Below are positions 1 to 64,000 of a stretch of 64,000 bases of DNA, piece by piece (position 1 is the stretch's first letter; each line of letters starts with the position of its first letter). The DNA lies in the IMG/VR virus record IMGVR_UViG_3300032334_001019, positions 1 to 64,000 of that record. The stretch is one strand, 5' to 3'. The notes below the pieces were generated by a model that ran no database searches, was not told the origin of the DNA, and was given only the letters and a program-made list of their open reading frames with translations. Source of the stretch: a virus. Made by a program: the position numbers and the translations under genes.

Positions 1-1
1 A

Positions 2-1441
2 CCACTAACTGATAGTTATAAACATTTTGGAACTAGAATGAGAATTATTGGCAAGATTGAAAATGATGCTAATCGTGGACAAACACCAGTAGGTGCATCA
101 ACTTACTTTATAGTTCCAGGAACAACTCCAGATAAAAATATTACTATTGCTGGTGGCTCAGGTGGGCTTGGGGTTATGCTTAATCCAGCAACAAACAATG
201 GATATTATTTTGAAATCATCGCCCTGGGTGCAAACAATTTAAATGATACTCAAAAAGATAATGTTAACAATATTATGTTTTATAAAATAAAGAACTCTGA
301 TACTGGTGCGGTACCAGTAAAGTTATGGGAAGGTCTTACTAACATTATTGTTGATGATGGAAAATTTACTGGACAATATAGAATGGCCTCTGAAGAAAAT
401 CCAACGGTATATGATTTATCTGTAGAGTATCAAAACATAGGTGCAAAGAGAAGATTCTTTCTTTATATAAATAACAACCTAGTTGCAACAGTAGATGATC
501 CTGAGCCACTTCCAGTTTACAATAATATGGCACTATTTGTTCGTGGATCATCAAGAGTGATGTTTGAAAATGTTTATGCTTTGACTAACAACTATACACA
601 AAACACATCATTTAAACTGGATACACCTGTTAACTCAGTATTTGGTGATTCAGAACTAAATGCTAATGACTCATTTAGAAAATATGCAATGAGTGGAATC
701 GTTCAGTCAACATATTTATCTGGTATTAGTTCTTATCAGCCACCAGAGCATAAGATGTATTTTGAAGAATTTGGAACAATAATGAGAGAGGCAGCATCAT
801 TTAATGTAAGATACGATAAAGCATATCCTGCCCTCTACGCAAAGATGTCTCCTACATTTAATAGAATTAAGGGATACACAGTCTCTGGGTTTAGGGCGGG
901 ATCTTATGGAGCAGAGTTCCTAATTTTTAATGCAACTGATACAGCATTAAGCCTTGATGAAACAAGTGGAAACTATTTAAGAATTCAAGGTATAACATTT
1001 ACACAGCAATCAAATAACGACTTGACGGTAGATGAATATTTTTCAAAGAATAGCGATTTCTCAGATCCACAATTTAACGGAACTACGCTTGTATCATATC
1101 CAAACAAAGTTGCAAAAGATTATGAGGATATCAAGTTAAGCAGAATGTCCTACGGTAAAAAGGATTTTAATCTACAGGTTGAATATATTCAAACACAGGA
1201 TGATGCAAATAATTTAATGTCTTGGATTATTAAGAAGATAATGAAGCCAAGAAAGTCTGCTGGTGTAAAAATCTTTGCAAACCCAATGATACAATTAGGA
1301 GATATTGTTACATTAGACTATGTTGAGCATGGTGTAGATATAATTGGAAGCACTGACTCAAGGTTTGTTGTTTATAATATTGAATATTCAAGAAATCAGT
1401 CTGGACCAGAAATGACAGTATTTTTAAGTGAGGTAGTGTAA
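2..1441 (+). CDS. Putative minor tail protein (5' partial)
   Basis: The frame is open to the first base of the window, so the gene very probably starts upstream; the first internal ATG is at 38. The visible part is about 480 residues. The first half is beta-rich and reads like a lectin/laminin-G-type sandwich. The C-terminal part (about residues 370-465) resembles the end of phage baseplate or tail proteins. The stop overlaps the next ATG (TAATG). Position ahead of other fibre-like genes supports a virion role; the specific function is inferred. Confidence 0.6.
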   Translation, partial: PLTDSYKHFGTRMRIIGKIENDANRGQTPVGASTYFIVPGTTPDKNITIAGGSGGLGVMLNPATNNGYYFEIIALGANNLNDTQKDNVNNIMFYKIKNSDTGAVPVKLWEGLTNIIVDDGKFTGQYRMASEENPTVYDLSVEYQNIGAKRRFFLYINNNLVATVDDPEPLPVYNNMALFVRGSSRVMFENVYALTNNYTQNTSFKLDTPVNSVFGDSELNANDSFRKYAMSGIVQSTYLSGISSYQPPEHKMYFEEFGTIMREAASFNVRYDKAYPALYAKMSPTFNRIKGYTVSGFRAGSYGAEFLIFNATDTALSLDETSGNYLRIQGITFTQQSNNDLTVDEYFSKNSDFSDPQFNGTTLVSYPNKVAKDYEDIKLSRMSYGKKDFNLQVEYIQTQDDANNLMSWIIKKIMKPRKSAGVKIFANPMIQLGDIVTLDYVEHGVDIIGSTDSRFVVYNIEYSRNQSGPEMTVFLSEVV

Positions 1442-1935
1442 TGGCAACAGACGCAATAGCAAATCAACCATTAGCAACATCTTCTACAGCATCGGCATCC
1501 TCAGTTAAAATTGCCACACCAGAACTAGTTGCATTAAGCAATAAGCCATTAGATATTGACATAATGGCAGACCTAATATTTGAAAATATTGGGGGGCAAG
1601 AATTAATAAACATAGCAAGAAATGATATTATTAATGGACAAGATGTGCTGTATAGCCCTATTACAAATATGCAAAATATATATCTGCAATATAATCCTAA
1701 TAATATAGTTAGACTTCAGGATACAGCGGATACATATTTTAAGAATTTTCCTATCAGATTTGAATCAAAGTCTCCAACAGTTGGAACTGGTCCCAATGGC
1801 GAGATAGTTTATATTGATTCAACTACTGGAGATCTTGTTATAAATGTTTATAATCTTGAGCCTGGAGAGCAGGTAGATGTCCAGATATTGAACTCTGGAG
1901 ACTTCCTTGATGGTACAATATATGGAGTGGAGTAA
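1441..1935 (+). CDS. Hypothetical tail-region protein
   Basis: 164 residues. A Ser/Thr/Ala-rich N-terminus is followed by a mixed alpha/beta domain ending in a short beta-rich part (about residues 110-160). No family is recognised. It is translationally coupled to the upstream tail gene (TAATG) and lies 2 bases before the next fibre-like gene, so it is probably a minor virion or assembly protein. Confidence 0.55.
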   Translation: MATDAIANQPLATSSTASASSVKIATPELVALSNKPLDIDIMADLIFENIGGQELINIARNDIINGQDVLYSPITNMQNIYLQYNPNNIVRLQDTADTYFKNFPIRFESKSPTVGTGPNGEIVYIDSTTGDLVINVYNLEPGEQVDVQILNSGDFLDGTIYGVE

Positions 1936-1937
1936 TA

Positions 1938-3086
1938 ATGATAACTAATACTGGTAAAAATATTTTAGCAAAGTATCTTGTTGGGCAGGCACCAGCCTAC
2001 GCCTCATATATTGCTATTGGATGTGGAGCAACACCACTAGATACAACAGATACGCTTGGTGACTACTCAAGCAAAGATTCTTTAGATTTTGAAATGTTTC
2101 GTGTTCCAATCACATCTCGTGGATATGTTGTAGAGAATGGTCAGTCAAAGATTGTATTTACAGCAGAACTTCCAACAGAAGAAAGATACGAGATTACAGA
2201 AGTTGGACTGTGGTCCGCTGGCGCAAACCCAACAGCGGGAGCCTATGACAGTAAAACAATTTATTCATTTAGCACAAATGAAAACTGGGAAGACCATGTT
2301 ACAGATGAAACATCTTATCAGGTAGTATCTAAATATGGACCACTAGATGATAGCGATGCAGATAATATTATTAATGATATAACAGTAACAAGGGGTGGAT
2401 CTTCTGTTGTTACAAAAACATTTCAGACAAATGCAGATAATAAAATTTTTACAAATCAAGAAAGAGCATCAAGATATGAGCGTTGTCGATTTTTAAATAA
2501 CATAATGGTTATTCGTGGAGATCATGCAGATTTAGATGTTTCTGGAAATCATTTAGTTGTTAATAACTCAACATCAGATCACCTTCACCTTACTGGCGCT
2601 GCTTTAGATTTCAATAAAAACTCACCAACTGATGAATTGAAATTGGCATTTGCTGTTTTTAATAAAGACGGAGAGTCTAGTATTCAGCCAGATGAAGTTA
2701 GAATACTTCTTGAGTTTGCTTCATCAGATATACATGGAACAGGCCAATGGGCAAGATTTGAAGTAATCCTTGATGAGGTAGATTTTTCTACAAATAGATA
2801 TTTTGTTATAAAAAAGCAGTTGCAGGAACTATACAAGAGTTCTGCATTTACATGGAATGCAATAGATCTTGTAAAGTTTTATGTTACTGTAATAAAAAAT
2901 AATGAACCTAGCAGTGATTATTATGTTGGATTAGATGCCTTGAGGCTAGAAAATAAAACATCTGCTAACCCAATTTATGGACTTACTGGTTACTCTGTAA
3001 TTAAAAATACAGGTGCAGAAACAATTATAAAGTTTGCTAATACAACAAACCATATTGAGTTTAGATTTGGAATGGATGTTTTGTAA
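1938..3086 (+). CDS. Putative tail fibre / baseplate-associated protein
   Basis: 382 residues. The first 120 residues look like the N-terminal domain of phage tail-fibre or tail-collar proteins: ITNTGKNILAKYL start, an IAIGCG strand, then TEVGLW at about residue 90. The rest is beta-rich and may hold a carbohydrate-binding domain. It sits between two structural genes, and its stop overlaps the next ATG. Receptor contact is an inference from family and position. Confidence 0.65.
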   Translation: MITNTGKNILAKYLVGQAPAYASYIAIGCGATPLDTTDTLGDYSSKDSLDFEMFRVPITSRGYVVENGQSKIVFTAELPTEERYEITEVGLWSAGANPTAGAYDSKTIYSFSTNENWEDHVTDETSYQVVSKYGPLDDSDADNIINDITVTRGGSSVVTKTFQTNADNKIFTNQERASRYERCRFLNNIMVIRGDHADLDVSGNHLVVNNSTSDHLHLTGAALDFNKNSPTDELKLAFAVFNKDGESSIQPDEVRILLEFASSDIHGTGQWARFEVILDEVDFSTNRYFVIKKQLQELYKSSAFTWNAIDLVKFYVTVIKNNEPSSDYYVGLDALRLENKTSANPIYGLTGYSVIKNTGAETIIKFANTTNHIEFRFGMDVL

Positions 3087-3523
3087 TGGCTGATGCTGGT
3101 GTTAAAAAGGTAATTATTAAAAAAGAAGATCTTCCAGCATTTCATGGAAATACACAACAGTATTCTGTTAGATATAGGATAGTCTCTGAAGACAAGAACA
3201 GATATTCTCACTGGTCTCCATACTATTCAGTTGCTGCGCCAACTGCACCTACAACAGAGTATTCCGCTACTGTAACTAATAGCACTATTAATGTTGTTTG
3301 GTCAAAGCCAACGGGATCTGAAATAAAAAACTATTATGTTTATTTCAAGATAAATGGTGGTGCATGGACATATATTGCTGCAACAACATCTACTCAATTT
3401 TCAACACTACTACAAAACACTGTTTCCACTATACAGGTTGCCGTACAAGTTCCAACATATCCAAAGTCATACTTTGCATCAGCAGCATTATTTACCTCTC
3501 CAGAAATAGAAGTAATGGTATAA
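3086..3523 (+). CDS. Fibronectin type III-like virion protein
   Basis: 145 residues. Residues about 45-140 read as one fibronectin type III-like domain: a PTAPT boundary, the strand INVVWSKPTGSEIKNYYVYF, then a Trp-containing strand and a closing VQVAVQ-type strand. Such domains are common decorations on phage tail proteins and may bind cell-surface carbohydrate. It overlaps its upstream neighbour by one base. Its stop codon lies inside the TATAAT box of the next gene. Confidence 0.65.
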   Translation: MADAGVKKVIIKKEDLPAFHGNTQQYSVRYRIVSEDKNRYSHWSPYYSVAAPTAPTTEYSATVTNSTINVVWSKPTGSEIKNYYVYFKINGGAWTYIAATTSTQFSTLLQNTVSTIQVAVQVPTYPKSYFASAALFTSPEIEVMV

Positions 3524-3524
3524 T
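3519..3524 (+). promoter_or_regulatory. TATAAT -10 box, near-leaderless
   Basis: TATAAT preceded by TGG (extended -10 context); its end is 9 bases before the ATG at 3534, so transcripts would have a leader of about 0-3 bases. It overlaps the stop of the preceding gene. Confidence 0.5.
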
Positions 3525-3533
3525 AGAATAACT

Positions 3534-3977
3534 ATGGCAAAAATTCCACTTCCAGAAAGAGGTCAACCTCTAGATGTAACATATATTTCACAACTTGCTC
3601 AGGCAGTTAATGAAATCTCATCAGATGTATCTTCAGCAACATATAAGTATACATCTGTAGACACACCAACTGCTGGAAGACAAAATGTCAAATCCTCTGA
3701 GGCAAGAGTAATTGGTGGATATGTAAATGTTATTAATAGTGGATCAATTACAGCAGGCGAAGAAAAATCATTTGTTTATGATTTCTCTGGAGAATTTAAG
3801 TATGCTCCTGTAGCAACTGCAACACCAATTAACATTGGAAATACGGTTGCTGGAAAAAATGTAACAGTAGTTCTTAAAAGTATAACTACCTCTGGAGTTG
3901 AGGGTATTGTTAGATTTAATACATCTGGAGATGTATCAATTGCTGTTAACCTAATAGTTATCGGCATACCAAACTAA
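3534..3977 (+). CDS. Small structural (fibre-tip-like) protein
   Basis: 147 residues. A helical N-terminus (about residues 1-40) leads into a beta-rich domain of about 80 residues with repeated Val/Thr strands, the layout of trimeric fibre-tip or H-type-lectin-like domains. No exact family is recognised. It is the last gene of the tail cluster; its stop overlaps the next ATG (TAATG). The start follows a TATAAT box with almost no leader. Confidence 0.55.
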   Translation: MAKIPLPERGQPLDVTYISQLAQAVNEISSDVSSATYKYTSVDTPTAGRQNVKSSEARVIGGYVNVINSGSITAGEEKSFVYDFSGEFKYAPVATATPINIGNTVAGKNVTVVLKSITTSGVEGIVRFNTSGDVSIAVNLIVIGIPN

Positions 3978-4168
3978 TGTTAAAATGTTTTAGATGCAAC
4001 GGTAGAATGTTTATTGATAGACAGTACAGTACCATCTCACACCTTGAGATATATTGTATGAAATGTGGCTCAAGAAGTTTCTTTCATCCGCCACAAGAAT
4101 CTATGGAGGGCGCATGGCTGTTAAAAAAGGAACTATTGCGAGTGAAGGCTACAATGTCCTCCCTGTAA
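3977..4168 (+). CDS. Small zinc-ribbon protein
   Basis: 63 residues with two CxxC pairs (C4/C7 and C28/C31), the layout of a four-Cys zinc ribbon. The start is fixed by TAATG overlap with the fibre-tip-like gene. It overlaps the next gene by 55 bases in another frame, which is long for this genome, so its C-terminal end is less certain than the zinc-ribbon part. Confidence 0.5.
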   Translation: MLKCFRCNGRMFIDRQYSTISHLEIYCMKCGSRSFFHPPQESMEGAWLLKKELLRVKATMSSL

Positions 4169-4656
4169 TTACAGGCAATAAAAAAGTTTGGTTTCTTAAT
4201 GGAGACCTAGTTAGAATTCATCATCTAAATAAATCCAATGGAATTATGTCTGTTTATAATATTACAAAAGATCAAATTGAAAGTTGTTTAATTAATGATT
4301 TTAAAAAGAAAAGAGAACGAGCATATACAGTTGGAGAGACTGCTGATTTAGTTAATCGTCATAAAAAATATATGCCATCATTAATGAAGCGTGGTGTAAT
4401 ACCTTTTCCAATGGGTTCACAAAAAGGTGGTGCAAGAGGTTTTCGTGTAAGATCATATTACTCTGAATCACAAGTAAAAGAGATACGTGATATACTTGCT
4501 TCATATCATATGGGTAGACCACGCAAAGATAAATTAATAACAAATGATATTACGCCCAGCAAGCAAGAGTTGACAAGAAGAATGGGCGATGGTATACTTA
4601 CATATACGAGAACAGAAGATGGACGATTTATTCCAGTGTGGAGTGAATCTATTTAA
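4114..4656 (+). CDS. Hypothetical DNA-binding-like protein
   Basis: 180 residues. The ATG at 4114 is chosen because GGAGGG lies 3 bases upstream (4105-4110); a longer frame from 4054 has no such site. The basic central part (about residues 65-130, YTVGETADLVNRH then a KRGVIPFPMG stretch) resembles a MerR/excisionase-like helix-turn-helix. Unknown function at the tail/replication boundary; a regulatory role is inferred. Confidence 0.55.
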   Translation: MAVKKGTIASEGYNVLPVITGNKKVWFLNGDLVRIHHLNKSNGIMSVYNITKDQIESCLINDFKKKRERAYTVGETADLVNRHKKYMPSLMKRGVIPFPMGSQKGGARGFRVRSYYSESQVKEIRDILASYHMGRPRKDKLITNDITPSKQELTRRMGDGILTYTRTEDGRFIPVWSESI

Positions 4657-4669
4657 CGAAGGGTATGAA

Positions 4670-4876
4670 ATGCAAAACGAAGAAACAAAGGTATCTGTTA
4701 CACTTGGATACACGCTTAATCTTGGTAACTTTCAATCACTAAGACTTGATCTTGGTATTATTGATAGTAAGCGTGACGGAGAAAATACAAACGATGCATT
4801 TGAGCGTGTGTATAAGTTTGTTGAAGATAAGTTAACTGAAAAGATTAACGAAGCAAAGGCTGAGATTAACGAATAA
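4670..4876 (+). CDS. Hypothetical small protein
   Basis: 68 residues, acidic, with a C-terminal amphipathic helix. The start at 4670 is chosen for the GAAGGG ribosome-binding site just upstream (4658-4663). The stop overlaps the next ATG (TAATG), so it is co-translated with the replication operon. No family is recognised. Confidence 0.5.
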   Translation: MQNEETKVSVTLGYTLNLGNFQSLRLDLGIIDSKRDGENTNDAFERVYKFVEDKLTEKINEAKAEINE

Positions 4877-5184
4877 TGGCAGAACGCAAAGACCGCATGG
4901 CTTTGCTTTCAAGATACAGCAAGTATCACACCGCAAGGTATGAATCAAAGCCATCTCTAAACTTAAATGTTGAGCAGTGGGCATCTGATGCCCTTGTTGA
5001 ATCATACACATTGCCAGGATGCTACGATATACTTGAATATTACTTTTCAGTTGCAGAGAATCCTTCGTGGAACTACTTTGCATACAATGCAGAAAAAATA
5101 TTGCAGGCACAAAAAGATAAGAAGAAGGATGATGAAGAAAGAGCAGAACGTAGACGAATGGCAAAGGAGTGGCTAAGTGAATAA
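4876..5184 (+). CDS. Hypothetical protein upstream of helicase (loader candidate)
   Basis: 102 residues, mostly helical, with a very charged Lys/Asp/Glu/Arg-rich C-terminal helix (about residues 75-100). It lies directly before the DnaB-like helicase and overlaps it by 8 bases. Phage helicase loaders often occupy this position and are small helical proteins, but no loader motif can be seen; that role is positional inference only. Confidence 0.5.
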   Translation: MAERKDRMALLSRYSKYHTARYESKPSLNLNVEQWASDALVESYTLPGCYDILEYYFSVAENPSWNYFAYNAEKILQAQKDKKKDDEERAERRRMAKEWLSE

Positions 5185-6397
5185 TACAGAAGCAAAGGTA
5201 ATCTCAGCAGTCCTTAATGATAAGCAGGTCCATGTTCTACTTCAGGCAAACATCGATAACCTACTAAGAACCCATAACGATGTCTGGGAGTTTATTAGAA
5301 ATTACTTTGAGCATAATAGTGCTGTTCCACCAATGAATCTAGTCATTGATAAATTTAGAGATTTTCAACCAGTCGATGGAGTTGGTGCAACAAAGCATCA
5401 CCTTGAAGAATTACAAACAGAATATTTAACTGATAGCCTTAAGGATATCTTACGGTCTGCTGCAGGAGTTGTTCAGCAGGGTGAAGGCAATAAAGCACTA
5501 GAAGATCTTATCACCCAGACTTCAGAACTAAAAAAGAATACATCTGCAATTCGTGATATTGATGTAACAGATTTAGAATCAGCCATTGCATACTTTGAAA
5601 ATCTTAAGGTGCAACAGGCAGCAGGCCATGTTGGAATTAAAACCAATCTGCCAGGGTTTGATAATTATCTTCCTTCTGGAATTATGCCAGGGCAGTTAGG
5701 AGTCTTTCTAGCATATCCAGGTATCGGAAAGTCATGGATGGCTCTATACTTTGCTGTACAGGCCTGGAAACAAGGCAAGACACCACTTGTAATCTCCCTT
5801 GAAATGAGTGAGACAGAAGTTCGTAACCGTGTATTTACCATTATGGGTGAGGGTCTTTGGTCTCATAGAAAGTTATCAAACGGAGATGTTGAACTTGATA
5901 CATTAAAGGCTTGGCATGCAAAGCATCTGCAAGGCAAACCAGAATTTCACATTATCTCTAATGATCAAGGTGGAGAGATTAACCCATCCGTTCTTCGTGG
6001 AAAAATCGATCAGTATAAGCCAGATTTTGTAATCGTTGACTACCTTCAGTTAATGTCACCAAACCAAAAGTCAGATAATGAAACTGTGCGAATGAAGAAC
6101 CTTTCACGAGAACTCAAACTAATGGCTATTGGTGAAGAAGTCCCAATCATTGCTATTTCATCAGCAACACCTGATGACGCTAATGATTTAACAAGCGTTC
6201 CAACACTTGGTCAAACATCTTGGTCTAGACAGATTGCCTACGATGCTGACTGGGTTATTGCACTAGGCCGTGCACAAAATAGCGATGTCATTGAGTGTGC
6301 CTTTAGAAAGAACCGTAACGGATTTATGGGTGATTTCCTTGTTCAAGTTGACTTTGACAAGGGATATTACAGATATAAAGATTTTGAAGATAAGTAG
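5177..6397 (+). CDS. Replicative DNA helicase (DnaB-like)
   Basis: 406 residues, GTG start. The N-terminal helical part resembles the DnaB N-domain. The RecA-like core begins near residue 150, with Walker A AYPGIGKS (179-186), an ISLEMSE strand and Walker B FVIVDYLQL. It unwinds the phage fork with the primase encoded two genes downstream. The core is complete and of normal length for phage DnaB-type helicases. The function call is strong. Confidence 0.92.
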   Translation: MNNTEAKVISAVLNDKQVHVLLQANIDNLLRTHNDVWEFIRNYFEHNSAVPPMNLVIDKFRDFQPVDGVGATKHHLEELQTEYLTDSLKDILRSAAGVVQQGEGNKALEDLITQTSELKKNTSAIRDIDVTDLESAIAYFENLKVQQAAGHVGIKTNLPGFDNYLPSGIMPGQLGVFLAYPGIGKSWMALYFAVQAWKQGKTPLVISLEMSETEVRNRVFTIMGEGLWSHRKLSNGDVELDTLKAWHAKHLQGKPEFHIISNDQGGEINPSVLRGKIDQYKPDFVIVDYLQLMSPNQKSDNETVRMKNLSRELKLMAIGEEVPIIAISSATPDDANDLTSVPTLGQTSWSRQIAYDADWVIALGRAQNSDVIECAFRKNRNGFMGDFLVQVDFDKGYYRYKDFEDK

Positions 6398-6398
6398 G

Positions 6399-6404
6399 TA
6401 TAAT
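6399..6404 (+). promoter_or_regulatory. TATAAT -10 box, leaderless
   Basis: AGGTATAAT just after the helicase stop; 7 bases separate it from the ATG at 6412, the spacing expected for a leaderless mRNA. Confidence 0.55.
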
Positions 6405-6411
6405 ATGTTAC

Positions 6412-6738
6412 ATGGCGAACTATCACCACAAGCCTATCAAGAAGTTCAATTTGAGCGGAGTTATCCACGATGAATCTGCACTTGGTAGACTTAAAATGGA
6501 ATATATTAGACTCCTTGAGTCTGAGATGCGCCTGTCTGGATATGTTCCAAGGCTTGACATTGTTCCAGATTTTACGGTAGACTATAACGAGAAGAAAAAA
6601 TATTTTGAATTTGAATTAACAGTACATGGTATACATACAGGGAGAAAACAGAGCGAATGGATAGAGGGAATAGACGGTACCAAAGCAATCTATACACAAA
6701 AGAGCAAATCAAAAGAGTCCTTACGGGAACAGGTGTAA
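6412..6738 (+). CDS. Hypothetical protein between helicase and primase
   Basis: 108 residues, no recognised family. A basic N-terminus is followed by a helical stretch and a beta-hairpin region (EKKKYFEFELTVHGI, about residues 60-75). The start is set by the TATAAT box 7 bases upstream. It overlaps the primase start by 82 bases, so the two may be translationally linked. A replication-accessory role is inferred from position. Confidence 0.55.
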   Translation: MANYHHKPIKKFNLSGVIHDESALGRLKMEYIRLLESEMRLSGYVPRLDIVPDFTVDYNEKKKYFEFELTVHGIHTGRKQSEWIEGIDGTKAIYTQKSKSKESLREQV

Positions 6739-7601
6739 CGATTGAGTCTGAGATTGATTCAGACTATATAATTTTTTGTCCATACCATAATAATAATAGA
6801 ACCCCTGCAGGAGAAATAGATAAGTTTAATGGAACATTTTTTTGCTTTTCTTGTCAGAAAGTTGCAGACCTAGTAGAGTTTACAATGCATATGTCTGGTC
6901 GTACATATTTTGAGTCCATAAGATTTATTAAAAGCAAAGAAACAGAATCTGATATTACAAAAGAAGTCAATAAACAATTATTTGAAAAGCCTGAGTTTGT
7001 TCCATTCGATGAATTAATTTTAAAAAGACTTAACAATAATCTTAACACATCAGAAAGAGCAAAGGATTATTTTACTTATAGAAAAATATCCTTAGCATCT
7101 TGGTCAAAGTTTTCTTTAGGGTATTCAGAAAAACAAGATATGGTTACTGTGCCAGTTCATAGTCCAGATGGAATGCCAGTAGGATTTGTTGGTAGATCAA
7201 TTGAGGGCAAAGAATTTAAAAATACTCCAGGTCTTCCAAAAGCAAAGACTTTATTTAATTTGTACAGAGTAAAGACAGCAGACAAGGTTTATGTAGTGGA
7301 ATCATCATTTGATGCTATCCGCTTAGATCAAGTAGGCTTTCCAGCAGTTGCAACGCTTGGTGCTAATGTATCAAACACACAGATAGAATTGCTTCAAAAG
7401 TATTTCAATAACATTATAGTTATTGCAGATAATGATGAAGCGGGAGGAAACATGAAAACTAAGATAATTGAAAAACTTGGTTCTCGTGTGTCCGTTATAA
7501 AACTAAATAAACAATACAAAGATATAGGCGATATGGACGATAAGTCAATTCAAGAACTGGACTTTCAGTTTGACAAATCAATACAGTCTATGCTAAACTA
7601 A
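6657..7601 (+). CDS. DNA primase (DnaG-like, zinc finger plus Toprim)
   Basis: 314 residues, shorter than bacterial DnaG and lacking its C-terminal helicase-binding domain. The N-terminal CHC2-type zinc site is CPYH (about residues 42-45) plus CFSC (about 62-66). A Toprim domain follows, with the acidic residue in YVVESSFDA (about 213-221) and the DND pair (about 260-262). It makes RNA primers for the DnaE polymerase. The ATG at 6657 leaves only about 15 residues before the conserved YTKEQIK helix. Confidence 0.88.
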   Translation: MDRGNRRYQSNLYTKEQIKRVLTGTGVTIESEIDSDYIIFCPYHNNNRTPAGEIDKFNGTFFCFSCQKVADLVEFTMHMSGRTYFESIRFIKSKETESDITKEVNKQLFEKPEFVPFDELILKRLNNNLNTSERAKDYFTYRKISLASWSKFSLGYSEKQDMVTVPVHSPDGMPVGFVGRSIEGKEFKNTPGLPKAKTLFNLYRVKTADKVYVVESSFDAIRLDQVGFPAVATLGANVSNTQIELLQKYFNNIIVIADNDEAGGNMKTKIIEKLGSRVSVIKLNKQYKDIGDMDDKSIQELDFQFDKSIQSMLN

Positions 7602-7623
7602 TATAAAGAACAAGGAGAAACAA

Positions 7624-8277
7624 ATGAGCGTAATTAAAGGACTAAAAGAAATCAATGCACTACTTGACAAGCCAAAGTTTGAAAGCACTGGGCAAAAGGT
7701 TAAGTGGGTAAAGTTGGCTGATGGACAATCAGCAAAGATCCGTTTCGTTGAGGAACTAGATCAAGATTCAGCAAACTACTCAGATGCTCGTGGGCTATCT
7801 GTTGTAGTTGCAGAACACACTAATCCAAAGGATTATAAGCGCAAGGCTGCATGTACACAAGAATCAGAAGGTCGTTGCTTTGGTTGTGAGATGGATCGCA
7901 AGGAACCAAAGAGTGGCTGGAGAGCACGTATGCGTTTTTATTGCAACGTACTAATTAATGATGGTACAGAAGACCCATACATTGCTGTATGGTCACAGGG
8001 TATCTCAAAGCAATCAGCATTCAATAACATTCGTGAGTATGCACTTGATACAGGTAGCATCTCAAACCTTGAGTGGAAGTTAAAGCGTAATGGTCAGGGA
8101 ACTGAAACTAGTTACACTCTTCTTCCAAGCAAGCCAGACTCAGAGCCATTCAATTGGGATGGTTTTGAATTTTTCAACCTAGAAAAGGTTGTTCGTGAAG
8201 TTGTGTATCCAGAGCAAGAAGCATTCTACTTTGGATTCGATACACCTTCTGTTACCAGCACAAACATCGACTGGTAA
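7624..8277 (+). CDS. Single-stranded DNA-binding protein (gp32-like)
   Basis: 217 residues with a good AAGGAG site. A zinc-binding cluster (C77 and CFGC near 85-88) sits inside an OB-fold-like region rich in aromatic and basic residues. This matches the T4 gp32-type ssDNA-binding proteins found between primase and polymerase in tailed phages. The C-terminus is only mildly acidic. Identity rests on the cysteine pattern and operon position. Confidence 0.7.
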   Translation: MSVIKGLKEINALLDKPKFESTGQKVKWVKLADGQSAKIRFVEELDQDSANYSDARGLSVVVAEHTNPKDYKRKAACTQESEGRCFGCEMDRKEPKSGWRARMRFYCNVLINDGTEDPYIAVWSQGISKQSAFNNIREYALDTGSISNLEWKLKRNGQGTETSYTLLPSKPDSEPFNWDGFEFFNLEKVVREVVYPEQEAFYFGFDTPSVTSTNIDW

Positions 8278-8280
8278 TAG

Positions 8281-11200
8281 ATGAATTACGTAGGCTTACA
8301 CGTACATACCCACTATTCCCTCTTTGACGGAATCGCTACTCCAGAAGAATACGTTGACCGTGCAGTTGAGTTAGGGATGCCAGCAATTGCCATCACTGAC
8401 CACGGTACTTTATCTGGGCATAGGGAACTGCACCGTATTGCAAAAGCGAAGGGTATTAAGCCTATACTTGGCGTAGAAGGCTATATGTGTCAAGATAGAT
8501 TCGACACTAGAGATAAGTCTGAAAGAGACGGAGATCTAGATTTAGTCTATAACCATATAGTTCTTCTCGCCAAGAACCAAATTGGGTTGGAAAACCTAAA
8601 TAAAATTAGCGAGATATCTTGGACAGAAGGATATTTCAAGAAGCCACGTTTTGACTTTGAGATTCTTGAAAAGTATTCAGAGGGTATTATTGTTACCTCT
8701 GCTTGTCCAAGTAGCGTACTTGTGAAAGCACTTGAGAACAATGAGTTTGCTGTAGCAAAGAAGTACATTGAATGGTTTAAGCGTGTATTCAATGATGACT
8801 ACTATGTAGAGGTTATGCCACACAATCCCGCAGAAATTAACAAGCAGTTGATTGCATTGGCAGATGAGTTTAAGGTAAAAATTGTTGTAACGCCTGACTG
8901 TCACCATAGTCACACAGATCAAAAAGAAATTCAAGAATTTAAGTTACTTCTAAACACACATGTTAAGATTGATAAAGAACACACATTTGAAAAGTCTAAG
9001 AAGCAACCAGACATGATGAAGCGCCTTGACTATTTGTATGGTGAAGATAGACAAATTACATTTAATAAGTTTGACATCCATCTACTTTCTTATGAAGAGA
9101 TGAAGTCTGCCATGGAAGCACAAGGCATTGACCGTCCAGATATTTATGCAAACACATTAGAGATTTCAAACAAGGTAACTGATTATGGAATTCAAGAAGG
9201 ACTAGATCTTCTTCCAGCACAGTATAAGAATCCAGATAAAGAATTAAAAGAGTTAGCACTTGCAGGTCTTATTGAAAGAGGAATTGAAGATAGACAAGAT
9301 TACCTAGATAGACTTGATGAAGAGTTGAAGGTAATTAAAGATAAGAAGTTTGCACCATACTTTCTTGTAGTACGAAACATGATTGCTTGGGCAAAGAAGG
9401 AAGGCATTATGGTAGGTCCTGGTCGTGGATCTGCAGCAGGTTCTTTACTTTGTTATGCTTTAAGTATTACAGACATTGATCCAATTAAGCATGGTCTACT
9501 CTTCTTTAGATTTATCAATCCAGATAGAAATGACTTTCCAGATATTGATACAGATATTCAAGACTCTCGTCGTGAAGAGGTAAAGGACTATCTTGTTAGA
9601 CAATATCGACATGTTGCATCTATTGCTACATTTCTTTCATTTAAAGATAAGGGTGTTGTACGAGATGTTGCACGAGTATTAAATATACCATTGACAGATG
9701 TAAACAAAGTATTGAAGTTGGTTGATACTTGGGATGACTTCTGTACATCAAAATCAACACGGGAATTCCGTGAGAAATATCCAGAGGTAGAAATATATGG
9801 TGAACAACTTCGTGGTCGTATTAGAGGTACTGGCATTCACGCTGCTGGTGTTGTCACTAGTAAAGATCCTATTTTTAGATACGCACCAATGGAGACACGT
9901 TCTTCTACTGGTAGTGATGAGCGTATCCCTGTTGTTGCGGTGGACATGGAAGAGGCTGAGAAGATTGGTCTAATTAAGATTGATGCTCTTGGATTAAAAA
10001 CTTTGTCTGTATTAAAAGATACACTTGATATTATTAAGGAGAGAGAAAGTAAAAAGATTGACCTTCTAAAAATTAATATGGATGATGCTAATGTTTATCA
10101 AATGCTATCTGATGGATATACAAAGGGTGTGTTTCAGTGTGAAGCAACACCATACACAAATCTTTTGGTAAAAATGGGTGTAAAGAATCTTGCAGAACTT
10201 GCAGCATCTAATGCTCTTGTTCGCCCAGGTGCTATGAATACAATTGGAAAAGATTATATTTCTATTAAGCATGGTCGTCAAAATCCAAATTATAAGCACC
10301 AAGTTATTAAATCATTTACGGAGGAAACATATGGTTGTATTCTTTACCAGGAACAAGTTATGCAAGCATGCGTACAACTTGGCGGTATGTCCATGTCGGA
10401 AGCAGATAAAGTTAGAAAGATCATTGGAAAGAAAAAAGATGCTAAAGAGTTTGACATTTTCAAGGATAAGTTCGTTGCTGGTGCGTCTGCTTACATATCT
10501 CCTAATGATGCTAAGGATCTATGGCATGATTTTGAAGCACATGCTGGTTACTCATTTAACAAGAGTCACGCAGTTGCTTACTCAACTCTTTCATATTGGA
10601 CGGCATGGCTAAAGTACCACTACCCACTTGAGTTTATGTATTCTTTACTTAAAAATGAAAAAGATAAAGATGCAAGAACAGAGTATCTGATTGAAGCAAA
10701 AAGAATGGGGATTAGTATTAAACTTCCTCATATCAATGATTCAGATATTGATTTTAAGATTGAAGGTAAGGGTATTCGATTTGGTCTATCAGGTATTAAG
10801 TATATCTCAGATAAGATTGCTGAAAGATATATGTCTGCAAGACCATTTAATTCATACAAACAGTTAGAAGAGTTTACCTTTACAAAAGGCAATGGGGTTA
10901 ACAGTCGTGCACTACAAGCCTTAAGAATTACTGGTGCAGCAACATTTAACGATAACCCAAGAAATGATCAGGAGATTAAAGAAAATTTATATGAATACTT
11001 AAATTTGCCAGAGTTTAATTTAACAGTACCATCTCACTATCATGCTTTTATTACATCAGCAGAAGATTATGAAGAAAAAGGTTCTTTTGTTCTCATGGGG
11101 ATGGTCAAAAGTATTAAAAGAGCAAAGGGTTGGTCAAGAGTAGAATTACTAGATAAAACAGGAAGCGTAGGTATCTTTGATGACGAACAAACAACTATTG

Positions 11201-11556
11201 AAGCAGGCATATCGTATATCATTCTTGCTAATGATAACAGGATTCTTTCTGCTGTGCCTGTCGATCAAATAAAAGGATCAGACAGTGCACTAATTAAATT
11301 TTTAAATTATAAAATGTTGCCATATAAAGATGATGACATGTTTGTGGTATCATTTAAACCAAGGATTACAAAAGCAGGAAAGAAGATGGCTTCATTAACT
11401 GTAGCAGATGCAAGCAGAGACTTACATTCTATTACTGTTTTTCCAACAGCATTTGCTAAAGCATATATGAAGATTGAAGAAGGTAATGTATATAAGTTTA
11501 GTTTAGGAAAGACTAAAGATGGAACAGTCATATTGGAGGATGTAAATGTCAGTTAG
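8281..11556 (+). CDS. dnaE: DNA polymerase III alpha subunit (DnaE)
   Basis: 1091 residues, close to full-length bacterial DnaE. The PHP domain is at the N-terminus (GLHVHTHYSLFDG, metal-ligand His residues intact). The polymerase core has GPGRGSAAGSL (about 380-390) and the catalytic PDIDTDIQDSRRE (about 420-432). Tandem HhH and an OB-fold end follow. It is the phage replicative polymerase; use of a C-family enzyme rather than A- or B-family is common in some actinophages. The next gene overlaps its end by 11 bases. Confidence 0.95.
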   Translation: MNYVGLHVHTHYSLFDGIATPEEYVDRAVELGMPAIAITDHGTLSGHRELHRIAKAKGIKPILGVEGYMCQDRFDTRDKSERDGDLDLVYNHIVLLAKNQIGLENLNKISEISWTEGYFKKPRFDFEILEKYSEGIIVTSACPSSVLVKALENNEFAVAKKYIEWFKRVFNDDYYVEVMPHNPAEINKQLIALADEFKVKIVVTPDCHHSHTDQKEIQEFKLLLNTHVKIDKEHTFEKSKKQPDMMKRLDYLYGEDRQITFNKFDIHLLSYEEMKSAMEAQGIDRPDIYANTLEISNKVTDYGIQEGLDLLPAQYKNPDKELKELALAGLIERGIEDRQDYLDRLDEELKVIKDKKFAPYFLVVRNMIAWAKKEGIMVGPGRGSAAGSLLCYALSITDIDPIKHGLLFFRFINPDRNDFPDIDTDIQDSRREEVKDYLVRQYRHVASIATFLSFKDKGVVRDVARVLNIPLTDVNKVLKLVDTWDDFCTSKSTREFREKYPEVEIYGEQLRGRIRGTGIHAAGVVTSKDPIFRYAPMETRSSTGSDERIPVVAVDMEEAEKIGLIKIDALGLKTLSVLKDTLDIIKERESKKIDLLKINMDDANVYQMLSDGYTKGVFQCEATPYTNLLVKMGVKNLAELAASNALVRPGAMNTIGKDYISIKHGRQNPNYKHQVIKSFTEETYGCILYQEQVMQACVQLGGMSMSEADKVRKIIGKKKDAKEFDIFKDKFVAGASAYISPNDAKDLWHDFEAHAGYSFNKSHAVAYSTLSYWTAWLKYHYPLEFMYSLLKNEKDKDARTEYLIEAKRMGISIKLPHINDSDIDFKIEGKGIRFGLSGIKYISDKIAERYMSARPFNSYKQLEEFTFTKGNGVNSRALQALRITGAATFNDNPRNDQEIKENLYEYLNLPEFNLTVPSHYHAFITSAEDYEEKGSFVLMGMVKSIKRAKGWSRVELLDKTGSVGIFDDEQTTIEAGISYIILANDNRILSAVPVDQIKGSDSALIKFLNYKMLPYKDDDMFVVSFKPRITKAGKKMASLTVADASRDLHSITVFPTAFAKAYMKIEEGNVYKFSLGKTKDGTVILEDVNVS

Positions 11557-12556
11557 TGTAGAAGAGGCGTTAGCGCAGTTAGACCCAAAGTTGAGGAAAA
11601 GACTTGGTACTGGGGTTGGAGTTAATTATGAGTATCAGCCAACACCAAGTTTTGGTTTGAACCGTGCTCTAGGCGGAGGACTTCCATATGGTAGACAAGT
11701 TCTTATCTGGGGTTCAAAGTCTTCTGCAAAGTCCTCTATGTGCCTTCAGATGATTGCTTTAGCACAAGCAGAAGGAAAGTTGTGTGCATGGATCGACTCT
11801 GAAATGTCATACTCAGAAGACTGGGCTAGGTCTCTTGGGGTAGATCCAGAAAAACTAATCTATTCACAGGCAAGAACTATTAGTGATATGGTGGATGTTG
11901 GTGTTGGATTAATGAATGCTGGCGTTGATTTGATCGTAGTAGATTCTATTACATCAATGCTTCCTGCAATTTATTTTGAGAAAGACACAGATGAAATGAA
12001 GGCTTTGGAAAATACAAAGCAAATCGGTGCAGAGTCTAGAGACTTTAGCAATGCTTGGAAGATGCTCAACTATGCTAATAATAAAGTTAAGCCAACCCTG
12101 CTTGTTCTTATTTCTCAATCTCGTAATAATATCAATGCTATGTATACTAGCCAGCAACCTTCTGGTGGGCAGGCTACAAAATTTTATTCTTCATGCGTAA
12201 TTAAATTATTTAGTTCTGAGTCAGATAACCAAGCCATTAAAGGAAAAATCAAGGTAGGAGATAAATTAATTGAAGAAAAAATTGGTAGAACTATTCGCTG
12301 GGAATTACAATTTTCAAAAACCTCTCCAGGGTTCCAGTCTGGTGAGTATGATTTTTACTTTAGAGGTGATGATATTGGTCTTGATACCATTGGTGACTTG
12401 GTTACTACAGCAGAACTAAATGGTATTGTAGAACGCACAGGTGCTTGGTACATTCTTCCAGATGGATCAAAGGTACAAGGCAAGGAAGCATTTGTTAATC
12501 GTGTAAGAGAGGATCTTGACTTGCAAGAATCAATTAAGGCAAAACTAAATGCCTAG
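11546..12556 (+). CDS. UvsX/RecA-family recombinase
   Basis: 336 residues. It has a RecA-type ATPase core with Walker A GSKSSAKSS (56-64), Walker B LIVVDSITSMLP and a glutamine-containing LISQSRNN strand. The second Walker A glycine is Ala, as in T4 UvsX (where this position is Phe), so it is closer to phage UvsX than to bacterial RecA. It performs strand exchange for recombination-dependent replication and repair. The start overlaps dnaE by 11 bases. Confidence 0.88.
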   Translation: MSVSVEEALAQLDPKLRKRLGTGVGVNYEYQPTPSFGLNRALGGGLPYGRQVLIWGSKSSAKSSMCLQMIALAQAEGKLCAWIDSEMSYSEDWARSLGVDPEKLIYSQARTISDMVDVGVGLMNAGVDLIVVDSITSMLPAIYFEKDTDEMKALENTKQIGAESRDFSNAWKMLNYANNKVKPTLLVLISQSRNNINAMYTSQQPSGGQATKFYSSCVIKLFSSESDNQAIKGKIKVGDKLIEEKIGRTIRWELQFSKTSPGFQSGEYDFYFRGDDIGLDTIGDLVTTAELNGIVERTGAWYILPDGSKVQGKEAFVNRVREDLDLQESIKAKLNA

Positions 12557-12725
12557 TTATACAGTTTATAATGGTAAGTTTATTTGTCATGAGTGCAAAA
12601 TAGAAGTGCGATCTTTAAGGCTTTATGCAGAAACAAAGACTGCTACTTGGATGTGCAGGGACAAGCATCTTAGCACTGTTAAGTTTGGCAAACAAAAATG
12701 GAAACAAAATGACGGAGAAAAGTGA
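12549..12725 (+). CDS. Small Cys-containing protein (zinc-finger-like)
   Basis: 58 residues, overlapping the recombinase end by 8 bases (ATGCCTAG). It contains a CxxC pair (C14/C17) and a third Cys at 36 next to a Trp, giving a possible partial zinc finger. The C-terminus is Lys-rich. Unknown role; its position inside the recombination operon suggests an accessory factor. It overlaps the next gene by 17 bases. Confidence 0.55.
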   Translation: MPSYTVYNGKFICHECKIEVRSLRLYAETKTATWMCRDKHLSTVKFGKQKWKQNDGEK

Positions 12726-12993
12726 ATCAAAAAGAATTAATGCTAAGCAGCATAAGAACTCTGGTAGGAATACTCAAAAAGGGGATGCGACTTGGCAAAA
12801 TTTTGTAGTAGACTTTAAAGAAGTTGGAAAATCATTTACCCTGAATAAAGATGTCTGGGCAAAAGCAACTACAGATGCTATGAAAAATGGAAAAGATCCA
12901 GCAATTGTTGTGGTTATTGGGGAGGGCAACTCAAAAGTTAGACTTGCTATAATAGAAATGTCAATTCTTGAAGATCTTGTGGATGGGGTATAA
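12709..12993 (+). CDS. Putative PD-(D/E)XK Holliday-junction resolvase-like nuclease
   Basis: 94 residues from the ATG at 12709, which overlaps the preceding gene. After a basic N-terminus, GDATW (about residues 24-28) is followed by a strand ending VDFKEVGKS (about 31-40) and a helix KDVWAKATTDAMKNGKDPA, then an IVVVIG strand. This order matches small phage resolvases with a GD...(D/E)xK site. It would cut branched DNA during recombination and packaging. Length and motif fit, but similarity is short. Confidence 0.5.
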   Translation: MTEKSESKRINAKQHKNSGRNTQKGDATWQNFVVDFKEVGKSFTLNKDVWAKATTDAMKNGKDPAIVVVIGEGNSKVRLAIIEMSILEDLVDGV

Positions 12994-12994
12994 T
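12989..12994 (+). promoter_or_regulatory. TATAAT -10 box, leaderless
   Basis: GGGTATAAT overlaps the stop of the nuclease-like gene and lies 7 bases before the ATG at 13002. It would start a transcript for the four-oxygenase cluster. Confidence 0.55.
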
Positions 12995-13001
12995 AGTATA
13001 T

Positions 13002-13628
13002 ATGTTTAGTAATAACTATAAAACAGATGTCTTTACACCTGAAGAAGTTAAACAAATACAGGACTCCATTAATCATGAACTAATGACTAGGGAGACTGTT
13101 GAGTGGGATGATTCAACTATGGGTGGTACACATAATACTGACCTAATCAGAATTAAAAAGAATAACCTTGGTAGACTAGAGATAAACAATCTACCACTTC
13201 CATTTGAGTTAAGAATGAAGATTTGGCGAATCGGACAAGAAATGTATCAACTTGATACATCTTATCCTAAAAATATTAGTGGTATAACATATGTTGAGTA
13301 TAATCCAAAGTACGGAACCCCAGTATTAAAGGTGCATAAAGATAATGGTACCTGTGGACTCATCCTAGACTATCAGTTAGACGCAAACATCTCTTGGCCA
13401 TTTGGAGTTGAAGATTCTGTATATGAGTTAGAGAATAACTCAATTTTAGCAATGTACCCAATTACACACTATCACTGGCGACCAGAGATAGAGTGGAACG
13501 ATGGAGACTTTGTTAAACTTTTATTTTTTGAGTTCTTTACTCCAGACTTAACAAAAATAGAAGACCAGGCAAGGAAAAAAGAAGTGGTAGAATTTATAGA
13601 TAGTTTTTCTGTAGGAGGAAAAAAATGA
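13002..13628 (+). CDS. 2OG-Fe(II) oxygenase-like protein, tandem copy 1
   Basis: 208 residues. A double-stranded beta-helix core is suggested by HxD at H112/D114 (VHKDNG), the strand LILDYQLDANISWP, and the distal metal ligand in THYHWRP (H158, R160). This HxD...H set is the Fe(II) site of 2-oxoglutarate-dependent oxygenases. First of four consecutive overlapping paralogues that share DYQL..NI.WP and HWR(P). Substrate unknown: protein, nucleobase or sugar hydroxylation are possible. Confidence 0.7.
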   Translation: MFSNNYKTDVFTPEEVKQIQDSINHELMTRETVEWDDSTMGGTHNTDLIRIKKNNLGRLEINNLPLPFELRMKIWRIGQEMYQLDTSYPKNISGITYVEYNPKYGTPVLKVHKDNGTCGLILDYQLDANISWPFGVEDSVYELENNSILAMYPITHYHWRPEIEWNDGDFVKLLFFEFFTPDLTKIEDQARKKEVVEFIDSFSVGGKK

Positions 13629-14257
13629 AGCATGACGAAGCAAATGTTATTGTCGATAATGTATTTACTGATGAAGAAATAGATCAAATTTTACACGCAC
13701 TTGAAAATAAAAATGGAAGCGTGTTTGTTGCTATTCATTGTCAGACCAATAATTTTATTCAGTTGCCTCAAAATATAGTTGATAAGTTTACTAATTATGC
13801 TAGGTCTATAAGTGGAAACAACAACTTAGTGCTAACTGAGTACTGTCACAATAGATATGAGAATGTTGAGCATGAAGGAAAATCATACAAGCCATCACTA
13901 TTTCCACACTATGATGAAACATTTAAAGAGCCAAGATTTACATTTGACTATCAGTTAAGATCAAATATAGATTGGCCAATCGTTGTAGAGCCAAACATTG
14001 AATTAGTTCTTAAAGATAATCAGGCAGCAACTTTTAGTGGAACTAATCAAATACACTGGAGAACTCCAACAGAGTTTAAAGACGGAGACTATCTTGAAAT
14101 GGTATTCTGTCATTTTTCAGATCCTACAAGCGGTCCTAAGCCTGCAGAAGCAAATGAAATTATGGATGCAAAGGCAGCAAAGTATCAAGAGTGGTTTGAT
14201 CAAAATGGCGGATACTCTAATGGTAAATATATGAATGGACGGTATGTAAATGTTTGA
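13625..14257 (+). CDS. 2OG-Fe(II) oxygenase-like protein, tandem copy 2
   Basis: 210 residues, overlapping copy 1 by 4 bases (ATGA). HxD is at H95/D97 (FPHYDE), followed by FTFDYQLRSNIDWPIVV and the distal NQIHWRTP (H144, R146). It shares layout and motifs with its three neighbours but has diverged widely outside them, which argues against a recent duplication. A Gly/Asn/Tyr-rich tail of about 20 residues follows the fold. Confidence 0.7.
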   Translation: MKHDEANVIVDNVFTDEEIDQILHALENKNGSVFVAIHCQTNNFIQLPQNIVDKFTNYARSISGNNNLVLTEYCHNRYENVEHEGKSYKPSLFPHYDETFKEPRFTFDYQLRSNIDWPIVVEPNIELVLKDNQAATFSGTNQIHWRTPTEFKDGDYLEMVFCHFSDPTSGPKPAEANEIMDAKAAKYQEWFDQNGGYSNGKYMNGRYVNV

Positions 14258-15038
14258 GTTACACGAGTATTTAACTGGGTTTGATAAGTACAATAAGCCT
14301 TTGCCATTTTATGTTGACAATCTATTTAATGATGAACAAATATCAAGAATAAAATCCGTAATTGAGGAAAATAGAAAACTTGAGCCAGTCATTATTGGTG
14401 ACAGAATTGAAGACGGATATATAAGAACATCAACATTTAAGAGTAGGTTTCAACCAAAGATTGCAAAAAATATGTCAAGAACTCTTATCGAATTTGATCT
14501 GCCTAAAGACTGCGAAGATGCAATGAATAAGATTGTAAAGCCATTATATAAAGAAGATATTGCTTTGTGTCATTATAACTATATTGACTACAATCTTGCA
14601 TACGGATATGGTGATAATAGCCCAGCACTTCCTCCTCATTTAGATGCAGACAATAACCTTGTTACAGTTAACTTTTGTTTAGATACAAATATAGAGTGGG
14701 ATCTATATATTGGAAACTGGAATGATACTGGCAACTTTACAAGGTATTCTTTAGGTGCTGGACAAACAATAATATTCAGCGCAGTCAACCAAATTCATTG
14801 GAGACCAAAGCGTAAGTTTAAGGAAGGCGAGTTCTGTGAAATTATCAGCATGGACTACTCTCCACTTGATAGTTATAGATTTTTAAATGGAGAAAACCCA
14901 ATTGATCCAGAACTTTATCCAGAAAAAAGATTAGATTATTTAAATAAATTACAGTCTAGACAAGATATGATGTATGCTTTTGATTTATGGAATGAAGATG
15001 GAATTAAAGATGGAATACCAAGGGAGTCAATGGGATAA
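14250..15038 (+). CDS. 2OG-Fe(II) oxygenase-like protein, tandem copy 3
   Basis: 262 residues, the longest of the four copies. HxD is at H130/D132 (LPPHLDAD), with the strand VTVNFCLDTNIEWDLYI and distal NQIHWRPK (H183, R185). An acidic helical extension follows the core. It overlaps copy 2 by 8 bases and copy 4 by one, so the set is almost certainly expressed together. Confidence 0.7.
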   Translation: MFELHEYLTGFDKYNKPLPFYVDNLFNDEQISRIKSVIEENRKLEPVIIGDRIEDGYIRTSTFKSRFQPKIAKNMSRTLIEFDLPKDCEDAMNKIVKPLYKEDIALCHYNYIDYNLAYGYGDNSPALPPHLDADNNLVTVNFCLDTNIEWDLYIGNWNDTGNFTRYSLGAGQTIIFSAVNQIHWRPKRKFKEGEFCEIISMDYSPLDSYRFLNGENPIDPELYPEKRLDYLNKLQSRQDMMYAFDLWNEDGIKDGIPRESMG

Positions 15039-15730
15039 TGTACTATCTAGAATATGCACCTAAAAATAATATAGAGCCAAAGGTCTATAAAAATTTCTTT
15101 AGTAATGAAGAACTTGAAAAGATTAATCAGTGTATCAATGATTCAAAAAAACTTGAGTATGGTACAAGTCTTTACGCACCTGTTATTCAAAAAGAGTTAT
15201 CACGAGTACACATAGAACTTGTGTATCCAGAAGATATATTAAAAAGGGTTGAGGAGTTTGCTTCTGAACTTTGTGGAGAGCCAGTTGTTATGACTCACAA
15301 TAGTTACTATCATTATGATAAAAACTATAACACTGAAGTTGAAACACCAACTCTTAGACCACACAGAGATTTTGATAATTACTATTCAAAACTTACTCTG
15401 GACTATCAACTAGATAAAACTGTTGACTGGGATATCATAATAGAAGGTGATAGATATAATCTTGAGGTAGGGGACATGCTTGCTTTTTGGGGCGCAGGTG
15501 TTATTCACTGGAGAGAAAATATTGTTTTGCAAGAAAATGAGACTACTACGGTTCTAACATTACACTTTTCTAATAAAGAAGACCATGAAAAATTAAATGA
15601 GGTTGCTAGAGATAATGAAGAAAGAGTTCGTAGGCACAATATAAACATGCAGGATGAAAATCTCCAAAACTATAAAAAAATTTGGGAACAAGAAAGAGTA
15701 GACTTTAATAATAGAAAAAACGGGGTATGA
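15038..15730 (+). CDS. 2OG-Fe(II) oxygenase-like protein, tandem copy 4
   Basis: 230 residues. HxD is at H109/D111 (RPHRDFD), then LTLDYQLDKTVDWDIII and distal GVIHWRE (H157, R159). A charged helical tail (about residues 180-230) may be a coiled coil. The start overlaps copy 3 by one base (TAATG) and the stop overlaps the next small gene by 4 bases. Confidence 0.7.
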   Translation: MYYLEYAPKNNIEPKVYKNFFSNEELEKINQCINDSKKLEYGTSLYAPVIQKELSRVHIELVYPEDILKRVEEFASELCGEPVVMTHNSYYHYDKNYNTEVETPTLRPHRDFDNYYSKLTLDYQLDKTVDWDIIIEGDRYNLEVGDMLAFWGAGVIHWRENIVLQENETTTVLTLHFSNKEDHEKLNEVARDNEERVRRHNINMQDENLQNYKKIWEQERVDFNNRKNGV

Positions 15731-16038
15731 CAATGCAACAAGAACAAACAACAATAGATATGGTCAATGGCTTATCTGAAATTGCTGAGTACATGCAGGA
15801 TGAGGAATTGACTACAGCATTAACCTTTATTGCTAAAATTATTATAAAGCCAGATATCCCTCTCAATGTTGCTACAGTTGAGATCGTTAGACTTCAGGCT
15901 ATTGCTGCTAAGATGGCTTTTAAGGCTACATGGATGGCTAATGTTGACAAGTCTGATCGTGGAAAGAAGAATCTTTACTACACCGCTGCAGAATCTATTA
16001 ATAACTTGGTGTCAGCACTCAAATATATCACACGCTAA
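15727..16038 (+). CDS. Hypothetical helical protein
   Basis: 103 residues, all-helical by composition, with hydrophobic heptads (about residues 15-60). ATGA overlap with the last oxygenase; an in-frame second ATG lies two codons later. No recognised family. It closes the oxygenase cluster and may belong to it or to the following nuclease operon. Confidence 0.5.
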   Translation: MTMQQEQTTIDMVNGLSEIAEYMQDEELTTALTFIAKIIIKPDIPLNVATVEIVRLQAIAAKMAFKATWMANVDKSDRGKKNLYYTAAESINNLVSALKYITR

Positions 16039-16043
16039 TCTGC

Positions 16044-16049
16044 TATACT
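16044..16049 (+). promoter_or_regulatory. TATACT -10 box
   Basis: TATACT 25 bases before the ATG at 16075, leaving a short leader. Probably starts the Cas4-like/RuvC/terminase transcript. Confidence 0.4.
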
Positions 16050-16074
16050 TATATAGAATAGAAACGAGTAAAAC

Positions 16075-16875
16075 ATGACAAAAAGTTTATTGCAACAAAT
16101 TATGGTTAAGCAGGAAAAACCACCAGTGCATTCTATAGATGCGATTGGTCTTACTGAAAAAATTCAGTCTGGGTATACTGTTAATCGAATTGACAAGCAT
16201 ACACAAAAGAAAACATTTGCACCATCTACAATTGCCTACGGTCATGGAGAATGTCCAAGATACTGGTACCTTGCTTTTGATGGTCAAACATTTGAAGATG
16301 ATGCAACACCATACAGCGCAGCAAATATGACTGCTGGGACTAAGTCACACGAAAGAATTCAAGAGGCTATGAGAAATGTTCCAGATTTTCTTGTAGATGA
16401 AGAGTTTAAAATCACCTATTCAGATCCTCCAATTTTTGGGTATGGAGATGTTATGGTTAATTGGCAAGGAGAAGAACTCCTTGGTGAAATTAAAACAATG
16501 ATGAATGAAGGCTTTGAGTATCGTAAAGCACATATGAAGCCAAAGACTGGACATTTAGTCCAGTTGCTTATTTATATGAAGATTCTCAAGAAGGCAAAAG
16601 CAGTTCTGATTTATGAAAATAAAAATAATCACGAATTACTTATTCTTCCTGTAGAAGTTAATGATTATTATCGTCGGTGGGTAGACCAGACGTTTGAATG
16701 GATGCGACAAGTTCGTAAGGCTTGGGTCGATAGAACCCTTCCTGAAAAGAACTATCGTTCCAATTCAAAGATTTGCAAATCATGTCCAATTAAAAAGGCT
16801 TGTGCAGATGCTGGTAAGGGAGACTTTAAATTAAAGTCCTTGGAGCCACTAGATGAAACATTGTCAATGGTGTGA
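16075..16875 (+). CDS. Cas4/RecB-like PD-(D/E)XK exonuclease with Fe-S cysteines
   Basis: 266 residues. Nuclease motifs in order: H92 (TKSHERI), D125 (GYGDVMV), E138-x-K140 (GEIKTM), Q163 (LVQLLIY). Four cysteines, C60 (ECPRYWYL) and C234/C237/C243 (CKSCPIKKAC), match the [4Fe-4S] site of Cas4/AddB-type nucleases. Phage Cas4-like enzymes act in recombination and end processing; no CRISPR array or other cas gene is present. It overlaps the next gene by 23 bases. Confidence 0.82.
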   Translation: MTKSLLQQIMVKQEKPPVHSIDAIGLTEKIQSGYTVNRIDKHTQKKTFAPSTIAYGHGECPRYWYLAFDGQTFEDDATPYSAANMTAGTKSHERIQEAMRNVPDFLVDEEFKITYSDPPIFGYGDVMVNWQGEELLGEIKTMMNEGFEYRKAHMKPKTGHLVQLLIYMKILKKAKAVLIYENKNNHELLILPVEVNDYYRRWVDQTFEWMRQVRKAWVDRTLPEKNYRSNSKICKSCPIKKACADAGKGDFKLKSLEPLDETLSMV

Positions 16876-17128
16876 CAGAGTATTTGAAACAACTATAAGT
16901 TATCAAATTTATTGTTCACCTAACTGTCGTGATGAAGCAACAAAAGAAAAAATTGCTGCTCGTTATATAATTTCTAGACGGCAAAAAAGAAAAGGCAAAG
17001 AAAGAAAATGTAAGTCTTGCGGTGAAGCGTTATCAATATATAATGACGAGAGTTTATGTATAAAATGTAATGTAAATCCAAGCGATGTAAATAAAGCATT
17101 AAAACAGATTAAGGATAATTTGAAATGA
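16853..17128 (+). CDS. Double zinc-ribbon protein
   Basis: 91 residues with two zinc-binding units: CQWC plus a CSPNC (about residues 4-25), and CKSC plus CIKC (about 53-72), separated by a very basic linker with RRQKRKGKERK. Likely binds nucleic acid. It is embedded between two recombination nucleases with overlaps on both sides, so an accessory role there is inferred. Confidence 0.6.
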   Translation: MKHCQWCDRVFETTISYQIYCSPNCRDEATKEKIAARYIISRRQKRKGKERKCKSCGEALSIYNDESLCIKCNVNPSDVNKALKQIKDNLK

Positions 17129-17721
17129 AACTAGCAGAGGCAATAGGAACTAAACTTCCAAAAACTATTTGTGCAATAGATGCCAGCACCAATAGTCTTG
17201 CCTTTGCTCTTTTTAATACAAATGACAAAGGTCTTGGTGCGGTAGGTAAGATTAATTTTAAAGGCAAAGATACCTATGAAAAAGTTATGGATGCTGGACA
17301 AAAGGTCAAAGCATTCTTTGATTACTATGGTGGGTTTGAAGCAATAGTAATTGAGCATACTGTATTCATGAATAGCCCTAAGACTGCTGCAGATCTTGCA
17401 TTAGTTCAAGGGGCTATTCTTGGAGCAGCAGGACAGTCTGGAACAAAGGTTATTGGTAAGGTTGCACCAATCACATGGCAAAACTTTATTGGAAACAAAA
17501 AGATTTCTAAAGATGAAAAACTATATATTAAATCACAAAATCCTGGAAAGTCAGAGTCATGGCTTAAGGGGTATGAACGTGAACTTCGTAAACAAAGAAC
17601 AATTAACTTTATCAATGTTCAGTACGATAGATCTATATCTGATAATGATGTTGCAGATGCATGCGGTATTGGTCACTGGGCATTAAAAAACTGGGGTAAA
17701 GCAATAGGAGTTGACAATTAA
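17125..17721 (+). CDS. RuvC-like Holliday junction resolvase
   Basis: 198 residues with an RNase H-like fold: first Asp in CAIDAST (D19), Glu in IVIEHT (E77), and late acidic residues in DNDVADACG (about 176-184). This is the RuvC catalytic set. A central Lys-rich insertion (about 125-155) is longer than in bacterial RuvC. It resolves branched replication intermediates before packaging, consistent with the neighbouring nuclease and terminase genes. Confidence 0.8.
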   Translation: MKLAEAIGTKLPKTICAIDASTNSLAFALFNTNDKGLGAVGKINFKGKDTYEKVMDAGQKVKAFFDYYGGFEAIVIEHTVFMNSPKTAADLALVQGAILGAAGQSGTKVIGKVAPITWQNFIGNKKISKDEKLYIKSQNPGKSESWLKGYERELRKQRTINFINVQYDRSISDNDVADACGIGHWALKNWGKAIGVDN

Positions 17722-17725
17722 TACC

Positions 17726-17881
17726 ATGGGTGCTAAACTATATACAAGCGAGACTTTTATGCGTAAGCGTTATCTTATGGATAAGAAGACTCCAGAAGAG
17801 ATTGCAAAGGAGTGTGGAGTGAGCCTAGAAACCATCTATGTCTACCTTGCAAAATTTGGATTAAGGAAGTCAAAGCGATGA
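17726..17881 (+). CDS. Small helix-turn-helix protein
   Basis: 51 residues. The helix-turn-helix lies at about residues 22-46 (PEEIAKECGVSLETIYVYLAKF). A basic end (RKSKR) follows. It begins 5 bases after RuvC and overlaps the next gene by 4 bases (ATGA). Likely a small DNA-binding regulator or a terminase-associated factor. Confidence 0.6.
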   Translation: MGAKLYTSETFMRKRYLMDKKTPEEIAKECGVSLETIYVYLAKFGLRKSKR

Positions 17882-18120
17882 GCGATAACTTACACATTAC
17901 TGTTGATCAAGTCAATCATCCGTCTCACTATACAACAGATCCGTCTGGTGTTGAGTGTATTCAGATTACACGCCATCGTAATTTTAATATTGGTAATGCA
18001 TTTAAATATTTATGGAGAGCAGGATTAAAAGATGAGAGTAAAACAATTCAAGATTTAGAAAAAGCAATTTTTTATATTAAGGATGAGATTAACAGATTAG
18101 AAGGTAAGTATGTCAACTGA
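17878..18120 (+). CDS. DUF3310-family protein
   Basis: 80 residues carrying the DUF3310 signature: VNHPSHYT, GVECIQITRH, FNIGNAFKYLWRAG (about residues 10-50), then a helix with DLEKAIFYIKDEI. The domain is found in many phages and in T7 gp1.7, a nucleotide kinase, but whether this protein has that activity is not shown. The start is set by the ATGA overlap with the helix-turn-helix gene. Confidence 0.8.
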   Translation: MSDNLHITVDQVNHPSHYTTDPSGVECIQITRHRNFNIGNAFKYLWRAGLKDESKTIQDLEKAIFYIKDEINRLEGKYVN

Positions 18121-18646
18121 AGACGATCTCGTTAAGCACCTTGATCAAGTAAATCAAGTTGTTGAAGAGTATTTAAAGGGTAGTGATCCAACTCAAATAT
18201 CTAAAGATCTTGCAATACCAAGACAAAGAGTTGTTGCATATATTGATGAGTGGAAGGTTAGTGCATCAAATAATGCAGCCATTCGTGCTCGTGCTAAAGA
18301 AGCCCTAGCAGCAGCAGACACTCATTATAGTAAACTAATCTCAAAATCATATGAAGTTATTGATGAAGCAACAATGACAAATAATCTTAGTGCCAAAACA
18401 ACTGCAATAAAGTTAGTTATGGATATTGAATCTAAAAGAATTGATATGCTTCAAAAGGCTGGCCTTTTAGAGAATAAAGAGTTAGCAGATGAGATGATGG
18501 AAATTGAAAGACGGCAGGAAGTTTTAGTATCTATATTAAAAGACATTGCATCTGAGTATCCACAAATTCGTGATGAGATCATGCATAGGCTTTCTTCTTT
18601 TGCAAAAGACAATGAGGTGATTACCGTTGTCCACGATGTTCAATGA
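18110..18646 (+). CDS. Putative terminase small subunit
   Basis: 178 residues. An N-terminal helix-turn-helix-like region (about 15-55, DPTQISKDLAIPRQRVVAYI) is followed by long helices and a charged oligomerisation-type segment (about 90-150). It lies directly before and overlaps the large terminase, the usual place of the DNA-recognising small subunit. Assignment by architecture and synteny. Confidence 0.65.
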   Translation: MSTEDDLVKHLDQVNQVVEEYLKGSDPTQISKDLAIPRQRVVAYIDEWKVSASNNAAIRARAKEALAAADTHYSKLISKSYEVIDEATMTNNLSAKTTAIKLVMDIESKRIDMLQKAGLLENKELADEMMEIERRQEVLVSILKDIASEYPQIRDEIMHRLSSFAKDNEVITVVHDVQ

Positions 18647-20408
18647 GTTTCTTGAAGTTCTTAAAGACAATCACTTTATAGAAAAGCCAGTAGATGCAAG
18701 AACATTTGTAGAGGGTGAAGACTATCTTGGACAGCCCCCGCTTTCAGACATTCAGTATGATATTGTTGAAGCAATGAGTCAGATATATCGCAAAGAAGAT
18801 TTAATTGATTTAATGGGAGAAGAAAAAGGATCAAGATACTATGAAAAATACACAAAAAATGAAATCATCTTACAACTTGGTAAAGGTAGCGGTAAAGACT
18901 TCACCTCTACTGTGGCTTGTTCTTATATTGTATACAAACTACTTTGTCTTAAAGACCCTGCAAGATACTTCGGAAAGCCATCTGGAGATGCTATAGACTT
19001 AATCAATGTTGCTATTAATGCTCAACAGGCTAAAAATGTTTTCTTTAAAGGTTTCAAAACAAAAATTGAGAAGTCTCCTTGGTTTGCTGGAAAATATTAT
19101 GCAAAGGCTGATTCAATTGAGTTTGATAAATCAATCACTGTTTATTCTGGACACTCAGAAAGAGAGTCACACGAGGGATTAAATCTTTTGCTTGCAGTTC
19201 TTGATGAGATTTCTGGTTTTGCATCTGAGGTTGGAACAGGAAACGAACAAGGAAAAACTGCTGACAATATCTATAAAGCATTTCGTGGTTCAGTAGATTC
19301 TCGTTTTCCTGATCTTGGTAAGGTAGTTCTTCTTTCATTCCCACGCTATCCAGGCGACTTTATTTCAGAAAGATATGATGATGTTATTGCAGAAAAAGAA
19401 GTTGTTGAAAGAACCCATAAATTTATAGTAAATCCATTGCTTCCAGATGATGCAGCAGATAACTCATTTGACATATCTTGGGATGAAGATCATATCATTT
19501 CATATAAATATCCTGGGGTATTTGCATTAAAGAAACCAACATGGGAAGTAAATCCTACAAGAAAGATTGATGATTTTAAGATTGCTTTTATGACAGATCT
19601 TGGAGATGCAATGATGCGTTTTGCTTGTGTTCCAACATTTGCATCTGACGCCTTTTTTAAACAACATGAAAAAGTAAGATCATGTATGACTACAAGAAAC
19701 CCAATAGATACATTTAAAAGATTTGATGAATCATTTAAGCCAGACCCAGATAAAAAATATTATGTTCATGCTGACCTTGCACAAAAGCATGACAAGTGTG
19801 CGGTTGCGATTGCACATGTTGATAAGTGGGTAAATATCCAGGTAATTAATAATTATGAACAAGTAGCACCCATTGTAGTAGTAGATGCAGTTGCTTGGTG
19901 GGAACCAAAAATTGAGGGACCAGTTAATCTATCAGAAGTTAAACAGTGGATTCAAAACCTAAGAAGACTTGGATTTGATATTGGATTGGTTTCATTTGAC
20001 CGTTGGCAATCATTTGATATTCAGAATGAACTTCAGCAGGTAGGAATGAGAACTGATACTGTTTCTGTTGCTAAAAAGCACTATGAGGATATGGCCATGC
20101 TTGTTTACGAGGAAAGACTTGTTATGCCAGCAATCGAACTTTTGTTTGAAGAATTAACACAATTAAAAATTATGAAAAATGACAGAGTTGACCACCCCCG
20201 CAAAAAGTCAAAAGACTTGGCTGATGCTGTGTGTGGAGCAATATTTGGGGCAATATCTCATACACCCAAAGACCAAAATCTAGTTGTTGAGGTTCATACT
20301 ATTAGTGATCGACCAAAGCAGGTTGACAAGGATAGTGAGAATCTGATACAATATAAACCTATGCCAGATGATGTAAAAGACTATTTGGATAGATTTAACT
20401 TACTATAA
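18627..20408 (+). CDS. Terminase large subunit
   Basis: 593 residues. The ATPase has Walker A GKGSGKD (85-91) and Walker B LLLAVLDE followed by ISG. The C-terminal nuclease has a first acidic residue in YVHADLAQKHD and a late acidic cluster in SKDLADAVCG. It cuts and translocates DNA into the prohead. A TTG start at 18627 is favoured because GAGGTG lies 7 bases upstream; ATG at 18636 would be 16 bases away. Confidence 0.9.
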   Translation: MSTMFNEFLEVLKDNHFIEKPVDARTFVEGEDYLGQPPLSDIQYDIVEAMSQIYRKEDLIDLMGEEKGSRYYEKYTKNEIILQLGKGSGKDFTSTVACSYIVYKLLCLKDPARYFGKPSGDAIDLINVAINAQQAKNVFFKGFKTKIEKSPWFAGKYYAKADSIEFDKSITVYSGHSERESHEGLNLLLAVLDEISGFASEVGTGNEQGKTADNIYKAFRGSVDSRFPDLGKVVLLSFPRYPGDFISERYDDVIAEKEVVERTHKFIVNPLLPDDAADNSFDISWDEDHIISYKYPGVFALKKPTWEVNPTRKIDDFKIAFMTDLGDAMMRFACVPTFASDAFFKQHEKVRSCMTTRNPIDTFKRFDESFKPDPDKKYYVHADLAQKHDKCAVAIAHVDKWVNIQVINNYEQVAPIVVVDAVAWWEPKIEGPVNLSEVKQWIQNLRRLGFDIGLVSFDRWQSFDIQNELQQVGMRTDTVSVAKKHYEDMAMLVYEERLVMPAIELLFEELTQLKIMKNDRVDHPRKKSKDLADAVCGAIFGAISHTPKDQNLVVEVHTISDRPKQVDKDSENLIQYKPMPDDVKDYLDRFNLL

Positions 20409-20426
20409 AACAAGGAGAAATAAAGA

Positions 20427-21554
20427 ATGAATTCATTCAAGAAGATCGCACTAGCCATGGTTGCAGCCATGACTCTGGGCACAATCGTAGCAACACCTGC
20501 AAGTGCTGCTGTAATGACAGTCGCTGTATCATTGGACGGAACTGCTAATACAACAGCATCCGCAATTGCTACACCTGCTGCATTGCCAGTCCCTGCAGAC
20601 AACTCAGTTGACGCTGCTGATGCACTTAAGTTTGTAGCAACAGTAGATGCTGGAACATCAGTTACAGCAGTAGCAACAAACGCAACAATCGTGTCTGCAC
20701 TACACACATCTGCTGCACCAGTAGGAGCAACATCAGGATCATCATCTTTGACAGTTGCAACTGGTACAGGAACAACAGCAACATTTTATGTCTATACAAA
20801 GACAACAGCAATTGGTACAGTTGCTATTACAAATGGTGGAACAACACTTACATACTACGTACAGGGAACTGCTGGAAAGATTAATAATCTAACAGTATCT
20901 GCTCCTGCTGCTGGTGCTGCTGGTACAAAGCAAGACATCACAGTAACAGCAACTGACGTATTTGGAAATAAGGTTTCTGGTAAGTCAATTACTGCAACAG
21001 TATTTGCTGCAACAGCAACAGTTGATTCAGCAACAGCAACAACTGGCGCAACACTTTCAGACTTTGGAGTTGCAAAGTTTGCTGCAACACTTCCAACAAC
21101 TGGAACACGAGCACTAATTATGTTTGCTCCAACAACTTCAACAGATGCAACATCTGCAGATGTAGTTGGTCTAACAGCACGTACACTTGCTCCATTTGCA
21201 GAGATTGCAGTTCGTGATCTAGTATCAGAACTTGCTGCTGCAAATGCTGCCAAGGATGCAGCAATTGCTGCTAAGGCTACATCAGATGCTGCAGTTGTAA
21301 AGGCTGCTGCAGATGCTGCTGCTGCTAAGGTTGCTTCAGATGCTGCTCTTGCAGCAGAAAAGGCTGCTTCAGCAAAGGCACTAGCAGATGCTAAGGTTGC
21401 ATCAGATAAGGCACTTGCTGATAAGGATGCACAGATTACTAAGTTGACTGCAGATAATGCTGCAGTGCTTGCAACTCTAAAGGCATCATTCAATGCACTT
21501 GCTAAGCAATGGAATGCAAAGAATCCAAAGGCTAAGGTTACTTTGGTTAAGTAA
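20427..21554 (+). CDS. Secreted Ala/Thr-rich Ig-like and coiled-coil surface protein
   Basis: 375 residues. A signal peptide covers residues 1-28 (KK, hydrophobic core, cut near PASAA). A beta-rich region follows, with an Ig-like/invasin-type segment at about 150-240 (ITVTATDVFGNKVSGKSITA). The Ala-rich coiled coil is at about 265-345, and a basic C-terminus ends the protein. Strong AAGGAG site; a terminator follows at once, so it is a self-contained unit. It resembles actinobacterial surface proteins more than virion proteins. The codon bias toward GCT/GCA/ACA is stronger than in neighbours, suggesting high expression. Confidence 0.65.
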   Translation: MNSFKKIALAMVAAMTLGTIVATPASAAVMTVAVSLDGTANTTASAIATPAALPVPADNSVDAADALKFVATVDAGTSVTAVATNATIVSALHTSAAPVGATSGSSSLTVATGTGTTATFYVYTKTTAIGTVAITNGGTTLTYYVQGTAGKINNLTVSAPAAGAAGTKQDITVTATDVFGNKVSGKSITATVFAATATVDSATATTGATLSDFGVAKFAATLPTTGTRALIMFAPTTSTDATSADVVGLTARTLAPFAEIAVRDLVSELAAANAAKDAAIAAKATSDAAVVKAAADAAAAKVASDAALAAEKAASAKALADAKVASDKALADKDAQITKLTADNAAVLATLKASFNALAKQWNAKNPKAKVTLVK

Positions 21555-21567
21555 TTAATCCAACACT

Positions 21568-21600
21568 AAAGGGGTTGCCAATTAAGGTAGCCCCTTTTTT
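21568..21600 (+). terminator. Rho-independent terminator
   Basis: Nine-pair stem GGGGTTGCC/GGTAGCCCC (two G-U pairs) with AATTAA loop, then six T residues. It ends the surface-protein unit. Confidence 0.85.
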
Positions 21601-21614
21601 GTGCAATAAAATGG

Positions 21615-21620
21615 TATAAT
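21615..21620 (+). promoter_or_regulatory. TATAAT -10 box (extended, TGG)
   Basis: TGGTATAAT downstream of the terminator, about 38 bases before the proposed ATA start at 21659. No clear -35 is seen. Confidence 0.5.
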
Positions 21621-21658
21621 CATCTTATCAGACATCTTGTCTGTAAGGGGGAAGGCAA

Positions 21659-23800
21659 ATAAAACGACTAATACGCATAGTAACCGCAACAGTTTTAGCC
21701 TTTGGCTGGCTTTTTATAGCACCCCAAGATGCTCATTCTGATGATCCTTTAACTGTTGCAGCCAAGGAAATTGAAAAACTCAATAGCGCAGTAGATAAAT
21801 TAGACTATAAAGATGATCTAATTAATATGATTGACATAGCAGAAAACAAATTCATGTATGCTAAAAATATGCGGGATGTAAGAGATTTTGCAATTAAAGA
21901 CTACGAAGATGCAGTAGAGGCAGAAGCATTAGCCCTAGAAGCCAAAAATCTTGCTCAATCCAATGTTGATGAACAAATAATTATAGTTGATGAAGCATTA
22001 CAAAATAAAGATAATGCAAAGGATGCACTTGATTTAGCAAACCTTAATCTTACAACAGCCCAATCAAACTTGCAAAGTGCTAGTGGTGCAGGTTTAAGAT
22101 ATGATGTTTATAGTTTAATTAGACAAAATGGTCAAGCAGTTCCATATCAATATCTATGTTCTGGTGTTTTAAATGGAAATGCTATGTCTCCTGGATCTGC
22201 TACATGTGGATATTATCAGAATTTTATTGTTAAATTTACTGGAAAAATAACAGTTCCTTCATGGTTTACATCAACAAAATTTGCAGGATACACAGATGAT
22301 GGTTTTAAAATGTATATTAATGGAAACCTTGCTATAAATAATTGGCGGGAGCAGGGAACAACTTGGAGTGCATATTCTCCAATATACGATGTAAGTGAAG
22401 AGAAAGCATTAAATGTAGAGATTTGGTGGTATAACGGTGGTGGTCCAGGATATTATCATCTAGGTTGGGGAATCCCTTATGACTCATCTAATAGTTTAGG
22501 TTGGACTGGTGCAGGATGTGATTATGCTGGAAATCCAAGAGTATGGGGACAAAACTTTAGTTGTAATCTCAATACATTTTCATCTGGTTCTGAACCAACA
22601 CAGCAACAACTTGATGCGTATAATCAAGCGTTATCTGATAAAAATGCAGCACAACAAAATTATAATGATAAATTAACTATTTATAATGCAGAAGTTGCAA
22701 CATTAAATGCAGACAATCAAACTTTAACTAATAAGATATCTGAATATGACAATGCTGTAATAAACACAGCAAATAACTTAGATGCTAAAAACAATACAGC
22801 ACAAGGCTATACTAATCAATTAAATGATTTAAATAATGCAATTGATGACGCATGGCGTTATTACGATGAGCAATCACAAAAAGAAATTCAAAGAGCAATA
22901 GCACAAGCAGCAGCCAACGCTGCAGCAAATCAGCCTAAGCCAGAGCCATCCCCAAAGCCAACTGAAGAGGCACCAAAGCCAAAACCGTCTGCACCACCAA
23001 CAGAGAAGCCAGAACCAAAGCCAACTAACAATACTGCTACAGAAGAGCCAGAACCAAAGCCTACACAGCCAGGAACAAAGCCTACAGAGCCTGGACCTAA
23101 ACCAGAACCAACAGATAAGCCAAAGCCAGAAGAGCCCAAGCCTACACCTGCCCCAAGCCCTGAACCAAAGCCAGAGACTGCTCCAGAGCCTCCTGTTGAG
23201 CCTTCTCCAGAGTCTAAGCCATTGCCAAGACCAGACTTTAAGCCAGCAGAAAATATTGACCCAGTTATTAAGGATGCTGAATTAGCAGCGCTTATTCCAG
23301 AAAAGGGTACAGGAAATGCAGAAGATCTATCTGGAGTTATTGCTAACCTTACAAGCAAGGATAATAAATTAGTTAAACTTTCTGCAGAACAAACAGCAGC
23401 AGTTAGTCAAACACTAAAGGCTTTAACACAAGAAGCAAAAACACAAGTTGCTCAAAACCTTGGTATTTCTGCATCAGAAGTTGCAAAGGTTGCAGATCAA
23501 ATGAAATCTAACCCAGCACTTGCTGCTGCATTCGTTGCATTTAATGATAAAGCAGCAGAATCAGGAGATACTCCAATGCCATTTACATTAGCAGATGCAG
23601 TAACAGAAGTACAAACAGATGAATTTTTAGCAGATCCACTTGGAGCAGTATTTGCAGTGGACCCACTAGAACTCCTATCCAATTTCTCTGAATTGGGTAT
23701 GGACATGACAGATGATCAGAGAGAAAAAGCACAAGAAGTAATTGTCCCAGTGGTCATTGCATCACAAATTGCAGGGGCAATGATAAGGAGGAACAAATGA
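21659..23800 (+). CDS. PA14-domain, Pro-rich surface protein with proposed ATA start
   Basis: 713 residues from ATA at 21659. From the first in-frame ATG (21827) the protein would lack its signal peptide. Upstream, the same frame encodes KRLIRIV, a hydrophobic core and an AHS cleavage site with no ATG, GTG or TTG, and a strong AGGGGGAAGG site lies just before the ATA. A PA14-like domain follows (about 135-245: TDDGFKMYING, NNWREQG, LGWG), then a coiled coil, a PKPEP-rich stalk (about 365-490), a helical domain, and a C-terminal hydrophobic helix with RRNK. Probably surface-displayed and glycan-binding. Confidence 0.7.
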   Translation: MKRLIRIVTATVLAFGWLFIAPQDAHSDDPLTVAAKEIEKLNSAVDKLDYKDDLINMIDIAENKFMYAKNMRDVRDFAIKDYEDAVEAEALALEAKNLAQSNVDEQIIIVDEALQNKDNAKDALDLANLNLTTAQSNLQSASGAGLRYDVYSLIRQNGQAVPYQYLCSGVLNGNAMSPGSATCGYYQNFIVKFTGKITVPSWFTSTKFAGYTDDGFKMYINGNLAINNWREQGTTWSAYSPIYDVSEEKALNVEIWWYNGGGPGYYHLGWGIPYDSSNSLGWTGAGCDYAGNPRVWGQNFSCNLNTFSSGSEPTQQQLDAYNQALSDKNAAQQNYNDKLTIYNAEVATLNADNQTLTNKISEYDNAVINTANNLDAKNNTAQGYTNQLNDLNNAIDDAWRYYDEQSQKEIQRAIAQAAANAAANQPKPEPSPKPTEEAPKPKPSAPPTEKPEPKPTNNTATEEPEPKPTQPGTKPTEPGPKPEPTDKPKPEEPKPTPAPSPEPKPETAPEPPVEPSPESKPLPRPDFKPAENIDPVIKDAELAALIPEKGTGNAEDLSGVIANLTSKDNKLVKLSAEQTAAVSQTLKALTQEAKTQVAQNLGISASEVAKVADQMKSNPALAAAFVAFNDKAAESGDTPMPFTLADAVTEVQTDEFLADPLGAVFAVDPLELLSNFSELGMDMTDDQREKAQEVIVPVVIASQIAGAMIRRNK

Positions 23801-24024
23801 AAATAATCAATAAAGCCATCAACCTAGTAGGCAAAATGCTAAAGGGATTAATTAAATGGTTTAAAGATGCAGGAATGGAATTAATTGCACAGGCATTTAC
23901 CCTCCTTGGCTTCTTTATCGCATGGCTAACTTTGACGGGATCAGCAAGAGATATTGTTGGCGTTGCAGTACTTGCAACAACAGTTATTTGGCTAATCACA
24001 ATCCCACTAAGAAAGGAGGACTAA
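23797..24024 (+). CDS. Small holin-like membrane protein
   Basis: 75 residues with two hydrophobic segments (about 27-48 and 52-68), a basic amphipathic N-terminus and a charged C-terminal end. ATGA overlap with the surface-protein gene and a GGAGG site upstream. Size and topology fit a class II holin; a second membrane gene follows 1 base later, as in holin pairs. Function inferred. Confidence 0.55.
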   Translation: MKIINKAINLVGKMLKGLIKWFKDAGMELIAQAFTLLGFFIAWLTLTGSARDIVGVAVLATTVIWLITIPLRKED

Positions 24025-24025
24025 A

Positions 24026-24313
24026 ATGGCAACAAGAAAAAAGGTAGTAGAGACTCCTAAGAAAGAGCACCCACAAAAGGCTTTGACAAATGTTTTGATG
24101 CGTATTGTAGCAGTGTTTGCTGCTTCTGGTCTGTCAGTACTTGGTGCTGGAGCAGTAGTAGGAATTGACACAGTTCAGGCAGTAATGCTTGCAGGTTTAT
24201 TAGGCGTAGCAACAGTCATTGAAAGACTAGCAAGGGCTTTTTTGGACGATGGAAAACTTACAATCGCAGAAATAAATGATGCATTTAAGACTGTAGACAA
24301 AAAGGCTAATTAG
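24026..24313 (+). CDS. Holin-like membrane protein
   Basis: 95 residues. A Lys-rich N-terminus is followed by two hydrophobic segments (about 24-47 and 50-66), then a soluble tail with an EINDAFKTV helix. A related tail layout (EDIDVALKTAKV) is seen in the membrane protein at 45081, suggesting a shared phage membrane family. Holin or anti-holin role inferred. Confidence 0.55.
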   Translation: MATRKKVVETPKKEHPQKALTNVLMRIVAVFAASGLSVLGAGAVVGIDTVQAVMLAGLLGVATVIERLARAFLDDGKLTIAEINDAFKTVDKKAN

Positions 24314-24329
24314 TCATTGTAGGTTATAG

Positions 24330-24359
24330 TTGACAGCCCTCTCTGGGCAATGGTATACT
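24330..24359 (+). promoter_or_regulatory. Sigma70-type promoter TTGACA-N18-TATACT
   Basis: Perfect TTGACA at 24330-24335 and TATACT at 24354-24359 with an 18-base spacer. It drives the RsmI-like gene at 24388. Unlike most promoters here it has a canonical -35 and a leader. Confidence 0.75.
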
Positions 24360-24385
24360 TAATTGTTACCTATCTGGAGAGGGCT
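24335..24385 (+). repeat. 9-bp inverted repeat spanning promoter (operator candidate)
   Basis: AGCCCTCTC (24335-24343) and GAGAGGGCT (24377-24385) are perfect inverted arms. One lies in the spacer after the -35 and one over the ribosome-binding site. Only the second arm would be transcribed, so this is a DNA-level symmetry, possibly for a dimeric regulator. Confidence 0.45.
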
Positions 24386-24387
24386 TC

Positions 24388-25233
24388 ATGTATTTTACAG
24401 ATTTACCCAAGCAAAATGTTTTTAGACACAACATAGTATTTGGATCATTGCCAATTGGAAATCCAGCAGATTTATCATTTAATATGGTTGCCCACATCAA
24501 GCAGGCAGACATTATTGTTGTAGAAAGTCATGAGCAGTTCTCTAGACTATTAACAGAGTTTAGACAGTCTTCTTTGAGGAATGGTGCTCAACTAGAAACA
24601 TATGCAGATATATATCAGTATAGTTTAGAAAGTGCACCAGGAGCAATGAGAAGAGTTAATGATATTGTTATACAAAATTGTAAAGACAAAAAGATTCTGG
24701 TTGTTTCAGATGAGGGGTCTTCAATTTTTTTAGAGCCAATGTGTACACTAAAAGCAGAATTGCACAACTTAGATATTTTGTATCAGGTTATTTCTGGACC
24801 AAACTCAATGGTATCTACAGTCATATCTTCGGACAGAAACACAAATGAGTTTTATTTTGGATGTGGAATATCTGCAATTAGAAAAGATAGACGACCAGAA
24901 GTATTTGAAAAAATCAGAGACCTTGCCATTCCAGCAGTCTTTTTATTAACTGGTAAAGAAGCAAAAGAATCTATTGAAGATCTTCAGGCTACCTTTGGAA
25001 ATCATTACCATGCAGATCTTTGTATTAATCTATCTATGGTAACAGAAGAACATGTGCGTGGATCTTTTACACAAATATTAAACTATATAGATGATAATCC
25101 TAAAAGATTTTCAAGGGATACAGAAAGAGATAAATATTCTATTATTATTTTCCCACCACACCAAGATAAATCACATTATGTGACTTATGATTTTGAAACA
25201 GAAGAAATGGCTCAATCTGGTGATACAAAATGA
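24388..25233 (+). CDS. RsmI-like tetrapyrrole-methylase-fold methyltransferase
   Basis: 281 residues. The N-terminal GSLPIGNPADLSFNMVAHI (about residues 19-37) matches the RsmI-type TPIGNLxD motif. Later motifs include VVSDEGSS (about 103) and ISGPNSMVS (about 139), where bacterial RsmI has GPSA. It would use S-adenosylmethionine; RsmI modifies 16S rRNA C1402, so translation control is possible. The C-terminal part has diverged. It overlaps the proteasome-like gene by 4 bases. A second member is at 49139. Confidence 0.68.
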   Translation: MYFTDLPKQNVFRHNIVFGSLPIGNPADLSFNMVAHIKQADIIVVESHEQFSRLLTEFRQSSLRNGAQLETYADIYQYSLESAPGAMRRVNDIVIQNCKDKKILVVSDEGSSIFLEPMCTLKAELHNLDILYQVISGPNSMVSTVISSDRNTNEFYFGCGISAIRKDRRPEVFEKIRDLAIPAVFLLTGKEAKESIEDLQATFGNHYHADLCINLSMVTEEHVRGSFTQILNYIDDNPKRFSRDTERDKYSIIIFPPHQDKSHYVTYDFETEEMAQSGDTK

Positions 25234-25754
25234 CATGCATTGTTGCATTAAAGCATGAAGATAAAATCTACATGGCTGGAGATCGTGGTGCCTCAGATGA
25301 TGGAGTTATTCTTTCACTTGTTGCACCAAAAGTTTGGAAAGTTGGTCCATACCTAATAGGATATTCTGGTTCAATGGATGGTGAGCGCATGCGACATAAT
25401 TTTAAACCAACAGCACCAAATATTAAAGATACAGATAAATTTATGCAAACTAAATTTGTTAAAGAACTTAGAGATTACTATAATGAATTTTGGGTTGATA
25501 CATCAAAAGATGGTGAGTTTAGTTTGATTATTGGTATACGTGGTGAAATTTATGAACATAGTTCTGGAGATATGTCTTTAATTAGATATACACTTCCGTA
25601 TGTGTCTATTGGGTCAGGATCAGAGTATGCCTATGGTGTTTTATATGCAACAGACAAACAAAAAAATGCAAGAAATCGTGTGCATTCAGCAGTAAGTGCA
25701 GCAATAAAATTTTCCCCATCCTGCATGGGACCAGTTGACATCGTAAGCATTTAA
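25230..25754 (+). CDS. Proteasome beta / HslV-like N-terminal-threonine peptidase
   Basis: 174 residues, the size of HslV. After removal of Met1, the chain starts TCIVALK. Counting from that Thr, Asp17 (AGDRGAS) and Lys33 (APKVWKVG) fall exactly at the Thr1/Asp17/Lys33 catalytic positions of proteasome beta subunits and HslV. A GSGSEYA strand (about 130) matches the IGSG region. No propeptide is present, as in HslV. No unfoldase gene is nearby, so it may work with a host ATPase, alone, or assemble as a ring. Confidence 0.78.
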   Translation: MTCIVALKHEDKIYMAGDRGASDDGVILSLVAPKVWKVGPYLIGYSGSMDGERMRHNFKPTAPNIKDTDKFMQTKFVKELRDYYNEFWVDTSKDGEFSLIIGIRGEIYEHSSGDMSLIRYTLPYVSIGSGSEYAYGVLYATDKQKNARNRVHSAVSAAIKFSPSCMGPVDIVSI

Positions 25755-25757
25755 GGA

Positions 25758-25763
25758 TATACT
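25758..25763 (+). promoter_or_regulatory. TATACT -10 box, leaderless
   Basis: Six bases separate it from the ATG at 25770. Confidence 0.5.
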
Positions 25764-25769
25764 TTATAT

Positions 25770-25991
25770 ATGGACAAAGAATTTGAAGAAATTCTAAAAG
25801 ATATGCAAAACTCTGAGTCAGATTTCAATGAGTTTGAAATATGGCTTGAGAATGGAATTGAACGGGGATGGATAACAGAGCCGTTTTGTAATACTCATGA
25901 GGGTGATCCCTATATGACTGAAGAAGAAGAGCAAGAGTGGGAAGCAGGTGGCGACCCATGTCAACTAGTAATCAAGATAAAGGGTATGTAA
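25770..25991 (+). CDS. Acidic hypothetical protein
   Basis: 73 residues, strongly acidic (EEILKD, TEEEEQEWE). No recognised family. The leaderless -10 box sets the start. Its end lies 2 bases before the protease gene. The high negative charge could suit a DNA-mimic or inhibitor, but there is no direct support. Confidence 0.5.
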   Translation: MDKEFEEILKDMQNSESDFNEFEIWLENGIERGWITEPFCNTHEGDPYMTEEEEQEWEAGGDPCQLVIKIKGM

Positions 25992-25993
25992 AT

Positions 25994-26794
25994 ATGAAAA
26001 AGTTGTTAGCATTAATTGCAGTATTATTTTCAGTAGTAGTTCCAGTTCAGTCACAAGCAGCAGATTTAAAGGCTCTTGTTATTATTGATAGTTACTTTGA
26101 TTCCAGAGTAACTGGTGGAAATGTTTCTTGCATTACACTAACCAATAAGGTTTGCACAGATGTAGTAACAGCAATTCCATCTTCATTATCAAATGATATT
26201 AATCATGGCAATGCCATGGTAGAAGTTGCTAAAAAGCAAAATGCCACACTACCAATTATTGCACTTGCAGCAACAGTTCCAAGCAATAAATCTGTCTCAG
26301 CAGTAAATGCTGGAAATTTTATTGATGCATTGCGTTGGGTTGATTCTAACTCAAACAAGATTGGCGCCGTATCATTTTCAAGATACTTTAATGGTACAAA
26401 AGATTGCTCACCAGCATCAACAAATACTGTTCCATATGGTGGAGTTAGTGGAGCAGATACAACTATTCGATCACTTATTGCTTCATTGAAGGCTAAGGGC
26501 ATTCCAGTATTTGTTGCAACAGGAAATAATCCTGGAACTAAGATTGACTATCCAGCATGTATTCAAGATACAGTATCTGTAAGTGTTGGGGAAACAAACA
26601 AGGTTGGTGTTGTTGTTTCTGGATTTGCATTAAATAAAGAGACTGACTATGTTGCTACTTCAAATGTTTATAGTTATTTATCTCCAAAGTTGGGGCTTAT
26701 TGCTAATACAACGTCTGCTGGAACAGCAGCAGTAGCAGCAATATTTGCAACTGGCTCTTTGTCAGCAAACAGGGTTGTTATTGTAAAGCCTTAA
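25994..26794 (+). CDS. Secreted subtilisin-like (S8) protease
   Basis: 266 residues. A signal peptide covers residues 1-22 (MKKLLALIAV, cut after QAA). The catalytic triad candidates are in S8 order: D32 (VIIDSYFDS), H71 (INHGNAM) and S241 (NTTSAGTAAVAA), with the oxyanion Asn at N178 (ATGNN). It is shorter than typical subtilases and has no propeptide domain. A secreted phage protease could trim host surface proteins or mature the phage surface proteins encoded nearby. ATG at 25994 is preferred because it exposes the signal peptide. Confidence 0.72.
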   Translation: MKKLLALIAVLFSVVVPVQSQAADLKALVIIDSYFDSRVTGGNVSCITLTNKVCTDVVTAIPSSLSNDINHGNAMVEVAKKQNATLPIIALAATVPSNKSVSAVNAGNFIDALRWVDSNSNKIGAVSFSRYFNGTKDCSPASTNTVPYGGVSGADTTIRSLIASLKAKGIPVFVATGNNPGTKIDYPACIQDTVSVSVGETNKVGVVVSGFALNKETDYVATSNVYSYLSPKLGLIANTTSAGTAAVAAIFATGSLSANRVVIVKP

Positions 26795-26801
26795 TAGGTT
26801 T

Positions 26802-26877
26802 TGGGGTGTAACTCAGATGGTAGAGTGCCGAACTGTTAATTCGGATGTCGCAGGATCGATACCTGCCACCCCAGCCA
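26802..26877 (+). tRNA. tRNA-Asn (GTT), CCA encoded
   Basis: Cloverleaf: acceptor TGGGGTG/CACCCCA, D-arm ACTC/GAGT, anticodon arm CCGAA-CTGTTAA-TTCGG (GTT), T-arm GCAGG/CCTGC, then G and CCA. 76 bases. Confidence 0.92.
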
Positions 26878-26951
26878 GGTCCGTTAGAATAGTTGGTTAG
26901 TTCGCCACCCTGTCACGGTGGAGGTCACGGGTTCAAGTCCCGTACGGATCG
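26878..26951 (+). tRNA. tRNA-Asp (GTC)
   Basis: Cloverleaf: acceptor GGTCCGT/ACGGATC, anticodon arm CCACC-CTGTCAC-GGTGG (GTC), T-arm ACGGG/CCCGT. 74 bases, no encoded CCA. It abuts the tRNA-Asn CCA with no spacer, so both are cut from one precursor. Confidence 0.92.
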
Positions 26952-26983
26952 CATGTTAGAAATACATCATGGTTCTAAGGTGG

Positions 26984-27061
26984 TATACTCATCATATGAG
27001 TTATCACTGCATAGTAGTTTAAAAATGGGTTATGATAACTGGATAGACTGGACAGGTTCTC
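26984..27061 (+). promoter_or_regulatory. TATACT promoter and two short leader ORFs
   Basis: TATACT at 26984-26989 lies 6 bases before an ATG at 26996 that opens only an 8-codon ORF. A second ORF, 14 codons from 27025, overlaps the start of the gene at 27062 (ATGGATAA). That gene has no clear ribosome-binding site, so leader-peptide coupling is possible. Confidence 0.35.
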
Positions 27062-27736
27062 ATGGATAAACCAAAGATGCTTCATGATATGGAGTATGAC
27101 TTTGATGTATGGTATAAAACTAATGATCCTGTTTTTTCAGATATAAGTATGAAGTCAAGGCTTCCAGGAAAATGGATTACATATGCTCCAGTTAGAGTTG
27201 GCAAATATAAAGATAGTATATTAAAGCCAATTAACTCCTATGTTCAGTCTTTATATCCTGCACCAACATTAGTAAGTATTGAAGGTAATACCGTAAGACT
27301 AAGACAAGGCAATCATGCTGAGTTCTTTTTGTTAGAAAAAGAAGACGGCACCTTTAGGAATATTGATAGACCTTGGATGAGACAATATTATAATACATCA
27401 GAAGAGCATATACCAATGGCTGGTTGTTTTCCAGGTACCTTTAAATTTTATACTCCTTGGTTTTTAGATGAAGATAATATTGAAATAAACTATGAAATAC
27501 CAGATGTAGAAACACCATTCTATATATATCCAAAAACTTTTGTTTCAGAAAAGGCACAACCTGGATTAGTTTATAAAGAACCAGAGTTTATATCGTTTCA
27601 TTTTAAGAGGGTTGGTCCTCACATGCAAACAGAAAAGTTTGGCAAAATTAAAAGGCAGCAGCCGATGTATGACATGGTTTTCCAGGCAGATGATATAATA
27701 GTAGAGAGAGTTAGGAAGTTCTATGAACAAGATTAG
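27062..27736 (+). CDS. DUF6065-related conserved phage protein A
   Basis: 224 residues. A beta-rich domain with a Cys-containing MAGCFPG turn (about 119-125) and a TPWFLDED strand, then IPDVETPFYIYPK. The layout parallels the two next genes and the protein at 54423 (DUF6065-like). Function unknown. It starts a gene set running to 30071 with 10-14 base overlaps. Confidence 0.5.
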   Translation: MDKPKMLHDMEYDFDVWYKTNDPVFSDISMKSRLPGKWITYAPVRVGKYKDSILKPINSYVQSLYPAPTLVSIEGNTVRLRQGNHAEFFLLEKEDGTFRNIDRPWMRQYYNTSEEHIPMAGCFPGTFKFYTPWFLDEDNIEINYEIPDVETPFYIYPKTFVSEKAQPGLVYKEPEFISFHFKRVGPHMQTEKFGKIKRQQPMYDMVFQADDIIVERVRKFYEQD

Positions 27737-28445
27737 TTTTTATCCTTTTAATGATAAAACTGTTTCATTTGCACCACCACCAATACCTGCTACAAAGGCA
27801 GTTCCAGATTGGTATAAAAAGCAACCAGGCACAATAGATGAAGAGAATTTTATTAAGAATGGACAAACTTCTTCTACTGTTAAAAGATGTATGCCTATAT
27901 TTGACATCATGACTGCTGGATATATAATCTCAATGCCATGTGACATACATATAGATGCAACAAATCCAGATAAAATTGAGTGGTCTGTTCCTATCTCTAT
28001 GAAAAGTTTTGGATCTGATATGGTTGCATCACATGCTCGTGAACAATATGATCATTATCCAATTGATAAAGATAAATATCACAGAGATCTTTTTCGTATC
28101 ATGCCGTTCTGGTCAGTAAAAACTCCACAAGGATATAGCACTTTATTTACTCAGCCAATACATAAAGATCCATCTCCTTTGCTTGCGATAGGTGGTCTTG
28201 TTGACACTGATAATTTTATTACTGATGGCCATCTGTCATTTTTAATTCAAAAAGATTTTGTTGGAATTATTAAACAGGGAACACCTCTTGTTCAGGTAAT
28301 ACCATTTAAGCGTGATGACTGGGAGATGGAACTAGTTGAATCTTCGCAGGCAACAAAAGAAGTACAAGAACAAAGATTAGACTTAAGAAGCACATTTGTT
28401 AATGGGTATAGGAATAAAATGAGAGCAATCAAAGAGTGGCGATAG
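27723..28445 (+). CDS. DUF6065-related conserved phage protein B
   Basis: 240 residues. Shares with the next gene the order PP.P..KAVPDWYKK (about 17-34), KRCMPIFDIMTAGY (about 58-71), GYSTLFTQP and QVIPFKRDDWE (near the end). Proteins of this type are frequent in aquatic phages with no assigned role. The fold looks like a cupin-type or jelly-roll beta sandwich, which would suit an oxygenase or a sugar binder; inference only. Confidence 0.6.
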   Translation: MNKISFYPFNDKTVSFAPPPIPATKAVPDWYKKQPGTIDEENFIKNGQTSSTVKRCMPIFDIMTAGYIISMPCDIHIDATNPDKIEWSVPISMKSFGSDMVASHAREQYDHYPIDKDKYHRDLFRIMPFWSVKTPQGYSTLFTQPIHKDPSPLLAIGGLVDTDNFITDGHLSFLIQKDFVGIIKQGTPLVQVIPFKRDDWEMELVESSQATKEVQEQRLDLRSTFVNGYRNKMRAIKEWR

Positions 28446-29212
28446 AAAATCCTCTTGTAATTAAATTTACACCAGGCTTTAATGGACCTGCTGGAAGGTT
28501 AACTGCTCCAGTTCCAGGCGTATCTAATGTGCCAGAGTGGTATAGAAGTTTAGCAAGATTTCATATGTCAAATGATGACATAACTCTTGGTGTAAATAAT
28601 AATATTGGTACAGATGGTGCTATGGTAGCAACTAAAATGTGTATGCCATTTTTTGATGCAATGACTGGTGGATATCACTATGTTCTTGAAGATGACCTAT
28701 ATGTAGACATGGACCCAGATGGTAGACCAATTTTATCTTGGGGTGGAGATGTAATGTTGGTTGATAAGAGGCCAACCATAGAGTTACCAGTTCCAGATAA
28801 TTGTCATCCAATTCATTATGGATGGAGAATGAACTGGTACTATGAAACACCACCTGGATATTCAGTGTTAATCACACACCCAATGAATAGATTTGATTTG
28901 CCATTTTATACAATGTCTGGAATTGTTGAGTCTGATATTTGGGGTCTACCAGTATTCACTGCATTCTTTTTGAAGAGAAACTTTATTGGTGTAATACCTA
29001 AAGGAACTCCAATTTTTCAAATAATTCCATTTAAGCGTGAAGCCTGGGAACTAGAAGAGGTTGACACTGTTGAAGAATTGGACAGACACGAATTGATGGC
29101 AGAAAATAGAAGGTCAAGGCTTTATGGATATTATAAAGAAACAGCCTGGCGTAAAAAATTTTTTGGTTTGAAGAATAAAAAAATAAAGGATGTAAGTCAT
29201 GATGATGAATGA
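28436..29212 (+). CDS. DUF6065-related conserved phage protein C
   Basis: 258 residues and a clear paralogue of B: VPEWYRSL, TKMCMPFFDAMTGGYHYV, PPGYSVLITHP and QIIPFKREAWELE in the same order. The start at 28436 (TTG-type codon, overlapping B by 10 bases) is required for the full N-terminus; the first ATG is too far in. A basic C-terminal tail follows. Confidence 0.6.
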   Translation: MAIENPLVIKFTPGFNGPAGRLTAPVPGVSNVPEWYRSLARFHMSNDDITLGVNNNIGTDGAMVATKMCMPFFDAMTGGYHYVLEDDLYVDMDPDGRPILSWGGDVMLVDKRPTIELPVPDNCHPIHYGWRMNWYYETPPGYSVLITHPMNRFDLPFYTMSGIVESDIWGLPVFTAFFLKRNFIGVIPKGTPIFQIIPFKREAWELEEVDTVEELDRHELMAENRRSRLYGYYKETAWRKKFFGLKNKKIKDVSHDDE

Positions 29213-30071
29213 TATATCAGTTATAGTTTATTCTTATAAAGGTAAACTACTAAAAGATGTTCTTAAAAGGTTGCTTGATAATTCAAGCAGCAAAAGTAGG
29301 ATTCATTTTAAAATAATTGATCAGCATCCACTAAAAAGAACCGAAATGTTTGAAAATGAATTTGATTGTGCATATACACATATGTTTTGGGATTGGCAAC
29401 ATAGTCCACTAGGACACAAAAAGACTATGCTTGATGCAACACTTGAAAAGTATACACTTTTTATTGCAGATAATATATTTGTACAGAAGGATTGGGATAT
29501 AGAGTTAGTTGAGTTTATTAAAGATTCAGACAATATTGTATCTGGTAACTCTAATTTAAAACTTGAAAAAGATGGCAACTTCTTTATTAAAAAAAATCGT
29601 ATTTCATCAAGTGCATTTGAACTTACACAGTTTGTAGATAGAAGATTTATCTTTGGAAAAACATCAACTTTTAATGATAAGATGAAGTTTCCAGACTATC
29701 TAAAGTACAATGGTGAAGAGGAGTGTATGTCTCTTGAACTTTTCACAAGTGGGTGTGACATTTTTACTGCACCATCAGCAATGTATAGTGAGATTGGAAA
29801 AAATAACTTGGATCAACTATATGTTCCTTTTTCTTTAAATCATAATTACAATAATGCAATAGACCTTATTCAGATTGGAACAAATAGATTTACATCTGTC
29901 AATGGAAGAAAGATGTCGGTTGAAGATTTTAATCTATTCCATAATAATATATTTAAATCATTGTCAAAACTACCATTTCAAACCAACGATGTGGAATATG
30001 ATCCAATGGATCTAAATTTTAATACCGTAGATGCTAGAAGGTTTGTTGCAAGAACTAAGGCAATTCACTAG
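29199..30071 (+). CDS. Glycosyltransferase-like protein (GT-A, GlcNAc-transferase type)
   Basis: 290 residues. A SVIVYSYKGK nucleotide-binding strand starts the fold. DWQHSPLGHKKTMLDATLE followed by YTLFIADNIFVQKDWD (about 66-102) matches the motif block of the GT-A family called glycosyltransferase (GlcNAc), with ADN in place of DxD. It would transfer a sugar to a protein or glycan. Part of an operon with oxygenases, SGNH hydrolase and carbamoyltransferase. Confidence 0.55.
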   Translation: MMMNDISVIVYSYKGKLLKDVLKRLLDNSSSKSRIHFKIIDQHPLKRTEMFENEFDCAYTHMFWDWQHSPLGHKKTMLDATLEKYTLFIADNIFVQKDWDIELVEFIKDSDNIVSGNSNLKLEKDGNFFIKKNRISSSAFELTQFVDRRFIFGKTSTFNDKMKFPDYLKYNGEEECMSLELFTSGCDIFTAPSAMYSEIGKNNLDQLYVPFSLNHNYNNAIDLIQIGTNRFTSVNGRKMSVEDFNLFHNNIFKSLSKLPFQTNDVEYDPMDLNFNTVDARRFVARTKAIH

Positions 30072-30074
30072 TGG

Positions 30075-30080
30075 TATAAT
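30075..30080 (+). promoter_or_regulatory. TATAAT -10 box with leader
   Basis: GGTATAAT right after the glycosyltransferase stop, 19 bases before the ATG at 30100, which also has an AAGGAG site. Confidence 0.55.
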
Positions 30081-30099
30081 TATATAAAAGGAGAATCAA

Positions 30100-30792
30100 A
30101 TGACAGACCCAACAATGCCTGCAGAGCGCAGGGCAGATCAAGCAGGTGGACATAGAATCCATGTTATCAAAAATTTTATTACACCAGAGGACGCACAAAT
30201 CCTTATTGATGAGCAACATAATCCATCAGCAGTAAACCCATATCCAGAATACTACAAGGAAAGGTTTGGCGGTACTGCTTTTCCATATAATAGAAGAGTT
30301 ATGGACATTTTAAAAAGGTATGGTGAAAAAGCAAATCAGGTGCATAAGGAACAAAATGCTTTTTATAATGACATCTATGTATTTAAGGCTTTTGGTTCAT
30401 GGTGGACAGAGGGCACAAAGGGCGATCTTCACATTGACGCACAAGATCCAGAGCCATTTATTGAGTGGAGCACAATCATTTATCTAAATGGCAGCCTTAA
30501 TCCAGATGAAGAGTTGCGTGGAGAAAAAATTAAACCAGAATTAGAATTTACTGGTGGTCGCATCTATTTCCCAAACCAAAATTATGTTTATGAGCCAAGA
30601 AGGTATTCTGCTGTATTTTTTCCAAGCGCAGGAACGGAATACATTCATGGAATTACAAAGGTATTGAGTGGTAATAGACATACAGCATTATACATGCATA
30701 CAAGTTTACCAAAGCATGCAGACCCAGACTTCTTAGAGCCAGGAACTACACCAGAATGGAAGGCAATAGGGTATCCATTACGAAATGAATAA
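30100..30792 (+). CDS. 2OG-Fe(II) oxygenase (prolyl-4-hydroxylase-like)
   Basis: 230 residues. Fe(II) ligands: HxD at H111/D113 (GDLHIDAQ) and H183 (YIHGITK). R193 (SGNRHTAL) is placed to bind 2-oxoglutarate. GGRIYFPN between them is typical of the prolyl-4-hydroxylase-like clade. The complete HxD...H...R set makes the family call firm; the substrate is unknown. It overlaps the next oxygenase by 8 bases. Confidence 0.82.
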   Translation: MTDPTMPAERRADQAGGHRIHVIKNFITPEDAQILIDEQHNPSAVNPYPEYYKERFGGTAFPYNRRVMDILKRYGEKANQVHKEQNAFYNDIYVFKAFGSWWTEGTKGDLHIDAQDPEPFIEWSTIIYLNGSLNPDEELRGEKIKPELEFTGGRIYFPNQNYVYEPRRYSAVFFPSAGTEYIHGITKVLSGNRHTALYMHTSLPKHADPDFLEPGTTPEWKAIGYPLRNE

Positions 30793-31447
30793 TTATGAAA
30801 TATTAGATCTTGGTATGGTTTATTATAAAAATATTATTAAAGATCCAAAAGATTTAATAAATAAGATTGAAGACCTTGATGCTAGATATGCTCAAGACAA
30901 TCCAACCTCAACAGAAACAGTAGTTAAACCATGGATACCATGGAAAAATGAAACTGGTAGACACGAAACATTTTGCTTGCAAAAGTTTATACCACAGGTG
31001 CATAATATTTCTGCAACAGATAAGTATAGGGATGAACAAACATTCATTTCTTCACAACTCTTTGGTGCACTAGACGACACATTACATCATTATTCTACTC
31101 AGATTTATCCATTTGCTGAAAAGAACATCAAGTCAAGAGAGCACATGATGCACCTGTTAAGATATGACGCATCTGGATATTTACCAGCACATCAAGATCA
31201 GGGTGTTAGTACAAGAGTTTTATCAGTGCTTTTGTATTTAAATGATGACTATGAAGGTGGAGAAATTACATTTAGACATTCTAACATAACGCTAAAGCCA
31301 GAACCAGGAAGCGTATTATTTTTTCCATCAAACTTTTTATATGTACATGAAGTGGCACCAGTTACAAAGGGTCCAAGATATGCCCTTCCAAATTGGTATC
31401 ACAATGTCCCACTTGAGTTTAAAAGAGATTCTACTGGGGCAGAATAA
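30785..31447 (+). CDS. 2OG-Fe(II) oxygenase (prolyl-4-hydroxylase-like)
   Basis: 220 residues. HxD at H136/D138 (LPAHQDQG), LSVLLYLNDDYEGGEITF, H188 (YVHEVAPV) and R198 (GPRYAL): the full motif set of this clade. The middle block is nearly the same as in the minus-strand oxygenase at 45424 (YYPNDDYEGGELEF), so these two are the closest relatives of the seven. Substrate unknown. Confidence 0.85.
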   Translation: MNNYEILDLGMVYYKNIIKDPKDLINKIEDLDARYAQDNPTSTETVVKPWIPWKNETGRHETFCLQKFIPQVHNISATDKYRDEQTFISSQLFGALDDTLHHYSTQIYPFAEKNIKSREHMMHLLRYDASGYLPAHQDQGVSTRVLSVLLYLNDDYEGGEITFRHSNITLKPEPGSVLFFPSNFLYVHEVAPVTKGPRYALPNWYHNVPLEFKRDSTGAE

Positions 31448-32250
31448 TGCTTAGTATATTAAAAAATTTTTATAATAATGAAAACAATTTTAAATATGAT
31501 TGTTTATGCTCTACATTTAATGTAAAAAGAAAATATGATGGCGATACTAAATCATACGTAGATACAATAAATTATGATTATTCAGAATGTTCAGAGACCC
31601 ATATATCTCATACTAAACTTAGAGATGATTATGGACTCAACTCTATCAATCTTAGATCTGATGAACTAAAGGTAGTCAAAGATGGCACACACATTCTTTT
31701 TGGTGGTTGTTCACAAACATGGGGATATGGCATTGACAATAAAGAAGACTTGTGGTCACATATAGTTAATCAAAGTTTTAGTGACTCAAGTGGTTATTTT
31801 AACCTTGCTAGAAGTGGTTGGAATACATCTCAAATAGTTGCAGATGCTATAGCATATTGCAATACATACGGCATTCCTAAATATATGTTTTTGGTATTTC
31901 CAGATTATGAAAGAGAAACTGTAAATTTTAGAATGAATCAGGATGATGTAAAACCTATAGATAAGGATTATATTCTTATGTTGCAGCAAAGAACTATGTT
32001 TCTTGCAATAATGGCAATAGAAGGTTTTTGTAAAGCAAATAATATAAAATTAGTATATTCAACTTGGCATGGTTTAACTACACACTTTCTTGCAAGATTA
32101 AAATTAGAAAACTTTATTACATTATGGGATGTTCATAATTTACTTATTGAGCCAAACTTATTTTTCTTTACTGATCTTCAAAACGATGGACATTGGGCAG
32201 AAAAACATCACAAAAGATTTGCTGAAATTGTTTTGGAAAAGATTAAATGA
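31447..32250 (+). CDS. SGNH/GDSL-type hydrolase-like protein
   Basis: 267 residues. Block I is LFGGCSQTWGYG (Ser nucleophile, about residue 84), block II glycine in ARSGWNT, and the C-terminal Asp-His in NDGHWAEKHH. These are SGNH esterase/acyltransferase landmarks. It could remove or add acetyl groups on glycans. It overlaps the carbamoyltransferase by 4 bases, and a related protein is encoded at 49931. Confidence 0.68.
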   Translation: MLSILKNFYNNENNFKYDCLCSTFNVKRKYDGDTKSYVDTINYDYSECSETHISHTKLRDDYGLNSINLRSDELKVVKDGTHILFGGCSQTWGYGIDNKEDLWSHIVNQSFSDSSGYFNLARSGWNTSQIVADAIAYCNTYGIPKYMFLVFPDYERETVNFRMNQDDVKPIDKDYILMLQQRTMFLAIMAIEGFCKANNIKLVYSTWHGLTTHFLARLKLENFITLWDVHNLLIEPNLFFFTDLQNDGHWAEKHHKRFAEIVLEKIK

Positions 32251-33680
32251 TAATACTTGGTATAAATGAAACAACACATGATGCATCTGTGTCTTTAATT
32301 AAAGATGGAGAAGTTTTGTTTGCTGGACACGCTGAAAGATATAGTAAGCAAAAAAATGATTGGTTTACAAACAAAGAATTAATTAAAGATGCATTGCAGT
32401 ATGGCTATCCAGATAAGATTGCCTACTATGAAAAGCCTTTACTTAAAAAACTTAGAGTAAAGACTAAAGGTGGGTTTGGTGGAGACAGACCTTGGTTTGA
32501 GTCTACAGAACTTGGAGATTTGCCAAGAAAAAACTTTACACACCACTACTCCCATGCAGCAGCAGGATACTACACCAGTGCCTATAATGAAGCATGTATT
32601 ATAGTTCTTGATGCAATAGGTGAATTTACTACATCATCAATCTGGGTTGGTGAAGGAAATAAGATTAAACAAAAGTATCGACAAAACTACCCAATAAGTT
32701 TTGGTCTTTTTTATTCTGCATTTACACAACTGATTGGTCTTATGCCAAACCAAGAAGAATATATAATGATGGGTATGGCTGCGTATGGAGACCCAAATAA
32801 ATATTTAAAAAAGGTTGTTGATTATTTCCCATCTATTATGTCTCAGAAATATAACTTTCATAAAGGAATTAATGATTGGGGCTGGATTGAATCAGAGCAA
32901 GATAGGTTTGATATTGCAGCAGCAGTACAGGCAGTTTATCAAAGCAGACTCATTGAGTTTGCAACAACAGCAAAAGCAATAACTGGAAAAAAGAATCTTG
33001 TATTTATGGGTGGATGTGCACTAAACTCTTCTGCAAATACAGCACTATGGAAAATTTTTGACAGCATCTGGATTATGCCAAACCCTGGTGATGCTGGAAG
33101 TTCTTTGGGTGCAGCAGCAGGACTTTATGGAAAACACCTTAACTGGAAATCTCCATATCTTGGATATGATCTTGGCGGAGAGTATCCGATTGATAAAATA
33201 ATTGAGGGGCTAAAGAAAGATAAAATCGTAGCAGTGGCAACTGGTAAAGCAGAGTATGGTCCAAGAGCATTGGGTAACAGAAGCATTCTTGCTGATCCAC
33301 GAGATCCAGATATTAAAGACAAAGTAAACCTAATTAAACAAAGAGAACTCTTTAGACCATTTGCCCCAGTGGTAATGGCAGAGCATGCCTCCAAGTGGTT
33401 TGATATGGACTTTGAAAGCCCATATATGCAGTATACTGTTAAGTGCTTACAGCCACACAAGATTCCTTCTGTAGTACATGAAGATGGAACATCTAGAGTT
33501 CAAACTGTTACAAAAGAGCAACATCCAGGTCTTTGGAGAGTTTTAAATAAGTTTTACTTAGAGACTGGCGTTCCAATTCTTCTTAATACTAGTTTAAATA
33601 TTAAGGGTCAACCACTACTTAATGATGAGACTGACATTATTAAATGGGAAAAAGAATACAACTTTACAATTTGCAGGTAA
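32247..33680 (+). CDS. Carbamoyltransferase (NodU/TobZ family)
   Basis: 477 residues. It starts with ILGINETTHDASVSLIKDG; HHYSHAAAGYYTS (about 98-110) holds the conserved metal-binding histidines. MMGMAAYGDP and GGCALNSSANT follow, and the C-terminal YrdC-like part has EYGPRALGNRSILADPRD. It would move a carbamoyl group from carbamoyl phosphate to a hydroxyl, for example on a sugar, as in Nod factors and tobramycin. Full motif set; the acceptor is unknown. Confidence 0.88.
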   Translation: MIILGINETTHDASVSLIKDGEVLFAGHAERYSKQKNDWFTNKELIKDALQYGYPDKIAYYEKPLLKKLRVKTKGGFGGDRPWFESTELGDLPRKNFTHHYSHAAAGYYTSAYNEACIIVLDAIGEFTTSSIWVGEGNKIKQKYRQNYPISFGLFYSAFTQLIGLMPNQEEYIMMGMAAYGDPNKYLKKVVDYFPSIMSQKYNFHKGINDWGWIESEQDRFDIAAAVQAVYQSRLIEFATTAKAITGKKNLVFMGGCALNSSANTALWKIFDSIWIMPNPGDAGSSLGAAAGLYGKHLNWKSPYLGYDLGGEYPIDKIIEGLKKDKIVAVATGKAEYGPRALGNRSILADPRDPDIKDKVNLIKQRELFRPFAPVVMAEHASKWFDMDFESPYMQYTVKCLQPHKIPSVVHEDGTSRVQTVTKEQHPGLWRVLNKFYLETGVPILLNTSLNIKGQPLLNDETDIIKWEKEYNFTICR

Positions 33681-33691
33681 AGTGCTATAAT
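33663..33691 (+). promoter_or_regulatory. Promoter TTTACA-N17-TATAAT for endolysin gene
   Basis: TTTACA at 33663-33668 and TATAAT at 33686-33691, spacer 17, followed by an AAAAGGAGG site before the ATG at 33717. Confidence 0.7.
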
Positions 33692-33716
33692 AGATACATA
33701 TAAAAGGAGGCCAAAA

Positions 33717-34358
33717 ATGGCAGCAAAAGGTAGTGTAGAAGCAATCATTGAGGTTGCAAAGAATGAAGTGGGCACAATAGAAGGCCCAAAGGATAATGAA
33801 ACAAAATACGGTGCATGGATCAAGGTTAACTTTCAACCTTGGTGTCAGTCATTTGTTTCTTGGTCAGCATTTACTGCGGGAGTAAAATCATTCCCAAAGA
33901 CAGCATCAACAGTTGCAGCAGCAGATTGGTTTAAGAAGGCTGAGCGTTGGTCAGATGCTCGTAACGATGACCCACAGCCAGGAGACTGGATCTATTTTGA
34001 TTTCCCAGATGATGGTGTAAATCGTATTTCACATGTTGGTCTTTGCATTAAGAACAATGGTGACGGAACAATCCAAGTTATTGAAGGAAATACTTCAGGA
34101 ACTGCTAAAGGAGATCAGCGCAATGGCGGAATGTGTGTTGAAAAAACTCGTGGCTATGTAAAGAATAACAAGAAGAAGTTGCTTAACGCTGTGGTTGGTT
34201 GGGGTCGTCCAGTTTATACTGGTGAAGAAAATGCTCCACTACTAAACAAGATTGCAGCATCTGCTACTTCAGCACCAGCAAAGACAACAACTATACCTGC
34301 TGCTAAGAAGACCGCAAAGAAATCTTCTGGTGGAGGAAAAGGGGCAGCAGCGCTATAA
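33717..34358 (+). CDS. CHAP-domain endolysin
   Basis: 213 residues. CHAP amidase/endopeptidase residues: C43 (PWCQSFVSW), H106 (ISHVGLC) and the acidic/amide partner in VIEGNTSG (E123-N125). The domain fills residues 1-175; the tail (about 176-213) is an Ala/Lys/Thr linker ending KKSSGGGKGAAAL. That ending is shared with the membrane protein at 45081. It cleaves host peptidoglycan at lysis. No signal peptide, so it needs a holin. Small membrane genes follow. Confidence 0.85.
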   Translation: MAAKGSVEAIIEVAKNEVGTIEGPKDNETKYGAWIKVNFQPWCQSFVSWSAFTAGVKSFPKTASTVAAADWFKKAERWSDARNDDPQPGDWIYFDFPDDGVNRISHVGLCIKNNGDGTIQVIEGNTSGTAKGDQRNGGMCVEKTRGYVKNNKKKLLNAVVGWGRPVYTGEENAPLLNKIAASATSAPAKTTTIPAAKKTAKKSSGGGKGAAAL

Positions 34359-34558
34359 TGGAATCTACTAAGAGAACATTACTAAAAACAGCAAGTTGGG
34401 AAACATTTCATCTTGTTGGAGTTGCTGGAGTAATTTATTTGTTCACTGGAGAATGGGAGTATGCATCACTTGGTGCATTACTTTACATTGGATGGGAAGC
34501 ACTTGGATACTTTATTCATGAAAGAGTTTGGGCTAAATTTGGAAAAGGAGTAAAATAA
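34358..34558 (+). CDS. DUF2061-family membrane protein
   Basis: 66 residues with two hydrophobic helices and the ETFHLVGV...FTGEWEYAS...HERVWAKFG pattern of DUF2061. A second member is at 35963. It overlaps the endolysin and the next small gene by one base each (TAATG), so it belongs to the lysis operon; a role as holin or membrane partner is inferred. Confidence 0.65.
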   Translation: MESTKRTLLKTASWETFHLVGVAGVIYLFTGEWEYASLGALLYIGWEALGYFIHERVWAKFGKGVK

Positions 34559-34665
34559 TGCGTATTAAAATTATTAAGTTTGTTGTTAAAGCACTTGGAT
34601 ATGACTGGGGCGGAGATAATCTAAAACTTCCTTATTGGACAGTAAAAGAAAAGAAGAAGAAGTAG
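34558..34665 (+). CDS. Tiny basic protein
   Basis: 35 residues starting MRIKIIKFVVKALGYDWGG and ending in EKKKKK-type basic residues. TAATG overlap upstream and a one-base overlap with the GTG of the next gene argue that it is translated. Amphipathic, possibly membrane-bound. Confidence 0.5.
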   Translation: MRIKIIKFVVKALGYDWGGDNLKLPYWTVKEKKKK

Positions 34666-34850
34666 TGGCTCTTTACGAATATCATTGTAGCACTTGTGTT
34701 GATAATTTTATTAAAGAAAGACCAATAGCATCAGATGATCCAGGTTACAAATGTGAGACTTGCAATACTGATTTAACTCGTGTATACTCTAATGTAGGAG
34801 CAGTTTTTAACGGTACTGGATTTTATTCCACTGACAATAGAAAGAAGTAG
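34665..34850 (+). CDS. FmdB-type zinc-ribbon protein
   Basis: 61 residues, GTG start overlapping the preceding TAG. It begins ALYEYHCSTC and has a second CETC (about residues 33-36) and a late GTGFYSTD, the pattern of the FmdB/CxxC_CxxC_SSSS regulatory-type zinc ribbon. Unknown role in phages. Confidence 0.72.
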   Translation: MALYEYHCSTCVDNFIKERPIASDDPGYKCETCNTDLTRVYSNVGAVFNGTGFYSTDNRKK

Positions 34851-34867
34851 AGTATACTATGAGTATT

Positions 34868-35116
34868 ATGATTGACACACCTTCAGAAGTTAAGAACTGG
34901 GTACTCAAGGCAACTGATAGATGCGATTCATGTGCAGCAGAAGCCTTGGTGCAGGTTACTGGACTAAATGGAGAACTTCTTTTTTGTGGTCATCACTATA
35001 ACAAGATTATGAATAATCAAGAAGGATACAAGAAAATGATGTCGTTTATGATTACATTAATTGATGAACGAGATAAACTGATTGAGAACAAAGCAAAGGA
35101 AGAGCCACACGCATGA
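34868..35116 (+). CDS. DUF7455-like actinobacterial Cys/His protein
   Basis: 82 residues from ATG 34868 (85 if from 34859, which lies directly on the TATACT box at 34853-34858). DRCDSCAAEALVQV and ELLFCGHHYNKI match the small DUF7455-type protein typical of actinobacteria, with a C..C...C.HH putative metal site. This is one of the markers pointing to an actinobacterial host. It overlaps the next gene by 4 bases. Confidence 0.65.
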   Translation: MIDTPSEVKNWVLKATDRCDSCAAEALVQVTGLNGELLFCGHHYNKIMNNQEGYKKMMSFMITLIDERDKLIENKAKEEPHA

Positions 35117-35874
35117 TTATTCAGATTATTGGGCTTCCAGGTTCTGGCAAGACAGAACTGGCGAAGGCCCTAAAGGAACGCATTAACGCTATTCATCTTA
35201 ATGCAGATGAGGTTAGAGCAACAGTCAATTCTGATCTAGGTTTTACAATAGAAGATAGACTTGAGCAGGCCCGTCGCATGGGTGAGATGGCAAGAATAAT
35301 TGCAAAGCAGGGGGTTGCTCCTGTTATTGTAGACTTTGTTTGTCCAACAGAATTAACTCGTGCAGCATTTGGTAAGCCAGACATCCTTGTATTTATGGAC
35401 ACACTTGCTGAGGGTAGATTTGAAGATACTAATAAGATGTTTGAACGACCAACAGAGTTTGATGTATCTTTTATTAGTCACAATTTAGATGCAGAAGCAA
35501 AGGCATCCCACATCATTTCAAAGTTTGGTCTACATGATTGGTCTGCACCTACAACCCTAATGCTTGGTAGGTACCAGCCATGGCACGAAGGTCATCACGC
35601 CCTTTACAAAGAGGCGGGTAAGAGAACTGACCAAGTACTGCTTGGAGTCCGTAATACCTACAACACAAGCGAAAAGGACCCACTTAGGTTTGATCAGGTA
35701 AAAGAATATATTGCCAAGGATGAATTTATGGATGGTGCATTGGTATTAAGACTACCTAATATTACCAACATTGTTTATGGTCGTGATGTAGGATATAAGA
35801 TTGAGCAAGTAGATTTAGGTGCTGATATACATGCTATTTCTGCTACACAAAAGCGCAAAGAAATGGGCATCTAA
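35113..35874 (+). CDS. APS-kinase-like / HxGH nucleotidyltransferase fusion
   Basis: 253 residues, two domains. The N-terminal P-loop kinase (GLPGSGKT, 7-14) resembles APS kinase: NADEVRATVNSDLGFTIEDR and RRMGEMARIIAKQG (about 30-68). The C-terminal domain (about 147-253) has GRYQPWHEGHHAL with HxGH at 158-161 and ISATQKRK (242-249), typical of NMN/cytidylyl transferases and also of ATP sulfurylase. It could make PAPS for the sulfotransferases encoded here, or act in NAD or nucleotide salvage. The fusion is clear; the substrate is not. Confidence 0.75.
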   Translation: MIIQIIGLPGSGKTELAKALKERINAIHLNADEVRATVNSDLGFTIEDRLEQARRMGEMARIIAKQGVAPVIVDFVCPTELTRAAFGKPDILVFMDTLAEGRFEDTNKMFERPTEFDVSFISHNLDAEAKASHIISKFGLHDWSAPTTLMLGRYQPWHEGHHALYKEAGKRTDQVLLGVRNTYNTSEKDPLRFDQVKEYIAKDEFMDGALVLRLPNITNIVYGRDVGYKIEQVDLGADIHAISATQKRKEMGI

Positions 35875-35982
35875 ATGTTAGAAAATGGTATTGCAGTTGT
35901 TGTTTCACTTATAGTTGCTTCTATTGCTGTTTACTTTGTTGACAAAAAGTGGGGTGGATCTGATGACAGTAACCAAGGCTAG
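35875..35982 (+). CDS. Single-pass small membrane protein
   Basis: 35 residues: MLENG, a hydrophobic helix (about residues 6-22), then DKKWGGSDDSNQG. It starts 1 base after the fusion gene stop and overlaps the next gene by 20 bases. Unknown function. Confidence 0.5.
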   Translation: MLENGIAVVVSLIVASIAVYFVDKKWGGSDDSNQG

Positions 35983-36166
35983 ATCATTTATTAAAGCATT
36001 GAGTTATCGTATATGGGGAACATTGTCATCATTTGTTGTTGCCTATATCTTAACAGGAGATGCAACTCTTTCAAGTGCTATTGCTTTTTGGGAAACGGTA
36101 GTTAAAGTATTTATCTATTACGCACATGAGCGTGGGTGGAATTATATTCAGTGGGGTAGAAAGTAA
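35963..36166 (+). CDS. DUF2061-family membrane protein
   Basis: 67 residues from ATG 35963. ALSYRIWGTLSSFVVAYILTGDATLS and YYAHERGWNYIQWG give the full DUF2061 pattern with two membrane helices. Better match to the family than the copy at 34358. Unknown role; its placement beside lysis and accessory genes repeats that of the first copy. Confidence 0.75.
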   Translation: MTVTKARSFIKALSYRIWGTLSSFVVAYILTGDATLSSAIAFWETVVKVFIYYAHERGWNYIQWGRK

Positions 36167-36179
36167 CAAAAGGTTACTG

Positions 36180-36185
36180 TATAAT
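36180..36185 (+). promoter_or_regulatory. TATAAT -10 box, leaderless
   Basis: Six bases before the ATG at 36192; it decides the halogenase start. Confidence 0.55.
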
Positions 36186-36191
36186 GTAATA

Positions 36192-37724
36192 ATGAAAAAA
36201 GTTGTTATTGTCGGTGGTGGTACTGCTGGGTGGCTTACCGCTTTGGCTGCACAACAGAGATATCCTAATGAAGATATAACTGTCGTAGAGAGCACAGAGG
36301 TAGGAATTCTTGGTGCTGGAGAGGGATCTGTTCCAGATTTACTTTTTTTCTTAAATAGACTGGGAATCAAGGTCTCAGATTTAATAAAAGAAACTGGTGC
36401 TACAATTAAATCTGGTATTCTGTTTAGGAATTGGGCAAGCGATGGCAGTCAGTACTTCCATAGTTTTAAAAAAAATGAAGAACTAACAGTTAACAAGTCT
36501 TTAAAGTTAAACGAGATAGATCAGACTTTTTCAGATATGCCAGTAGATGAACTTATAGCAATGCTTGAATATAAAAGAGATTCTAGCAAAATTGATGCGA
36601 TGGCTATTAAAAAAAATAATGTTCCTTTTGTAAAGAAAGAGGAAAAGAATACAAAAAGTTTTAAAGATTTTGATCTATACAATAGGTTTTCAGTACATTT
36701 TGATGCAAGACTGTTTGCAATTTTTTTATCAAAAGTAGGAATTTCTCGTGGAATTAAAGTTGTAGATGCTAAAGTAAAAAATTTTGTTACAGATGAAAAT
36801 AACAATATCATTAAAGTTGATTTTGATAACTCAAATTCAATTGAATGTGATTTTATTTTTGATTGTTCTGGATTTTATAGGCTTATAACTGGTAAACATT
36901 ATAATGCTGAATGGATTAGTTTTTCTAAACACCTGCCTGCAAAAAAAGCAATACCATTCTTCTTAGACATTGACAAAGAATCTATAGAGCCATACACTGA
37001 CTCAGTTGCTATGGATTATGGCTGGATGTGGAAGATTCCACTACAGCATCGTTATGGTTGTGGATATGTTTTTGACTCAGATTTTATTACAGAGGATCAA
37101 GCAAAAGAAGAAGTAGAAAAATTATTGGGGAAAAAGATTATTTCACCCAAAACATTTAGTTTTAATCCAGGTCACTATGAAAAGATATGGAATAAAAATA
37201 GTATAGGAATTGGACTTTCTTCTGGATTTGTTGAACCTCTTGAGGCAACATCAATTATGCAAACTGTTCATACTTTAGCCACAGTCTTTTCACCTTTAAA
37301 AGATATTTTTAAAATGGAGGAGTCGCATGTAAAATTGGTTAATGATGTTTATAAAAAAGACTGTAATGAAATTTTAAATGTAATATATTTACATTATATG
37401 ACAGATAAAACAAATACTGATTTTTGGAAAAATTTTACAACTAATAATGAGATGCCAGAATCGCTAAAAAAAGATATAGAAAAGGTAAAAAATTACACTC
37501 ATGAGGAAAATCCAAATAATTTTTTTAAATCCAGAAGTTACTACACAATTATAGATGGCAATAATATTATGGATCGATCATCATTAACTAAACTGTATGA
37601 TGAAAAACTAAAAGATTACCATGATACAATTAAAAAAGAGAATGAACTAAAAATAAAAGAGTCTGAAAATTTTATAAGTCATTCAGATTTTATTAGATAT
37701 CTTGGGGGATTAAGTGAGAATTAA
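36192..37724 (+). CDS. Flavin-dependent tryptophan-halogenase-like enzyme
   Basis: 510 residues. The FAD-binding GGGTAGW is at 8-14; GAGEGSVPDL at 41-50. A Lys in GATIKSGILFRNW (K73) is at the place of the catalytic Lys79 of PrnA. WMWKIP (about 278-283) is the WxWxIP signature, and SGFVEPLEATS (about 345) follows. Family enzymes use FADH2, O2 and halide to halogenate indoles or other aromatics. Length matches the family. The start is set by the -10 box; it has a longer Lys-rich C-terminal tail than PrnA. Confidence 0.85.
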   Translation: MKKVVIVGGGTAGWLTALAAQQRYPNEDITVVESTEVGILGAGEGSVPDLLFFLNRLGIKVSDLIKETGATIKSGILFRNWASDGSQYFHSFKKNEELTVNKSLKLNEIDQTFSDMPVDELIAMLEYKRDSSKIDAMAIKKNNVPFVKKEEKNTKSFKDFDLYNRFSVHFDARLFAIFLSKVGISRGIKVVDAKVKNFVTDENNNIIKVDFDNSNSIECDFIFDCSGFYRLITGKHYNAEWISFSKHLPAKKAIPFFLDIDKESIEPYTDSVAMDYGWMWKIPLQHRYGCGYVFDSDFITEDQAKEEVEKLLGKKIISPKTFSFNPGHYEKIWNKNSIGIGLSSGFVEPLEATSIMQTVHTLATVFSPLKDIFKMEESHVKLVNDVYKKDCNEILNVIYLHYMTDKTNTDFWKNFTTNNEMPESLKKDIEKVKNYTHEENPNNFFKSRSYYTIIDGNNIMDRSSLTKLYDEKLKDYHDTIKKENELKIKESENFISHSDFIRYLGGLSEN

Positions 37725-37995
37725 GGTAATATTGACAGTATTAAAGAAAATGTCAGACAAGTCTTATTGGACATTACCAAACTTTGTTGAGTTTGTAGCA
37801 TTTATGACAAAGGTTGTTATTATTGTTCCAGGACTATTGTTTGGTCTTCAGTGGTGGTGGTTATATATTTTTGCATTAGCATCCAGCATATCACTGATAT
37901 GGACATCAACTGTAAAAACTCTCCCAACAATAATAATATTCAATATGATCTGGACTTTACTGGCAGCAACTGCTATAATTAAGTATTGGGTCTAA
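37714..37995 (+). CDS. Small membrane protein
   Basis: 93 residues with three hydrophobic stretches (about 28-46, 48-64, 70-88). GTG start at 37714, 5 bases after GGGGGA and overlapping the halogenase end; an alternative ATG is at 37750. No recognised family. Confidence 0.55.
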   Translation: MRIKVILTVLKKMSDKSYWTLPNFVEFVAFMTKVVIIVPGLLFGLQWWWLYIFALASSISLIWTSTVKTLPTIIIFNMIWTLLAATAIIKYWV

Positions 37996-38005
37996 GGGGG
38001 CTTGT

Positions 38006-38413
38006 ATGTATGAGTACTATGTAAGAAAAGTAGAGAATGTAGTAGATGGAGATACCATCGATGTTCTTATTGATTTAGGGTTTGATATTTTGTTTGCATC
38101 TCGTGTAAGATTGGCTGGTATTGATACCCCTGAGTCTCGCACAAAGGATCTTGCTGAGAAGGCACTTGGCCTAGAAGCCAAGGAATATCTAAAGAAGCAT
38201 CTTAAGGATGCTAAGTCTGTTGTTATTAAGACTGAAAAGATGGACTCATCTGAGAAGTATGGTCGCATTTTGGGCTGGGTATATGTAGATGGAAACACCG
38301 TATCTCTTAATGACATGATGATCAATGATGGTTATGCTTGGGGATACCTAGGTGATACTAAGGTTAAGGACTTCGATGCTCTTGCAAAGGCTAGAAAGAA
38401 GTCTGGTAAGTGA
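38006..38413 (+). CDS. Staphylococcal-nuclease-like (SNase) thermonuclease
   Basis: 135 residues. VVDGDTIDV at the start, RVRLAGIDTPE (R35, D40, E43) and EKYGRILG (R87) reproduce the catalytic set of staphylococcal nuclease at the same residue numbers. No signal peptide, so it acts inside the cell, perhaps in host DNA or RNA degradation. The AAGGGGG site precedes the ATG at 38006. It overlaps the next gene by 4 bases. Confidence 0.9.
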   Translation: MYEYYVRKVENVVDGDTIDVLIDLGFDILFASRVRLAGIDTPESRTKDLAEKALGLEAKEYLKKHLKDAKSVVIKTEKMDSSEKYGRILGWVYVDGNTVSLNDMMINDGYAWGYLGDTKVKDFDALAKARKKSGK

Positions 38414-38751
38414 CACCAGAAGAAAGCGACATCATTGATAATTTAATACTTACTGGAGCACTGGAGCCGTGTGGTATTGATATTGAAAGTGGTGAAATGT
38501 TGTACAACTTTACAGATAAGTTGAAGCAGGTAGATCCGCTACTTCATGATGAATTTCAAAGATACTTTACATCAGAGACAATGGCTTTGTGGGAGCATGG
38601 TTTTATTGAGATGGATGTCACATTAGATCATCCAGTAGTCTCACTCACACAAAAGGCTTTTGATTCAGCAGAGGTTTTAAAACTTGATAAAAATCATCAA
38701 TACACACTAAAGGAAATCATAAGAATTATACTTGAGGATAATAAAAATTAG
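38410..38751 (+). CDS. Hypothetical protein
   Basis: 113 residues, acidic, helical, GTG start overlapping the SNase stop. No recognised family. Tightly packed with the SNase and the following membrane-anchored protein. Confidence 0.5.
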   Translation: MTPEESDIIDNLILTGALEPCGIDIESGEMLYNFTDKLKQVDPLLHDEFQRYFTSETMALWEHGFIEMDVTLDHPVVSLTQKAFDSAEVLKLDKNHQYTLKEIIRIILEDNKN

Positions 38752-38753
38752 CA

Positions 38754-39179
38754 ATGGAATATTTTCTTGGTTCATTAACTACACTATTAATCATTGGGTT
38801 GGTTTCATATATAATAAAACCATCTAACATTGTAAGTGATATGCCGAAACTAAGATATAGTCAAAGCCATATATTTGAATTAGTCAAACCAATACTTCCA
38901 CCAATAAAAAGTTTACCAGGGAAAAAGAAAATTTATCAATCTACTAAGCATGAAGAAAAAACAAGGATCAAGGTTATAATATTGGATAAGAAAGCCTATT
39001 GGGTAAAAGACAATCTATTTTATGTGGCGGATATTGATGGGCAAGGAATCGATAAAGACAATGCACGAGTAGTTGACACGATACATATGGATAAGGTACA
39101 ATTAGATAAGATGCTTTTTATAATGGATCAACTAAGAGATGGGAAAGTAAATGATAATGGGGATTCAAGGGACCAGTAG
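38754..39179 (+). CDS. Hypothetical membrane-anchored protein
   Basis: 141 residues. One N-terminal membrane helix (about residues 3-20), then a soluble basic domain with a beta-hairpin (KVIILDKKAYWVKDNLFYVADI, shown in part). It overlaps the next gene by 29 bases. Unknown function. Confidence 0.5.
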   Translation: MEYFLGSLTTLLIIGLVSYIIKPSNIVSDMPKLRYSQSHIFELVKPILPPIKSLPGKKKIYQSTKHEEKTRIKVIILDKKAYWVKDNLFYVADIDGQGIDKDNARVVDTIHMDKVQLDKMLFIMDQLRDGKVNDNGDSRDQ

Positions 39180-39501
39180 TTTTAATGACTACCAGGTTTT
39201 TCTTAGAGCCATGGGTGTAGCAATGTCTTCTTTGCAAAGCGAAGACCCATACTTTTATATTTATTCTGCTGGCCCAGCAAATGTTAACTCTATGGTTTCA
39301 GAGTTTGTAAACCTTTCTGAGCGTGGCATGAAGTCTCGTGGAAAAAAGATTAAGATGTATAAGGTTGCACCAAGTTGGATTTCAGAGAATATGAAAGATG
39401 TTAACTACTTTGCATTTTTAAGCAATGAGAAAGAACATGTTTCAAAATTAGTAAGTGAAGCAGAACTAAGTAATGTCGACTTCGGCATTTTCCGATACTA
39501 A
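39151..39501 (+). CDS. SLOG/YspA-like Rossmann protein (putative)
   Basis: 116 residues. IQGTSSFNDYQVFLRAM, then FYIYSAGPANVNSMVSEFVN and KIKMYKV resemble the nucleotide-binding layout of the SLOG/YspA (DUF2493-like) family. That family is tied to nucleotide-derived ligands and is frequent in phages. The match is by pattern only. A second ATG two codons in is also possible. Confidence 0.4.
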   Translation: MIMGIQGTSSFNDYQVFLRAMGVAMSSLQSEDPYFYIYSAGPANVNSMVSEFVNLSERGMKSRGKKIKMYKVAPSWISENMKDVNYFAFLSNEKEHVSKLVSEAELSNVDFGIFRY

Positions 39502-39514
39502 CAGAAAGAATAAA

Positions 39515-39724
39515 ATGCAAATTAAATCATTAGAGCAAATGGAAAAAATTGTTTCAAGCAACAAGTCCTTGCATTGGGATGGATGGACAGTAGTAAATTC
39601 TTATCCTTCTGAAAAGGGCAGAACATCATCACAGGGAGCATTTGTCAGTGGCAAGTGGCACCTACAGCGTCGTTTTGTGCCTTCTCAGTTTGGATGGGAG
39701 ATACCAGATAAGTTTGCAGGTTAA
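39515..39724 (+). CDS. Hypothetical small protein
   Basis: 69 residues from ATG 39515, preceded by an AGAAAG site; a longer frame from 39473 would overlap the upstream gene and has no such site. Aromatic- and Arg-rich (HLQRRFVPSQFGWEIP), no family recognised. It ends 1 base before the WhiB gene. Confidence 0.5.
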   Translation: MQIKSLEQMEKIVSSNKSLHWDGWTVVNSYPSEKGRTSSQGAFVSGKWHLQRRFVPSQFGWEIPDKFAG

Positions 39725-39725
39725 T

Positions 39726-40013
39726 ATGCCTAAACATGAATGGAAAGATGATGCTTTATGTTTAGAGTATGATACGAACTTATTCTTTGATAAGTATGAA
39801 GAAGATGAACTTCTTCGTCCAGCCATAGATAAACTTTGCTCTAGTTGCTCAGTTGCAAAGATGTGCTTTGCTGTTGGAGTTTCTCAAAAAGAGTGGGGTA
39901 TCTGGGGTGGAGTATATTTAGAAAATGGACAGATATCTAAAGAATTTTCAAAGCATAAGGCTAAGTCTGATTGGGCTAATACTTGGCAATACTTAACTAT
40001 GGAGTCTGAATAG
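39726..40013 (+). CDS. WhiB-family [4Fe-4S] transcription factor
   Basis: 95 residues. Four cysteines C12, C38, C41 and C47 in the C-x25-C-x2-C-x5-C spacing, then GIWGG (58-62): the full WhiB signature. WhiB proteins occur only in actinobacteria and their phages and plasmids and act with the sigma factor on promoters. The basic C-terminal DNA-contact tail is short. It may redirect host transcription during infection. Confidence 0.92.
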   Translation: MPKHEWKDDALCLEYDTNLFFDKYEEDELLRPAIDKLCSSCSVAKMCFAVGVSQKEWGIWGGVYLENGQISKEFSKHKAKSDWANTWQYLTMESE

Positions 40014-40970
40014 ATGTTGGCGCTTGGTGAAGAAAATAAATTTCTTGTTTATGATGGTGTTTATAAAATATCATATAATCGTGGATATTCTTCGCCACCA
40101 ATAATAGAGCAAGCAGTCTCTAGTGATACTGGATATGTGTTTGATAAAGATGAGCCAAAGTGTGTTGTTAGGTTGTCTCAAAGATACTATCACACATTTA
40201 TGCAGACGCTTGGAATAATACTGCAAGAATTTAACAAAAATAAAGATACTCATTTTTTTATAATAATAGAAAGTCCTTCTCATTTGTTATTAGAAAATCA
40301 TATTTTATTTTTTATAAATACTCTAAAAAGTCAGGATATAAAGTATACCTTGTTAGATCTTGGACATTATAAACTTCAAGGTCATAGTTTTTTAATAAAA
40401 GATTTTTATTATTATGATTATCCTCAACTAACAGATACATTTGTAACTAATTTATACAATGTTTCCAAAAAATATCACTTTGAAGGTGAGCCTTTTAGAA
40501 AAGTTTATTGTAGTAGAAAAAAAACAAAATATCAAACTGGATCAGCAATTTATGGGAACAGGGATCCAAAAACTTTGCCAATAAAGGATGATTCAGAAAG
40601 GCTTTCTGGTGAGTTAGAACTTGAAAACTATTTATTATCTAAAGGTTTTGAAGTTATTTGCCCAGAAGATTTTGACAATTTTGAAGATCAAATAAGATAC
40701 TTTAGTTCAATAAAAACTTTGGTATCTCCAACTGGTGCAGGACTAACAAGCATGTGTTTTATGAAAGAAGGATCACAGTTGGTCGAACTCACTATACCAA
40801 TGTTAGTTCAGGGAAGTATATCTCTTCATAATCACTATTCGTCAATGGCCTGGGCTAAAAAGTTAGTATATTTTTCCATACCCTCAATGAGGTCTGCCAA
40901 AGAAGTAATTGATACAATTGAAAATAATTCAATACTTTTAAGTTTAATTTCTGAGGGGAGTGAGCAATGA
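40014..40970 (+). CDS. Glycosyltransferase family 61-like, copy 1
   Basis: 318 residues. The C-terminal half has the GT61 (DUF563) block: VYCSRKKT, ELENYLLSKGFEVICPEDFDN, then IRYFSSIKTLVSPTGAGL and a VELT strand (about 165-265). The N-terminal half is divergent. It starts directly after the WhiB stop and overlaps copy 2 by 4 bases. It would transfer a sugar, perhaps to host or virion glycan. Confidence 0.72.
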   Translation: MLALGEENKFLVYDGVYKISYNRGYSSPPIIEQAVSSDTGYVFDKDEPKCVVRLSQRYYHTFMQTLGIILQEFNKNKDTHFFIIIESPSHLLLENHILFFINTLKSQDIKYTLLDLGHYKLQGHSFLIKDFYYYDYPQLTDTFVTNLYNVSKKYHFEGEPFRKVYCSRKKTKYQTGSAIYGNRDPKTLPIKDDSERLSGELELENYLLSKGFEVICPEDFDNFEDQIRYFSSIKTLVSPTGAGLTSMCFMKEGSQLVELTIPMLVQGSISLHNHYSSMAWAKKLVYFSIPSMRSAKEVIDTIENNSILLSLISEGSEQ

Positions 40971-41914
40971 GATACCATGACACATACCAAGATATATTAT
41001 TTTATAAAGATGAAATGATATTTAATGGCCAGCCACCGAATCAATACAAACTTGAGTTGTTAGAGTTTAAGGATTACGATGGTCCAGTTAATTCATCATT
41101 TTTAGAAGATGAACAAAAGTTTTTTATTCATTTACACCCTACATTTTTTCATTTACTGTTAGAGGATTTTGGATCTATTTTATCAATGATGAGAAAATAT
41201 CCAGGAAGACACTTTGTTTTATCTGTTTCTGATATGCTGATGTCTAGTGAATCCTTAAAAGGAATGTTGGATTTGTTATTAGAAGTGCTTACGGAGAACC
41301 AAGTAAAATACTCAGTTATATCGACCACACATCAAGGTCCGATAAGGATTAATCTTTTTTATTATCACCCTTCAAGGTTTATGGACAAAGAAGGCGTTGA
41401 TGCAATCTATGGTGTTTTTAGCAAAAAATTTAACACTGTATCAATTCCTGCAGAGAAAAAGGTATACCTAAGTCGATCTAAGGTTATGGAAAAAAATCCA
41501 GAGGGTCTTTTTAAGGGACAACCTTTAGATAAGTTTTCCTTTACAGATGATATAAGATTATATAATGAACACTTGCTTGTAGATTTCTTTTCTTCTTGTG
41601 GATTTGATATTGTTGTGCCAGAAGATTTTGAAACATTTGAGGAGCAAATTAAGTTTTTCAGTTCAGTAAAAACTTTGGTATCTACAACGGGGGCTGGTCT
41701 TTCAAATATGGTATTTATGAAGCCAGGAACAACTGTGATTGAATTAACAACATCTCTTATAGCCGCTGGAAGAGAAGATGTTCATACACACTATCAAAGT
41801 CTTGCGTATGCAATGGATCAAACATACATCTCTTTACCAGTAATGAGAAATTCTTACAAAGCATTGGAGATTATTAAAAAATCAGAAGGGCTTATGAAGA
41901 TAGTAAATGAGTAA
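40967..41914 (+). CDS. Glycosyltransferase family 61-like, copy 2
   Basis: 315 residues, paralogue of the preceding gene with the same block: VYLSRSKV, LLVDFFSSCGFDIVVPEDFE, KFFSSVKTLVSTTGAGLSNM, VIELTTS. The pair probably arose by tandem duplication followed by strong divergence in the N-terminal, acceptor-binding half. It overlaps the HAD-nucleotidyltransferase by 8 bases. Confidence 0.72.
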   Translation: MRYHDTYQDILFYKDEMIFNGQPPNQYKLELLEFKDYDGPVNSSFLEDEQKFFIHLHPTFFHLLLEDFGSILSMMRKYPGRHFVLSVSDMLMSSESLKGMLDLLLEVLTENQVKYSVISTTHQGPIRINLFYYHPSRFMDKEGVDAIYGVFSKKFNTVSIPAEKKVYLSRSKVMEKNPEGLFKGQPLDKFSFTDDIRLYNEHLLVDFFSSCGFDIVVPEDFETFEEQIKFFSSVKTLVSTTGAGLSNMVFMKPGTTVIELTTSLIAAGREDVHTHYQSLAYAMDQTYISLPVMRNSYKALEIIKKSEGLMKIVNE

Positions 41915-43271
41915 ATTAATTGTTTTTGATTTAGATGGAGTACTTGTAGATAGCAAGACAATACATTTTGATTCACTAAATAATGCCCTTGCTGCTTTGG
42001 ATGAAAAGTATATTATTACACCAGAGGAGCAAACAAGTACGTACGAAGGCTTGCCAACAAAATCAAAATTATTATTACTTGCAAAAAATAAAGGGCTTCC
42101 AGAAAGTTGCTTTGATAGTATTTGGAACATGAAACAAGAAATAACAAGCATGATGTTTTCTAATATTGGAGAAGATAAAGAATTAATTGATCTTCTTAAA
42201 ATTATTAAAACCAATAATATTAATATAGCGGTAGCAAGTAATAGTATTAAAAAGACAATACTTGAATGCTTAGAAGGACTAGGTATTATAGATTTAATAG
42301 ACCATGTTGTAAGCAATGAGGATGTAAAAAATCCTAAACCTCATCCAGAGATGTATTGGAAGGCCATGTCATACTTTGGAGTGATTGCAGATGAGACTGT
42401 TATTTTTGAAGATAGCATAGTTGGAAGAATAGCAGCAATAGATAGCAATGCTACCCTTATTAAAGTTAAAGATAGAGCAGACCTAACCATGGATAAAGTT
42501 CAAAAGGCTGTTACCATGTTACTAAGTAACAAGGGGTCTTGGAAGGAGTCTAACTTGAATGTTTTAATACCCATGGCAGGGGCTGGAAGCCGTTTTGCAG
42601 AGGCTGGATACTCTTTCCCTAAGCCACTTATAGATGTCAATGATAAACCGATGATACAGGCTGTTGTGGACAATTTAGCAATTGATGCTACATATACATA
42701 TATTGTGCAAAAATCTCATTTTGAAAAATATAATCTTGGGTATCTTCTAAATGCAATTACTCCTAATTGCAATATTGTGCAGGTAGATGGAGTAACAGAG
42801 GGCGCAGCGGTAACATGCCTACTGGCTAAAGAATTTATCAATACAGAAGATCCTCTTGTAATGGCAAACTCTGACCAGATAGTTGATTGGAATAGCAGAG
42901 AGTTCTTATATGAAATGCATAGTAAGAACGCTGATGGTGGTATTGCTACCTTTAAATCTACCCACCCAAAATGGTCATATGCTAAAGTAAATGAATTAGG
43001 ATTAGTAACTGAGGTTGCTGAAAAGAAACCAATTAGCGATGATGCAACTGTTGGTATTTATTATTGGAAGCATGGTTCAGATTTTGTAAAGTATGCAGAG
43101 CAGATGATTAATAAAGATATTAGGGTTAATGGTGAGTTTTATACATGCCCTGTTTTTAATGAGGCTATTCAAGATGATAAAAGAATTTATACAGCAACAG
43201 TTAAAAAAATGTGGGGAATAGGAACTCCAGAAGATTTAAACAACTACTTATACAGGAGCAATAATGATTAA
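41907..43271 (+). CDS. HAD phosphatase / sugar nucleotidyltransferase fusion
   Basis: 454 residues. The N-terminal HAD phosphatase (about 1-205) has FDLDGVLVDS (8-17), the VASNS motif and KPHPEMY/EDSIVG. The C-terminal nucleotidyltransferase (about 215-454) has VLIPMAGAGSRFAEAGYSFP and KPLIDVNDKPM, then NSDQIVDW as metal site. The fusion would activate a sugar phosphate and dephosphorylate a precursor, as in heptose- or phosphocholine-type pathways, feeding the glycosyltransferases beside it. Confidence 0.85.
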   Translation: MSKLIVFDLDGVLVDSKTIHFDSLNNALAALDEKYIITPEEQTSTYEGLPTKSKLLLLAKNKGLPESCFDSIWNMKQEITSMMFSNIGEDKELIDLLKIIKTNNINIAVASNSIKKTILECLEGLGIIDLIDHVVSNEDVKNPKPHPEMYWKAMSYFGVIADETVIFEDSIVGRIAAIDSNATLIKVKDRADLTMDKVQKAVTMLLSNKGSWKESNLNVLIPMAGAGSRFAEAGYSFPKPLIDVNDKPMIQAVVDNLAIDATYTYIVQKSHFEKYNLGYLLNAITPNCNIVQVDGVTEGAAVTCLLAKEFINTEDPLVMANSDQIVDWNSREFLYEMHSKNADGGIATFKSTHPKWSYAKVNELGLVTEVAEKKPISDDATVGIYYWKHGSDFVKYAEQMINKDIRVNGEFYTCPVFNEAIQDDKRIYTATVKKMWGIGTPEDLNNYLYRSNND

Positions 43272-43698
43272 GATAGCACATAGAGGAAATATTAATGGTC
43301 CAAAACCAGAATTAGAAAATAATCCAGACTACTTATATGATGCAATTAATGCTGGTTTTGATGTAGAAGTAGATATATGGTCTGTAGATGGAATTTTGTA
43401 TCTTGGTCATGACACACCTCATTACAAGGTTGATGATTCTTTTGTAATTTCTATTTTGCCATATGCTTGGTTTCATTGTAAGAATCTAGAAGTATTAGAT
43501 AGATTTATAAGTATTAAGCCAATCATTAGGTTTTTTTGGCACCAAGAAGATGATTACACACTTACTAGTAATGGTTTTATATGGACTTATCCTGGTAAAA
43601 ATATAACAAAGAACAGCATCGTAGTACATTTAGAAAAGTTTGATAAAGACAACTTTAATGTTAAGCCATTTGCTATTTGTAGTGATTTTCTGATATAA
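43264..43698 (+). CDS. GDPD-like phosphodiesterase-fold protein
   Basis: 144 residues. IAHRGNINGP, ENNPDYLYDAINAGFDVEVDIW and LYLGHDTPHY (about 4-60) follow the start of glycerophosphodiester phosphodiesterases (HR, ExD, H). It is about half the length of bacterial GDPD and lacks the second half of the barrel. It may act on a phosphodiester of the sugar pathway encoded upstream, with which it overlaps by 8 bases. Confidence 0.6.
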   Translation: MIKIAHRGNINGPKPELENNPDYLYDAINAGFDVEVDIWSVDGILYLGHDTPHYKVDDSFVISILPYAWFHCKNLEVLDRFISIKPIIRFFWHQEDDYTLTSNGFIWTYPGKNITKNSIVVHLEKFDKDNFNVKPFAICSDFLI

Positions 43699-43699
43699 T
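43694..43699 (+). promoter_or_regulatory. TATAAT -10 box with leader
   Basis: Overlaps the end of the GDPD-like gene, 24 bases before the ATG at 43724. Confidence 0.45.
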
Positions 43700-43723
43700 A
43701 GAATATAGAGAAAATAGGTAATT

Positions 43724-43939
43724 ATGTGGTCATGGATTCTTGCTGTAATAGGTGTTTCTGGAATATTCTTAGTTGGTCGTAAAACAATATGGGGATGGTT
43801 AATTCTTTGTGTTAATGAATGTTTATGGATTGCTTATGCCCTTGCAACAAAACAATATGGTTTTATAGCAATGGCTGTTGCCTATGCTGCAGTGTACATT
43901 AAATCATTTATTCATTGGAGGAAAGATGAGAAAATCTAA
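43724..43939 (+). CDS. Small membrane protein (PnuC-like fragment)
   Basis: 71 residues with three hydrophobic helices. GRKTIWGWLILCVNECLWIAY is reminiscent of the repeat unit of PnuC/SWEET-type transporters, but one unit is too short to be sure. It overlaps the next gene by 14 bases. Confidence 0.5.
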   Translation: MWSWILAVIGVSGIFLVGRKTIWGWLILCVNECLWIAYALATKQYGFIAMAVAYAAVYIKSFIHWRKDEKI

Positions 43940-44096
43940 AGAGTTTGACGAACTAGATAAATCAATTACACTAGTTGTAAAAACAAAATGTCCACAAAAG
44001 TGGTTACTTATCGACAGGGAAACTGGTAATGTTTTTGAAGGAAACAGCGACGGAGCATGGGATAGATTAGATCCAGTTAAAAGAGAGCGAATGTAG
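43926..44096 (+). CDS. Hypothetical small protein
   Basis: 56 residues from ATG 43926, preceded by GGAGGAAAG. It contains KWLLIDRETGNVFEGN, a beta-hairpin also seen in small phage proteins of unknown role. The stop precedes the TATACT box of the next gene. Confidence 0.55.
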   Translation: MRKSKEFDELDKSITLVVKTKCPQKWLLIDRETGNVFEGNSDGAWDRLDPVKRERM

Positions 44097-44098
44097 TG

Positions 44099-44104
44099 TA
44101 TACT
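44099..44104 (+). promoter_or_regulatory. TATACT -10 box, leaderless
   Basis: Six bases before the ATG at 44111. Confidence 0.5.
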
Positions 44105-44110
44105 GATAAA

Positions 44111-44332
44111 ATGAAGATGGCATTTCATTCAATAAAGCCACCTAAAAATTTTATACTACAACTTATAGATCACGATAATTTTATAACAGTAAAGGCAAGT
44201 GAAAAACAATTTATGAGATTGTCTGGTGAAGAAAGACGAGAAGCAGTTGAATATATGATTCGTGTAAAAAAAGCACTTGAAGATAACGGAGCAATTGTTT
44301 TATTAGTTAGAGAAGGTGGTAAAGAACTATGA
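44111..44332 (+). CDS. Hypothetical small protein
   Basis: 73 residues from ATG 44111, chosen from the leaderless box; a GTG at 44096 would overlap it. Sequence FILQLIDHDNFITVKASEK then a helix EERREAVEYMIRVKKALE. No family recognised. ATGA overlap with the next gene. Confidence 0.5.
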   Translation: MKMAFHSIKPPKNFILQLIDHDNFITVKASEKQFMRLSGEERREAVEYMIRVKKALEDNGAIVLLVREGGKEL

Positions 44333-44751
44333 TAGAGTTTATATCTTTTGTTTTATTTGTATCACTATTTGCTTTGCTTGTGGCCATGTTTGTTAAATCT
44401 AAAATAAATAATTTTAAGTTAGTGCAAATTAACCTACAACTTGCTATAGAAAAAGCAGAACTATTTAAAAAACTTGAACAATCTTTAAATAAAGAATCAG
44501 ACGTACCAATAACACAAACTGAAGGATTTGTTAACTTTATATCACAGTCTCGTGACTGGGCATTTGACTACATTGAAACAGTTCAGGTTGGTATAGATAA
44601 TTTTGTAAGGGATGCAGGCCCTTCAATTGAGTACTTTGATAAGTATGGGGATGTAATCTGGACCCCACTAACTGAGGGTATGGAAAAGATTTCTGCAGCG
44701 TATAAGGACCTAAAGGTATTGATACCAGAAGACTATGGTAAACTAGACTAA
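44329..44751 (+). CDS. Membrane-anchored hypothetical protein
   Basis: 140 residues. One N-terminal membrane helix (about 4-22) followed by a coiled-coil-like helix and a soluble domain with RDWAFDYIETVQ. No family recognised. TAATG overlap with the next small gene. Confidence 0.5.
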   Translation: MIEFISFVLFVSLFALLVAMFVKSKINNFKLVQINLQLAIEKAELFKKLEQSLNKESDVPITQTEGFVNFISQSRDWAFDYIETVQVGIDNFVRDAGPSIEYFDKYGDVIWTPLTEGMEKISAAYKDLKVLIPEDYGKLD

Positions 44752-44915
44752 TGATAAGATTTAAGTCCAGCCAAGATCTAGAGTATGATGCATTTTATTC
44801 ATGCCATGTTCTTGGATGTGAACTTGAAGCAGAAAAAATATATTCTACTGAATCAAAAATTGTAGATGTATGTTCAAACCATTACAAAGAATTATTAGAT
44901 AGGGACTATCAATGA
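44751..44915 (+). CDS. Small Cys/His protein
   Basis: 54 residues with C18, H19 and C23 (SCHVLGC) and C41..H44 (CSNHYKEL), a possible metal site like that of the DUF7455-like gene at 34868. TAATG start and ATGA end overlaps with neighbours. Confidence 0.55.
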   Translation: MIRFKSSQDLEYDAFYSCHVLGCELEAEKIYSTESKIVDVCSNHYKELLDRDYQ

Positions 44916-45070
44916 AAGATATAATTTTATCAACACTAACAGGTTTTGGATGTGGCATAGTATTTGCTGCATTCAAATTGCCAGTACCAGCACCACCAGT
45001 TTTTGCGGGAGTCGCAGGAATTATTGGTTTATGGATTGGTTTTACAGTACTAACAAACTTCATATCCTAG
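44912..45070 (+). CDS. XapX-domain-like small membrane protein
   Basis: 52 residues. TGFGCGIVFAAFKLPVPAPP then FAGVAGIIGLWIGF matches the XapX (DUF1427) two-helix membrane domain with its PxPAPP turn. Unknown function. It precedes a holin-like gene, so it may act in lysis or in membrane alteration. Confidence 0.7.
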   Translation: MKDIILSTLTGFGCGIVFAAFKLPVPAPPVFAGVAGIIGLWIGFTVLTNFIS

Positions 45071-45080
45071 GAGGAAAATT

Positions 45081-45377
45081 ATGAATGAACAAATTAAAGC
45101 AGCACTAGCATCATACGGTAGATCAGTAGTTGGAGCAGTTACAGCAATGTATGCTGCAGGAATTACAGATCCAGAAACTTTGGTGTACTCACTACTTGGT
45201 GCAGTTGTACCAGTAGTATTGAGAGCAGCAAATCCTAATGACAAGGCGTTTGGAAAGATGCCTGCAGTAGAAGATATTGATGTAGCACTAAAGACTGCTA
45301 AGGTAGTTAAGAAGACTGCAAAGAAGGCTCCTGCAAAGAAGTCTTCAGGTGGCGGAGCATCTAATAAGGCTCTATAG
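45081..45377 (+). CDS. Holin-like membrane protein with SSGGG tail
   Basis: 98 residues. Two hydrophobic segments (about 12-30 and 34-50), then a soluble part with VEDIDVALKTAKV and a Lys/Ala tail KKAPAKKSSGGGASNKAL. The tail mirrors the endolysin end (33717). GGAGG site upstream. Size and topology fit a holin; last gene before a strong terminator. Confidence 0.6.
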   Translation: MNEQIKAALASYGRSVVGAVTAMYAAGITDPETLVYSLLGAVVPVVLRAANPNDKAFGKMPAVEDIDVALKTAKVVKKTAKKAPAKKSSGGGASNKAL

Positions 45378-45390
45378 TATAAAAGAATTA

Positions 45391-45413
45391 GGGGGCCTTT
45401 CGGCCCCCTTTTT
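45391..45413 (+). terminator. Strong hairpin terminator (probably bidirectional)
   Basis: GGGGGCC-TTTC-GGCCCCC stem followed by TTTTT, with an A-rich flank on the other side. It lies between converging genes and can serve both. Confidence 0.88.
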
Positions 45414-45423
45414 CTATTTTAGG

Positions 45424-46080
45424 TTAATTTCTTAAAAAGTATTTAAATTCTGGTTCATATGGAAAGTCTATGCTATCAAGTCTAGCAGTTCTTTCTTCTT
45501 CTGTTATCTCACAACCAAAACAAACCATTGTATATCTTGTATTACCAGCAGTTACCTTGTGTATTTGATGCTGATATGAGTATGCAGATGGGAACAATAG
45601 AAAGTCTCCAGCCTTTGGCTTAATCTTTACTCCAAAATGAACAAACTCTAGTTCTCCGCCTTCATAGTCATCATTAGGATAGTAAACCATAGAAACTGTT
45701 CTAGGTGTTCCATAAGAATCATCTGGATGCATAGAGAAAAACTCATTATGCTCAAACTTTGTAATTCTAAATGCTTCACGAGTAATTGGTGCAATATCCC
45801 ACATCTGACAATATGAGTCTACTATCTCCTCAAAGGCATCAGCAATTTCATCACTCTGATAAATCCATGTCGTGCTTGCCTTCTTGCCAATTTCTTCATC
45901 ATAATAGTCTTCTCTTTGGAACTTACCTTCTGCTTCAAGTCTACGCATTAGGTCCATTCCACCTGGAAATGTATTGTGGTAAATATGAATTCCTGGCGCT
46001 GGTGAGTCAAAATTAAATTCATTTCCTTTACGGCTGCGTGTAATTCCACGGGCCTTGAGTTCTAGTTTTTGCTTGTCCAT
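45424..46080 (-). CDS. 2OG-Fe(II) oxygenase (prolyl-4-hydroxylase-like), minus-strand island
   Basis: 218 residues from ATG 46080, preceded by AAGGAGAAG. HxD at H118/D120 (FSMHPDDS), MVYYPNDDYEGGELEF, distal histidine in YQHQIHK (H171 or H174) and R182 (NTRYTMV). It is the closest relative of the gene at 30785. It is the only minus-strand gene between 1 and 49.1 kb, with its own promoter and terminator, which suggests separate timing. Confidence 0.83.
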   Translation of the reverse strand: MDKQKLELKARGITRSRKGNEFNFDSPAPGIHIYHNTFPGGMDLMRRLEAEGKFQREDYYDEEIGKKASTTWIYQSDEIADAFEEIVDSYCQMWDIAPITREAFRITKFEHNEFFSMHPDDSYGTPRTVSMVYYPNDDYEGGELEFVHFGVKIKPKAGDFLLFPSAYSYQHQIHKVTAGNTRYTMVCFGCEITEEERTARLDSIDFPYEPEFKYFLRN

Positions 46081-46096
46081 GCTTCTCCTTAGTGAC

Positions 46097-46134
46097 TTTA
46101 CAAGTATACCATAATCTGGTATAATCATTATACC
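46097..46134 (+). promoter_or_regulatory. Divergent overlapping promoters with 17-bp palindrome
   Basis: Plus strand: TTTACA (46097-46102), N17, TATAAT (46120-46125) for Hsp20. Minus strand: TATACT (46108-46103) for the oxygenase. GGTATAAT-C-ATTATACC at 46118-46134 is a perfect palindrome over the plus -10. Confidence 0.65.
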
Positions 46135-46136
46135 TG

Positions 46137-46181
46137 CCCATATGGGGGGTAAATTAACTTATTCGCTTGAAAGGGGAATAA
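46137..46181 (+). promoter_or_regulatory. Hsp20 5' leader with weak hairpins
   Basis: About 50 bases of leader. A CCCATATGGG palindrome is at 46137-46146. TTATTC (46159-46164) can pair with GAATAA (46176-46181), enclosing the AAAGGGG ribosome-binding site; an AU-rich fold suited to temperature sensing. Speculative. Confidence 0.3.
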
Positions 46182-46182
46182 T

Positions 46183-46587
46183 ATGGTAAAAACAGCACTG
46201 GATCTTTTTAATGATCCATTTTTTAATACCTTCTCAAATTTTCAGAAGGTAACAACAACAACAAACTATCCACCTTATAACCAGATTAAATTAAATGATA
46301 CAGAGTATATTCTTTCATTTGCTTTGGCTGGTTTTTCTAAGGATGATGTCTCAGTATCGCTAGACAATCGCAAACTTACAATCAGGGGCGAGAAGCAGGA
46401 TGCTGAGTTGCCAGAGGGTGCAGAGTATCTACATAAGGGCATTGCTGCTCGTAAGTTCACGGATATCTTTACCCTTCCTGAGTTTATAGAAGTTGTTGGG
46501 GCTGAATTTAAGGACGGTATCTTAGATATCAGACTTGAAAAGCAGATCCCAGAAGATAAACTACCAAAGACCATTGAAATTAGGTAG
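46183..46587 (+). CDS. Small heat-shock protein (Hsp20/alpha-crystallin)
   Basis: 134 residues. The alpha-crystallin domain fills about 32-125: YILSFALAGFSKDDVSVSLDNR, KLTIRGEKQ, and the A-x-F-x-x-GIL signature (AEFKDGILDIRL, about 108-119). The N-terminal FFNTFSNF arm is typical. It holds unfolding proteins in solution; phage Hsp20 genes are known in aquatic myoviruses. Own promoter and leader. Confidence 0.92.
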   Translation: MVKTALDLFNDPFFNTFSNFQKVTTTTNYPPYNQIKLNDTEYILSFALAGFSKDDVSVSLDNRKLTIRGEKQDAELPEGAEYLHKGIAARKFTDIFTLPEFIEVVGAEFKDGILDIRLEKQIPEDKLPKTIEIR

Positions 46588-46593
46588 TATAAT
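46588..46593 (+). promoter_or_regulatory. TATAAT -10 box for candidate ncRNA
   Basis: TATAAT begins one base after the Hsp20 stop; transcription would start near 46600, just before the first arm of the structured region. No canonical -35. Confidence 0.5.
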
Positions 46594-46599
46594 AAACTA

Positions 46600-46714
46600 T
46601 TCCGTCATGATACATGCAGTTGCTTTATAAGCGACCTTATTGCTGAGTACGGAGAAACCCTGGATCGCTACCTGGGAAGACCTGAGTAAGTCTGTAAACT
46701 GCTCTTTATCATGC
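46600..46714 (+). ncRNA. Candidate structured small RNA (unknown class)
   Basis: No reading frame. Closing helix CATGATA (46606-46612) with TATCATG (46707-46713), a small internal loop, then GCAGTT (46616-46621) with AACTGC (46697-46702). Inside are three hairpins: ATAAG/CTTAT (46627-46631/46636-46640), CCC-T-GG/CC-T-GGG (46658-46663/46671-46676), and AGAC/GTCT (46678-46681/46690-46693). A promoter lies before it, and the next gene has its own leaderless promoter, so it looks like a separate RNA rather than a leader. No known class recognised. Confidence 0.55.
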
Positions 46715-46720
46715 TATAAT
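46715..46720 (+). promoter_or_regulatory. TATAAT -10 box, leaderless
   Basis: Seven bases before the ATG at 46728. Confidence 0.5.
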
Positions 46721-46727
46721 GGTAGTT

Positions 46728-47177
46728 ATGGAAGAATTAATTAATCTACTAAAGGTGCTGCTTGCAGATAATATTACTCTCAAGTTAAAGGCTCATGGCT
46801 ATCACTGGAATGTAGAAGGTGATGATTTTCTTCAGTACCACGAACTTTTTGAAAATATTTATACAGATTATGATGAAGCAACAGATACCTATGCTGAATG
46901 GCTTCGTAAATTAGATACATATGCACCATTTAAACTATCAAGATTTATTCAACTTAATGAAGTTGGAGAACCTGATGTTACTTCAGATCCAATGATGATG
47001 TCTGCAGATCTGCTTATGGCTAATGACATGGTTCTTGCTAAGTTAGTAGATGCTTGCGATATGGCAACATCAAACAAACAACACGCACTTGCAAACTTTT
47101 TTGCAGAGCGTATGGATCAACATCAAAGATGGCACTGGATGTTATCTGTTTCAATTAAAACAGTAGGAGAAGAATAA
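46728..47177 (+). CDS. Dps/ferritin-like protein
   Basis: 149 residues from ATG 46728. AHGYHWNVEGDDFLQYHELFEN and DYDEATDTYAEWLRKLD (about 23-60) match the Dps ferroxidase region (His, Trp, Asp/Glu). Four-helix layout. It would store iron or guard DNA from peroxide; the CDGSH and thioredoxin genes are other redox genes here. A second ligand site in the last helix (DQHQRWHW) is also His-rich. Confidence 0.75.
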   Translation: MEELINLLKVLLADNITLKLKAHGYHWNVEGDDFLQYHELFENIYTDYDEATDTYAEWLRKLDTYAPFKLSRFIQLNEVGEPDVTSDPMMMSADLLMANDMVLAKLVDACDMATSNKQHALANFFAERMDQHQRWHWMLSVSIKTVGEE

Positions 47178-48055
47178 TGCCATATCATGTAGGAGCAAAA
47201 GGTTCAAACGGTTGTTCTGGATATCCAGTAGTAAGTGATGCTGGAAAAGTAGCGGGATGTCATACAACAGAAGCAGAGGCAGTAAATCAAATGCAAGCAT
47301 TATATGCAAATGTGCCAGATGCAAAAAAGGGTGAAGCATCTATTGAAACATCAGGTAATCCTGAGAACCCATCAGAATCAATTAATCCAACTGTTGGAAT
47401 GAGAAAGCCCGCAGTAATGCCAGGTGGAAAGAAAAAGAAAAAGTATCGTGCTGCTAAAGCAATTGATGCTACAACAATCTTAAAAGATATGGTTGCAGAA
47501 GGTGACTTTGTTATTGTTTCGTGTGAAGATGAAACACATGTTGGTATTGTTCAGTATGTAATGACTGAAGGAATGTTTGGAATTGCCACATCTGACTATG
47601 CTATTGAAGCATCAGCAGAAAACCCAGCAGTTCTTGTTCGTACCCTTGAACTTGAAGAAGATGAGGGTATTTGGGAAGAATCAGAATATTTAGTAGGAGC
47701 AGAAGCAAAGATGGTTACTAAGATTGAGCCACTGGCATTAGAAATAGAAGTAGTATCTAATGGTTATCAGGATTGCGGATGTCCTACATGCGAAGCACTT
47801 AATGTAGACTGTGAAAACTGTCCAGTATGTTCTCCAATACCTGCAACTGATTCTGAAGTTGAGATGGCAATGTATGACTCATCTATTGGTAAGGCTGATC
47901 CTTGCTGGGATGGTTATGTACAGCGTGGAATGAAGGAACAGGGTGGAAAAATGGTTCCAAACTGTGTTCCAGTTGAAAAAACAGAGTCAATTTTTGCGGG
48001 ACTTGGTAAAGATTATACAAAATCAACCACAAATACATATAGAGTTGAAGAGTAA
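47177..48055 (+). CDS. Hypothetical Cys-rich phage protein
   Basis: 292 residues in three parts. The N-terminal GCSGYPVVSDAGKVAGCH with AEAVNQMQALYANV resembles the small domain found on phage prohead proteins. A middle domain (about 92-190) has FVIVSCEDETHVGIVQYV, followed by a Cys cluster CGCPTCEALNVDCENCPVC (about 199-217). The C-terminal CWDGYVQRGMKEQGGKMVPNCVP is a recurring phage motif. Exact role unknown; virion protein or metal-binding regulator. Confidence 0.55.
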   Translation: MPYHVGAKGSNGCSGYPVVSDAGKVAGCHTTEAEAVNQMQALYANVPDAKKGEASIETSGNPENPSESINPTVGMRKPAVMPGGKKKKKYRAAKAIDATTILKDMVAEGDFVIVSCEDETHVGIVQYVMTEGMFGIATSDYAIEASAENPAVLVRTLELEEDEGIWEESEYLVGAEAKMVTKIEPLALEIEVVSNGYQDCGCPTCEALNVDCENCPVCSPIPATDSEVEMAMYDSSIGKADPCWDGYVQRGMKEQGGKMVPNCVPVEKTESIFAGLGKDYTKSTTNTYRVEE

Positions 48056-48070
48056 TTTAGTAATAGTTTT

Positions 48071-48745
48071 ATGAAAAGAGTAGCGCTACTCTATTCTGGA
48101 GAAATAAGAAATATCCTTGATTGCTTTAATAATCATTATGATAATATAATCTTACCAAACAAAGATGAGTATGAGTTTGATATATATTTTCATCTTTGGA
48201 TTACACCATGGGAAACCAATGATCTTCGTACTAGAGTGTTACAAACATTAAGACCATTAGCATATGAGTTTGAACCATACATAGAATTTAAAAATGATAT
48301 TGTACCAGATCCAAGGTTTCCACATCCAGTTCAAAATTTTTACTCAATGTTTTATGGTATGAATAAAGTAAATAAACTAAAAGAAAAAATAGAGCATGAT
48401 CAAAACAAAAAATATGATTTAGTCTTTAGAATGAGAACTGATTTATTTTTTCTTAGATCAATAGGAAAACTAAGCGACTATGATAATACTAGAATTCATA
48501 TACAGGAAGATTGGGCACACCTAGAGTACGGAGTCAATGATCAGTTTGCCTTCGGTCCATCGGAGGATATGTCAAAGTTTATATCTGTCTACGAAAACTT
48601 AGACGAACTATATAAGATGGGCTGTGCCATAAATCCAGAATGCCTGATGGGTTTTAACGCTCAGAATGTACATAACCTTAAAATTGAACGGCATAAGTGG
48701 AAGTTTTGGCTATTTAGACATATCCTATGGAACATAAGTAAGTAG
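48071..48745 (+). CDS. Glycosyltransferase-like protein
   Basis: 224 residues. RVALLYSGEIRNI at the start, FDIYFHLW, and YDLVFRMRTDLFF (about 116-128), an Arg-Asp pattern of a GT-A-like family that is frequent in aquatic phages. No DxD otherwise. It probably modifies a glycan. The stop is followed at once by a leaderless box. Confidence 0.5.
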   Translation: MKRVALLYSGEIRNILDCFNNHYDNIILPNKDEYEFDIYFHLWITPWETNDLRTRVLQTLRPLAYEFEPYIEFKNDIVPDPRFPHPVQNFYSMFYGMNKVNKLKEKIEHDQNKKYDLVFRMRTDLFFLRSIGKLSDYDNTRIHIQEDWAHLEYGVNDQFAFGPSEDMSKFISVYENLDELYKMGCAINPECLMGFNAQNVHNLKIERHKWKFWLFRHILWNISK

Positions 48746-48747
48746 TG

Positions 48748-48753
48748 TATAAT
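48748..48753 (+). promoter_or_regulatory. TATAAT -10 box, leaderless
   Basis: Six bases before the ATG at 48760. Confidence 0.5.
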
Positions 48754-48759
48754 AGATAA

Positions 48760-48891
48760 ATGCCTAAAAAGAAATCATATGCATTTAATCCAATGCAGAT
48801 AAAAGATGGATGGATTGTAAGACTGTACAAAGACGGACGCATAAAGTCTAAGATAGAAAAATATACGCCAAAGGCTCCTAAAAAGAGTTAG
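48760..48891 (+). CDS. Small basic protein
   Basis: 43 residues, Lys-rich at both ends (MPKKKS, KAPKKS), with a central GWIVRLYKDGRIKSKIEKY beta-hairpin. The leaderless -10 box gives the start; the stop is 3 bases before the thioredoxin gene. Possibly nucleic-acid binding. Confidence 0.55.
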   Translation: MPKKKSYAFNPMQIKDGWIVRLYKDGRIKSKIEKYTPKAPKKS

Positions 48892-48894
48892 CCC

Positions 48895-49149
48895 ATGAAA
48901 GAAATTCTGCACTTTACGGCAGATTGGTGCATGCCATGCAAAAGGTTAAAGCCTATATTAGATGAAATACTTTTAGATTATCCTGATATAAAGTACAACA
49001 GTATAGATGTAGATTCAAACATTGGTATTACAAATGACTATAATGTTCAAAGTGTTCCAACACTGATAATTTTAGTTGATGGTGGTATACATAAAAGACA
49101 CCGTGGAGTTGCAACTAAAGAAGAGTTAATTAAGTTTATTAGTGAATAA
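48895..49149 (+). CDS. Thioredoxin-like protein
   Basis: 84 residues. FTADWCMPCKRLKP (C12/C15) is the active site, and NVQSVPTLIIL with cis-Pro follows; shorter than bacterial thioredoxin (about 105) but complete in core. It would reduce disulfides, for instance of ribonucleotide reductase or phage enzymes. Its last 11 bases overlap the end of the converging RsmI-like gene. Confidence 0.82.
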   Translation: MKEILHFTADWCMPCKRLKPILDEILLDYPDIKYNSIDVDSNIGITNDYNVQSVPTLIILVDGGIHKRHRGVATKEELIKFISE

Positions 49150-49870
49150 CTATACAACAGTTACCATCTATTCTGTCATTAGATAGTAGGTAATCTTTTA
49201 AGTCGCCAAGATTTTTTCTAATAATAAGTTCATCTTGTCTTGTCAGATTATAACAAAGGGTACTCTGTTTATGTTTTCCAAAAGCATTTATTACTTCATC
49301 TAAAAATAAAAATATATGATCACTAAAGTCTGCCTTTTGGTTAGGCAATAGATTTCTTTGCTTATTCATAATATAAAAAACCATTGGTATATCATTATTT
49401 TTAATTTTATTTAAATGATTTATTCTATCCTGTTTGTCATGTGAAAGAAACCCCTCAAATGAAAACCTATTCATGCAGCCAGCAACAGATACTGCAGCCA
49501 TAATAGCAGAAGGTCCAGGAGTTGATGTTATCTCTACTCTTCCATCCTCTATAATTCTTTTTACTATTTGTTCCCCTGGGTCTGCAATACCAGGCATCCC
49601 CTCATCTGAAATAATAAAAATATCATTGCCACTTACAAGTAAATCAATTATGCGATCATACTCTTTTGCTTCTTTGTCATTTCCTTCTTCATATGCAATA
49701 TCTATAAGTTCTGCACTACACTCAACACTTATTCTACTGCAAAAATCTTTAAACAATAAGGGATTTTCAACTGCTATATATTTAGCAGTTTTAATTGCTT
49801 GAATAGTTGTAAAAGAAATATCATCAATGTTTCCAATTGGAGATCCAATAAGGTAAAGTTTGCCAAACAT
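49139..49870 (-). CDS. RsmI-like tetrapyrrole-methylase-fold methyltransferase, second copy
   Basis: 243 residues. LYLIGSPIGNIDDISFTTIQAI (motif start), AVENP, IISDEGMPGIADPG (about 84-97) and TSTPGPSAIMAAVSVAG (about 117-133) are the full set for RsmI, better conserved than the copy at 24388. RsmI 2'-O-methylates C1402 of 16S rRNA. It could alter host ribosomes or protect against rRNA-directed defence. The start overlaps the preceding small ORF stop (TAATG). Confidence 0.82.
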   Translation of the reverse strand: MFGKLYLIGSPIGNIDDISFTTIQAIKTAKYIAVENPLLFKDFCSRISVECSAELIDIAYEEGNDKEAKEYDRIIDLLVSGNDIFIISDEGMPGIADPGEQIVKRIIEDGRVEITSTPGPSAIMAAVSVAGCMNRFSFEGFLSHDKQDRINHLNKIKNNDIPMVFYIMNKQRNLLPNQKADFSDHIFLFLDEVINAFGKHKQSTLCYNLTRQDELIIRKNLGDLKDYLLSNDRIDGNCCIVIH

Positions 49871-49956
49871 TAGTAAATAAAACCTCTTACCTTATTAATC
49901 TTTTTAAGAGCCTTTTTTACTCTACGTTTTTTAAGTAGATTTTTTATGAATTTCAT
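49870..49956 (-). CDS. Very small basic peptide
   Basis: 28 residues, about half Lys/Arg (LLKKRRVKKALKKINKVRG). GAGGGGG lies 7 bases upstream, and the stop overlaps the RsmI-like start (TAATG). It may be a leader for coupling or a nucleic-acid-binding peptide. It overlaps the SGNH gene end by 26 bases. Confidence 0.45.
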   Translation of the reverse strand: MKFIKNLLKKRRVKKALKKINKVRGFIY

Positions 49957-50971
49957 TTATAATCCCCCTCTCTTTAATTGCTTTTAAAAAATCTTCTGCC
50001 CAACATAGGTTAGTTAAATATCCTGGATGACCATCTCTTGCATAAAGATCTGCTTCTTTAAATTTTCCATCTGGCCTATGCCTTGCAATAAACTCTTCAG
50101 TTGCTTCGTTAATTCTAAAGAATGTATCTTCAAATAATTTACTATTCTCTACATTAATAGCGTTTGCATCATCCCACATTGTCCAAATAATTTTTATATC
50201 ACTTGCTTTGCAAAATTCAATAAATGAAAACCATGCAGTTGCCCAAACTGGAAAGATTTGTCGTTCTTCATACAAGGTTGGATATGGACTTAGATCTAGT
50301 GATGTAAAAGGATCTCCACTACCCCTTGTTTCTCTATTTTCTTTAATTATTTTATCTTGATTTGTTCTATCTGATGCATATGGAAACTGCTGAGTGTATC
50401 TCCATTGATTTTCTGATTCTATCCAGTAATAATTTCTTAATATATTTGGATGATTTATTAAAAGCACATCTGGTTTTGCATATTCTTTACAATATTTAAA
50501 AACAGCAGACATAATCTTTTGCCAACCATAACCACCCTTACCTAAACTAAAAAATCCAGAAAGATTATAGTCTTTTGAAAGTTCATCGTAAACAATCTTT
50601 GTCCAAACATTGTCTATTTTTGAGCCAACACCTTCTGTGTTTGAACATCCAGCAAATAAAATATGTAATCCGTCATGATCTTTTTTAAAGTGTTCTGATC
50701 TAAACCAATCTGAGTTGTATTTGTAACCAACAGCCCAATCTTTTCTTTGAGGATTAACATTTTCAGGCGGGATAGGATCTAATATATGATAATTACTTTC
50801 ATCAAGTTTATAGTTAAATGCTTTGTATAAAAAGGCAGTCTCTGACTCTGTTTTATCAACTACTGGGTCAGCCCAAGTTTTATCAAATTCAGCAATCTTC
50901 ATTGTTCTTAGAGCGTCTATGCTTAATTTTAATTCTTCAGCGAGTTCTCTTGTTTGATCGTAATCGCTCAT
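49931..50971 (-). CDS. SGNH/GDSL-type hydrolase-like protein, second copy
   Basis: 346 residues from ATG 50971, 1 base after the methyltransferase stop. Block I LFAGCSNTEGVG (about 99-110, Ser nucleophile), block II LGKGGYGWQ, and C-terminal ARDGHPGYLTN with Asp-His. It aligns with the gene at 31447 over these blocks. It is larger, with a helical N-terminal extension of about 90 residues. Esterase or acyltransferase on glycans is inferred. Confidence 0.68.
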   Translation of the reverse strand: MSDYDQTRELAEELKLSIDALRTMKIAEFDKTWADPVVDKTESETAFLYKAFNYKLDESNYHILDPIPPENVNPQRKDWAVGYKYNSDWFRSEHFKKDHDGLHILFAGCSNTEGVGSKIDNVWTKIVYDELSKDYNLSGFFSLGKGGYGWQKIMSAVFKYCKEYAKPDVLLINHPNILRNYYWIESENQWRYTQQFPYASDRTNQDKIIKENRETRGSGDPFTSLDLSPYPTLYEERQIFPVWATAWFSFIEFCKASDIKIIWTMWDDANAINVENSKLFEDTFFRINEATEEFIARHRPDGKFKEADLYARDGHPGYLTNLCWAEDFLKAIKERGIINEIHKKST

Positions 50972-50972
50972 T

Positions 50973-51671
50973 TCAGTAAGCCTTTCTAAGATAAATATCA
51001 TAAAAACCTAGATTATGTAATGCAAGTGCATCAACTACCCAGTTTGTATTAATAGATAAGAATTCATTTACTGTTTGAAATGTACCATATCCAATATCTT
51101 CAATTATACCATCGTAGATAAGGTAATCATTTAGCCCAATGCGACCACCAACATTAACTAAATTAGAAGAGTCTTGTAAAACCTTTCTTGTAAGAAATCT
51201 ATCATTTGAAACATCGATGTAAATAAAGTCATATTTATTATTTAATGTCGACAATATGTTTGCTGCATCACCCTTCATAGTAGCAACCTTTGGATGATAA
51301 CTAAACTTGTCAATGATATAAGTTTGGTGAGTTTCTGGTGTATACAAAAGTTCATGCTTAAATCCATCACATTGGCATGAGCCAAACTTTCTCCATGACC
51401 AGCACTTAAGGTCTTGGTTATAAAGGTCTACCAATACGGCTTCTGAGGCTTCTGAGGCGTCTATAAACATCTGTGCTGAGTATCCCCAAGCAACTCCTAC
51501 CTCCAAGTACCTTATGCCTTTAGGAAGGCTTTTAGCATACTCTTCTCTTGATGAAAAGATTCTTGCTTCATTTAATTGCTCTTGAGATATTTTTGGTGAG
51601 TCTTCAATTTCATCATCATTTACATATCTTATTTCATCATAATTAGACGAACGCACTGGTTTTTTAGGCAT
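50973..51671 (-). CDS. Class I SAM-dependent methyltransferase
   Basis: 232 residues. Motif I RYLEVGVAWGYSAQMF (about 53-68), motif II VLVDLYN, then ATMKGDAANIL and YDFIYIDVSN (about 138-147). This order fits the methyltransferase-24 type that often acts on sugars or small hydroxyl compounds. It overlaps the sulfotransferase by 8 bases, suggesting a shared substrate. Confidence 0.78.
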   Translation of the reverse strand: MPKKPVRSSNYDEIRYVNDDEIEDSPKISQEQLNEARIFSSREEYAKSLPKGIRYLEVGVAWGYSAQMFIDASEASEAVLVDLYNQDLKCWSWRKFGSCQCDGFKHELLYTPETHQTYIIDKFSYHPKVATMKGDAANILSTLNNKYDFIYIDVSNDRFLTRKVLQDSSNLVNVGGRIGLNDYLIYDGIIEDIGYGTFQTVNEFLSINTNWVVDALALHNLGFYDIYLRKAY

Positions 51672-52368
51672 TTAGTCTGCGTTCCTGGCTATCAATAATA
51701 GTTTTATTTGCAGAATAAAATAGTTCAATTGCCTCATCTAGTCTGGTATGAGACTCAACCAATTGCTTTATTTCATAATAAATCTCTGGTTTTTCATCTA
51801 CTGGTAATGGGTTGTTGAATGCAGGATGGCCCTTGTCATGTTGATTAATTACCCTCCGTGCCTCATCCATTAAATCTTGCAACATGTCATTACTTAATTT
51901 TCTATATGGCAAATTAAAATTAGACATAACATAGTCAACAACAAAGTTAGGGTTAGAAGTCATCTGATCAAATGTAAAAGCAAAAAGATTATCTATATTT
52001 TTAATGGTTGATCCAGACCATCTCCTGTACACATCAAACTGATCGTCGACAAGTCTTTCTAGTGATGGAAGATTGTTATATTCGTGTGGCATTGGTATTC
52101 CAGATGCAACAGTATTTCCAATACCTCCCATTGTTTTGGTAACAATAGATGGAATTATGTCAACTGGATTTCTTAAAACGGTTGTTTGCACAATATCTTT
52201 AAACTCACCCAATAAAATTACTGGGGCATTGGTTCTAATAATAAACCTATCTTCTATCTCGCCCATAGAGATTGATCTATCAAAGTCAACTGATTTAAGA
52301 AGAAGATATTGTAACCAGGTGTGGCCAGACCTTGGTGATGCATTAATTAAAACTCTTATGTCTTTCAT
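51664..52368 (-). CDS. Sulfotransferase-family protein
   Basis: 234 residues. The 5'-phosphosulfate loop is SPRSGHTWL (11-19), and the 3'-phosphate element is VLRNPVDIIPSIV (about 63-75). These are PAPS-binding motifs of sulfotransferases. It is longer and closer to classical enzymes than the three short proteins at 55644, 56198 and 57775. It would transfer sulfate to a hydroxyl of a glycan or small molecule. TAATG overlap with the CDGSH gene. Confidence 0.78.
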   Translation of the reverse strand: MKDIRVLINASPRSGHTWLQYLLLKSVDFDRSISMGEIEDRFIIRTNAPVILLGEFKDIVQTTVLRNPVDIIPSIVTKTMGGIGNTVASGIPMPHEYNNLPSLERLVDDQFDVYRRWSGSTIKNIDNLFAFTFDQMTSNPNFVVDYVMSNFNLPYRKLSNDMLQDLMDEARRVINQHDKGHPAFNNPLPVDEKPEIYYEIKQLVESHTRLDEAIELFYSANKTIIDSQERRLNA

Positions 52369-52589
52369 TAACCAATCCTTGAGTGTGATCCATCACAAAA
52401 TGGTGCTCTTGCACTTTGCCCACAAACACAGGACTTTTTCTTCTTTAAATTATCTAACTTTACTGTAATCTGTTCATTTGTTTGCAACACATTGACTAAA
52501 TAGTTTTCTTCATTAATGCTTAAAACTTCTACTGCTTTACCGCTGTATCCTTCAAGGTCTACAACTATTGCATAATCATTTATATTCAT
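52368..52589 (-). CDS. CDGSH iron-sulfur domain protein
   Basis: 73 residues. The C-terminal CVCGQSARAPFCDGSHS has C54, C56, C65 and H69, the 3Cys-1His [2Fe-2S] ligands of CDGSH proteins (mitoNEET type). The N-terminal part (about 1-48) is a small beta-barrel (AVEVLSINEENYLVNV) like those that bind RNA or protein. Redox or Fe-S transfer role possible. AAGGAG site and TATAAT box upstream. Confidence 0.88.
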   Translation of the reverse strand: MNINDYAIVVDLEGYSGKAVEVLSINEENYLVNVLQTNEQITVKLDNLKKKKSCVCGQSARAPFCDGSHSRIG

Positions 52590-52605
52590 AATACTCCTTT
52601 TAACT

Positions 52606-52611
52606 ATTATA
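52606..52611 (-). promoter_or_regulatory. TATAAT -10 box for CDGSH/sulfotransferase operon
   Basis: TATAAT on the minus strand between tRNA-Arg and the CDGSH gene, 16 bases before the ATG at 52589. Confidence 0.5.
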
Positions 52612-52612
52612 G

Positions 52613-52685
52613 CACCCCTGGCAGGAATCGAACCTGCGACGCATGGCTTAGAAGTCCATCGTTCTGTCCACTGAACTACAGAGGT
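52613..52685 (-). tRNA. tRNA-Arg (TCT)
   Basis: Acceptor ACCTCTG/CAGGGGT (one G-U), anticodon arm ATGGA-CTTCTAA-GCCAT (TCT), T-arm GCAGG/CCTGC. Reads AGA/AGG, common in this AT-rich genome. No encoded CCA. Confidence 0.88.
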
Positions 52686-52689
52686 ATTG

Positions 52690-52762
52690 CATCTCCAACG
52701 GAATTCGAATCCGTGTTGCTGCCGTGAAAGGGCAGAGTCCTAGGCCACTAGACGATGAAGAC
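52690..52762 (-). tRNA. tRNA-Glu (TTC)
   Basis: Acceptor GTCTTCA/TGGAGAT (two G-U pairs), anticodon arm CTGCC-CTTTCAC-GGCAG (TTC), T-arm ACGGA/TCCGT. No encoded CCA. Confidence 0.87.
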
Positions 52763-52766
52763 ATAG

Positions 52767-52840
52767 TACATCTGGAAGGACTTGAACCTTCGGCTCTCCG
52801 CATATAAGGCGGGTACTCTAACCAACTGAGTTACAGATGT
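52767..52840 (-). tRNA. tRNA-Ile (TAT)
   Basis: Acceptor ACATCTG/CAGATGT, anticodon arm CCCGC-CTTATAT-GCGGA with TAT anticodon, T-arm GAAGG/CCTTC. Decodes AUA; one C-A mismatch at the base of the anticodon stem. Confidence 0.82.
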
Positions 52841-52844
52841 GTAG

Positions 52845-52919
52845 TACACCAGGTAGGACTTGAACCTACGAATAGCCGAATTATGAGTTCGGTGCCTTAA
52901 CCAACTTGGCTACTGGTGC
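52845..52919 (-). tRNA. tRNA-Met (CAT)
   Basis: Acceptor GCACCAG/CTGGTGT, anticodon arm CCGAA-CTCATAA-TTCGG (CAT), T-arm GTAGG/CCTAC. Lacks the GGG/CCC anticodon stem of initiator tRNA, so elongator Met; an Ile2 tRNA (modified CAT) cannot be excluded. Confidence 0.85.
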
Positions 52920-52925
52920 TAGTCC

Positions 52926-53063
52926 TTAAGATACTAGTATACCAAGTAGCATACCAATTGTAAAGCAAAGAATACCAACAGTCCAGTGATAGTAGGTTTT
53001 CATGTGTTCTTTAATAATCTGATCTTTAATTTCTGTTTTAATTTTTTTTACTTCTTCTGTCAT
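52926..53063 (-). CDS. Small membrane protein
   Basis: 45 residues. A charged N-terminal helix (TEEVKKIKTEIKDQIIKEH) is followed by one membrane helix (about 27-45). It overlaps the preceding small gene by 26 bases. Its C-terminal codons contain the promoter of the tRNA operon. Confidence 0.5.
   Translation of the reverse strand: MTEEVKKIKTEIKDQIIKEHMKTYYHWTVGILCFTIGMLLGILVS
52936..52964 (-). promoter_or_regulatory. Promoter TTTACA-N17-TATACT for the four-tRNA operon
   Basis: Minus-strand -35 TTTACA (52964-52959) and -10 TATACT (52941-52936), spacer 17; start near 52929, ten bases before tRNA-Met. Confidence 0.7.
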
Positions 53064-53154
53064 TTTTACACCATATCTTATAGTCGCTCATAGTCTGGTG
53101 ATTATCCCAGTACTCAATGTTTTCTTTGTCCATCTTACAGGTAGGGCAGATCAT
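53038..53154 (-). CDS. Small CxxC protein
   Basis: 38 residues with MICPTC (C3/C6) and C29, possibly a zinc site, and a basic end. The start overlaps the stop of the upstream gene (ATGA). Confidence 0.45.
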   Translation of the reverse strand: MICPTCKMDKENIEYWDNHQTMSDYKIWCKNDRRSKKN

Positions 53155-53270
53155 TGTCTATGCCGTTTCTTATTGCCAAACTTAGACTTAACTTCAGCCT
53201 TAGCCTGATCAACAATAGCCTTCGTAATGTCTTCAACACTAAACTCTTGATCAAACTCTGCTTCATTCAT
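53151..53270 (-). CDS. Small helical protein
   Basis: 39 residues. Acidic N-terminus, a helix EDITKAIVDQAKAEVKSKF, and a basic end (KKRHRQ). ATGA overlaps with both neighbours support translation. Confidence 0.45.
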   Translation of the reverse strand: MNEAEFDQEFSVEDITKAIVDQAKAEVKSKFGNKKRHRQ

Positions 53271-53566
53271 TCTGATTCCTTAATATGATTTAGTTTAGTA
53301 TTGTAATAATTAGTAGAGGAACCGTGTTTCATTTTTCTTAACTTCTTCCACACTGCAAACCTAAGACCAAGTTTTGTATAGGCAAGTCCACCCCTACCCA
53401 TTCTAGTATAATAAACTTCATTGTAGCGATTAGATAGTTCTTGATTGAATTGTTGAACTTCCCAAAACATAGCATGTTTGCCATATCGCCAGTCTTTCTC
53501 AATCTTTACCCTGATTAACTCTTCAGGTGGTTCAATTTGTGAATATGTTTCTTTACGTTTTTTCAT
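53267..53566 (-). CDS. Hypothetical basic protein
   Basis: 99 residues, basic and aromatic (WRYGKHAMFWEVQQF, FAVWKKLRKMKHG). No family recognised. ATGA overlaps both neighbours in a chain of small genes. Confidence 0.5.
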   Translation of the reverse strand: MKKRKETYSQIEPPEELIRVKIEKDWRYGKHAMFWEVQQFNQELSNRYNEVYYTRMGRGGLAYTKLGLRFAVWKKLRKMKHGSSTNYYNTKLNHIKESE

Positions 53567-53757
53567 GGGCGTGCAGTCCTTTCAAGGTAGTCAATCACAT
53601 CACAATCTATATCACAAAGATCAAGGGAGATGATATCTGCCACAATATCTGATCTAATTGAATTCATTATTGCTCTGCTCATTTGCTCCTCAATATCTAA
53701 TTCAAGGTTAACATACTTAACCCAGGGTTTGCGTAATGTATATGGTCCTATTTTCAT
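53563..53757 (-). CDS. Hypothetical small protein
   Basis: 64 residues, acidic helical, with SDIVADIISLDLCDID. No recognised family. A leaderless -10 hexamer TATGAT lies 6 bases before its ATG. Confidence 0.5.
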   Translation of the reverse strand: MKIGPYTLRKPWVKYVNLELDIEEQMSRAIMNSIRSDIVADIISLDLCDIDCDVIDYLERTARP

Positions 53758-53763
53758 ATATAT

Positions 53764-53769
53764 ATCATA
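53764..53769 (-). promoter_or_regulatory. TATGAT -10 box, leaderless
   Basis: Six bases before the ATG at 53757 (minus strand). Confidence 0.4.
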
Positions 53770-53772
53770 TCA

Positions 53773-54207
53773 CTAAGAACCTTGTTCACGCAAGTCTAAA
53801 GTCTTAATACTTTCAATACATGTTGTAACAGCCTTAGCCCAATTCTTAGCCCCTGGATATTTCATGTTGGAAGTTACGCTACGATTGGCATGCTTGTACC
53901 AAGTAATAATTAAACCATTTTTCTTGTACACAAAGTTTGGTGCACAACCATCTGGATGAGGACCTTCATACTCTCCCCATCCTGAATCACACCAGCAATA
54001 AGGACGCATCTCAAACACATCATTAATAAATTCTGGATCACCAGAGTTTGATGTTAGAAGGTTTGCATATCCGTATTTACCGTGAGAATACCCACGGTAT
54101 TCAGCAATAACTTCTGCAATTAAGTTAAGACCTTCAGTAGCCCAAAAACCATCATAAGTTTGTGACGGAGTATTACTAAGTAGCATTTGTCCTAATTCCA
54201 TTACCAT
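53773..54207 (-). CDS. Hypothetical protein
   Basis: 144 residues from ATG 54207 (a longer frame from 54219 is possible but overlaps more). FWATEGLNLIAEVIAEYRGY, then RPYCWCDSGWGEY and HPDGCAPNFVYKKNGLIITWYKHANRS. The latter block is typical of a conserved actinophage hypothetical family. Function unknown. Confidence 0.6.
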   Translation of the reverse strand: MVMELGQMLLSNTPSQTYDGFWATEGLNLIAEVIAEYRGYSHGKYGYANLLTSNSGDPEFINDVFEMRPYCWCDSGWGEYEGPHPDGCAPNFVYKKNGLIITWYKHANRSVTSNMKYPGAKNWAKAVTTCIESIKTLDLREQGS

Positions 54208-54404
54208 CCTCCAAGGCATTCGTTGCGTGTGTGAAATAATCTAATCTTTGTCATAATTTTGCGGGATGGAGCATAAAGCATCTCATTACAAGCACACTTA
54301 TAAGACCATTCACCAGTAAAGAAATCATGCACATAACCTTTGGCATTAGCGTATTTCTTAGATACAAAGGTTTGAAATGGGTCAGGTATTTCCATATTGA
54401 TCAT
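54201..54404 (-). CDS. Hypothetical small Cys protein
   Basis: 67 residues with CACNEM and a late Cys (NECLGG), a possible metal site. TATACT lies 6 bases before its ATG; ATG-level overlap with the next gene. Confidence 0.5.
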   Translation of the reverse strand: MINMEIPDPFQTFVSKKYANAKGYVHDFFTGEWSYKCACNEMLYAPSRKIMTKIRLFHTRNECLGGW

Positions 54405-54410
54405 ATACTA

Positions 54411-54416
54411 AGTATA
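54411..54416 (-). promoter_or_regulatory. TATACT -10 box, leaderless
   Basis: Six bases before the ATG at 54404 (minus strand). Confidence 0.5.
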
Positions 54417-54422
54417 CTTTAG

Positions 54423-55133
54423 TTATGGCTGTTTGTCAACATTAGATCTTTTAAATATATTAAGTTTAATTCTTTTCTTTTCATGCTTACCAATAACCTC
54501 ACCCTTGTGATTTAGTGCATCCCTGTATCTATCTGTCCATTTACCCTGTGCTGCAACTGCTTCAAATGCTTTACCAGATTCCATCAATTCGTCATAATAT
54601 GATTGAGGTAAATCTTTATCTGATAATTCTAATTCTGTAAGTTCTAGTTCTGTTAGTGATATTGGCATTATAGATCCTATTGGAGTACCTGCTGGAATTG
54701 TAATAATAGTATCTGGTCTTGTAACTTTATAAACAATTGGCAATGGACCTTTATATACTGAAGTACTCAATATTGCTGTAAATGCTTGTATTCCATCGAT
54801 GAACTGATTTGGAACTGGCATTGTTAATAAACTTACATTCTCTTCAGACTCAAATGTAAGTCCAGAATTTAAACTAATACTCTGATTTGCCCTGTTGGTG
54901 TTTGCATATTGATGACCAGACAAAATCTCAACTTGAGTATTATGACTATGCCAGATAAAAGTAATATCTTCATTAAAAGAAAATGTCCAACCTAAAAAAT
55001 TTGCCAAGGTAACAGGAAAACACCTATAAGCATGATGATCCCAACTAGCATCCATCCAATCACGCTTAACTCCAAGCACATCGAAATTAACATCATAGTT
55101 ATCTCGTTTGTATACTTTTATTTTATTTGTCAT
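54423..55133 (-). CDS. DUF6065-like protein
   Basis: 236 residues. VKRDWMDASWDHHAYRCFPVTLAN and GWTFSF (about 17-50), then FIWHSHNTQVEI, resemble DUF6065 proteins (RxWMD...YRCLPL.LAN..GW). It is distantly similar in layout to the three proteins at 27062-29212. The ATG at 55133 is set by the ATGA overlap with the upstream small gene, not by the longer frame from 55166. Function unknown. Confidence 0.65.
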   Translation of the reverse strand: MTNKIKVYKRDNYDVNFDVLGVKRDWMDASWDHHAYRCFPVTLANFLGWTFSFNEDITFIWHSHNTQVEILSGHQYANTNRANQSISLNSGLTFESEENVSLLTMPVPNQFIDGIQAFTAILSTSVYKGPLPIVYKVTRPDTIITIPAGTPIGSIMPISLTELELTELELSDKDLPQSYYDELMESGKAFEAVAAQGKWTDRYRDALNHKGEVIGKHEKKRIKLNIFKRSNVDKQP

Positions 55134-55255
55134 GAGGATTGATAGTTTGTTAAATGTTTCTTGCATACGCCAACAACAGAATAGTCTGCAAGATCATTGT
55201 ATAGTGCATCATTGTTGCAATAGTGACATCTTTCTGGTGGTCTGTTTTCAATCAT
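55130..55255 (-). CDS. Small zinc-binding protein
   Basis: 41 residues: ERCHYCNNDALYND and GVCKKHL give a CxxC...CxxH pattern like DUF7455-type proteins. TATAAT lies 6 bases before the ATG; the stop overlaps the DUF6065-like start. Confidence 0.6.
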   Translation of the reverse strand: MIENRPPERCHYCNNDALYNDLADYSVVGVCKKHLTNYQSS

Positions 55256-55261
55256 AATTTA

Positions 55262-55267
55262 ATTATA
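55262..55267 (-). promoter_or_regulatory. TATAAT -10 box, leaderless
   Basis: Six bases before the ATG at 55255 (minus strand). Confidence 0.55.
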
Positions 55268-55274
55268 TCACAGA

Positions 55275-55382
55275 CTACTTTGTAGACAAATGATGCCCTT
55301 TTGTATATTCACACTTAGTACACTTAGAAATAACAAAAGATCCCCTTATGTATAACTGAATATCATGTTTGCAATCAGGCAC
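55275..55382 (-). CDS. Small zinc-ribbon-like protein
   Basis: 35 residues, GTG start overlapping the upstream stop. PDCKHDI and SKCTKCEYTKGHH give C-x-H and CxxC with His, a likely zinc site. Confidence 0.45.
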   Translation of the reverse strand: MPDCKHDIQLYIRGSFVISKCTKCEYTKGHHLSTK

Positions 55383-55515
55383 GGTAGTTTCTCACTACTG
55401 CAGCAGCAAGCATACGCATGCCTAAAGCATTAAGTTGAGAATTATCTTCGCCAAGTGGTATAGATTCAATGGCCTTTGCAAGTTCTTCTCTTAGTGTAAT
55501 TTCATCTAGACTCAT
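55375..55515 (-). CDS. Small helical protein
   Basis: 46 residues, helical, MSLDEITLREELAKAIES start. It lies 3 bases after the upstream small gene. Unknown role. Confidence 0.5.
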   Translation of the reverse strand: MSLDEITLREELAKAIESIPLGEDNSQLNALGMRMLAAAVVRNYRA

Positions 55516-55518
55516 ATT

Positions 55519-55629
55519 CTACCCCTTATTATCCTTTTGTGGAACCCAAATAAGTTTTCCATCTTTGTATTCTCTTTCATATCCTAAAGCCTTCCAGTCC
55601 ATCTGCATAATCTTAGGTTCTTTTGGCAT
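55519..55629 (-). CDS. Small protein with WKALGYEREYKDGKLIW motif
   Basis: 36 residues with a beta-hairpin-like end (DGKLIWVPQKD). It follows the short sulfotransferase-like gene in the same direction, with 14 bases between. No family recognised. Confidence 0.45.
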   Translation of the reverse strand: MPKEPKIMQMDWKALGYEREYKDGKLIWVPQKDNKG

Positions 55630-55643
55630 GTCAGACTCCAATC

Positions 55644-56195
55644 TTATATTATAATTTTCTTTTCTAAAAGTTTATTGTATTCATAATAACATAAATCAGT
55701 ATTAAAGTCAACCAAACTTATTGTTTTATATTCCTTAAGATTCTGGCTTGATCCTAAATACTTTTCACCATTAAACTTTTTATAATCTTCAATGGTAAAT
55801 TCAAGATTGTCTTCTATTTTTATGTTTAGGTAATCCATAAAATTATTAATTACTAAACTAGAATCATTGACTAAATCATTAAAATCAATAACATAATCTG
55901 CATGTTCATACAAAAATTTATAAAAAAGTATATAGTTTGATAGAACATGATTTATAAAATCTTTGTTAACATCTTGACCATAACTTGATTGCACTGCTAA
56001 AATTGACATAGCAGTTTCTTTTGGGTCTCTGACTATTGTAATAATTTGTTTTGTTTTGTTCATATCTTTATAAAACAAATCTAATATTGTATGAGAGCCT
56101 TCGATTCTGATACCAGTTTTTTGATAAAACAATTGATGAAAATAGTGTGATCCACTTCTTGGATATGTTAATAGATATGGAGGATTGCTATGCAT
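55644..56195 (-). CDS. Short sulfotransferase-like protein 1
   Basis: 183 residues. TYPRSGSHYF (10-19) is the PAPS-loop-type motif and IVRDPKETAMSIL (about 57-69) the 3'-phosphate-binding element. Shorter than most sulfotransferases (about 250-300), lacking the C-terminal acceptor part. Tandem paralogue of the next upstream gene; both end in CYYEYNKLLEKK. Likely active on an unknown acceptor, or PAPS-binding only. Confidence 0.65.
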   Translation of the reverse strand: MHSNPPYLLTYPRSGSHYFHQLFYQKTGIRIEGSHTILDLFYKDMNKTKQIITIVRDPKETAMSILAVQSSYGQDVNKDFINHVLSNYILFYKFLYEHADYVIDFNDLVNDSSLVINNFMDYLNIKIEDNLEFTIEDYKKFNGEKYLGSSQNLKEYKTISLVDFNTDLCYYEYNKLLEKKIII

Positions 56196-56197
56196 TT

Positions 56198-56740
56198 TTA
56201 AACTATAACTTTCTTTTCTAAAAGTTTATTGTATTCATAATAACATAATCCAATATTAAAATTATCTAGTTTTATTTCATTATATGAATCAAATTTTTTG
56301 CTTGATTGTATCCATCTCTCACCATTAAATTTTTTATAATCTTCAATAATAAAATTTGAATCTTTGTTATATTCTATATTTAAAAAATTTAATATTTTAT
56401 TAACTATGGTATCTGGATATTTAATTAAATCGTTATAATCTATCACATAGTCTGCATGATTATACAAACATTGATAAAGTAAGGCATAGTTTGATATGGT
56501 ATGACGAATAGAGTCGTCATGAACCTCTGTACCCTGTTCTTTTTGCATTGTCAAAAGAGATCGTATGCTTTCTTCTGGATTTCTTGCTATTGTAATAATA
56601 GTTTTTGTTTTTATTTTATTTTTATCAAAAACATCTCCAATTGTGTGAGATCTTTTAAAGCGATACCCTATTTTTGCATAAACTAAATGTTCAAAATAGT
56701 GAGAACCACTTCTTGGGTATGTCAATAAGTGTGGAACCAT
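56198..56740 (-). CDS. Short sulfotransferase-like protein 2
   Basis: 180 residues from ATG 56740 (ATGA overlap with the zinc-ribbon gene). LTYPRSGSHYF (6-16) and ITIARNPEESIRSLL. High resemblance to copy 1 along the whole length, including the ending, so a local duplication. Confidence 0.65.
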   Translation of the reverse strand: MVPHLLTYPRSGSHYFEHLVYAKIGYRFKRSHTIGDVFDKNKIKTKTIITIARNPEESIRSLLTMQKEQGTEVHDDSIRHTISNYALLYQCLYNHADYVIDYNDLIKYPDTIVNKILNFLNIEYNKDSNFIIEDYKKFNGERWIQSSKKFDSYNEIKLDNFNIGLCYYEYNKLLEKKVIV

Positions 56741-56862
56741 CAAGCACCTATTGAAGGCATGGTTTGTTCGCAGGGACAGATGATAGACTCAGGTAACTCA
56801 TGAACCTCAGTCTCAATAGATATAATTGTTGCACAATCTGGACATTTATAAATAGTTTTCAT
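56740..56862 (-). CDS. Small zinc-ribbon protein
   Basis: 40 residues: YKCPDC (C7/C10) and ICPCEQ (C29/C31). The start is set by TATACT 6 bases upstream; the stop overlaps the sulfotransferase-like ATG. Confidence 0.6.
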   Translation of the reverse strand: MKTIYKCPDCATIISIETEVHELPESIICPCEQTMPSIGA

Positions 56863-56868
56863 GTTTTA

Positions 56869-56874
56869 AGTATA
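56869..56874 (-). promoter_or_regulatory. TATACT -10 box, leaderless
   Basis: Six bases before the ATG at 56862 (minus strand). Confidence 0.55.
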
Positions 56875-56885
56875 TCAGATTAAAA

Positions 56886-57686
56886 CTATGCAGTCAACTC
56901 TTTAATTACAGAAAATATACCAGATAGATCCTTTTGATCTGTAACTATAATGAAATCATCTATATTGAAATCTTTAGATATCTGTTTAATTTGATTAATA
57001 ACTTCTTCGTGAGTGCCTTTGATAGTATGATTGGGTTTAATTGTATACTGGTATTGATTATATTCGACGGTATCTAGGCTTTGACCTTCTTTAAGTACTA
57101 GTGGATCAATTATTAGTATTAGTTTAGTATTCGTAATCTTGTCAAGTATATGCTCATTAAGCATATATTCTCCTACAATCAGGTAGTCTGCATAGTTATT
57201 TGCTATTCTTATGGTGGTATCAGATGAGCCAACTACACATAACTTTGCATCAAAGTCAAACTCTTTCATTAAATAAACAAACTTTTCCATCCAAGGCTCA
57301 GTTAATGCAACTCTTTTTTCATGATCATCTAGTATGGATGGATCTCCTGGATATGCTTGAATTACCATATTTTCTCTATTTTCATCATATCTGCCAGCAA
57401 CTAGGTTAAGATCTAGTCTTTTATGAGCAAAATTGTTAACTGACTTAAATATTTTTGCAGCATATTCTGGTGTAATACCATAGGCAGGCAGTGCAAGCAT
57501 CATCTTAATCTTTTTGGTTGCATTAAGCATTGGAAACAAATGAATTGAAAAATCTATACCTCTTGGGCCATAAGGAAGTAATATGGATGTTATGTTTGAA
57601 TTTTCCATATCTTTAGCCATGCGGATAAGTCCATCACCCTCTACTGGCCAACCCACACGATGCATCCAGTGAAATTTTATGCTCAT
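56886..57686 (-). CDS. Luciferase-like monooxygenase (SsuD-like)
   Basis: 266 residues. KIKMMLALPAYGITPEYAAK and KRLDLNLVAGRYDENRE (about 58-105) fit the bacterial-luciferase-like TIM barrel near alkanesulfonate monooxygenase SsuD. CVVGSSDTTIRIANNYADYLIVGE (shown in part, about 149-172) corresponds to its GGSS...A region. The enzyme would use FMNH2 or F420 and O2. It is shorter than SsuD (about 380). The start is fixed by TATAAT 6 bases upstream. Confidence 0.75.
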   Translation of the reverse strand: MSIKFHWMHRVGWPVEGDGLIRMAKDMENSNITSILLPYGPRGIDFSIHLFPMLNATKKIKMMLALPAYGITPEYAAKIFKSVNNFAHKRLDLNLVAGRYDENRENMVIQAYPGDPSILDDHEKRVALTEPWMEKFVYLMKEFDFDAKLCVVGSSDTTIRIANNYADYLIVGEYMLNEHILDKITNTKLILIIDPLVLKEGQSLDTVEYNQYQYTIKPNHTIKGTHEEVINQIKQISKDFNIDDFIIVTDQKDLSGIFSVIKELTA

Positions 57687-57692
57687 TATTAA

Positions 57693-57698
57693 ATTATA
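57693..57698 (-). promoter_or_regulatory. TATAAT -10 box, leaderless
   Basis: Six bases before the ATG at 57686 (minus strand). Confidence 0.55.
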
Positions 57699-57744
57699 CC
57701 TGATTTAAAGTTCGGCGGAAAATAGAAGTAACAAACCATCTTAT

Positions 57745-57757
57745 GCCCTACACGGGC
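57745..57757 (-). other. Short GC hairpin in intergenic gap
   Basis: GCCC-TACAC-GGGC stem between the third short sulfotransferase-like gene and the monooxygenase, with no T-run. A weak terminator or pause site is possible; nothing else is seen in this 88-base gap. Confidence 0.3.
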
Positions 57758-57774
57758 GGTATTGGTTAATATAT

Positions 57775-58272
57775 CTACACAAGCCTACGAGATAGTAATA
57801 GATTATATGCCTCATATGCCTTAGATAAGTCATAGCCATCTAAATGGTTTTGACCATACAACTCTGAAGTAGTACTTGATACTAAATAAACCTCATCAGG
57901 CCTATCAATCATAGAGTCTTCATATGTATGGTCAATGACTGGTTTGTTTAATATATAGGATATTGAGTCTATAACTGCATCTGGGTTTTTTATCAGGGTA
58001 TCGTAATCAATAACAGCATTAGCCCTAGTATATAACAAACCATATAGTGCCGTATATTTATCTATCTCTGCCTGTATGCCTATATCCTGATGATAATGTG
58101 ATGACATAGTTATGAAAGACTGAAGTGTATCTTTAGGGTTTCTTGCTATAGTAAAGACAAAGCCATCTGCATCATCTATCAGGTGTGAGCCATCTATCCT
58201 AGTATCTAACTTTTGTACAATCAATGCTCTTAAGTAATGTGAGCCAGATCTAGGATAGGTAATTATGATCAT
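57775..58272 (-). CDS. Short sulfotransferase-like protein 3
   Basis: 165 residues. ITYPRSGSHYLRAL (4-17) and FTIARNPKDTLQSFI (about 39-53) match the loop and 3'-phosphate element of the other two, but the rest has diverged. The start is set by TATACT 6 bases upstream. It lies upstream of the luciferase-like monooxygenase in the same direction. Confidence 0.65.
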   Translation of the reverse strand: MIIITYPRSGSHYLRALIVQKLDTRIDGSHLIDDADGFVFTIARNPKDTLQSFITMSSHYHQDIGIQAEIDKYTALYGLLYTRANAVIDYDTLIKNPDAVIDSISYILNKPVIDHTYEDSMIDRPDEVYLVSSTTSELYGQNHLDGYDLSKAYEAYNLLLSRRLV

Positions 58273-58278
58273 ATATTT

Positions 58279-58284
58279 AGTATA
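58279..58284 (-). promoter_or_regulatory. TATACT -10 box, leaderless
   Basis: Six bases before the ATG at 58272 (minus strand). Confidence 0.55.
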
Positions 58285-58315
58285 ACATATGGCTCAAAGT
58301 TTATATCCCCTGGCT

Positions 58316-58498
58316 TTAGTCACAGGATACACAGTAATATGGAGCACGAAGGTGATCTGGAGCAATAAATGATGGTTTGCCACATCTTACACATACTGCT
58401 CTGACTAAACCATTGTCTTCCATCTCAAATCTAAATGATCTTGTGTAGTATACCCTTGTGGCATACCAGGTGAAGGCTATAGCGATTATTGTTATCAT
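58316..58498 (-). CDS. Membrane-anchored zinc-ribbon protein
   Basis: 60 residues from ATG 58498. A hydrophobic N-terminal helix (ITIIAIAFTWYAT), then CVRCG and YYCVSCD as a four-Cys zinc ribbon. It lies 1 base after the upstream gene. Unknown role. Confidence 0.55.
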   Translation of the reverse strand: MITIIAIAFTWYATRVYYTRSFRFEMEDNGLVRAVCVRCGKPSFIAPDHLRAPYYCVSCD

Positions 58499-58499
58499 T

Positions 58500-58631
58500 T
58501 TACTCCTCAAAACTCATTTGTGATGACCAAAAGTCATTATTGTCTGTTTCAATTTCATCTACAACGACATGACAATTAGAACAAGTTACCTTGCCATCTA
58601 AGTCAATTTCATAGTAATGTCTACAGTCCAT
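58500..58631 (-). CDS. Small zinc-ribbon protein
   Basis: 43 residues: DCRHYYE (C3/H5), TCSNCHV (C17/C20), acidic end. TACTAT (TAnnnT) lies 6 bases before the ATG. Confidence 0.55.
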   Translation of the reverse strand: MDCRHYYEIDLDGKVTCSNCHVVVDEIETDNNDFWSSQMSFEE

Positions 58632-58637
58632 AACTCT

Positions 58638-58643
58638 ATAGTA
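58638..58643 (-). promoter_or_regulatory. TACTAT -10 box, leaderless
   Basis: TAnnnT-type hexamer six bases before the ATG at 58631 (minus strand). Confidence 0.35.
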
Positions 58644-58672
58644 CCACATCAAGGTTAACAGATATCCACAGG

Positions 58673-58795
58673 TTAGCAGTTATGAGTATAGCCACAATCA
58701 GGACATTTCTCTCCTGGATTTGCTACACAATCATCACACCAATCTGGAGCATCCTTCCAAGATTTACCTAAAGAATCATATTCTGGTTTGTCCAT
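58673..58795 (-). CDS. Small zinc-ribbon protein
   Basis: 40 residues: WCDDC (C20/C23) and KCPDCG (C31/C34), a compact four-Cys ribbon. TATACT lies 6 bases before the ATG. Confidence 0.6.
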   Translation of the reverse strand: MDKPEYDSLGKSWKDAPDWCDDCVANPGEKCPDCGYTHNC

Positions 58796-58801
58796 GTGTC
58801 T

Positions 58802-58807
58802 AGTATA
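58802..58807 (-). promoter_or_regulatory. TATACT -10 box, leaderless
   Basis: Six bases before the ATG at 58795 (minus strand). Confidence 0.55.
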
Positions 58808-58881
58808 TCAAAAGATATTGTAATTTGATAGTGGATTTGTCGATAAATCATCTTACTGATGATATTTCTAGATAGGGTAGA

Positions 58882-58911
58882 AGTGGAGTAAAGTGGAGGA
58901 TAGTGGAGTAC
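58882..58911. repeat. Three 10-bp direct repeats
   Basis: AGTGGAGTAA, AGTGGAGGAT, AGTGGAGTAC in a row, one helical turn each, in a gene-free stretch. Same-face spacing suits cooperative protein binding. Confidence 0.6.
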
Positions 58912-59199
58912 TGAGCATTTATTTGAAGGCGCCGTAATTTCCACAACGGCCAAACCACCTATCTTTCAAACCACCATATCCCTCATATACCACATATGGG
59001 GAATATTGTCAAACCTTCGTAATATTGTTTGGGCATTATATACCCTGAAACAGGGTTTGTCAAGCCCCAAACCACATATATTTGTATAATGTATTGTCGA
59101 CAAATCTCCAAATATCAGAGAAAAATTAAATAAAAATATATAAAGGTTTGATAAATATTTAAATATCAGGATAAAAGGTTTGATATCGTAATATAGGGG

Positions 59200-59436
59200 T
59201 TATTCTGTATCAGAGTTGGCTTGTTTGTATACCTTGCCTAGTTCCCGCCCAATTTTGCGGGGGTTGAGAACCTCTGGATCTACGCCTGATAAATCGGCGG
59301 GGGTAAAAGAGAAGAAACGATTAACAATAGGAACATACTTAGTAACAGATACAAAACCATTCCATAGGTTATCACTGAATGCTTGATATTGTTTTGGATC
59401 TTGCTTAGCATAGTCTGCAAAATGTGATCTTCCCAT
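59200..59436 (-). CDS. Hypothetical small protein
   Basis: 78 residues with FVSVTKYVPIVNRFFSFTPADL and a helical C-terminus. The start is set by TATAAT 6 bases upstream. It lies between two halves of the repeat region, so it could be an origin-linked factor; no family recognised. Confidence 0.5.
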   Translation of the reverse strand: MGRSHFADYAKQDPKQYQAFSDNLWNGFVSVTKYVPIVNRFFSFTPADLSGVDPEVLNPRKIGRELGKVYKQANSDTE

Positions 59437-59442
59437 ATAAGA

Positions 59443-59448
59443 ATTATA
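59443..59448 (-). promoter_or_regulatory. TATAAT -10 box, leaderless
   Basis: Six bases before the ATG at 59436 (minus strand). Confidence 0.55.
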
Positions 59449-59574
59449 TCATGGTTTGACAAACAAGGTTTTATATGATAAAAGGTTTGGTACGGGGAAA
59501 AGAATTTGTCTTTCGTAATCTGGTTTGGGGAAAATAATTGTTTGATCGTAATATGGTTTGATATGAATGTTTGG

Positions 59575-59600
59575 TATGTCCGATATGTCCGAATTCACGT
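59575..59600. promoter_or_regulatory. Tandem TATGTCCGA element, copy 1
   Basis: Two TATGTCCGA units in a row (59575, 59584) followed by TTCACGT (59594-59600). A close relative lies at 62292. Probable shared regulator-binding site. Confidence 0.45.
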
Positions 59601-59625
59601 GGCGATTTTCTGGCAGCACAAAGCA

Positions 59626-59640
59626 GGGGCGCAAGGCCCC
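59626..59640 (-). terminator. GC-rich hairpin, likely terminator
   Basis: GGGGC-GCAAG-GCCCC downstream of the minus-strand gene ending at 59654; the T-run is weak. Confidence 0.45.
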
Positions 59641-59653
59641 CACCTGTGACTGA

Positions 59654-59950
59654 TTATTCTATTGTGTTTTTCTTGATGTGTGACTCTGCCAAGAGAGCAG
59701 GAAGTGTGATTTCATCAAATGATTCAATCTCTTCCTCTGTAAGTTCGATAGCCTGAATAAACATCTCAAACGATTCAACAATGTATTGCTCACCTAGTGG
59801 TGAGATTTCTTTTACTAAACCTTCAGCAACATAGTATGCCAATGGCAATCCAATGTCGTTATACTCAATGAAGTTACTAAAATCCTCATCGTCCCTGAAG
59901 TTAATCCACAGTTCTCCTAAGATCCCTGCCTTGTCTGCCAAATCTACCAT
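59654..59950 (-). CDS. Acidic hypothetical protein
   Basis: 98 residues, strongly acidic (ELTEEEIESFDE). Helical, no family recognised. It overlaps the upstream gene by 7 bases. Actinophage early regions often hold such acidic proteins. Confidence 0.5.
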   Translation of the reverse strand: MVDLADKAGILGELWINFRDDEDFSNFIEYNDIGLPLAYYVAEGLVKEISPLGEQYIVESFEMFIQAIELTEEEIESFDEITLPALLAESHIKKNTIE

Positions 59951-60177
59951 ACTGGTCTCCCTGTCTTTATCTCTTGCATAAGTTTATCATACTCCTCCCC
60001 CGCTGTCAAGGCAACAACCTCAAAGCGGTCATAGACAATCTTAGGCAGGTTTCTAACTAAATAATAACCAACTCGTTCTAGGTCAATAGAAAAGTCCTCT
60101 GTCATCAACTTGCCAATACGCTCTGCTTGTCGTGTTTCTTTGTTTGCACCATTAAGACTAGTAAGCCTTCTAGACAT
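59944..60177 (-). CDS. Hypothetical small protein
   Basis: 77 residues, helical and basic at the start (MSRRLTSLNGANKETRQAERIG). A good AGGAG site precedes the ATG, unlike the leaderless genes around. No family recognised. Confidence 0.5.
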   Translation of the reverse strand: MSRRLTSLNGANKETRQAERIGKLMTEDFSIDLERVGYYLVRNLPKIVYDRFEVVALTAGEEYDKLMQEIKTGRPVW

Positions 60178-60202
60178 AGTTCTCCTCTCTATTCATTGTA
60201 CC

Positions 60203-60244
60203 AAAAAAGTATTGGGGGCGCAAGGTGGCAGGCCCCACGCCCCC
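60203..60244 (-). terminator. Terminator hairpin with T6
   Basis: GGGGGCG (60214-60220) pairs with CGCCCCC (60238-60244). On the minus strand, TTTTTT follows at 60208-60203 after five bases. Ends the operon 60261-61583. Confidence 0.6.
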
Positions 60245-60260
60245 TATAGGTAAGGGAGAC

Positions 60261-60623
60261 CTAGGCCCCTACCTCCGCAGCAACAGGTGCATAGGCTAAG
60301 ACAAATACATCCCAGCCAACGGCATTGCCCTGTTCATCAATAACAGTATGATTAATCAAGTCAACAATCACAGTGGTCTCGCCCAAATCATAGTTGGTTC
60401 CAGTGATGGAGTAAATTCCAAAGCCGTGCTCATCCAGAACAGAATCTTGAATAAGATAACTAATCATCATACGGGTGGCATATGATGGATCAGTCCACCT
60501 AGGCTTAGCATGCTCCAGGGCCATGGCAATATCACGACGCCAGCCAGTCTCACCCCAATGGCTGTACAAAACAACTGCAGATGACAGTTCGTCCTTAAAA
60601 ACAAAGTTAATCCGTGCTCCCAT
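60261..60623 (-). CDS. Conserved actinophage-type hypothetical protein
   Basis: 120 residues from ATG 60623 (TAATG overlap). VVLYSHWGETGWRRDIAMALEH and PRWTDPSYATRMMISYLI recall a conserved hypothetical family in actinophages (LYSHWGG...A..RW.DPSY..R). Unknown function. The C-terminus ends AYAPVAAEVGA. Confidence 0.6.
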   Translation of the reverse strand: MGARINFVFKDELSSAVVLYSHWGETGWRRDIAMALEHAKPRWTDPSYATRMMISYLIQDSVLDEHGFGIYSITGTNYDLGETTVIVDLINHTVIDEQGNAVGWDVFVLAYAPVAAEVGA

Positions 60624-60769
60624 TAGTTTTCTTCCTTCCAAGATACAATTGATAGTTGACTTAAAATTTCATTGCAAAGGTCAGCCTCATTATCTGATTC
60701 AGCCTCATAACTAAATGTCATGTAATCACCTGTTGGTTCAAAGATGATTTCTACTTTATATTCGTTCAT
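60623..60769 (-). CDS. Small hypothetical protein
   Basis: 48 residues, MNEYKVEIIFEPTGDY start, beta then helix. TAATG overlap with the next gene; its ATG overlaps the preceding stop by one base. Unknown function. Confidence 0.5.
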   Translation of the reverse strand: MNEYKVEIIFEPTGDYMTFSYEAESDNEADLCNEILSQLSIVSWKEEN

Positions 60770-61209
60770 TAGATTGCTCCTAGGTCTCTTAGTTCTTCAA
60801 TACTAGCACAGCCTGCACATTTTTGCAACTCCTCAAACTTTTCAAAATGTAGAGTTGCTTGCTCGTCATCCCATATCATCTCACAATTTGGGCATTCGTA
60901 AGATGGTTCGATAACCGATACCTGATAATCCTTGCTTTCATCCCAAGGTACCTCAGTAACAAAATAGCCAATCCTATTAACAATGCAGCGACCATTAATA
61001 ACATAGGTACCCCCATCATCTCCGTCAATGTATGTCCAAGTATATAATGGGTCAGCGTCAGAAACATACTGTACTTCATCACCGTAGGTCTCAAACATAA
61101 TGCCACCTTCGCCATTGTCAAATGAAGCATTTTCATCTAGATGATTGGTGATAGGCTTGTAGGTCTCTAGCCATTCATCAAAGTCTATCTCTATAAGTTC
61201 GTTAGGCAA
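60769..61209 (-). CDS. Acidic Cys-containing hypothetical protein
   Basis: 146 residues from TTG 61209, 7 bases after AGGAG; an ATG at 61224 would put that site inside the gene. C-terminal ECPNCEM and KCAGCASI (about 105-138) form a zinc-ribbon-like four-Cys set. The front is acidic (IDFDEWLETYK). Unknown role, possibly DNA-mimic-like. Confidence 0.55.
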   Translation of the reverse strand: MPNELIEIDFDEWLETYKPITNHLDENASFDNGEGGIMFETYGDEVQYVSDADPLYTWTYIDGDDGGTYVINGRCIVNRIGYFVTEVPWDESKDYQVSVIEPSYECPNCEMIWDDEQATLHFEKFEELQKCAGCASIEELRDLGAI

Positions 61210-61441
61210 AGTACTTCTCCTCAATGTTTTTGCGGTCTATAGATAAATTATAGGTCATGCAGTATGCACTTGTCAAGGCTTCCATATACCCTTCCAAAAA
61301 TCTATCAGCATTGCCTTCCATGGCGTACTCGCACTCCAGCATTTCTTGCTTTAGCCACCCATGCATGAGGTCAATCAGAGGTATAGAGATGTCCTCTAAT
61401 GGTTTAGTTAAATATTCGGGGATGAATGGATACTTACTCAT
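61202..61441 (-). CDS. Hypothetical helical protein
   Basis: 79 residues, helical, with MHGWLKQEMLECEYAMEG. No family recognised. It overlaps both neighbours by 8 bases. Confidence 0.5.
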   Translation of the reverse strand: MSKYPFIPEYLTKPLEDISIPLIDLMHGWLKQEMLECEYAMEGNADRFLEGYMEALTSAYCMTYNLSIDRKNIEEKYFA

Positions 61442-61583
61442 TGATTACTTCAATCAGATGTTTAACAGCATAGATTTGTCCCTCGATATCTACCACATGG
61501 ATAGAGGCTGGGTTTTCTTCAAGGTCTTGTTCAAGACTTATAAGGTGCAGGTTTAGATACTCTTTAAATGTTTTTAGGTCCAT
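61434..61583 (-). CDS. Small hypothetical protein
   Basis: 49 residues (MDLKTFKEYLNLHLISLEQD start). TATAAT lies 6 bases before the ATG, making it the promoter-proximal gene of the 60261-61583 operon. Confidence 0.55.
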   Translation of the reverse strand: MDLKTFKEYLNLHLISLEQDLEENPASIHVVDIEGQIYAVKHLIEVINE

Positions 61584-61586
61584 ATA

Positions 61587-61826
61587 TTAATTATAAGGGT
61601 TGGTGTTGATTTTTACAAGTTTTGCTGGTGTGACCTTCATCACAGGCTCATCGTCAGGTGTTGGATCTTCATCCACATGTGTAACAGTAGTATTCCATTT
61701 GCTTAATAGGATTACATGTGATGTAGCATGGCAAATACAGGCGGGATCAATCTGAGGATTAACAGATGCGCTAATCTCTATAAGAGCATCACAATCAGTA
61801 CAAAGATAACTATACTTAGTCCACAT
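61587..61826 (-). CDS. Zinc-ribbon-like protein
   Basis: 79 residues. YLCTDCDALIEI (C9/C12) and ACICHAT (C30/C32, H33) form a likely metal site; the C-terminus is acidic then basic. It lies 1 base after the upstream small gene. Confidence 0.55.
   Translation of the reverse strand: MWTKYSYLCTDCDALIEISASVNPQIDPACICHATSHVILLSKWNTTVTHVDEDPTPDDEPVMKVTPAKLVKINTNPYN
61590..61595 (-). promoter_or_regulatory. TATAAT -10 box, leaderless
   Basis: Six bases before the ATG at 61583 (minus strand); inside the last codons of the gene above. Confidence 0.55.
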
Positions 61827-61827
61827 A

Positions 61828-61917
61828 TTAGTCTCCTTGATTAACTAGATAAGCACGAACTTCTTCCAGGGCATCAATAGCCTGTTCACATACTACAATC
61901 ATATCTTCTCTAGTCAT
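61828..61917 (-). CDS. Very small helical protein
   Basis: 29 residues, one acidic amphipathic helix. TAATG overlap with the upstream gene and 1 base to the downstream ATG. Possibly real because of tight coupling. Confidence 0.4.
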   Translation of the reverse strand: MTREDMIVVCEQAIDALEEVRAYLVNQGD

Positions 61918-62066
61918 TAGTCAAAATACCCTTCTGCCCATAGACCCTGGAGGAATGCATAGGTCTTAGCCAAACCATCAGAAACAGTTTCATCTGTTGT
62001 GTAATCATGAGCGGTACCAACTGAGTTAATCATTTCATCTAACTCTATTTTAGTATATCCTAGCAT
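61917..62066 (-). CDS. Small hypothetical protein
   Basis: 49 residues (MLGYTKIELDEMINSVGTAH start), TAATG overlaps on both sides. Helical, acidic. Unknown. Confidence 0.5.
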   Translation of the reverse strand: MLGYTKIELDEMINSVGTAHDYTTDETVSDGLAKTYAFLQGLWAEGYFD

Positions 62067-62224
62067 TATTCAACATACCCCACAATCATTTGCATAGCCT
62101 GGTGTAGGAAGCAATCGCAATCCCCACCATTCATATTTTCCATTAGTTCAAAGTGTGAGAAGTTATCCTCGTAGATAGCGGTAAGTAGTTCATCTATTGT
62201 GTATGGTTTATAGGTCGTTGTCAT
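62066..62224 (-). CDS. Small acidic protein
   Basis: 52 residues (MTTTYKPYTIDELLTAIYED start), with a CDC pair near residue 36. First gene of the operon that runs down to 61587. TAGAAT lies 6 bases before the ATG, with a -35. Confidence 0.55.
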   Translation of the reverse strand: MTTTYKPYTIDELLTAIYEDNFSHFELMENMNGGDCDCFLHQAMQMIVGYVE

Positions 62225-62230
62225 AGATTA

Positions 62231-62259
62231 ATTCTACCCTAGACTGGGGAAAAATGCAA
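62231..62259 (-). promoter_or_regulatory. Promoter TTGCAT-N17-TAGAAT, leaderless
   Basis: Minus-strand -35 TTGCAT (62259-62254) and -10 TAGAAT (62236-62231), spacer 17, six bases before the ATG at 62224. One of few leaderless sites with a recognisable -35. Confidence 0.6.
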
Positions 62260-62291
62260 GTCATCTTAAAGTTTTTATATAAGAAATTTCA

Positions 62292-62317
62292 TTGTCCGAA
62301 ATGTCCGTTTTTCACGT
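62292..62317. promoter_or_regulatory. Tandem xTGTCCGxx element, copy 2
   Basis: TTGTCCGAA and ATGTCCGTT in tandem (period 9), then TTCACGT, as at 59575. It lies about 55-80 bases upstream of the promoter at 62231. Confidence 0.45.
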
Positions 62318-62344
62318 CCCGCATTTTTATGCATATCAGTGAAT

Positions 62345-62373
62345 AAAAATTGAGCAGTTTATTCTCATGCTCA
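62345..62373 (-). terminator. Hairpin terminator after DUF932 gene
   Basis: TGAGCA (62351-62356) pairs with TGCTCA (62368-62373); on the minus strand ATTTTT follows. It ends the gene at 62387. Confidence 0.55.
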
Positions 62374-62386
62374 GGAGATTTTTTAT

Positions 62387-63403
62387 TTATGCAATCTGCA
62401 AAGTGCTTTGCACAATTTTGAGCAAACGATTTTTCTCTGCGTTAATTGCAGGGTCAAATCCGCTTGCACTTGCAAGGATAGATTCGTTAGAACCACCACG
62501 AGCAGAACGATACCAATCTAAACGCTCTGTGAGCGCATTGAAAGCGCCCCATGCGTTACCAGCAATCATTCCGTTAAACTCGCCTGTGTAGATGTCGTTA
62601 ATAACATCGACCTTGTTTTCCCACTTCTTGAACGCACCCTTAGAGTCTTTTTCAGGCTTAGGGTATGCAGCAAGAATGATGTCGTTGAATTGCTTAGCAT
62701 TGACTTCTGTTTCAATCATAGCCTTAGCCATGAGGTCAAAAGAATCCATGTACTTATGAGCCATGCCTAATGTCTCACGAGCAACTTGTACCTTGCCAGC
62801 AGCAGTTTGCGTGTGGCGAATCTTGAAAGATTGCTTGATGCCATTCTTACGCTTAGTAGTGTTAAGTGCAAGATTGAGGGTGTTAGCGCACACAACACGA
62901 ACAGGTGTTATGCTTGCTTGAATAGCGATTGAGCCATCGTGTGATGTGTTGATTAGAAGATAAGTCTTTACCTTATCTGCTACACCGTTAGGGTCAAGAA
63001 CTGTTTCACGCTCTAGTGCTAAAGCGCCAAATACTACACGACCACCCTTGATTGAGCCAGCGGTCTCCCAACGACCTCCGCCGTCAAGAATGTTATCACC
63101 AAATGAAAATAAATCTTCATTCTGCATAACATGATAACGCTCACCTACGACACCTAAAATGTCTGTCTGTGAATTATCTGTAGGGTTAGTACGCAAAACA
63201 TACTGGTATGTCTTGTCGCTTGTTAAATGTGATGGGGTTTCCAAATCTTCCAGACGAACATTCCAACCATTGAGGTTTGCAGCCTCTAGCATTTCTGCTG
63301 TTGTTTTTTCTTCTGTAAATACGGTACCCAATCCATGCCAAGCGGGTTCACGAAATGATGCGAATGAAGCCTTACCATTTTGTGTTTCGATTTCATGTGC
63401 CAT
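62387..63403 (-). CDS. DUF932 phage/plasmid-type protein
   Basis: 338 residues from ATG 63403, preceded by AAAGGAG. PAWHGLGTVF (about 20-29), the LGVVGERYHVMQNEDLFSF block (about 80-98) and RVVCANTLNLAL (about 179-190) are the signature of the DUF932 phage/plasmid protein family. The family is very abundant in phages with unknown role, often expressed early at high level. The terminator and promoter mark it as a single-gene unit. A longer frame from 63550 lacks a site. Confidence 0.85.
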   Translation of the reverse strand: MAHEIETQNGKASFASFREPAWHGLGTVFTEEKTTAEMLEAANLNGWNVRLEDLETPSHLTSDKTYQYVLRTNPTDNSQTDILGVVGERYHVMQNEDLFSFGDNILDGGGRWETAGSIKGGRVVFGALALERETVLDPNGVADKVKTYLLINTSHDGSIAIQASITPVRVVCANTLNLALNTTKRKNGIKQSFKIRHTQTAAGKVQVARETLGMAHKYMDSFDLMAKAMIETEVNAKQFNDIILAAYPKPEKDSKGAFKKWENKVDVINDIYTGEFNGMIAGNAWGAFNALTERLDWYRSARGGSNESILASASGFDPAINAEKNRLLKIVQSTLQIA

Positions 63404-63612
63404 GAGTTTACTCCTTTGTTGTTGTTGAGATTTAAGTATAACAGGATGGGCTGACAAATGCAAATCGGGATAGTTAAACATGGGCAATTTGGACATGGGA
63501 AAAGTTTGACTGATCATAACGGCGTGTCGACTTGACAGGGGACGTGGCAAAATTTTGCAGGGATTGAAGGAGCAGTTTTAAAACATGCTTAGGTTTTATT
63601 AGTAGCCCCCTA
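63404..63612. other. Intergenic region with promoter and repeats
   Basis: No gene seen. It holds the DUF932 promoter, two ACATGGG copies (15 bases apart, in ACATGGGCAATTTGGACATGGG, shown as positions 63478-63499), and a GC-rich block near 63516-63540. Probably a control region. Confidence 0.4.
63435..63440 (-). promoter_or_regulatory. TATACT -10 box of DUF932 gene
   Basis: Minus-strand TATACT with a TTTGCA 18 bases further upstream; leader of about 25 bases before the ATG at 63403. Confidence 0.5.
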
Positions 63613-64000
63613 CTAAATATCGATACGGTCAACACTGGATGATAAATAAGTTACACCCTGTGGTTCTGATACAGAATCAAAATCAATGTCATGAATTAAA
63701 TTCATTGCTGATTCTTCATCTCGTGCATTGACTGTAATTGAATATTGAACTGTAACTTCTAGTTCAAATTCTTTTGATAATTCAAATCCGCAAATATCTG
63801 CAATTGATTGAGCAGTGTCTTCATCAATGGTACCAAATTCCATTGCTTCCAAGGTCCACTCTTGCATTTCGCTACGCATACGGGAGCGCTCTGCAGCCTC
63901 GCCATATGAGCGCTGAGTTACTGTTTGAATGTGCTCTTCAAGTTGCTTGATACGCTCATCCTTTTGTGCAATTTGAGATTGAAGAAAATCTATTGTTGTG
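63613..64000 (-). CDS. Hypothetical coiled-coil protein (5' partial)
   Basis: The frame is open to the last base of the window, so the start lies beyond; 128 residues are visible, with an internal ATG at 63879. The visible N-terminal part (QSQIAQKDERIKQLEEHI) is a coiled coil, followed by an acidic domain with VTVQYSITVNARDEESAM. The latter resembles a small phage family with a beta-alpha repeat. Unknown function. Confidence 0.6.
   Translation of the reverse strand, partial: TTIDFLQSQIAQKDERIKQLEEHIQTVTQRSYGEAAERSRMRSEMQEWTLEAMEFGTIDEDTAQSIADICGFELSKEFELEVTVQYSITVNARDEESAMNLIHDIDFDSVSEPQGVTYLSSSVDRIDI

Follow-up and report, generated by a model that had tools for sequence, protein, structure and literature searches.

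A compact pseudoknot of phage genomes between hsp20 and dps: a candidate transcript 3'-end element

The window analyzed here, a stretch of 64,000 nt that is part of a 118-kb virus record, carries between its hsp20 and dps genes a compact H-type pseudoknot. Computation reveals two paired stems, a wide spread among phages, a characteristic spacing to stop codons and tRNA genes, a G-poor tail and an association with hsp20. Judging from this positional evidence, we put at about one in two the probability that the pseudoknot is one copy of a widespread phage transcript 3'-end element, which would cap and protect transcripts as a terminator hairpin does. Such an element would fold shortly past a stop codon, or where a short RNA ends, leaving enough room for a ribosome positioned on the stop codon. 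The two stems of the element, which probably stack as one helix of about 10 pairs, would do the job of the terminator hairpin and presumably block 3'-to-5' exonucleases; the 3' end itself would be made in the short G-poor tail, by leaky termination if the tail is U-rich, by RNase P ahead of a tRNA, or by some other nuclease. In the window, the pseudoknot would end a short RNA of about 110 nt, probably starting at the TAGTATAAT box on the hsp20 stop codon.

The hsp20 unit of the window and its relatives

The Hsp20 stop codon (46585-46587) and the dps start codon (ATG at 46728) enclose a gap of 140 nt that contains no gene, as an earlier note on this DNA had stated (Table 1). The two further signals which it described are also present, namely a TATAAT box just before the structured stretch (46588-46593, within TAGTATAAT), and an own promoter for the leaderless following gene, with TGCTATAAT ending 7 nt upstream of the ATG. 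The TAGTATAAT box is probably the start signal of a short RNA beginning near position 46600; no good -35 element was found for it in the window. The predicted conserved structure consists of a UCCGU/ACGGA helix, hairpins and a terminal H-type pseudoknot, which reads GAC-CU-GAGUA-A-GUC-UGUAAAC-UGCUC in the window, stands there as a single rather than a tandem copy, and was also recovered by a pattern search of the whole source record. Elsewhere in the window, a 2OG-Fe(II) oxygenase gene (45427-46077, minus strand) is divergent to hsp20, and tRNA genes form two clusters (26802-26951, plus strand, two genes; 52613-52919, minus strand, four genes).

Table 1. Features of the window that bear on the pseudoknot and its unit
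Feature	Positions	Strand	Observation
Hsp20 gene, constant upstream partner	46183-46587	+	Pfam PF00011, E 2.6e-16
TAGTATAAT, -10-like box over the hsp20 stop codon	46585-46593	+	box at the hsp20 stop conserved
Predicted 5' domain, type A: helix 46601-46605 with 46649-46653 (UCCGU/ACGGA), hairpin 46619-46635	46601-46653	+	
Hairpin CCC-GG/CC-GGG, loop around AUCGCUA	46658-46676	+	pairs formed: 5 of 6 in the window, 6 of 6 in L032 and L002
H-type pseudoknot	46678-46704	+	covariation in 95 copies with unrelated flanks among the matches listed; kept in close homologues
Stem 1 (S1) and loop 1 (L1)	S1 46678-46681 with 46690-46693; L1 46682-46683		L1 is CU
Stem 2 (S2), loop 2 (L2) and loop 3 (L3)	S2 46684-46688 with 46700-46704; L2 46689; L3 46694-46699		L3 is GUAAAC
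U/A-rich tail UUUAUCAUG after the pseudoknot	46705-46713	+	position G-poor across copies
TGCTATAAT, extended -10 box of leaderless dps	46712-46720	+	same layout in L012, L006 and L078
Dps-like gene, ferritin fold	46728-47177	+	Pfam PF00210, E 2.3e-17
Second pseudoknot copy	62352-62378	-	8 nt past the stop of a DUF932 gene (62387-63550)

The association with hsp20 was surveyed in loci chosen by Dps alone, which gave 27 distinct Hsp20 3' regions, with 608 other ORFs of at least 100 aa as the control. A pseudoknot lies within 200 nt in 20 of the 27 Hsp20 3' regions vs 12 of the 608 other ORFs, and TATAAT or TACAAT stands at the stop codon of 20 of the 27 Hsp20 genes vs 40 of the 608. Between the -10 box and the pseudoknot, the hsp20 units carry exchangeable hairpins, and the genes downstream vary. 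Of the Hsp20/Dps setting given in the earlier note, the Hsp20 side is the constant partner and the dps side is not. In some relatives (L078 and L076), the pseudoknot lies directly 3' of hsp20, so that the 5' domain is an optional insert. Since in the relatives a conserved -10 box at the hsp20 stop is followed by a structured segment ending in the pseudoknot, a unit with its own promoter is plausible at the window locus. For the window 5' domain, a trans-acting or stand-alone role is possible, as is a trans-acting RNA having the pseudoknot-type structure.

The relatives contain further structured segments behind hsp20. Near-identical hairpin modules (GUCGGGGGAGACAGCGAC, CCCCGUCACUGGGGAGUCGCAG and GGGUCGCUACCC) recur after hsp20 in different phages (L093:2425-2553, L107, L283:12064-12160, L268, L319 and L030). 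A second structured RNA without a match in Rfam follows hsp20 ahead of a small HNH-like gene (L003:2003-2125, L019, L010, L025, L031 and L090); it has TACAAT or TATAAT at the hsp20 stop and a long closing stem, CCCCACACAGG/CCUGUGUGGGG, around a conserved AGGACCUU and AGUUACC. In L020, L026, L054 and L032 this HNH-adjacent RNA comes after the pseudoknot unit, which suggests that RNA genes are grouped in small clusters in these phages.

Covariation, spread and the fold drawn earlier

Pairing in the two stems was assessed with a pairing-free scan of IMG/VR, for which the pattern CCTGNNNATGNNNNTAAACTNNNC leaves three pairs per stem free. Among the matches listed, all three free S2 pairs are present in 113 of 121 distinct copies, and 95 copies were left after the removal of those sharing any flanking 14-mer. 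In these 95 copies among the matches listed, S1 is paired in 92.3% of cells (shuffles 42.9 ± 2.7, maximum 51.9) and S2 in 95.4% (shuffles 76.6 ± 1.2, maximum 80.7); with slid partners, pairing of the same copies reached at most 48.8% for S1 and 11-36% for S2, but 73% at one slide. All four Watson-Crick pairs occur in S1. L2 is a single base in 313 of 326 copies among the matches listed, and L3 is usually NTAAAC, the AAAC end of which is fixed by the scanner pattern.

The 5' domain of the window (type A) is nearly invariant in the close homologues L032 and L002, and a group of 16 sequences (type B) has a different 5' domain, the parts common to both types being the UCCG/CGGA helix and the terminal pseudoknot. 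In type B, 94.5% of cells pair, at most 46% do so in slid controls, and 17 two-sided changes stand against 6.3 in shuffles; these changes are confined to the 5' helices, the pseudoknot stems of this group hardly varying and hence saying little there.

The earlier note had drawn a closed multi-hairpin shape, of which the two outer helices, of 7 bp (CAUGAUA/UAUCAUG) and 6 bp (GCAGUU/AACUGC), are indeed both found in the minimum-energy fold of the window sequence, but support beyond chance is absent: the fold has a z of -1.00, 29 of 200 shuffles fold equally well, and the opposite strand reaches a z of -1.08. The covariation of the drawn helices was checked in the close homologues (L032 and L002/L003, from loci fetched by the Dps protein); in L032 and L002 the 5' arms are invariant, without compensatory change. 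The alignments place a G-G clash in the inner helix of L032, and in the outer helix 6 of 7 pairs persist, the remaining one being a U-U mismatch. Moreover, the drawn inner helix competes with S2 of the pseudoknot, the better-supported structure to which one of its arms belongs. S2 is kept in the window, L032 and L002 (GAGUA, GAGCA and GAACA opposite UGCUC, UGCUC and UGUUC), with a compensatory change from GAGCA/UGCUC to GAACA/UGUUC, as read by eye from the alignment at the correct GAGUA, a second GAGUA upstream having been matched automatically instead. The whole unit as a trans-acting small RNA in the closed multi-hairpin shape is thus barely credible: this shape is the minimum-energy fold and has the -10 box standing before it, but it lacks compensatory changes, clashes with a covarying stem and does not occur in the units of types B to E found at this place. 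A covarying structured RNA between Hsp20 and Dps is present, as the earlier note proposed, but with a structure other than the one drawn. The window case shows that energy folding of a single sequence misleads, because standard folding cannot draw pseudoknots.

The exact core CCTGRGYATGANTNTAAACTGCYC has at least 120 matches in IMG/VR, where the reversed core of unchanged composition has none, and only 15 copies occur in 257 Gb of bacterial and archaeal genomes. Carriers include, as read by eye, Mycobacterium phage Labelle, Roseobacter phage SIO1, Lentibacter ICBM2, Paracoccus ParKuw1 and the Synechococcus phages S-H35 and S-EIV1 (one S2 mismatch), together with the Lactobacillus phages phig1e and Lj771 and about 85-90 S. 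aureus phage records, whose copies have four pairs in stem 2. Matches in Chaseviridae (phiEcoM-GJ1 and Erwinia Berlingot) have an imperfect S1 and were not counted as sure members. A first BLAST search against phages returned weak matches only, all outside the pseudoknot, which was missed because it is short; a 32-mer query retrieved the phage copies.

At the gathering score and at E values up to 10, Rfam 15, whose models do not score the crossing stem, holds no family for the pseudoknot and gave otherwise chance-level matches, so that the novelty of the structured RNA with respect to Rfam stands; matches elsewhere were limited to tRNA, tmRNA and one fluoride riboswitch. No description of the pseudoknot was found in the open literature, by concept or by literal motif, and open papers yielded nothing on actinophage Hsp20/Dps RNAs. 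More tentatively, at somewhat less than even odds, we propose that thousands of phage genomes (an extrapolation from the small share of non-pairing matches in IMG/VR) across many host phyla share an RNA family not described before, whose compact pseudoknot would be a general 3'-end cap in the place of a terminator hairpin, and to which some phages, namely those with hsp20, would attach exchangeable hairpin modules, giving small RNAs.

Several copies lie in other surroundings. GTDB genomes of Omnitrophota, Neomarinimicrobiota, Aminicenantes, Anaerolineales and Desulfotomaculaceae carry the pseudoknot after a tiny ORF encoding a conserved peptide (for example MKVTIRYMLRPVAHCKEGC, AHCSDGC); these loci (L205-L209 and L213-L216) are near metal and redox genes, and L208 has two tandem pseudoknots. 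A pseudoknot-like copy is found in the Acinetobacter plasmid NZ_CP139209.1 (L343:1001-1027) and in six similar small plasmids, in a non-annotated stretch upstream of repM. In Lentibacter phage ICBM2 (L222:1480-1526), the annotated glutaredoxin start overlaps the pseudoknot and is thus probably annotated too early.

Genomic position and the candidate functions

Most copies lie 3' of a stop codon on the same strand, the gap between the stop and S1 having a lower limit near 5 nt and being most often 5-6 nt, a spacing that holds across 76 unrelated upstream protein families (ORFs being called mechanically by a script, and several loci being related). No common function was found among the upstream or downstream genes of the copies, so that the RNA is not a riboswitch for one pathway; the earlier note had likewise favored a stand-alone regulatory RNA over a riboswitch. 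At least 17 copies, some from related loci, end 2-12 nt before a tRNA gene on the same strand, where about 0.2 would be expected by our own estimate; these copies (L132, L151, L169, L261, L324 and others) stand directly after an upstream stop, and the tRNAs are those for Asp, Arg, Gly and Ser. In the nine bases after the pseudoknot, G makes up about 5% vs 20% in the control and recovers at +10, and runs of at least four T occur in 22% of tails vs 4.7% in shuffles. Such a G-poor tail would suit the RNA-DNA hybrid where a transcript is released as well as a cleavage site free of structure.

Other functions were weighed against these observations. That the element is mainly a transcription terminator, i.e., a leaky intrinsic one with the pseudoknot as its stem followed by a weak RNA-DNA hybrid, is unlikely. 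The nine-base, G-poor and T-enriched tract has the length of such a hybrid, clear U-tracts follow the Staphylococcus and Lactobacillus copies, and 80alpha has a terminator-like hairpin at the same position; however, polymerase must read through into the tRNA genes that begin 2-12 nt on, which excludes obligatory termination at those copies, many copies are internal to operons, the next gene starting no more than 40 nt away, T-runs do not become significantly more frequent when a convergent gene follows (Fisher p 0.42), and the window tail is only UUUAU. No terminator-like site was found at the pseudoknot in the window or in B236. An action on ribosomes at the upstream stop, whether by readthrough, by recycling or by preventing reinitiation at the gene that follows, is distinctly improbable. 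Frameshift and readthrough pseudoknots have a spacer of 5-6 nt, which equals the spacing seen here with its sharp lower limit. Against such an action, the reading frame past the stop does not stay open more often than the other two, the stop codons are an ordinary mix in which TAA dominates, and many copies either are separated from any stop by 20 to more than 100 nt or form the end of a non-coding unit, as in the window. A readthrough or frameshift stimulator in particular was rejected on frame openness: frame 0 is open for at least 30 codons in 20 of 150 copies, and the other frames in 21 and 32.

The element might instead be recognized by a protein of the phage or the host, or shield the RNA of the downstream gene against 5'-to-3' decay by RNase J. 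Such a role is improbable, even though, in the hsp20 units of L283, L093 and L319, the element is closely followed by a gene that has its own ribosome binding site, and abundant capsid genes lie downstream in the Staphylococcus and Lactobacillus phages. Some hosts of pseudoknot-bearing phages are said to lack RNase J; the distance to the upstream stop is tight, that to the downstream start is loose, and a protein would find few fixed bases to recognize, since S1 and a large part of S2 are free to vary.

The 3'-end element remains the preferred reading, for which the covariation of both stems, the stop spacing across unrelated families, the tRNA adjacency, the G-poor, T-enriched tail and the lack of a common function among neighboring genes argue. 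Where a tRNA gene adjoins, an mRNA cut by RNase P would carry the pseudoknot close to its new 3' end. S. aureus phage B236 and Lactobacillus phig1e have the pseudoknot between their minor-head and scaffold genes, and the copies of these two host groups thereby sit where 80alpha and phi11 have a terminator-like hairpin. The minor-head proteins of B236 and 80alpha match weakly, and no homology was found for scaffold and capsid; with head genes not clearly homologous, the comparison of hairpin and pseudoknot is positional only. Against the 3'-end reading, most tails are too U-poor for classical termination; in the Staphylococcus and Lactobacillus phages, the capsid genes downstream are strongly needed and protection of the upstream part brings no obvious gain; and the closely following genes in some hsp20 units make a 5' role possible.

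Relation to known RNA elements and significance

The phage pseudoknot resembles Rho-independent terminator hairpins and REP-type intercistronic stabilizing hairpins in being a compact helix just past a gene, a place at which hairpins protect 3' ends. It differs from them in being a pseudoknot, usually without a full U-tract, with strongly conserved loops and with read-through into tRNAs. With T-runs of at least four in just 22% of copies, a GC-rich hairpin followed directly by a U-tract, i.e., an ordinary intrinsic terminator, does not describe it. Luteovirus-type frameshift and MuLV readthrough pseudoknots are short H-type knots with a two-base loop 1, a one-base loop 2 and an A-rich loop 3, placed about 5-8 nt behind the decoding site. 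The phage element is a short H-type knot of similar loops and spacing; unlike those, it belongs to DNA phages, no slippery site was seen and the frame past the stop is not specially open.

STAXI RNA (RF01728) consists of tandem pseudoknots with UUCG loops in Enterobacteriales (PMC2864571) and likewise concerns pseudoknots in bacterial and mobile DNA; a match to RF01728 is absent, and the window copy is not tandem. The pseudoknot upstream of gene 32 in T4 and T2 is bound by gp32, which represses that gene (PMC3014915). It is also an H-type knot in phage mRNA, in that case of one gene only, and the copies described here do not lie upstream of a single-strand binding protein gene. The manA and wcaG motifs (RF01745 and RF01761) are phage RNAs in presumed 5' UTRs and candidate riboswitches, manA also occurring near ibpA (Hsp20) genes with a proposed pseudoknot (PMC2864571). 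The present element shares with manA the phage origin, the Hsp20 neighborhood and a pseudoknot; it differs from both motifs in its position, and no Rfam match to either was found on checking. Type III antitoxin RNAs (ToxI and relatives, with repeats upstream of a toxin nuclease gene) were rejected on the neighbors without a common function and the missing Rfam match, and riboswitches with pseudoknots of the preQ1 or SAM-II type on copies that follow stop codons, diverse neighbor genes and, again, Rfam.

A strongly covarying element that occurs in phages of many hosts and is absent from Rfam 15 and from the descriptions found in open papers would represent a new building block of phage gene expression, and the pseudoknot offers a sequence-defined part to test and annotate. 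Since carriers with laboratory hosts exist, such as Mycobacterium phage Labelle, the question of its function is directly answerable. If it is a true cap, it would explain how the ends of phage cistrons are protected without an ordinary terminator hairpin.
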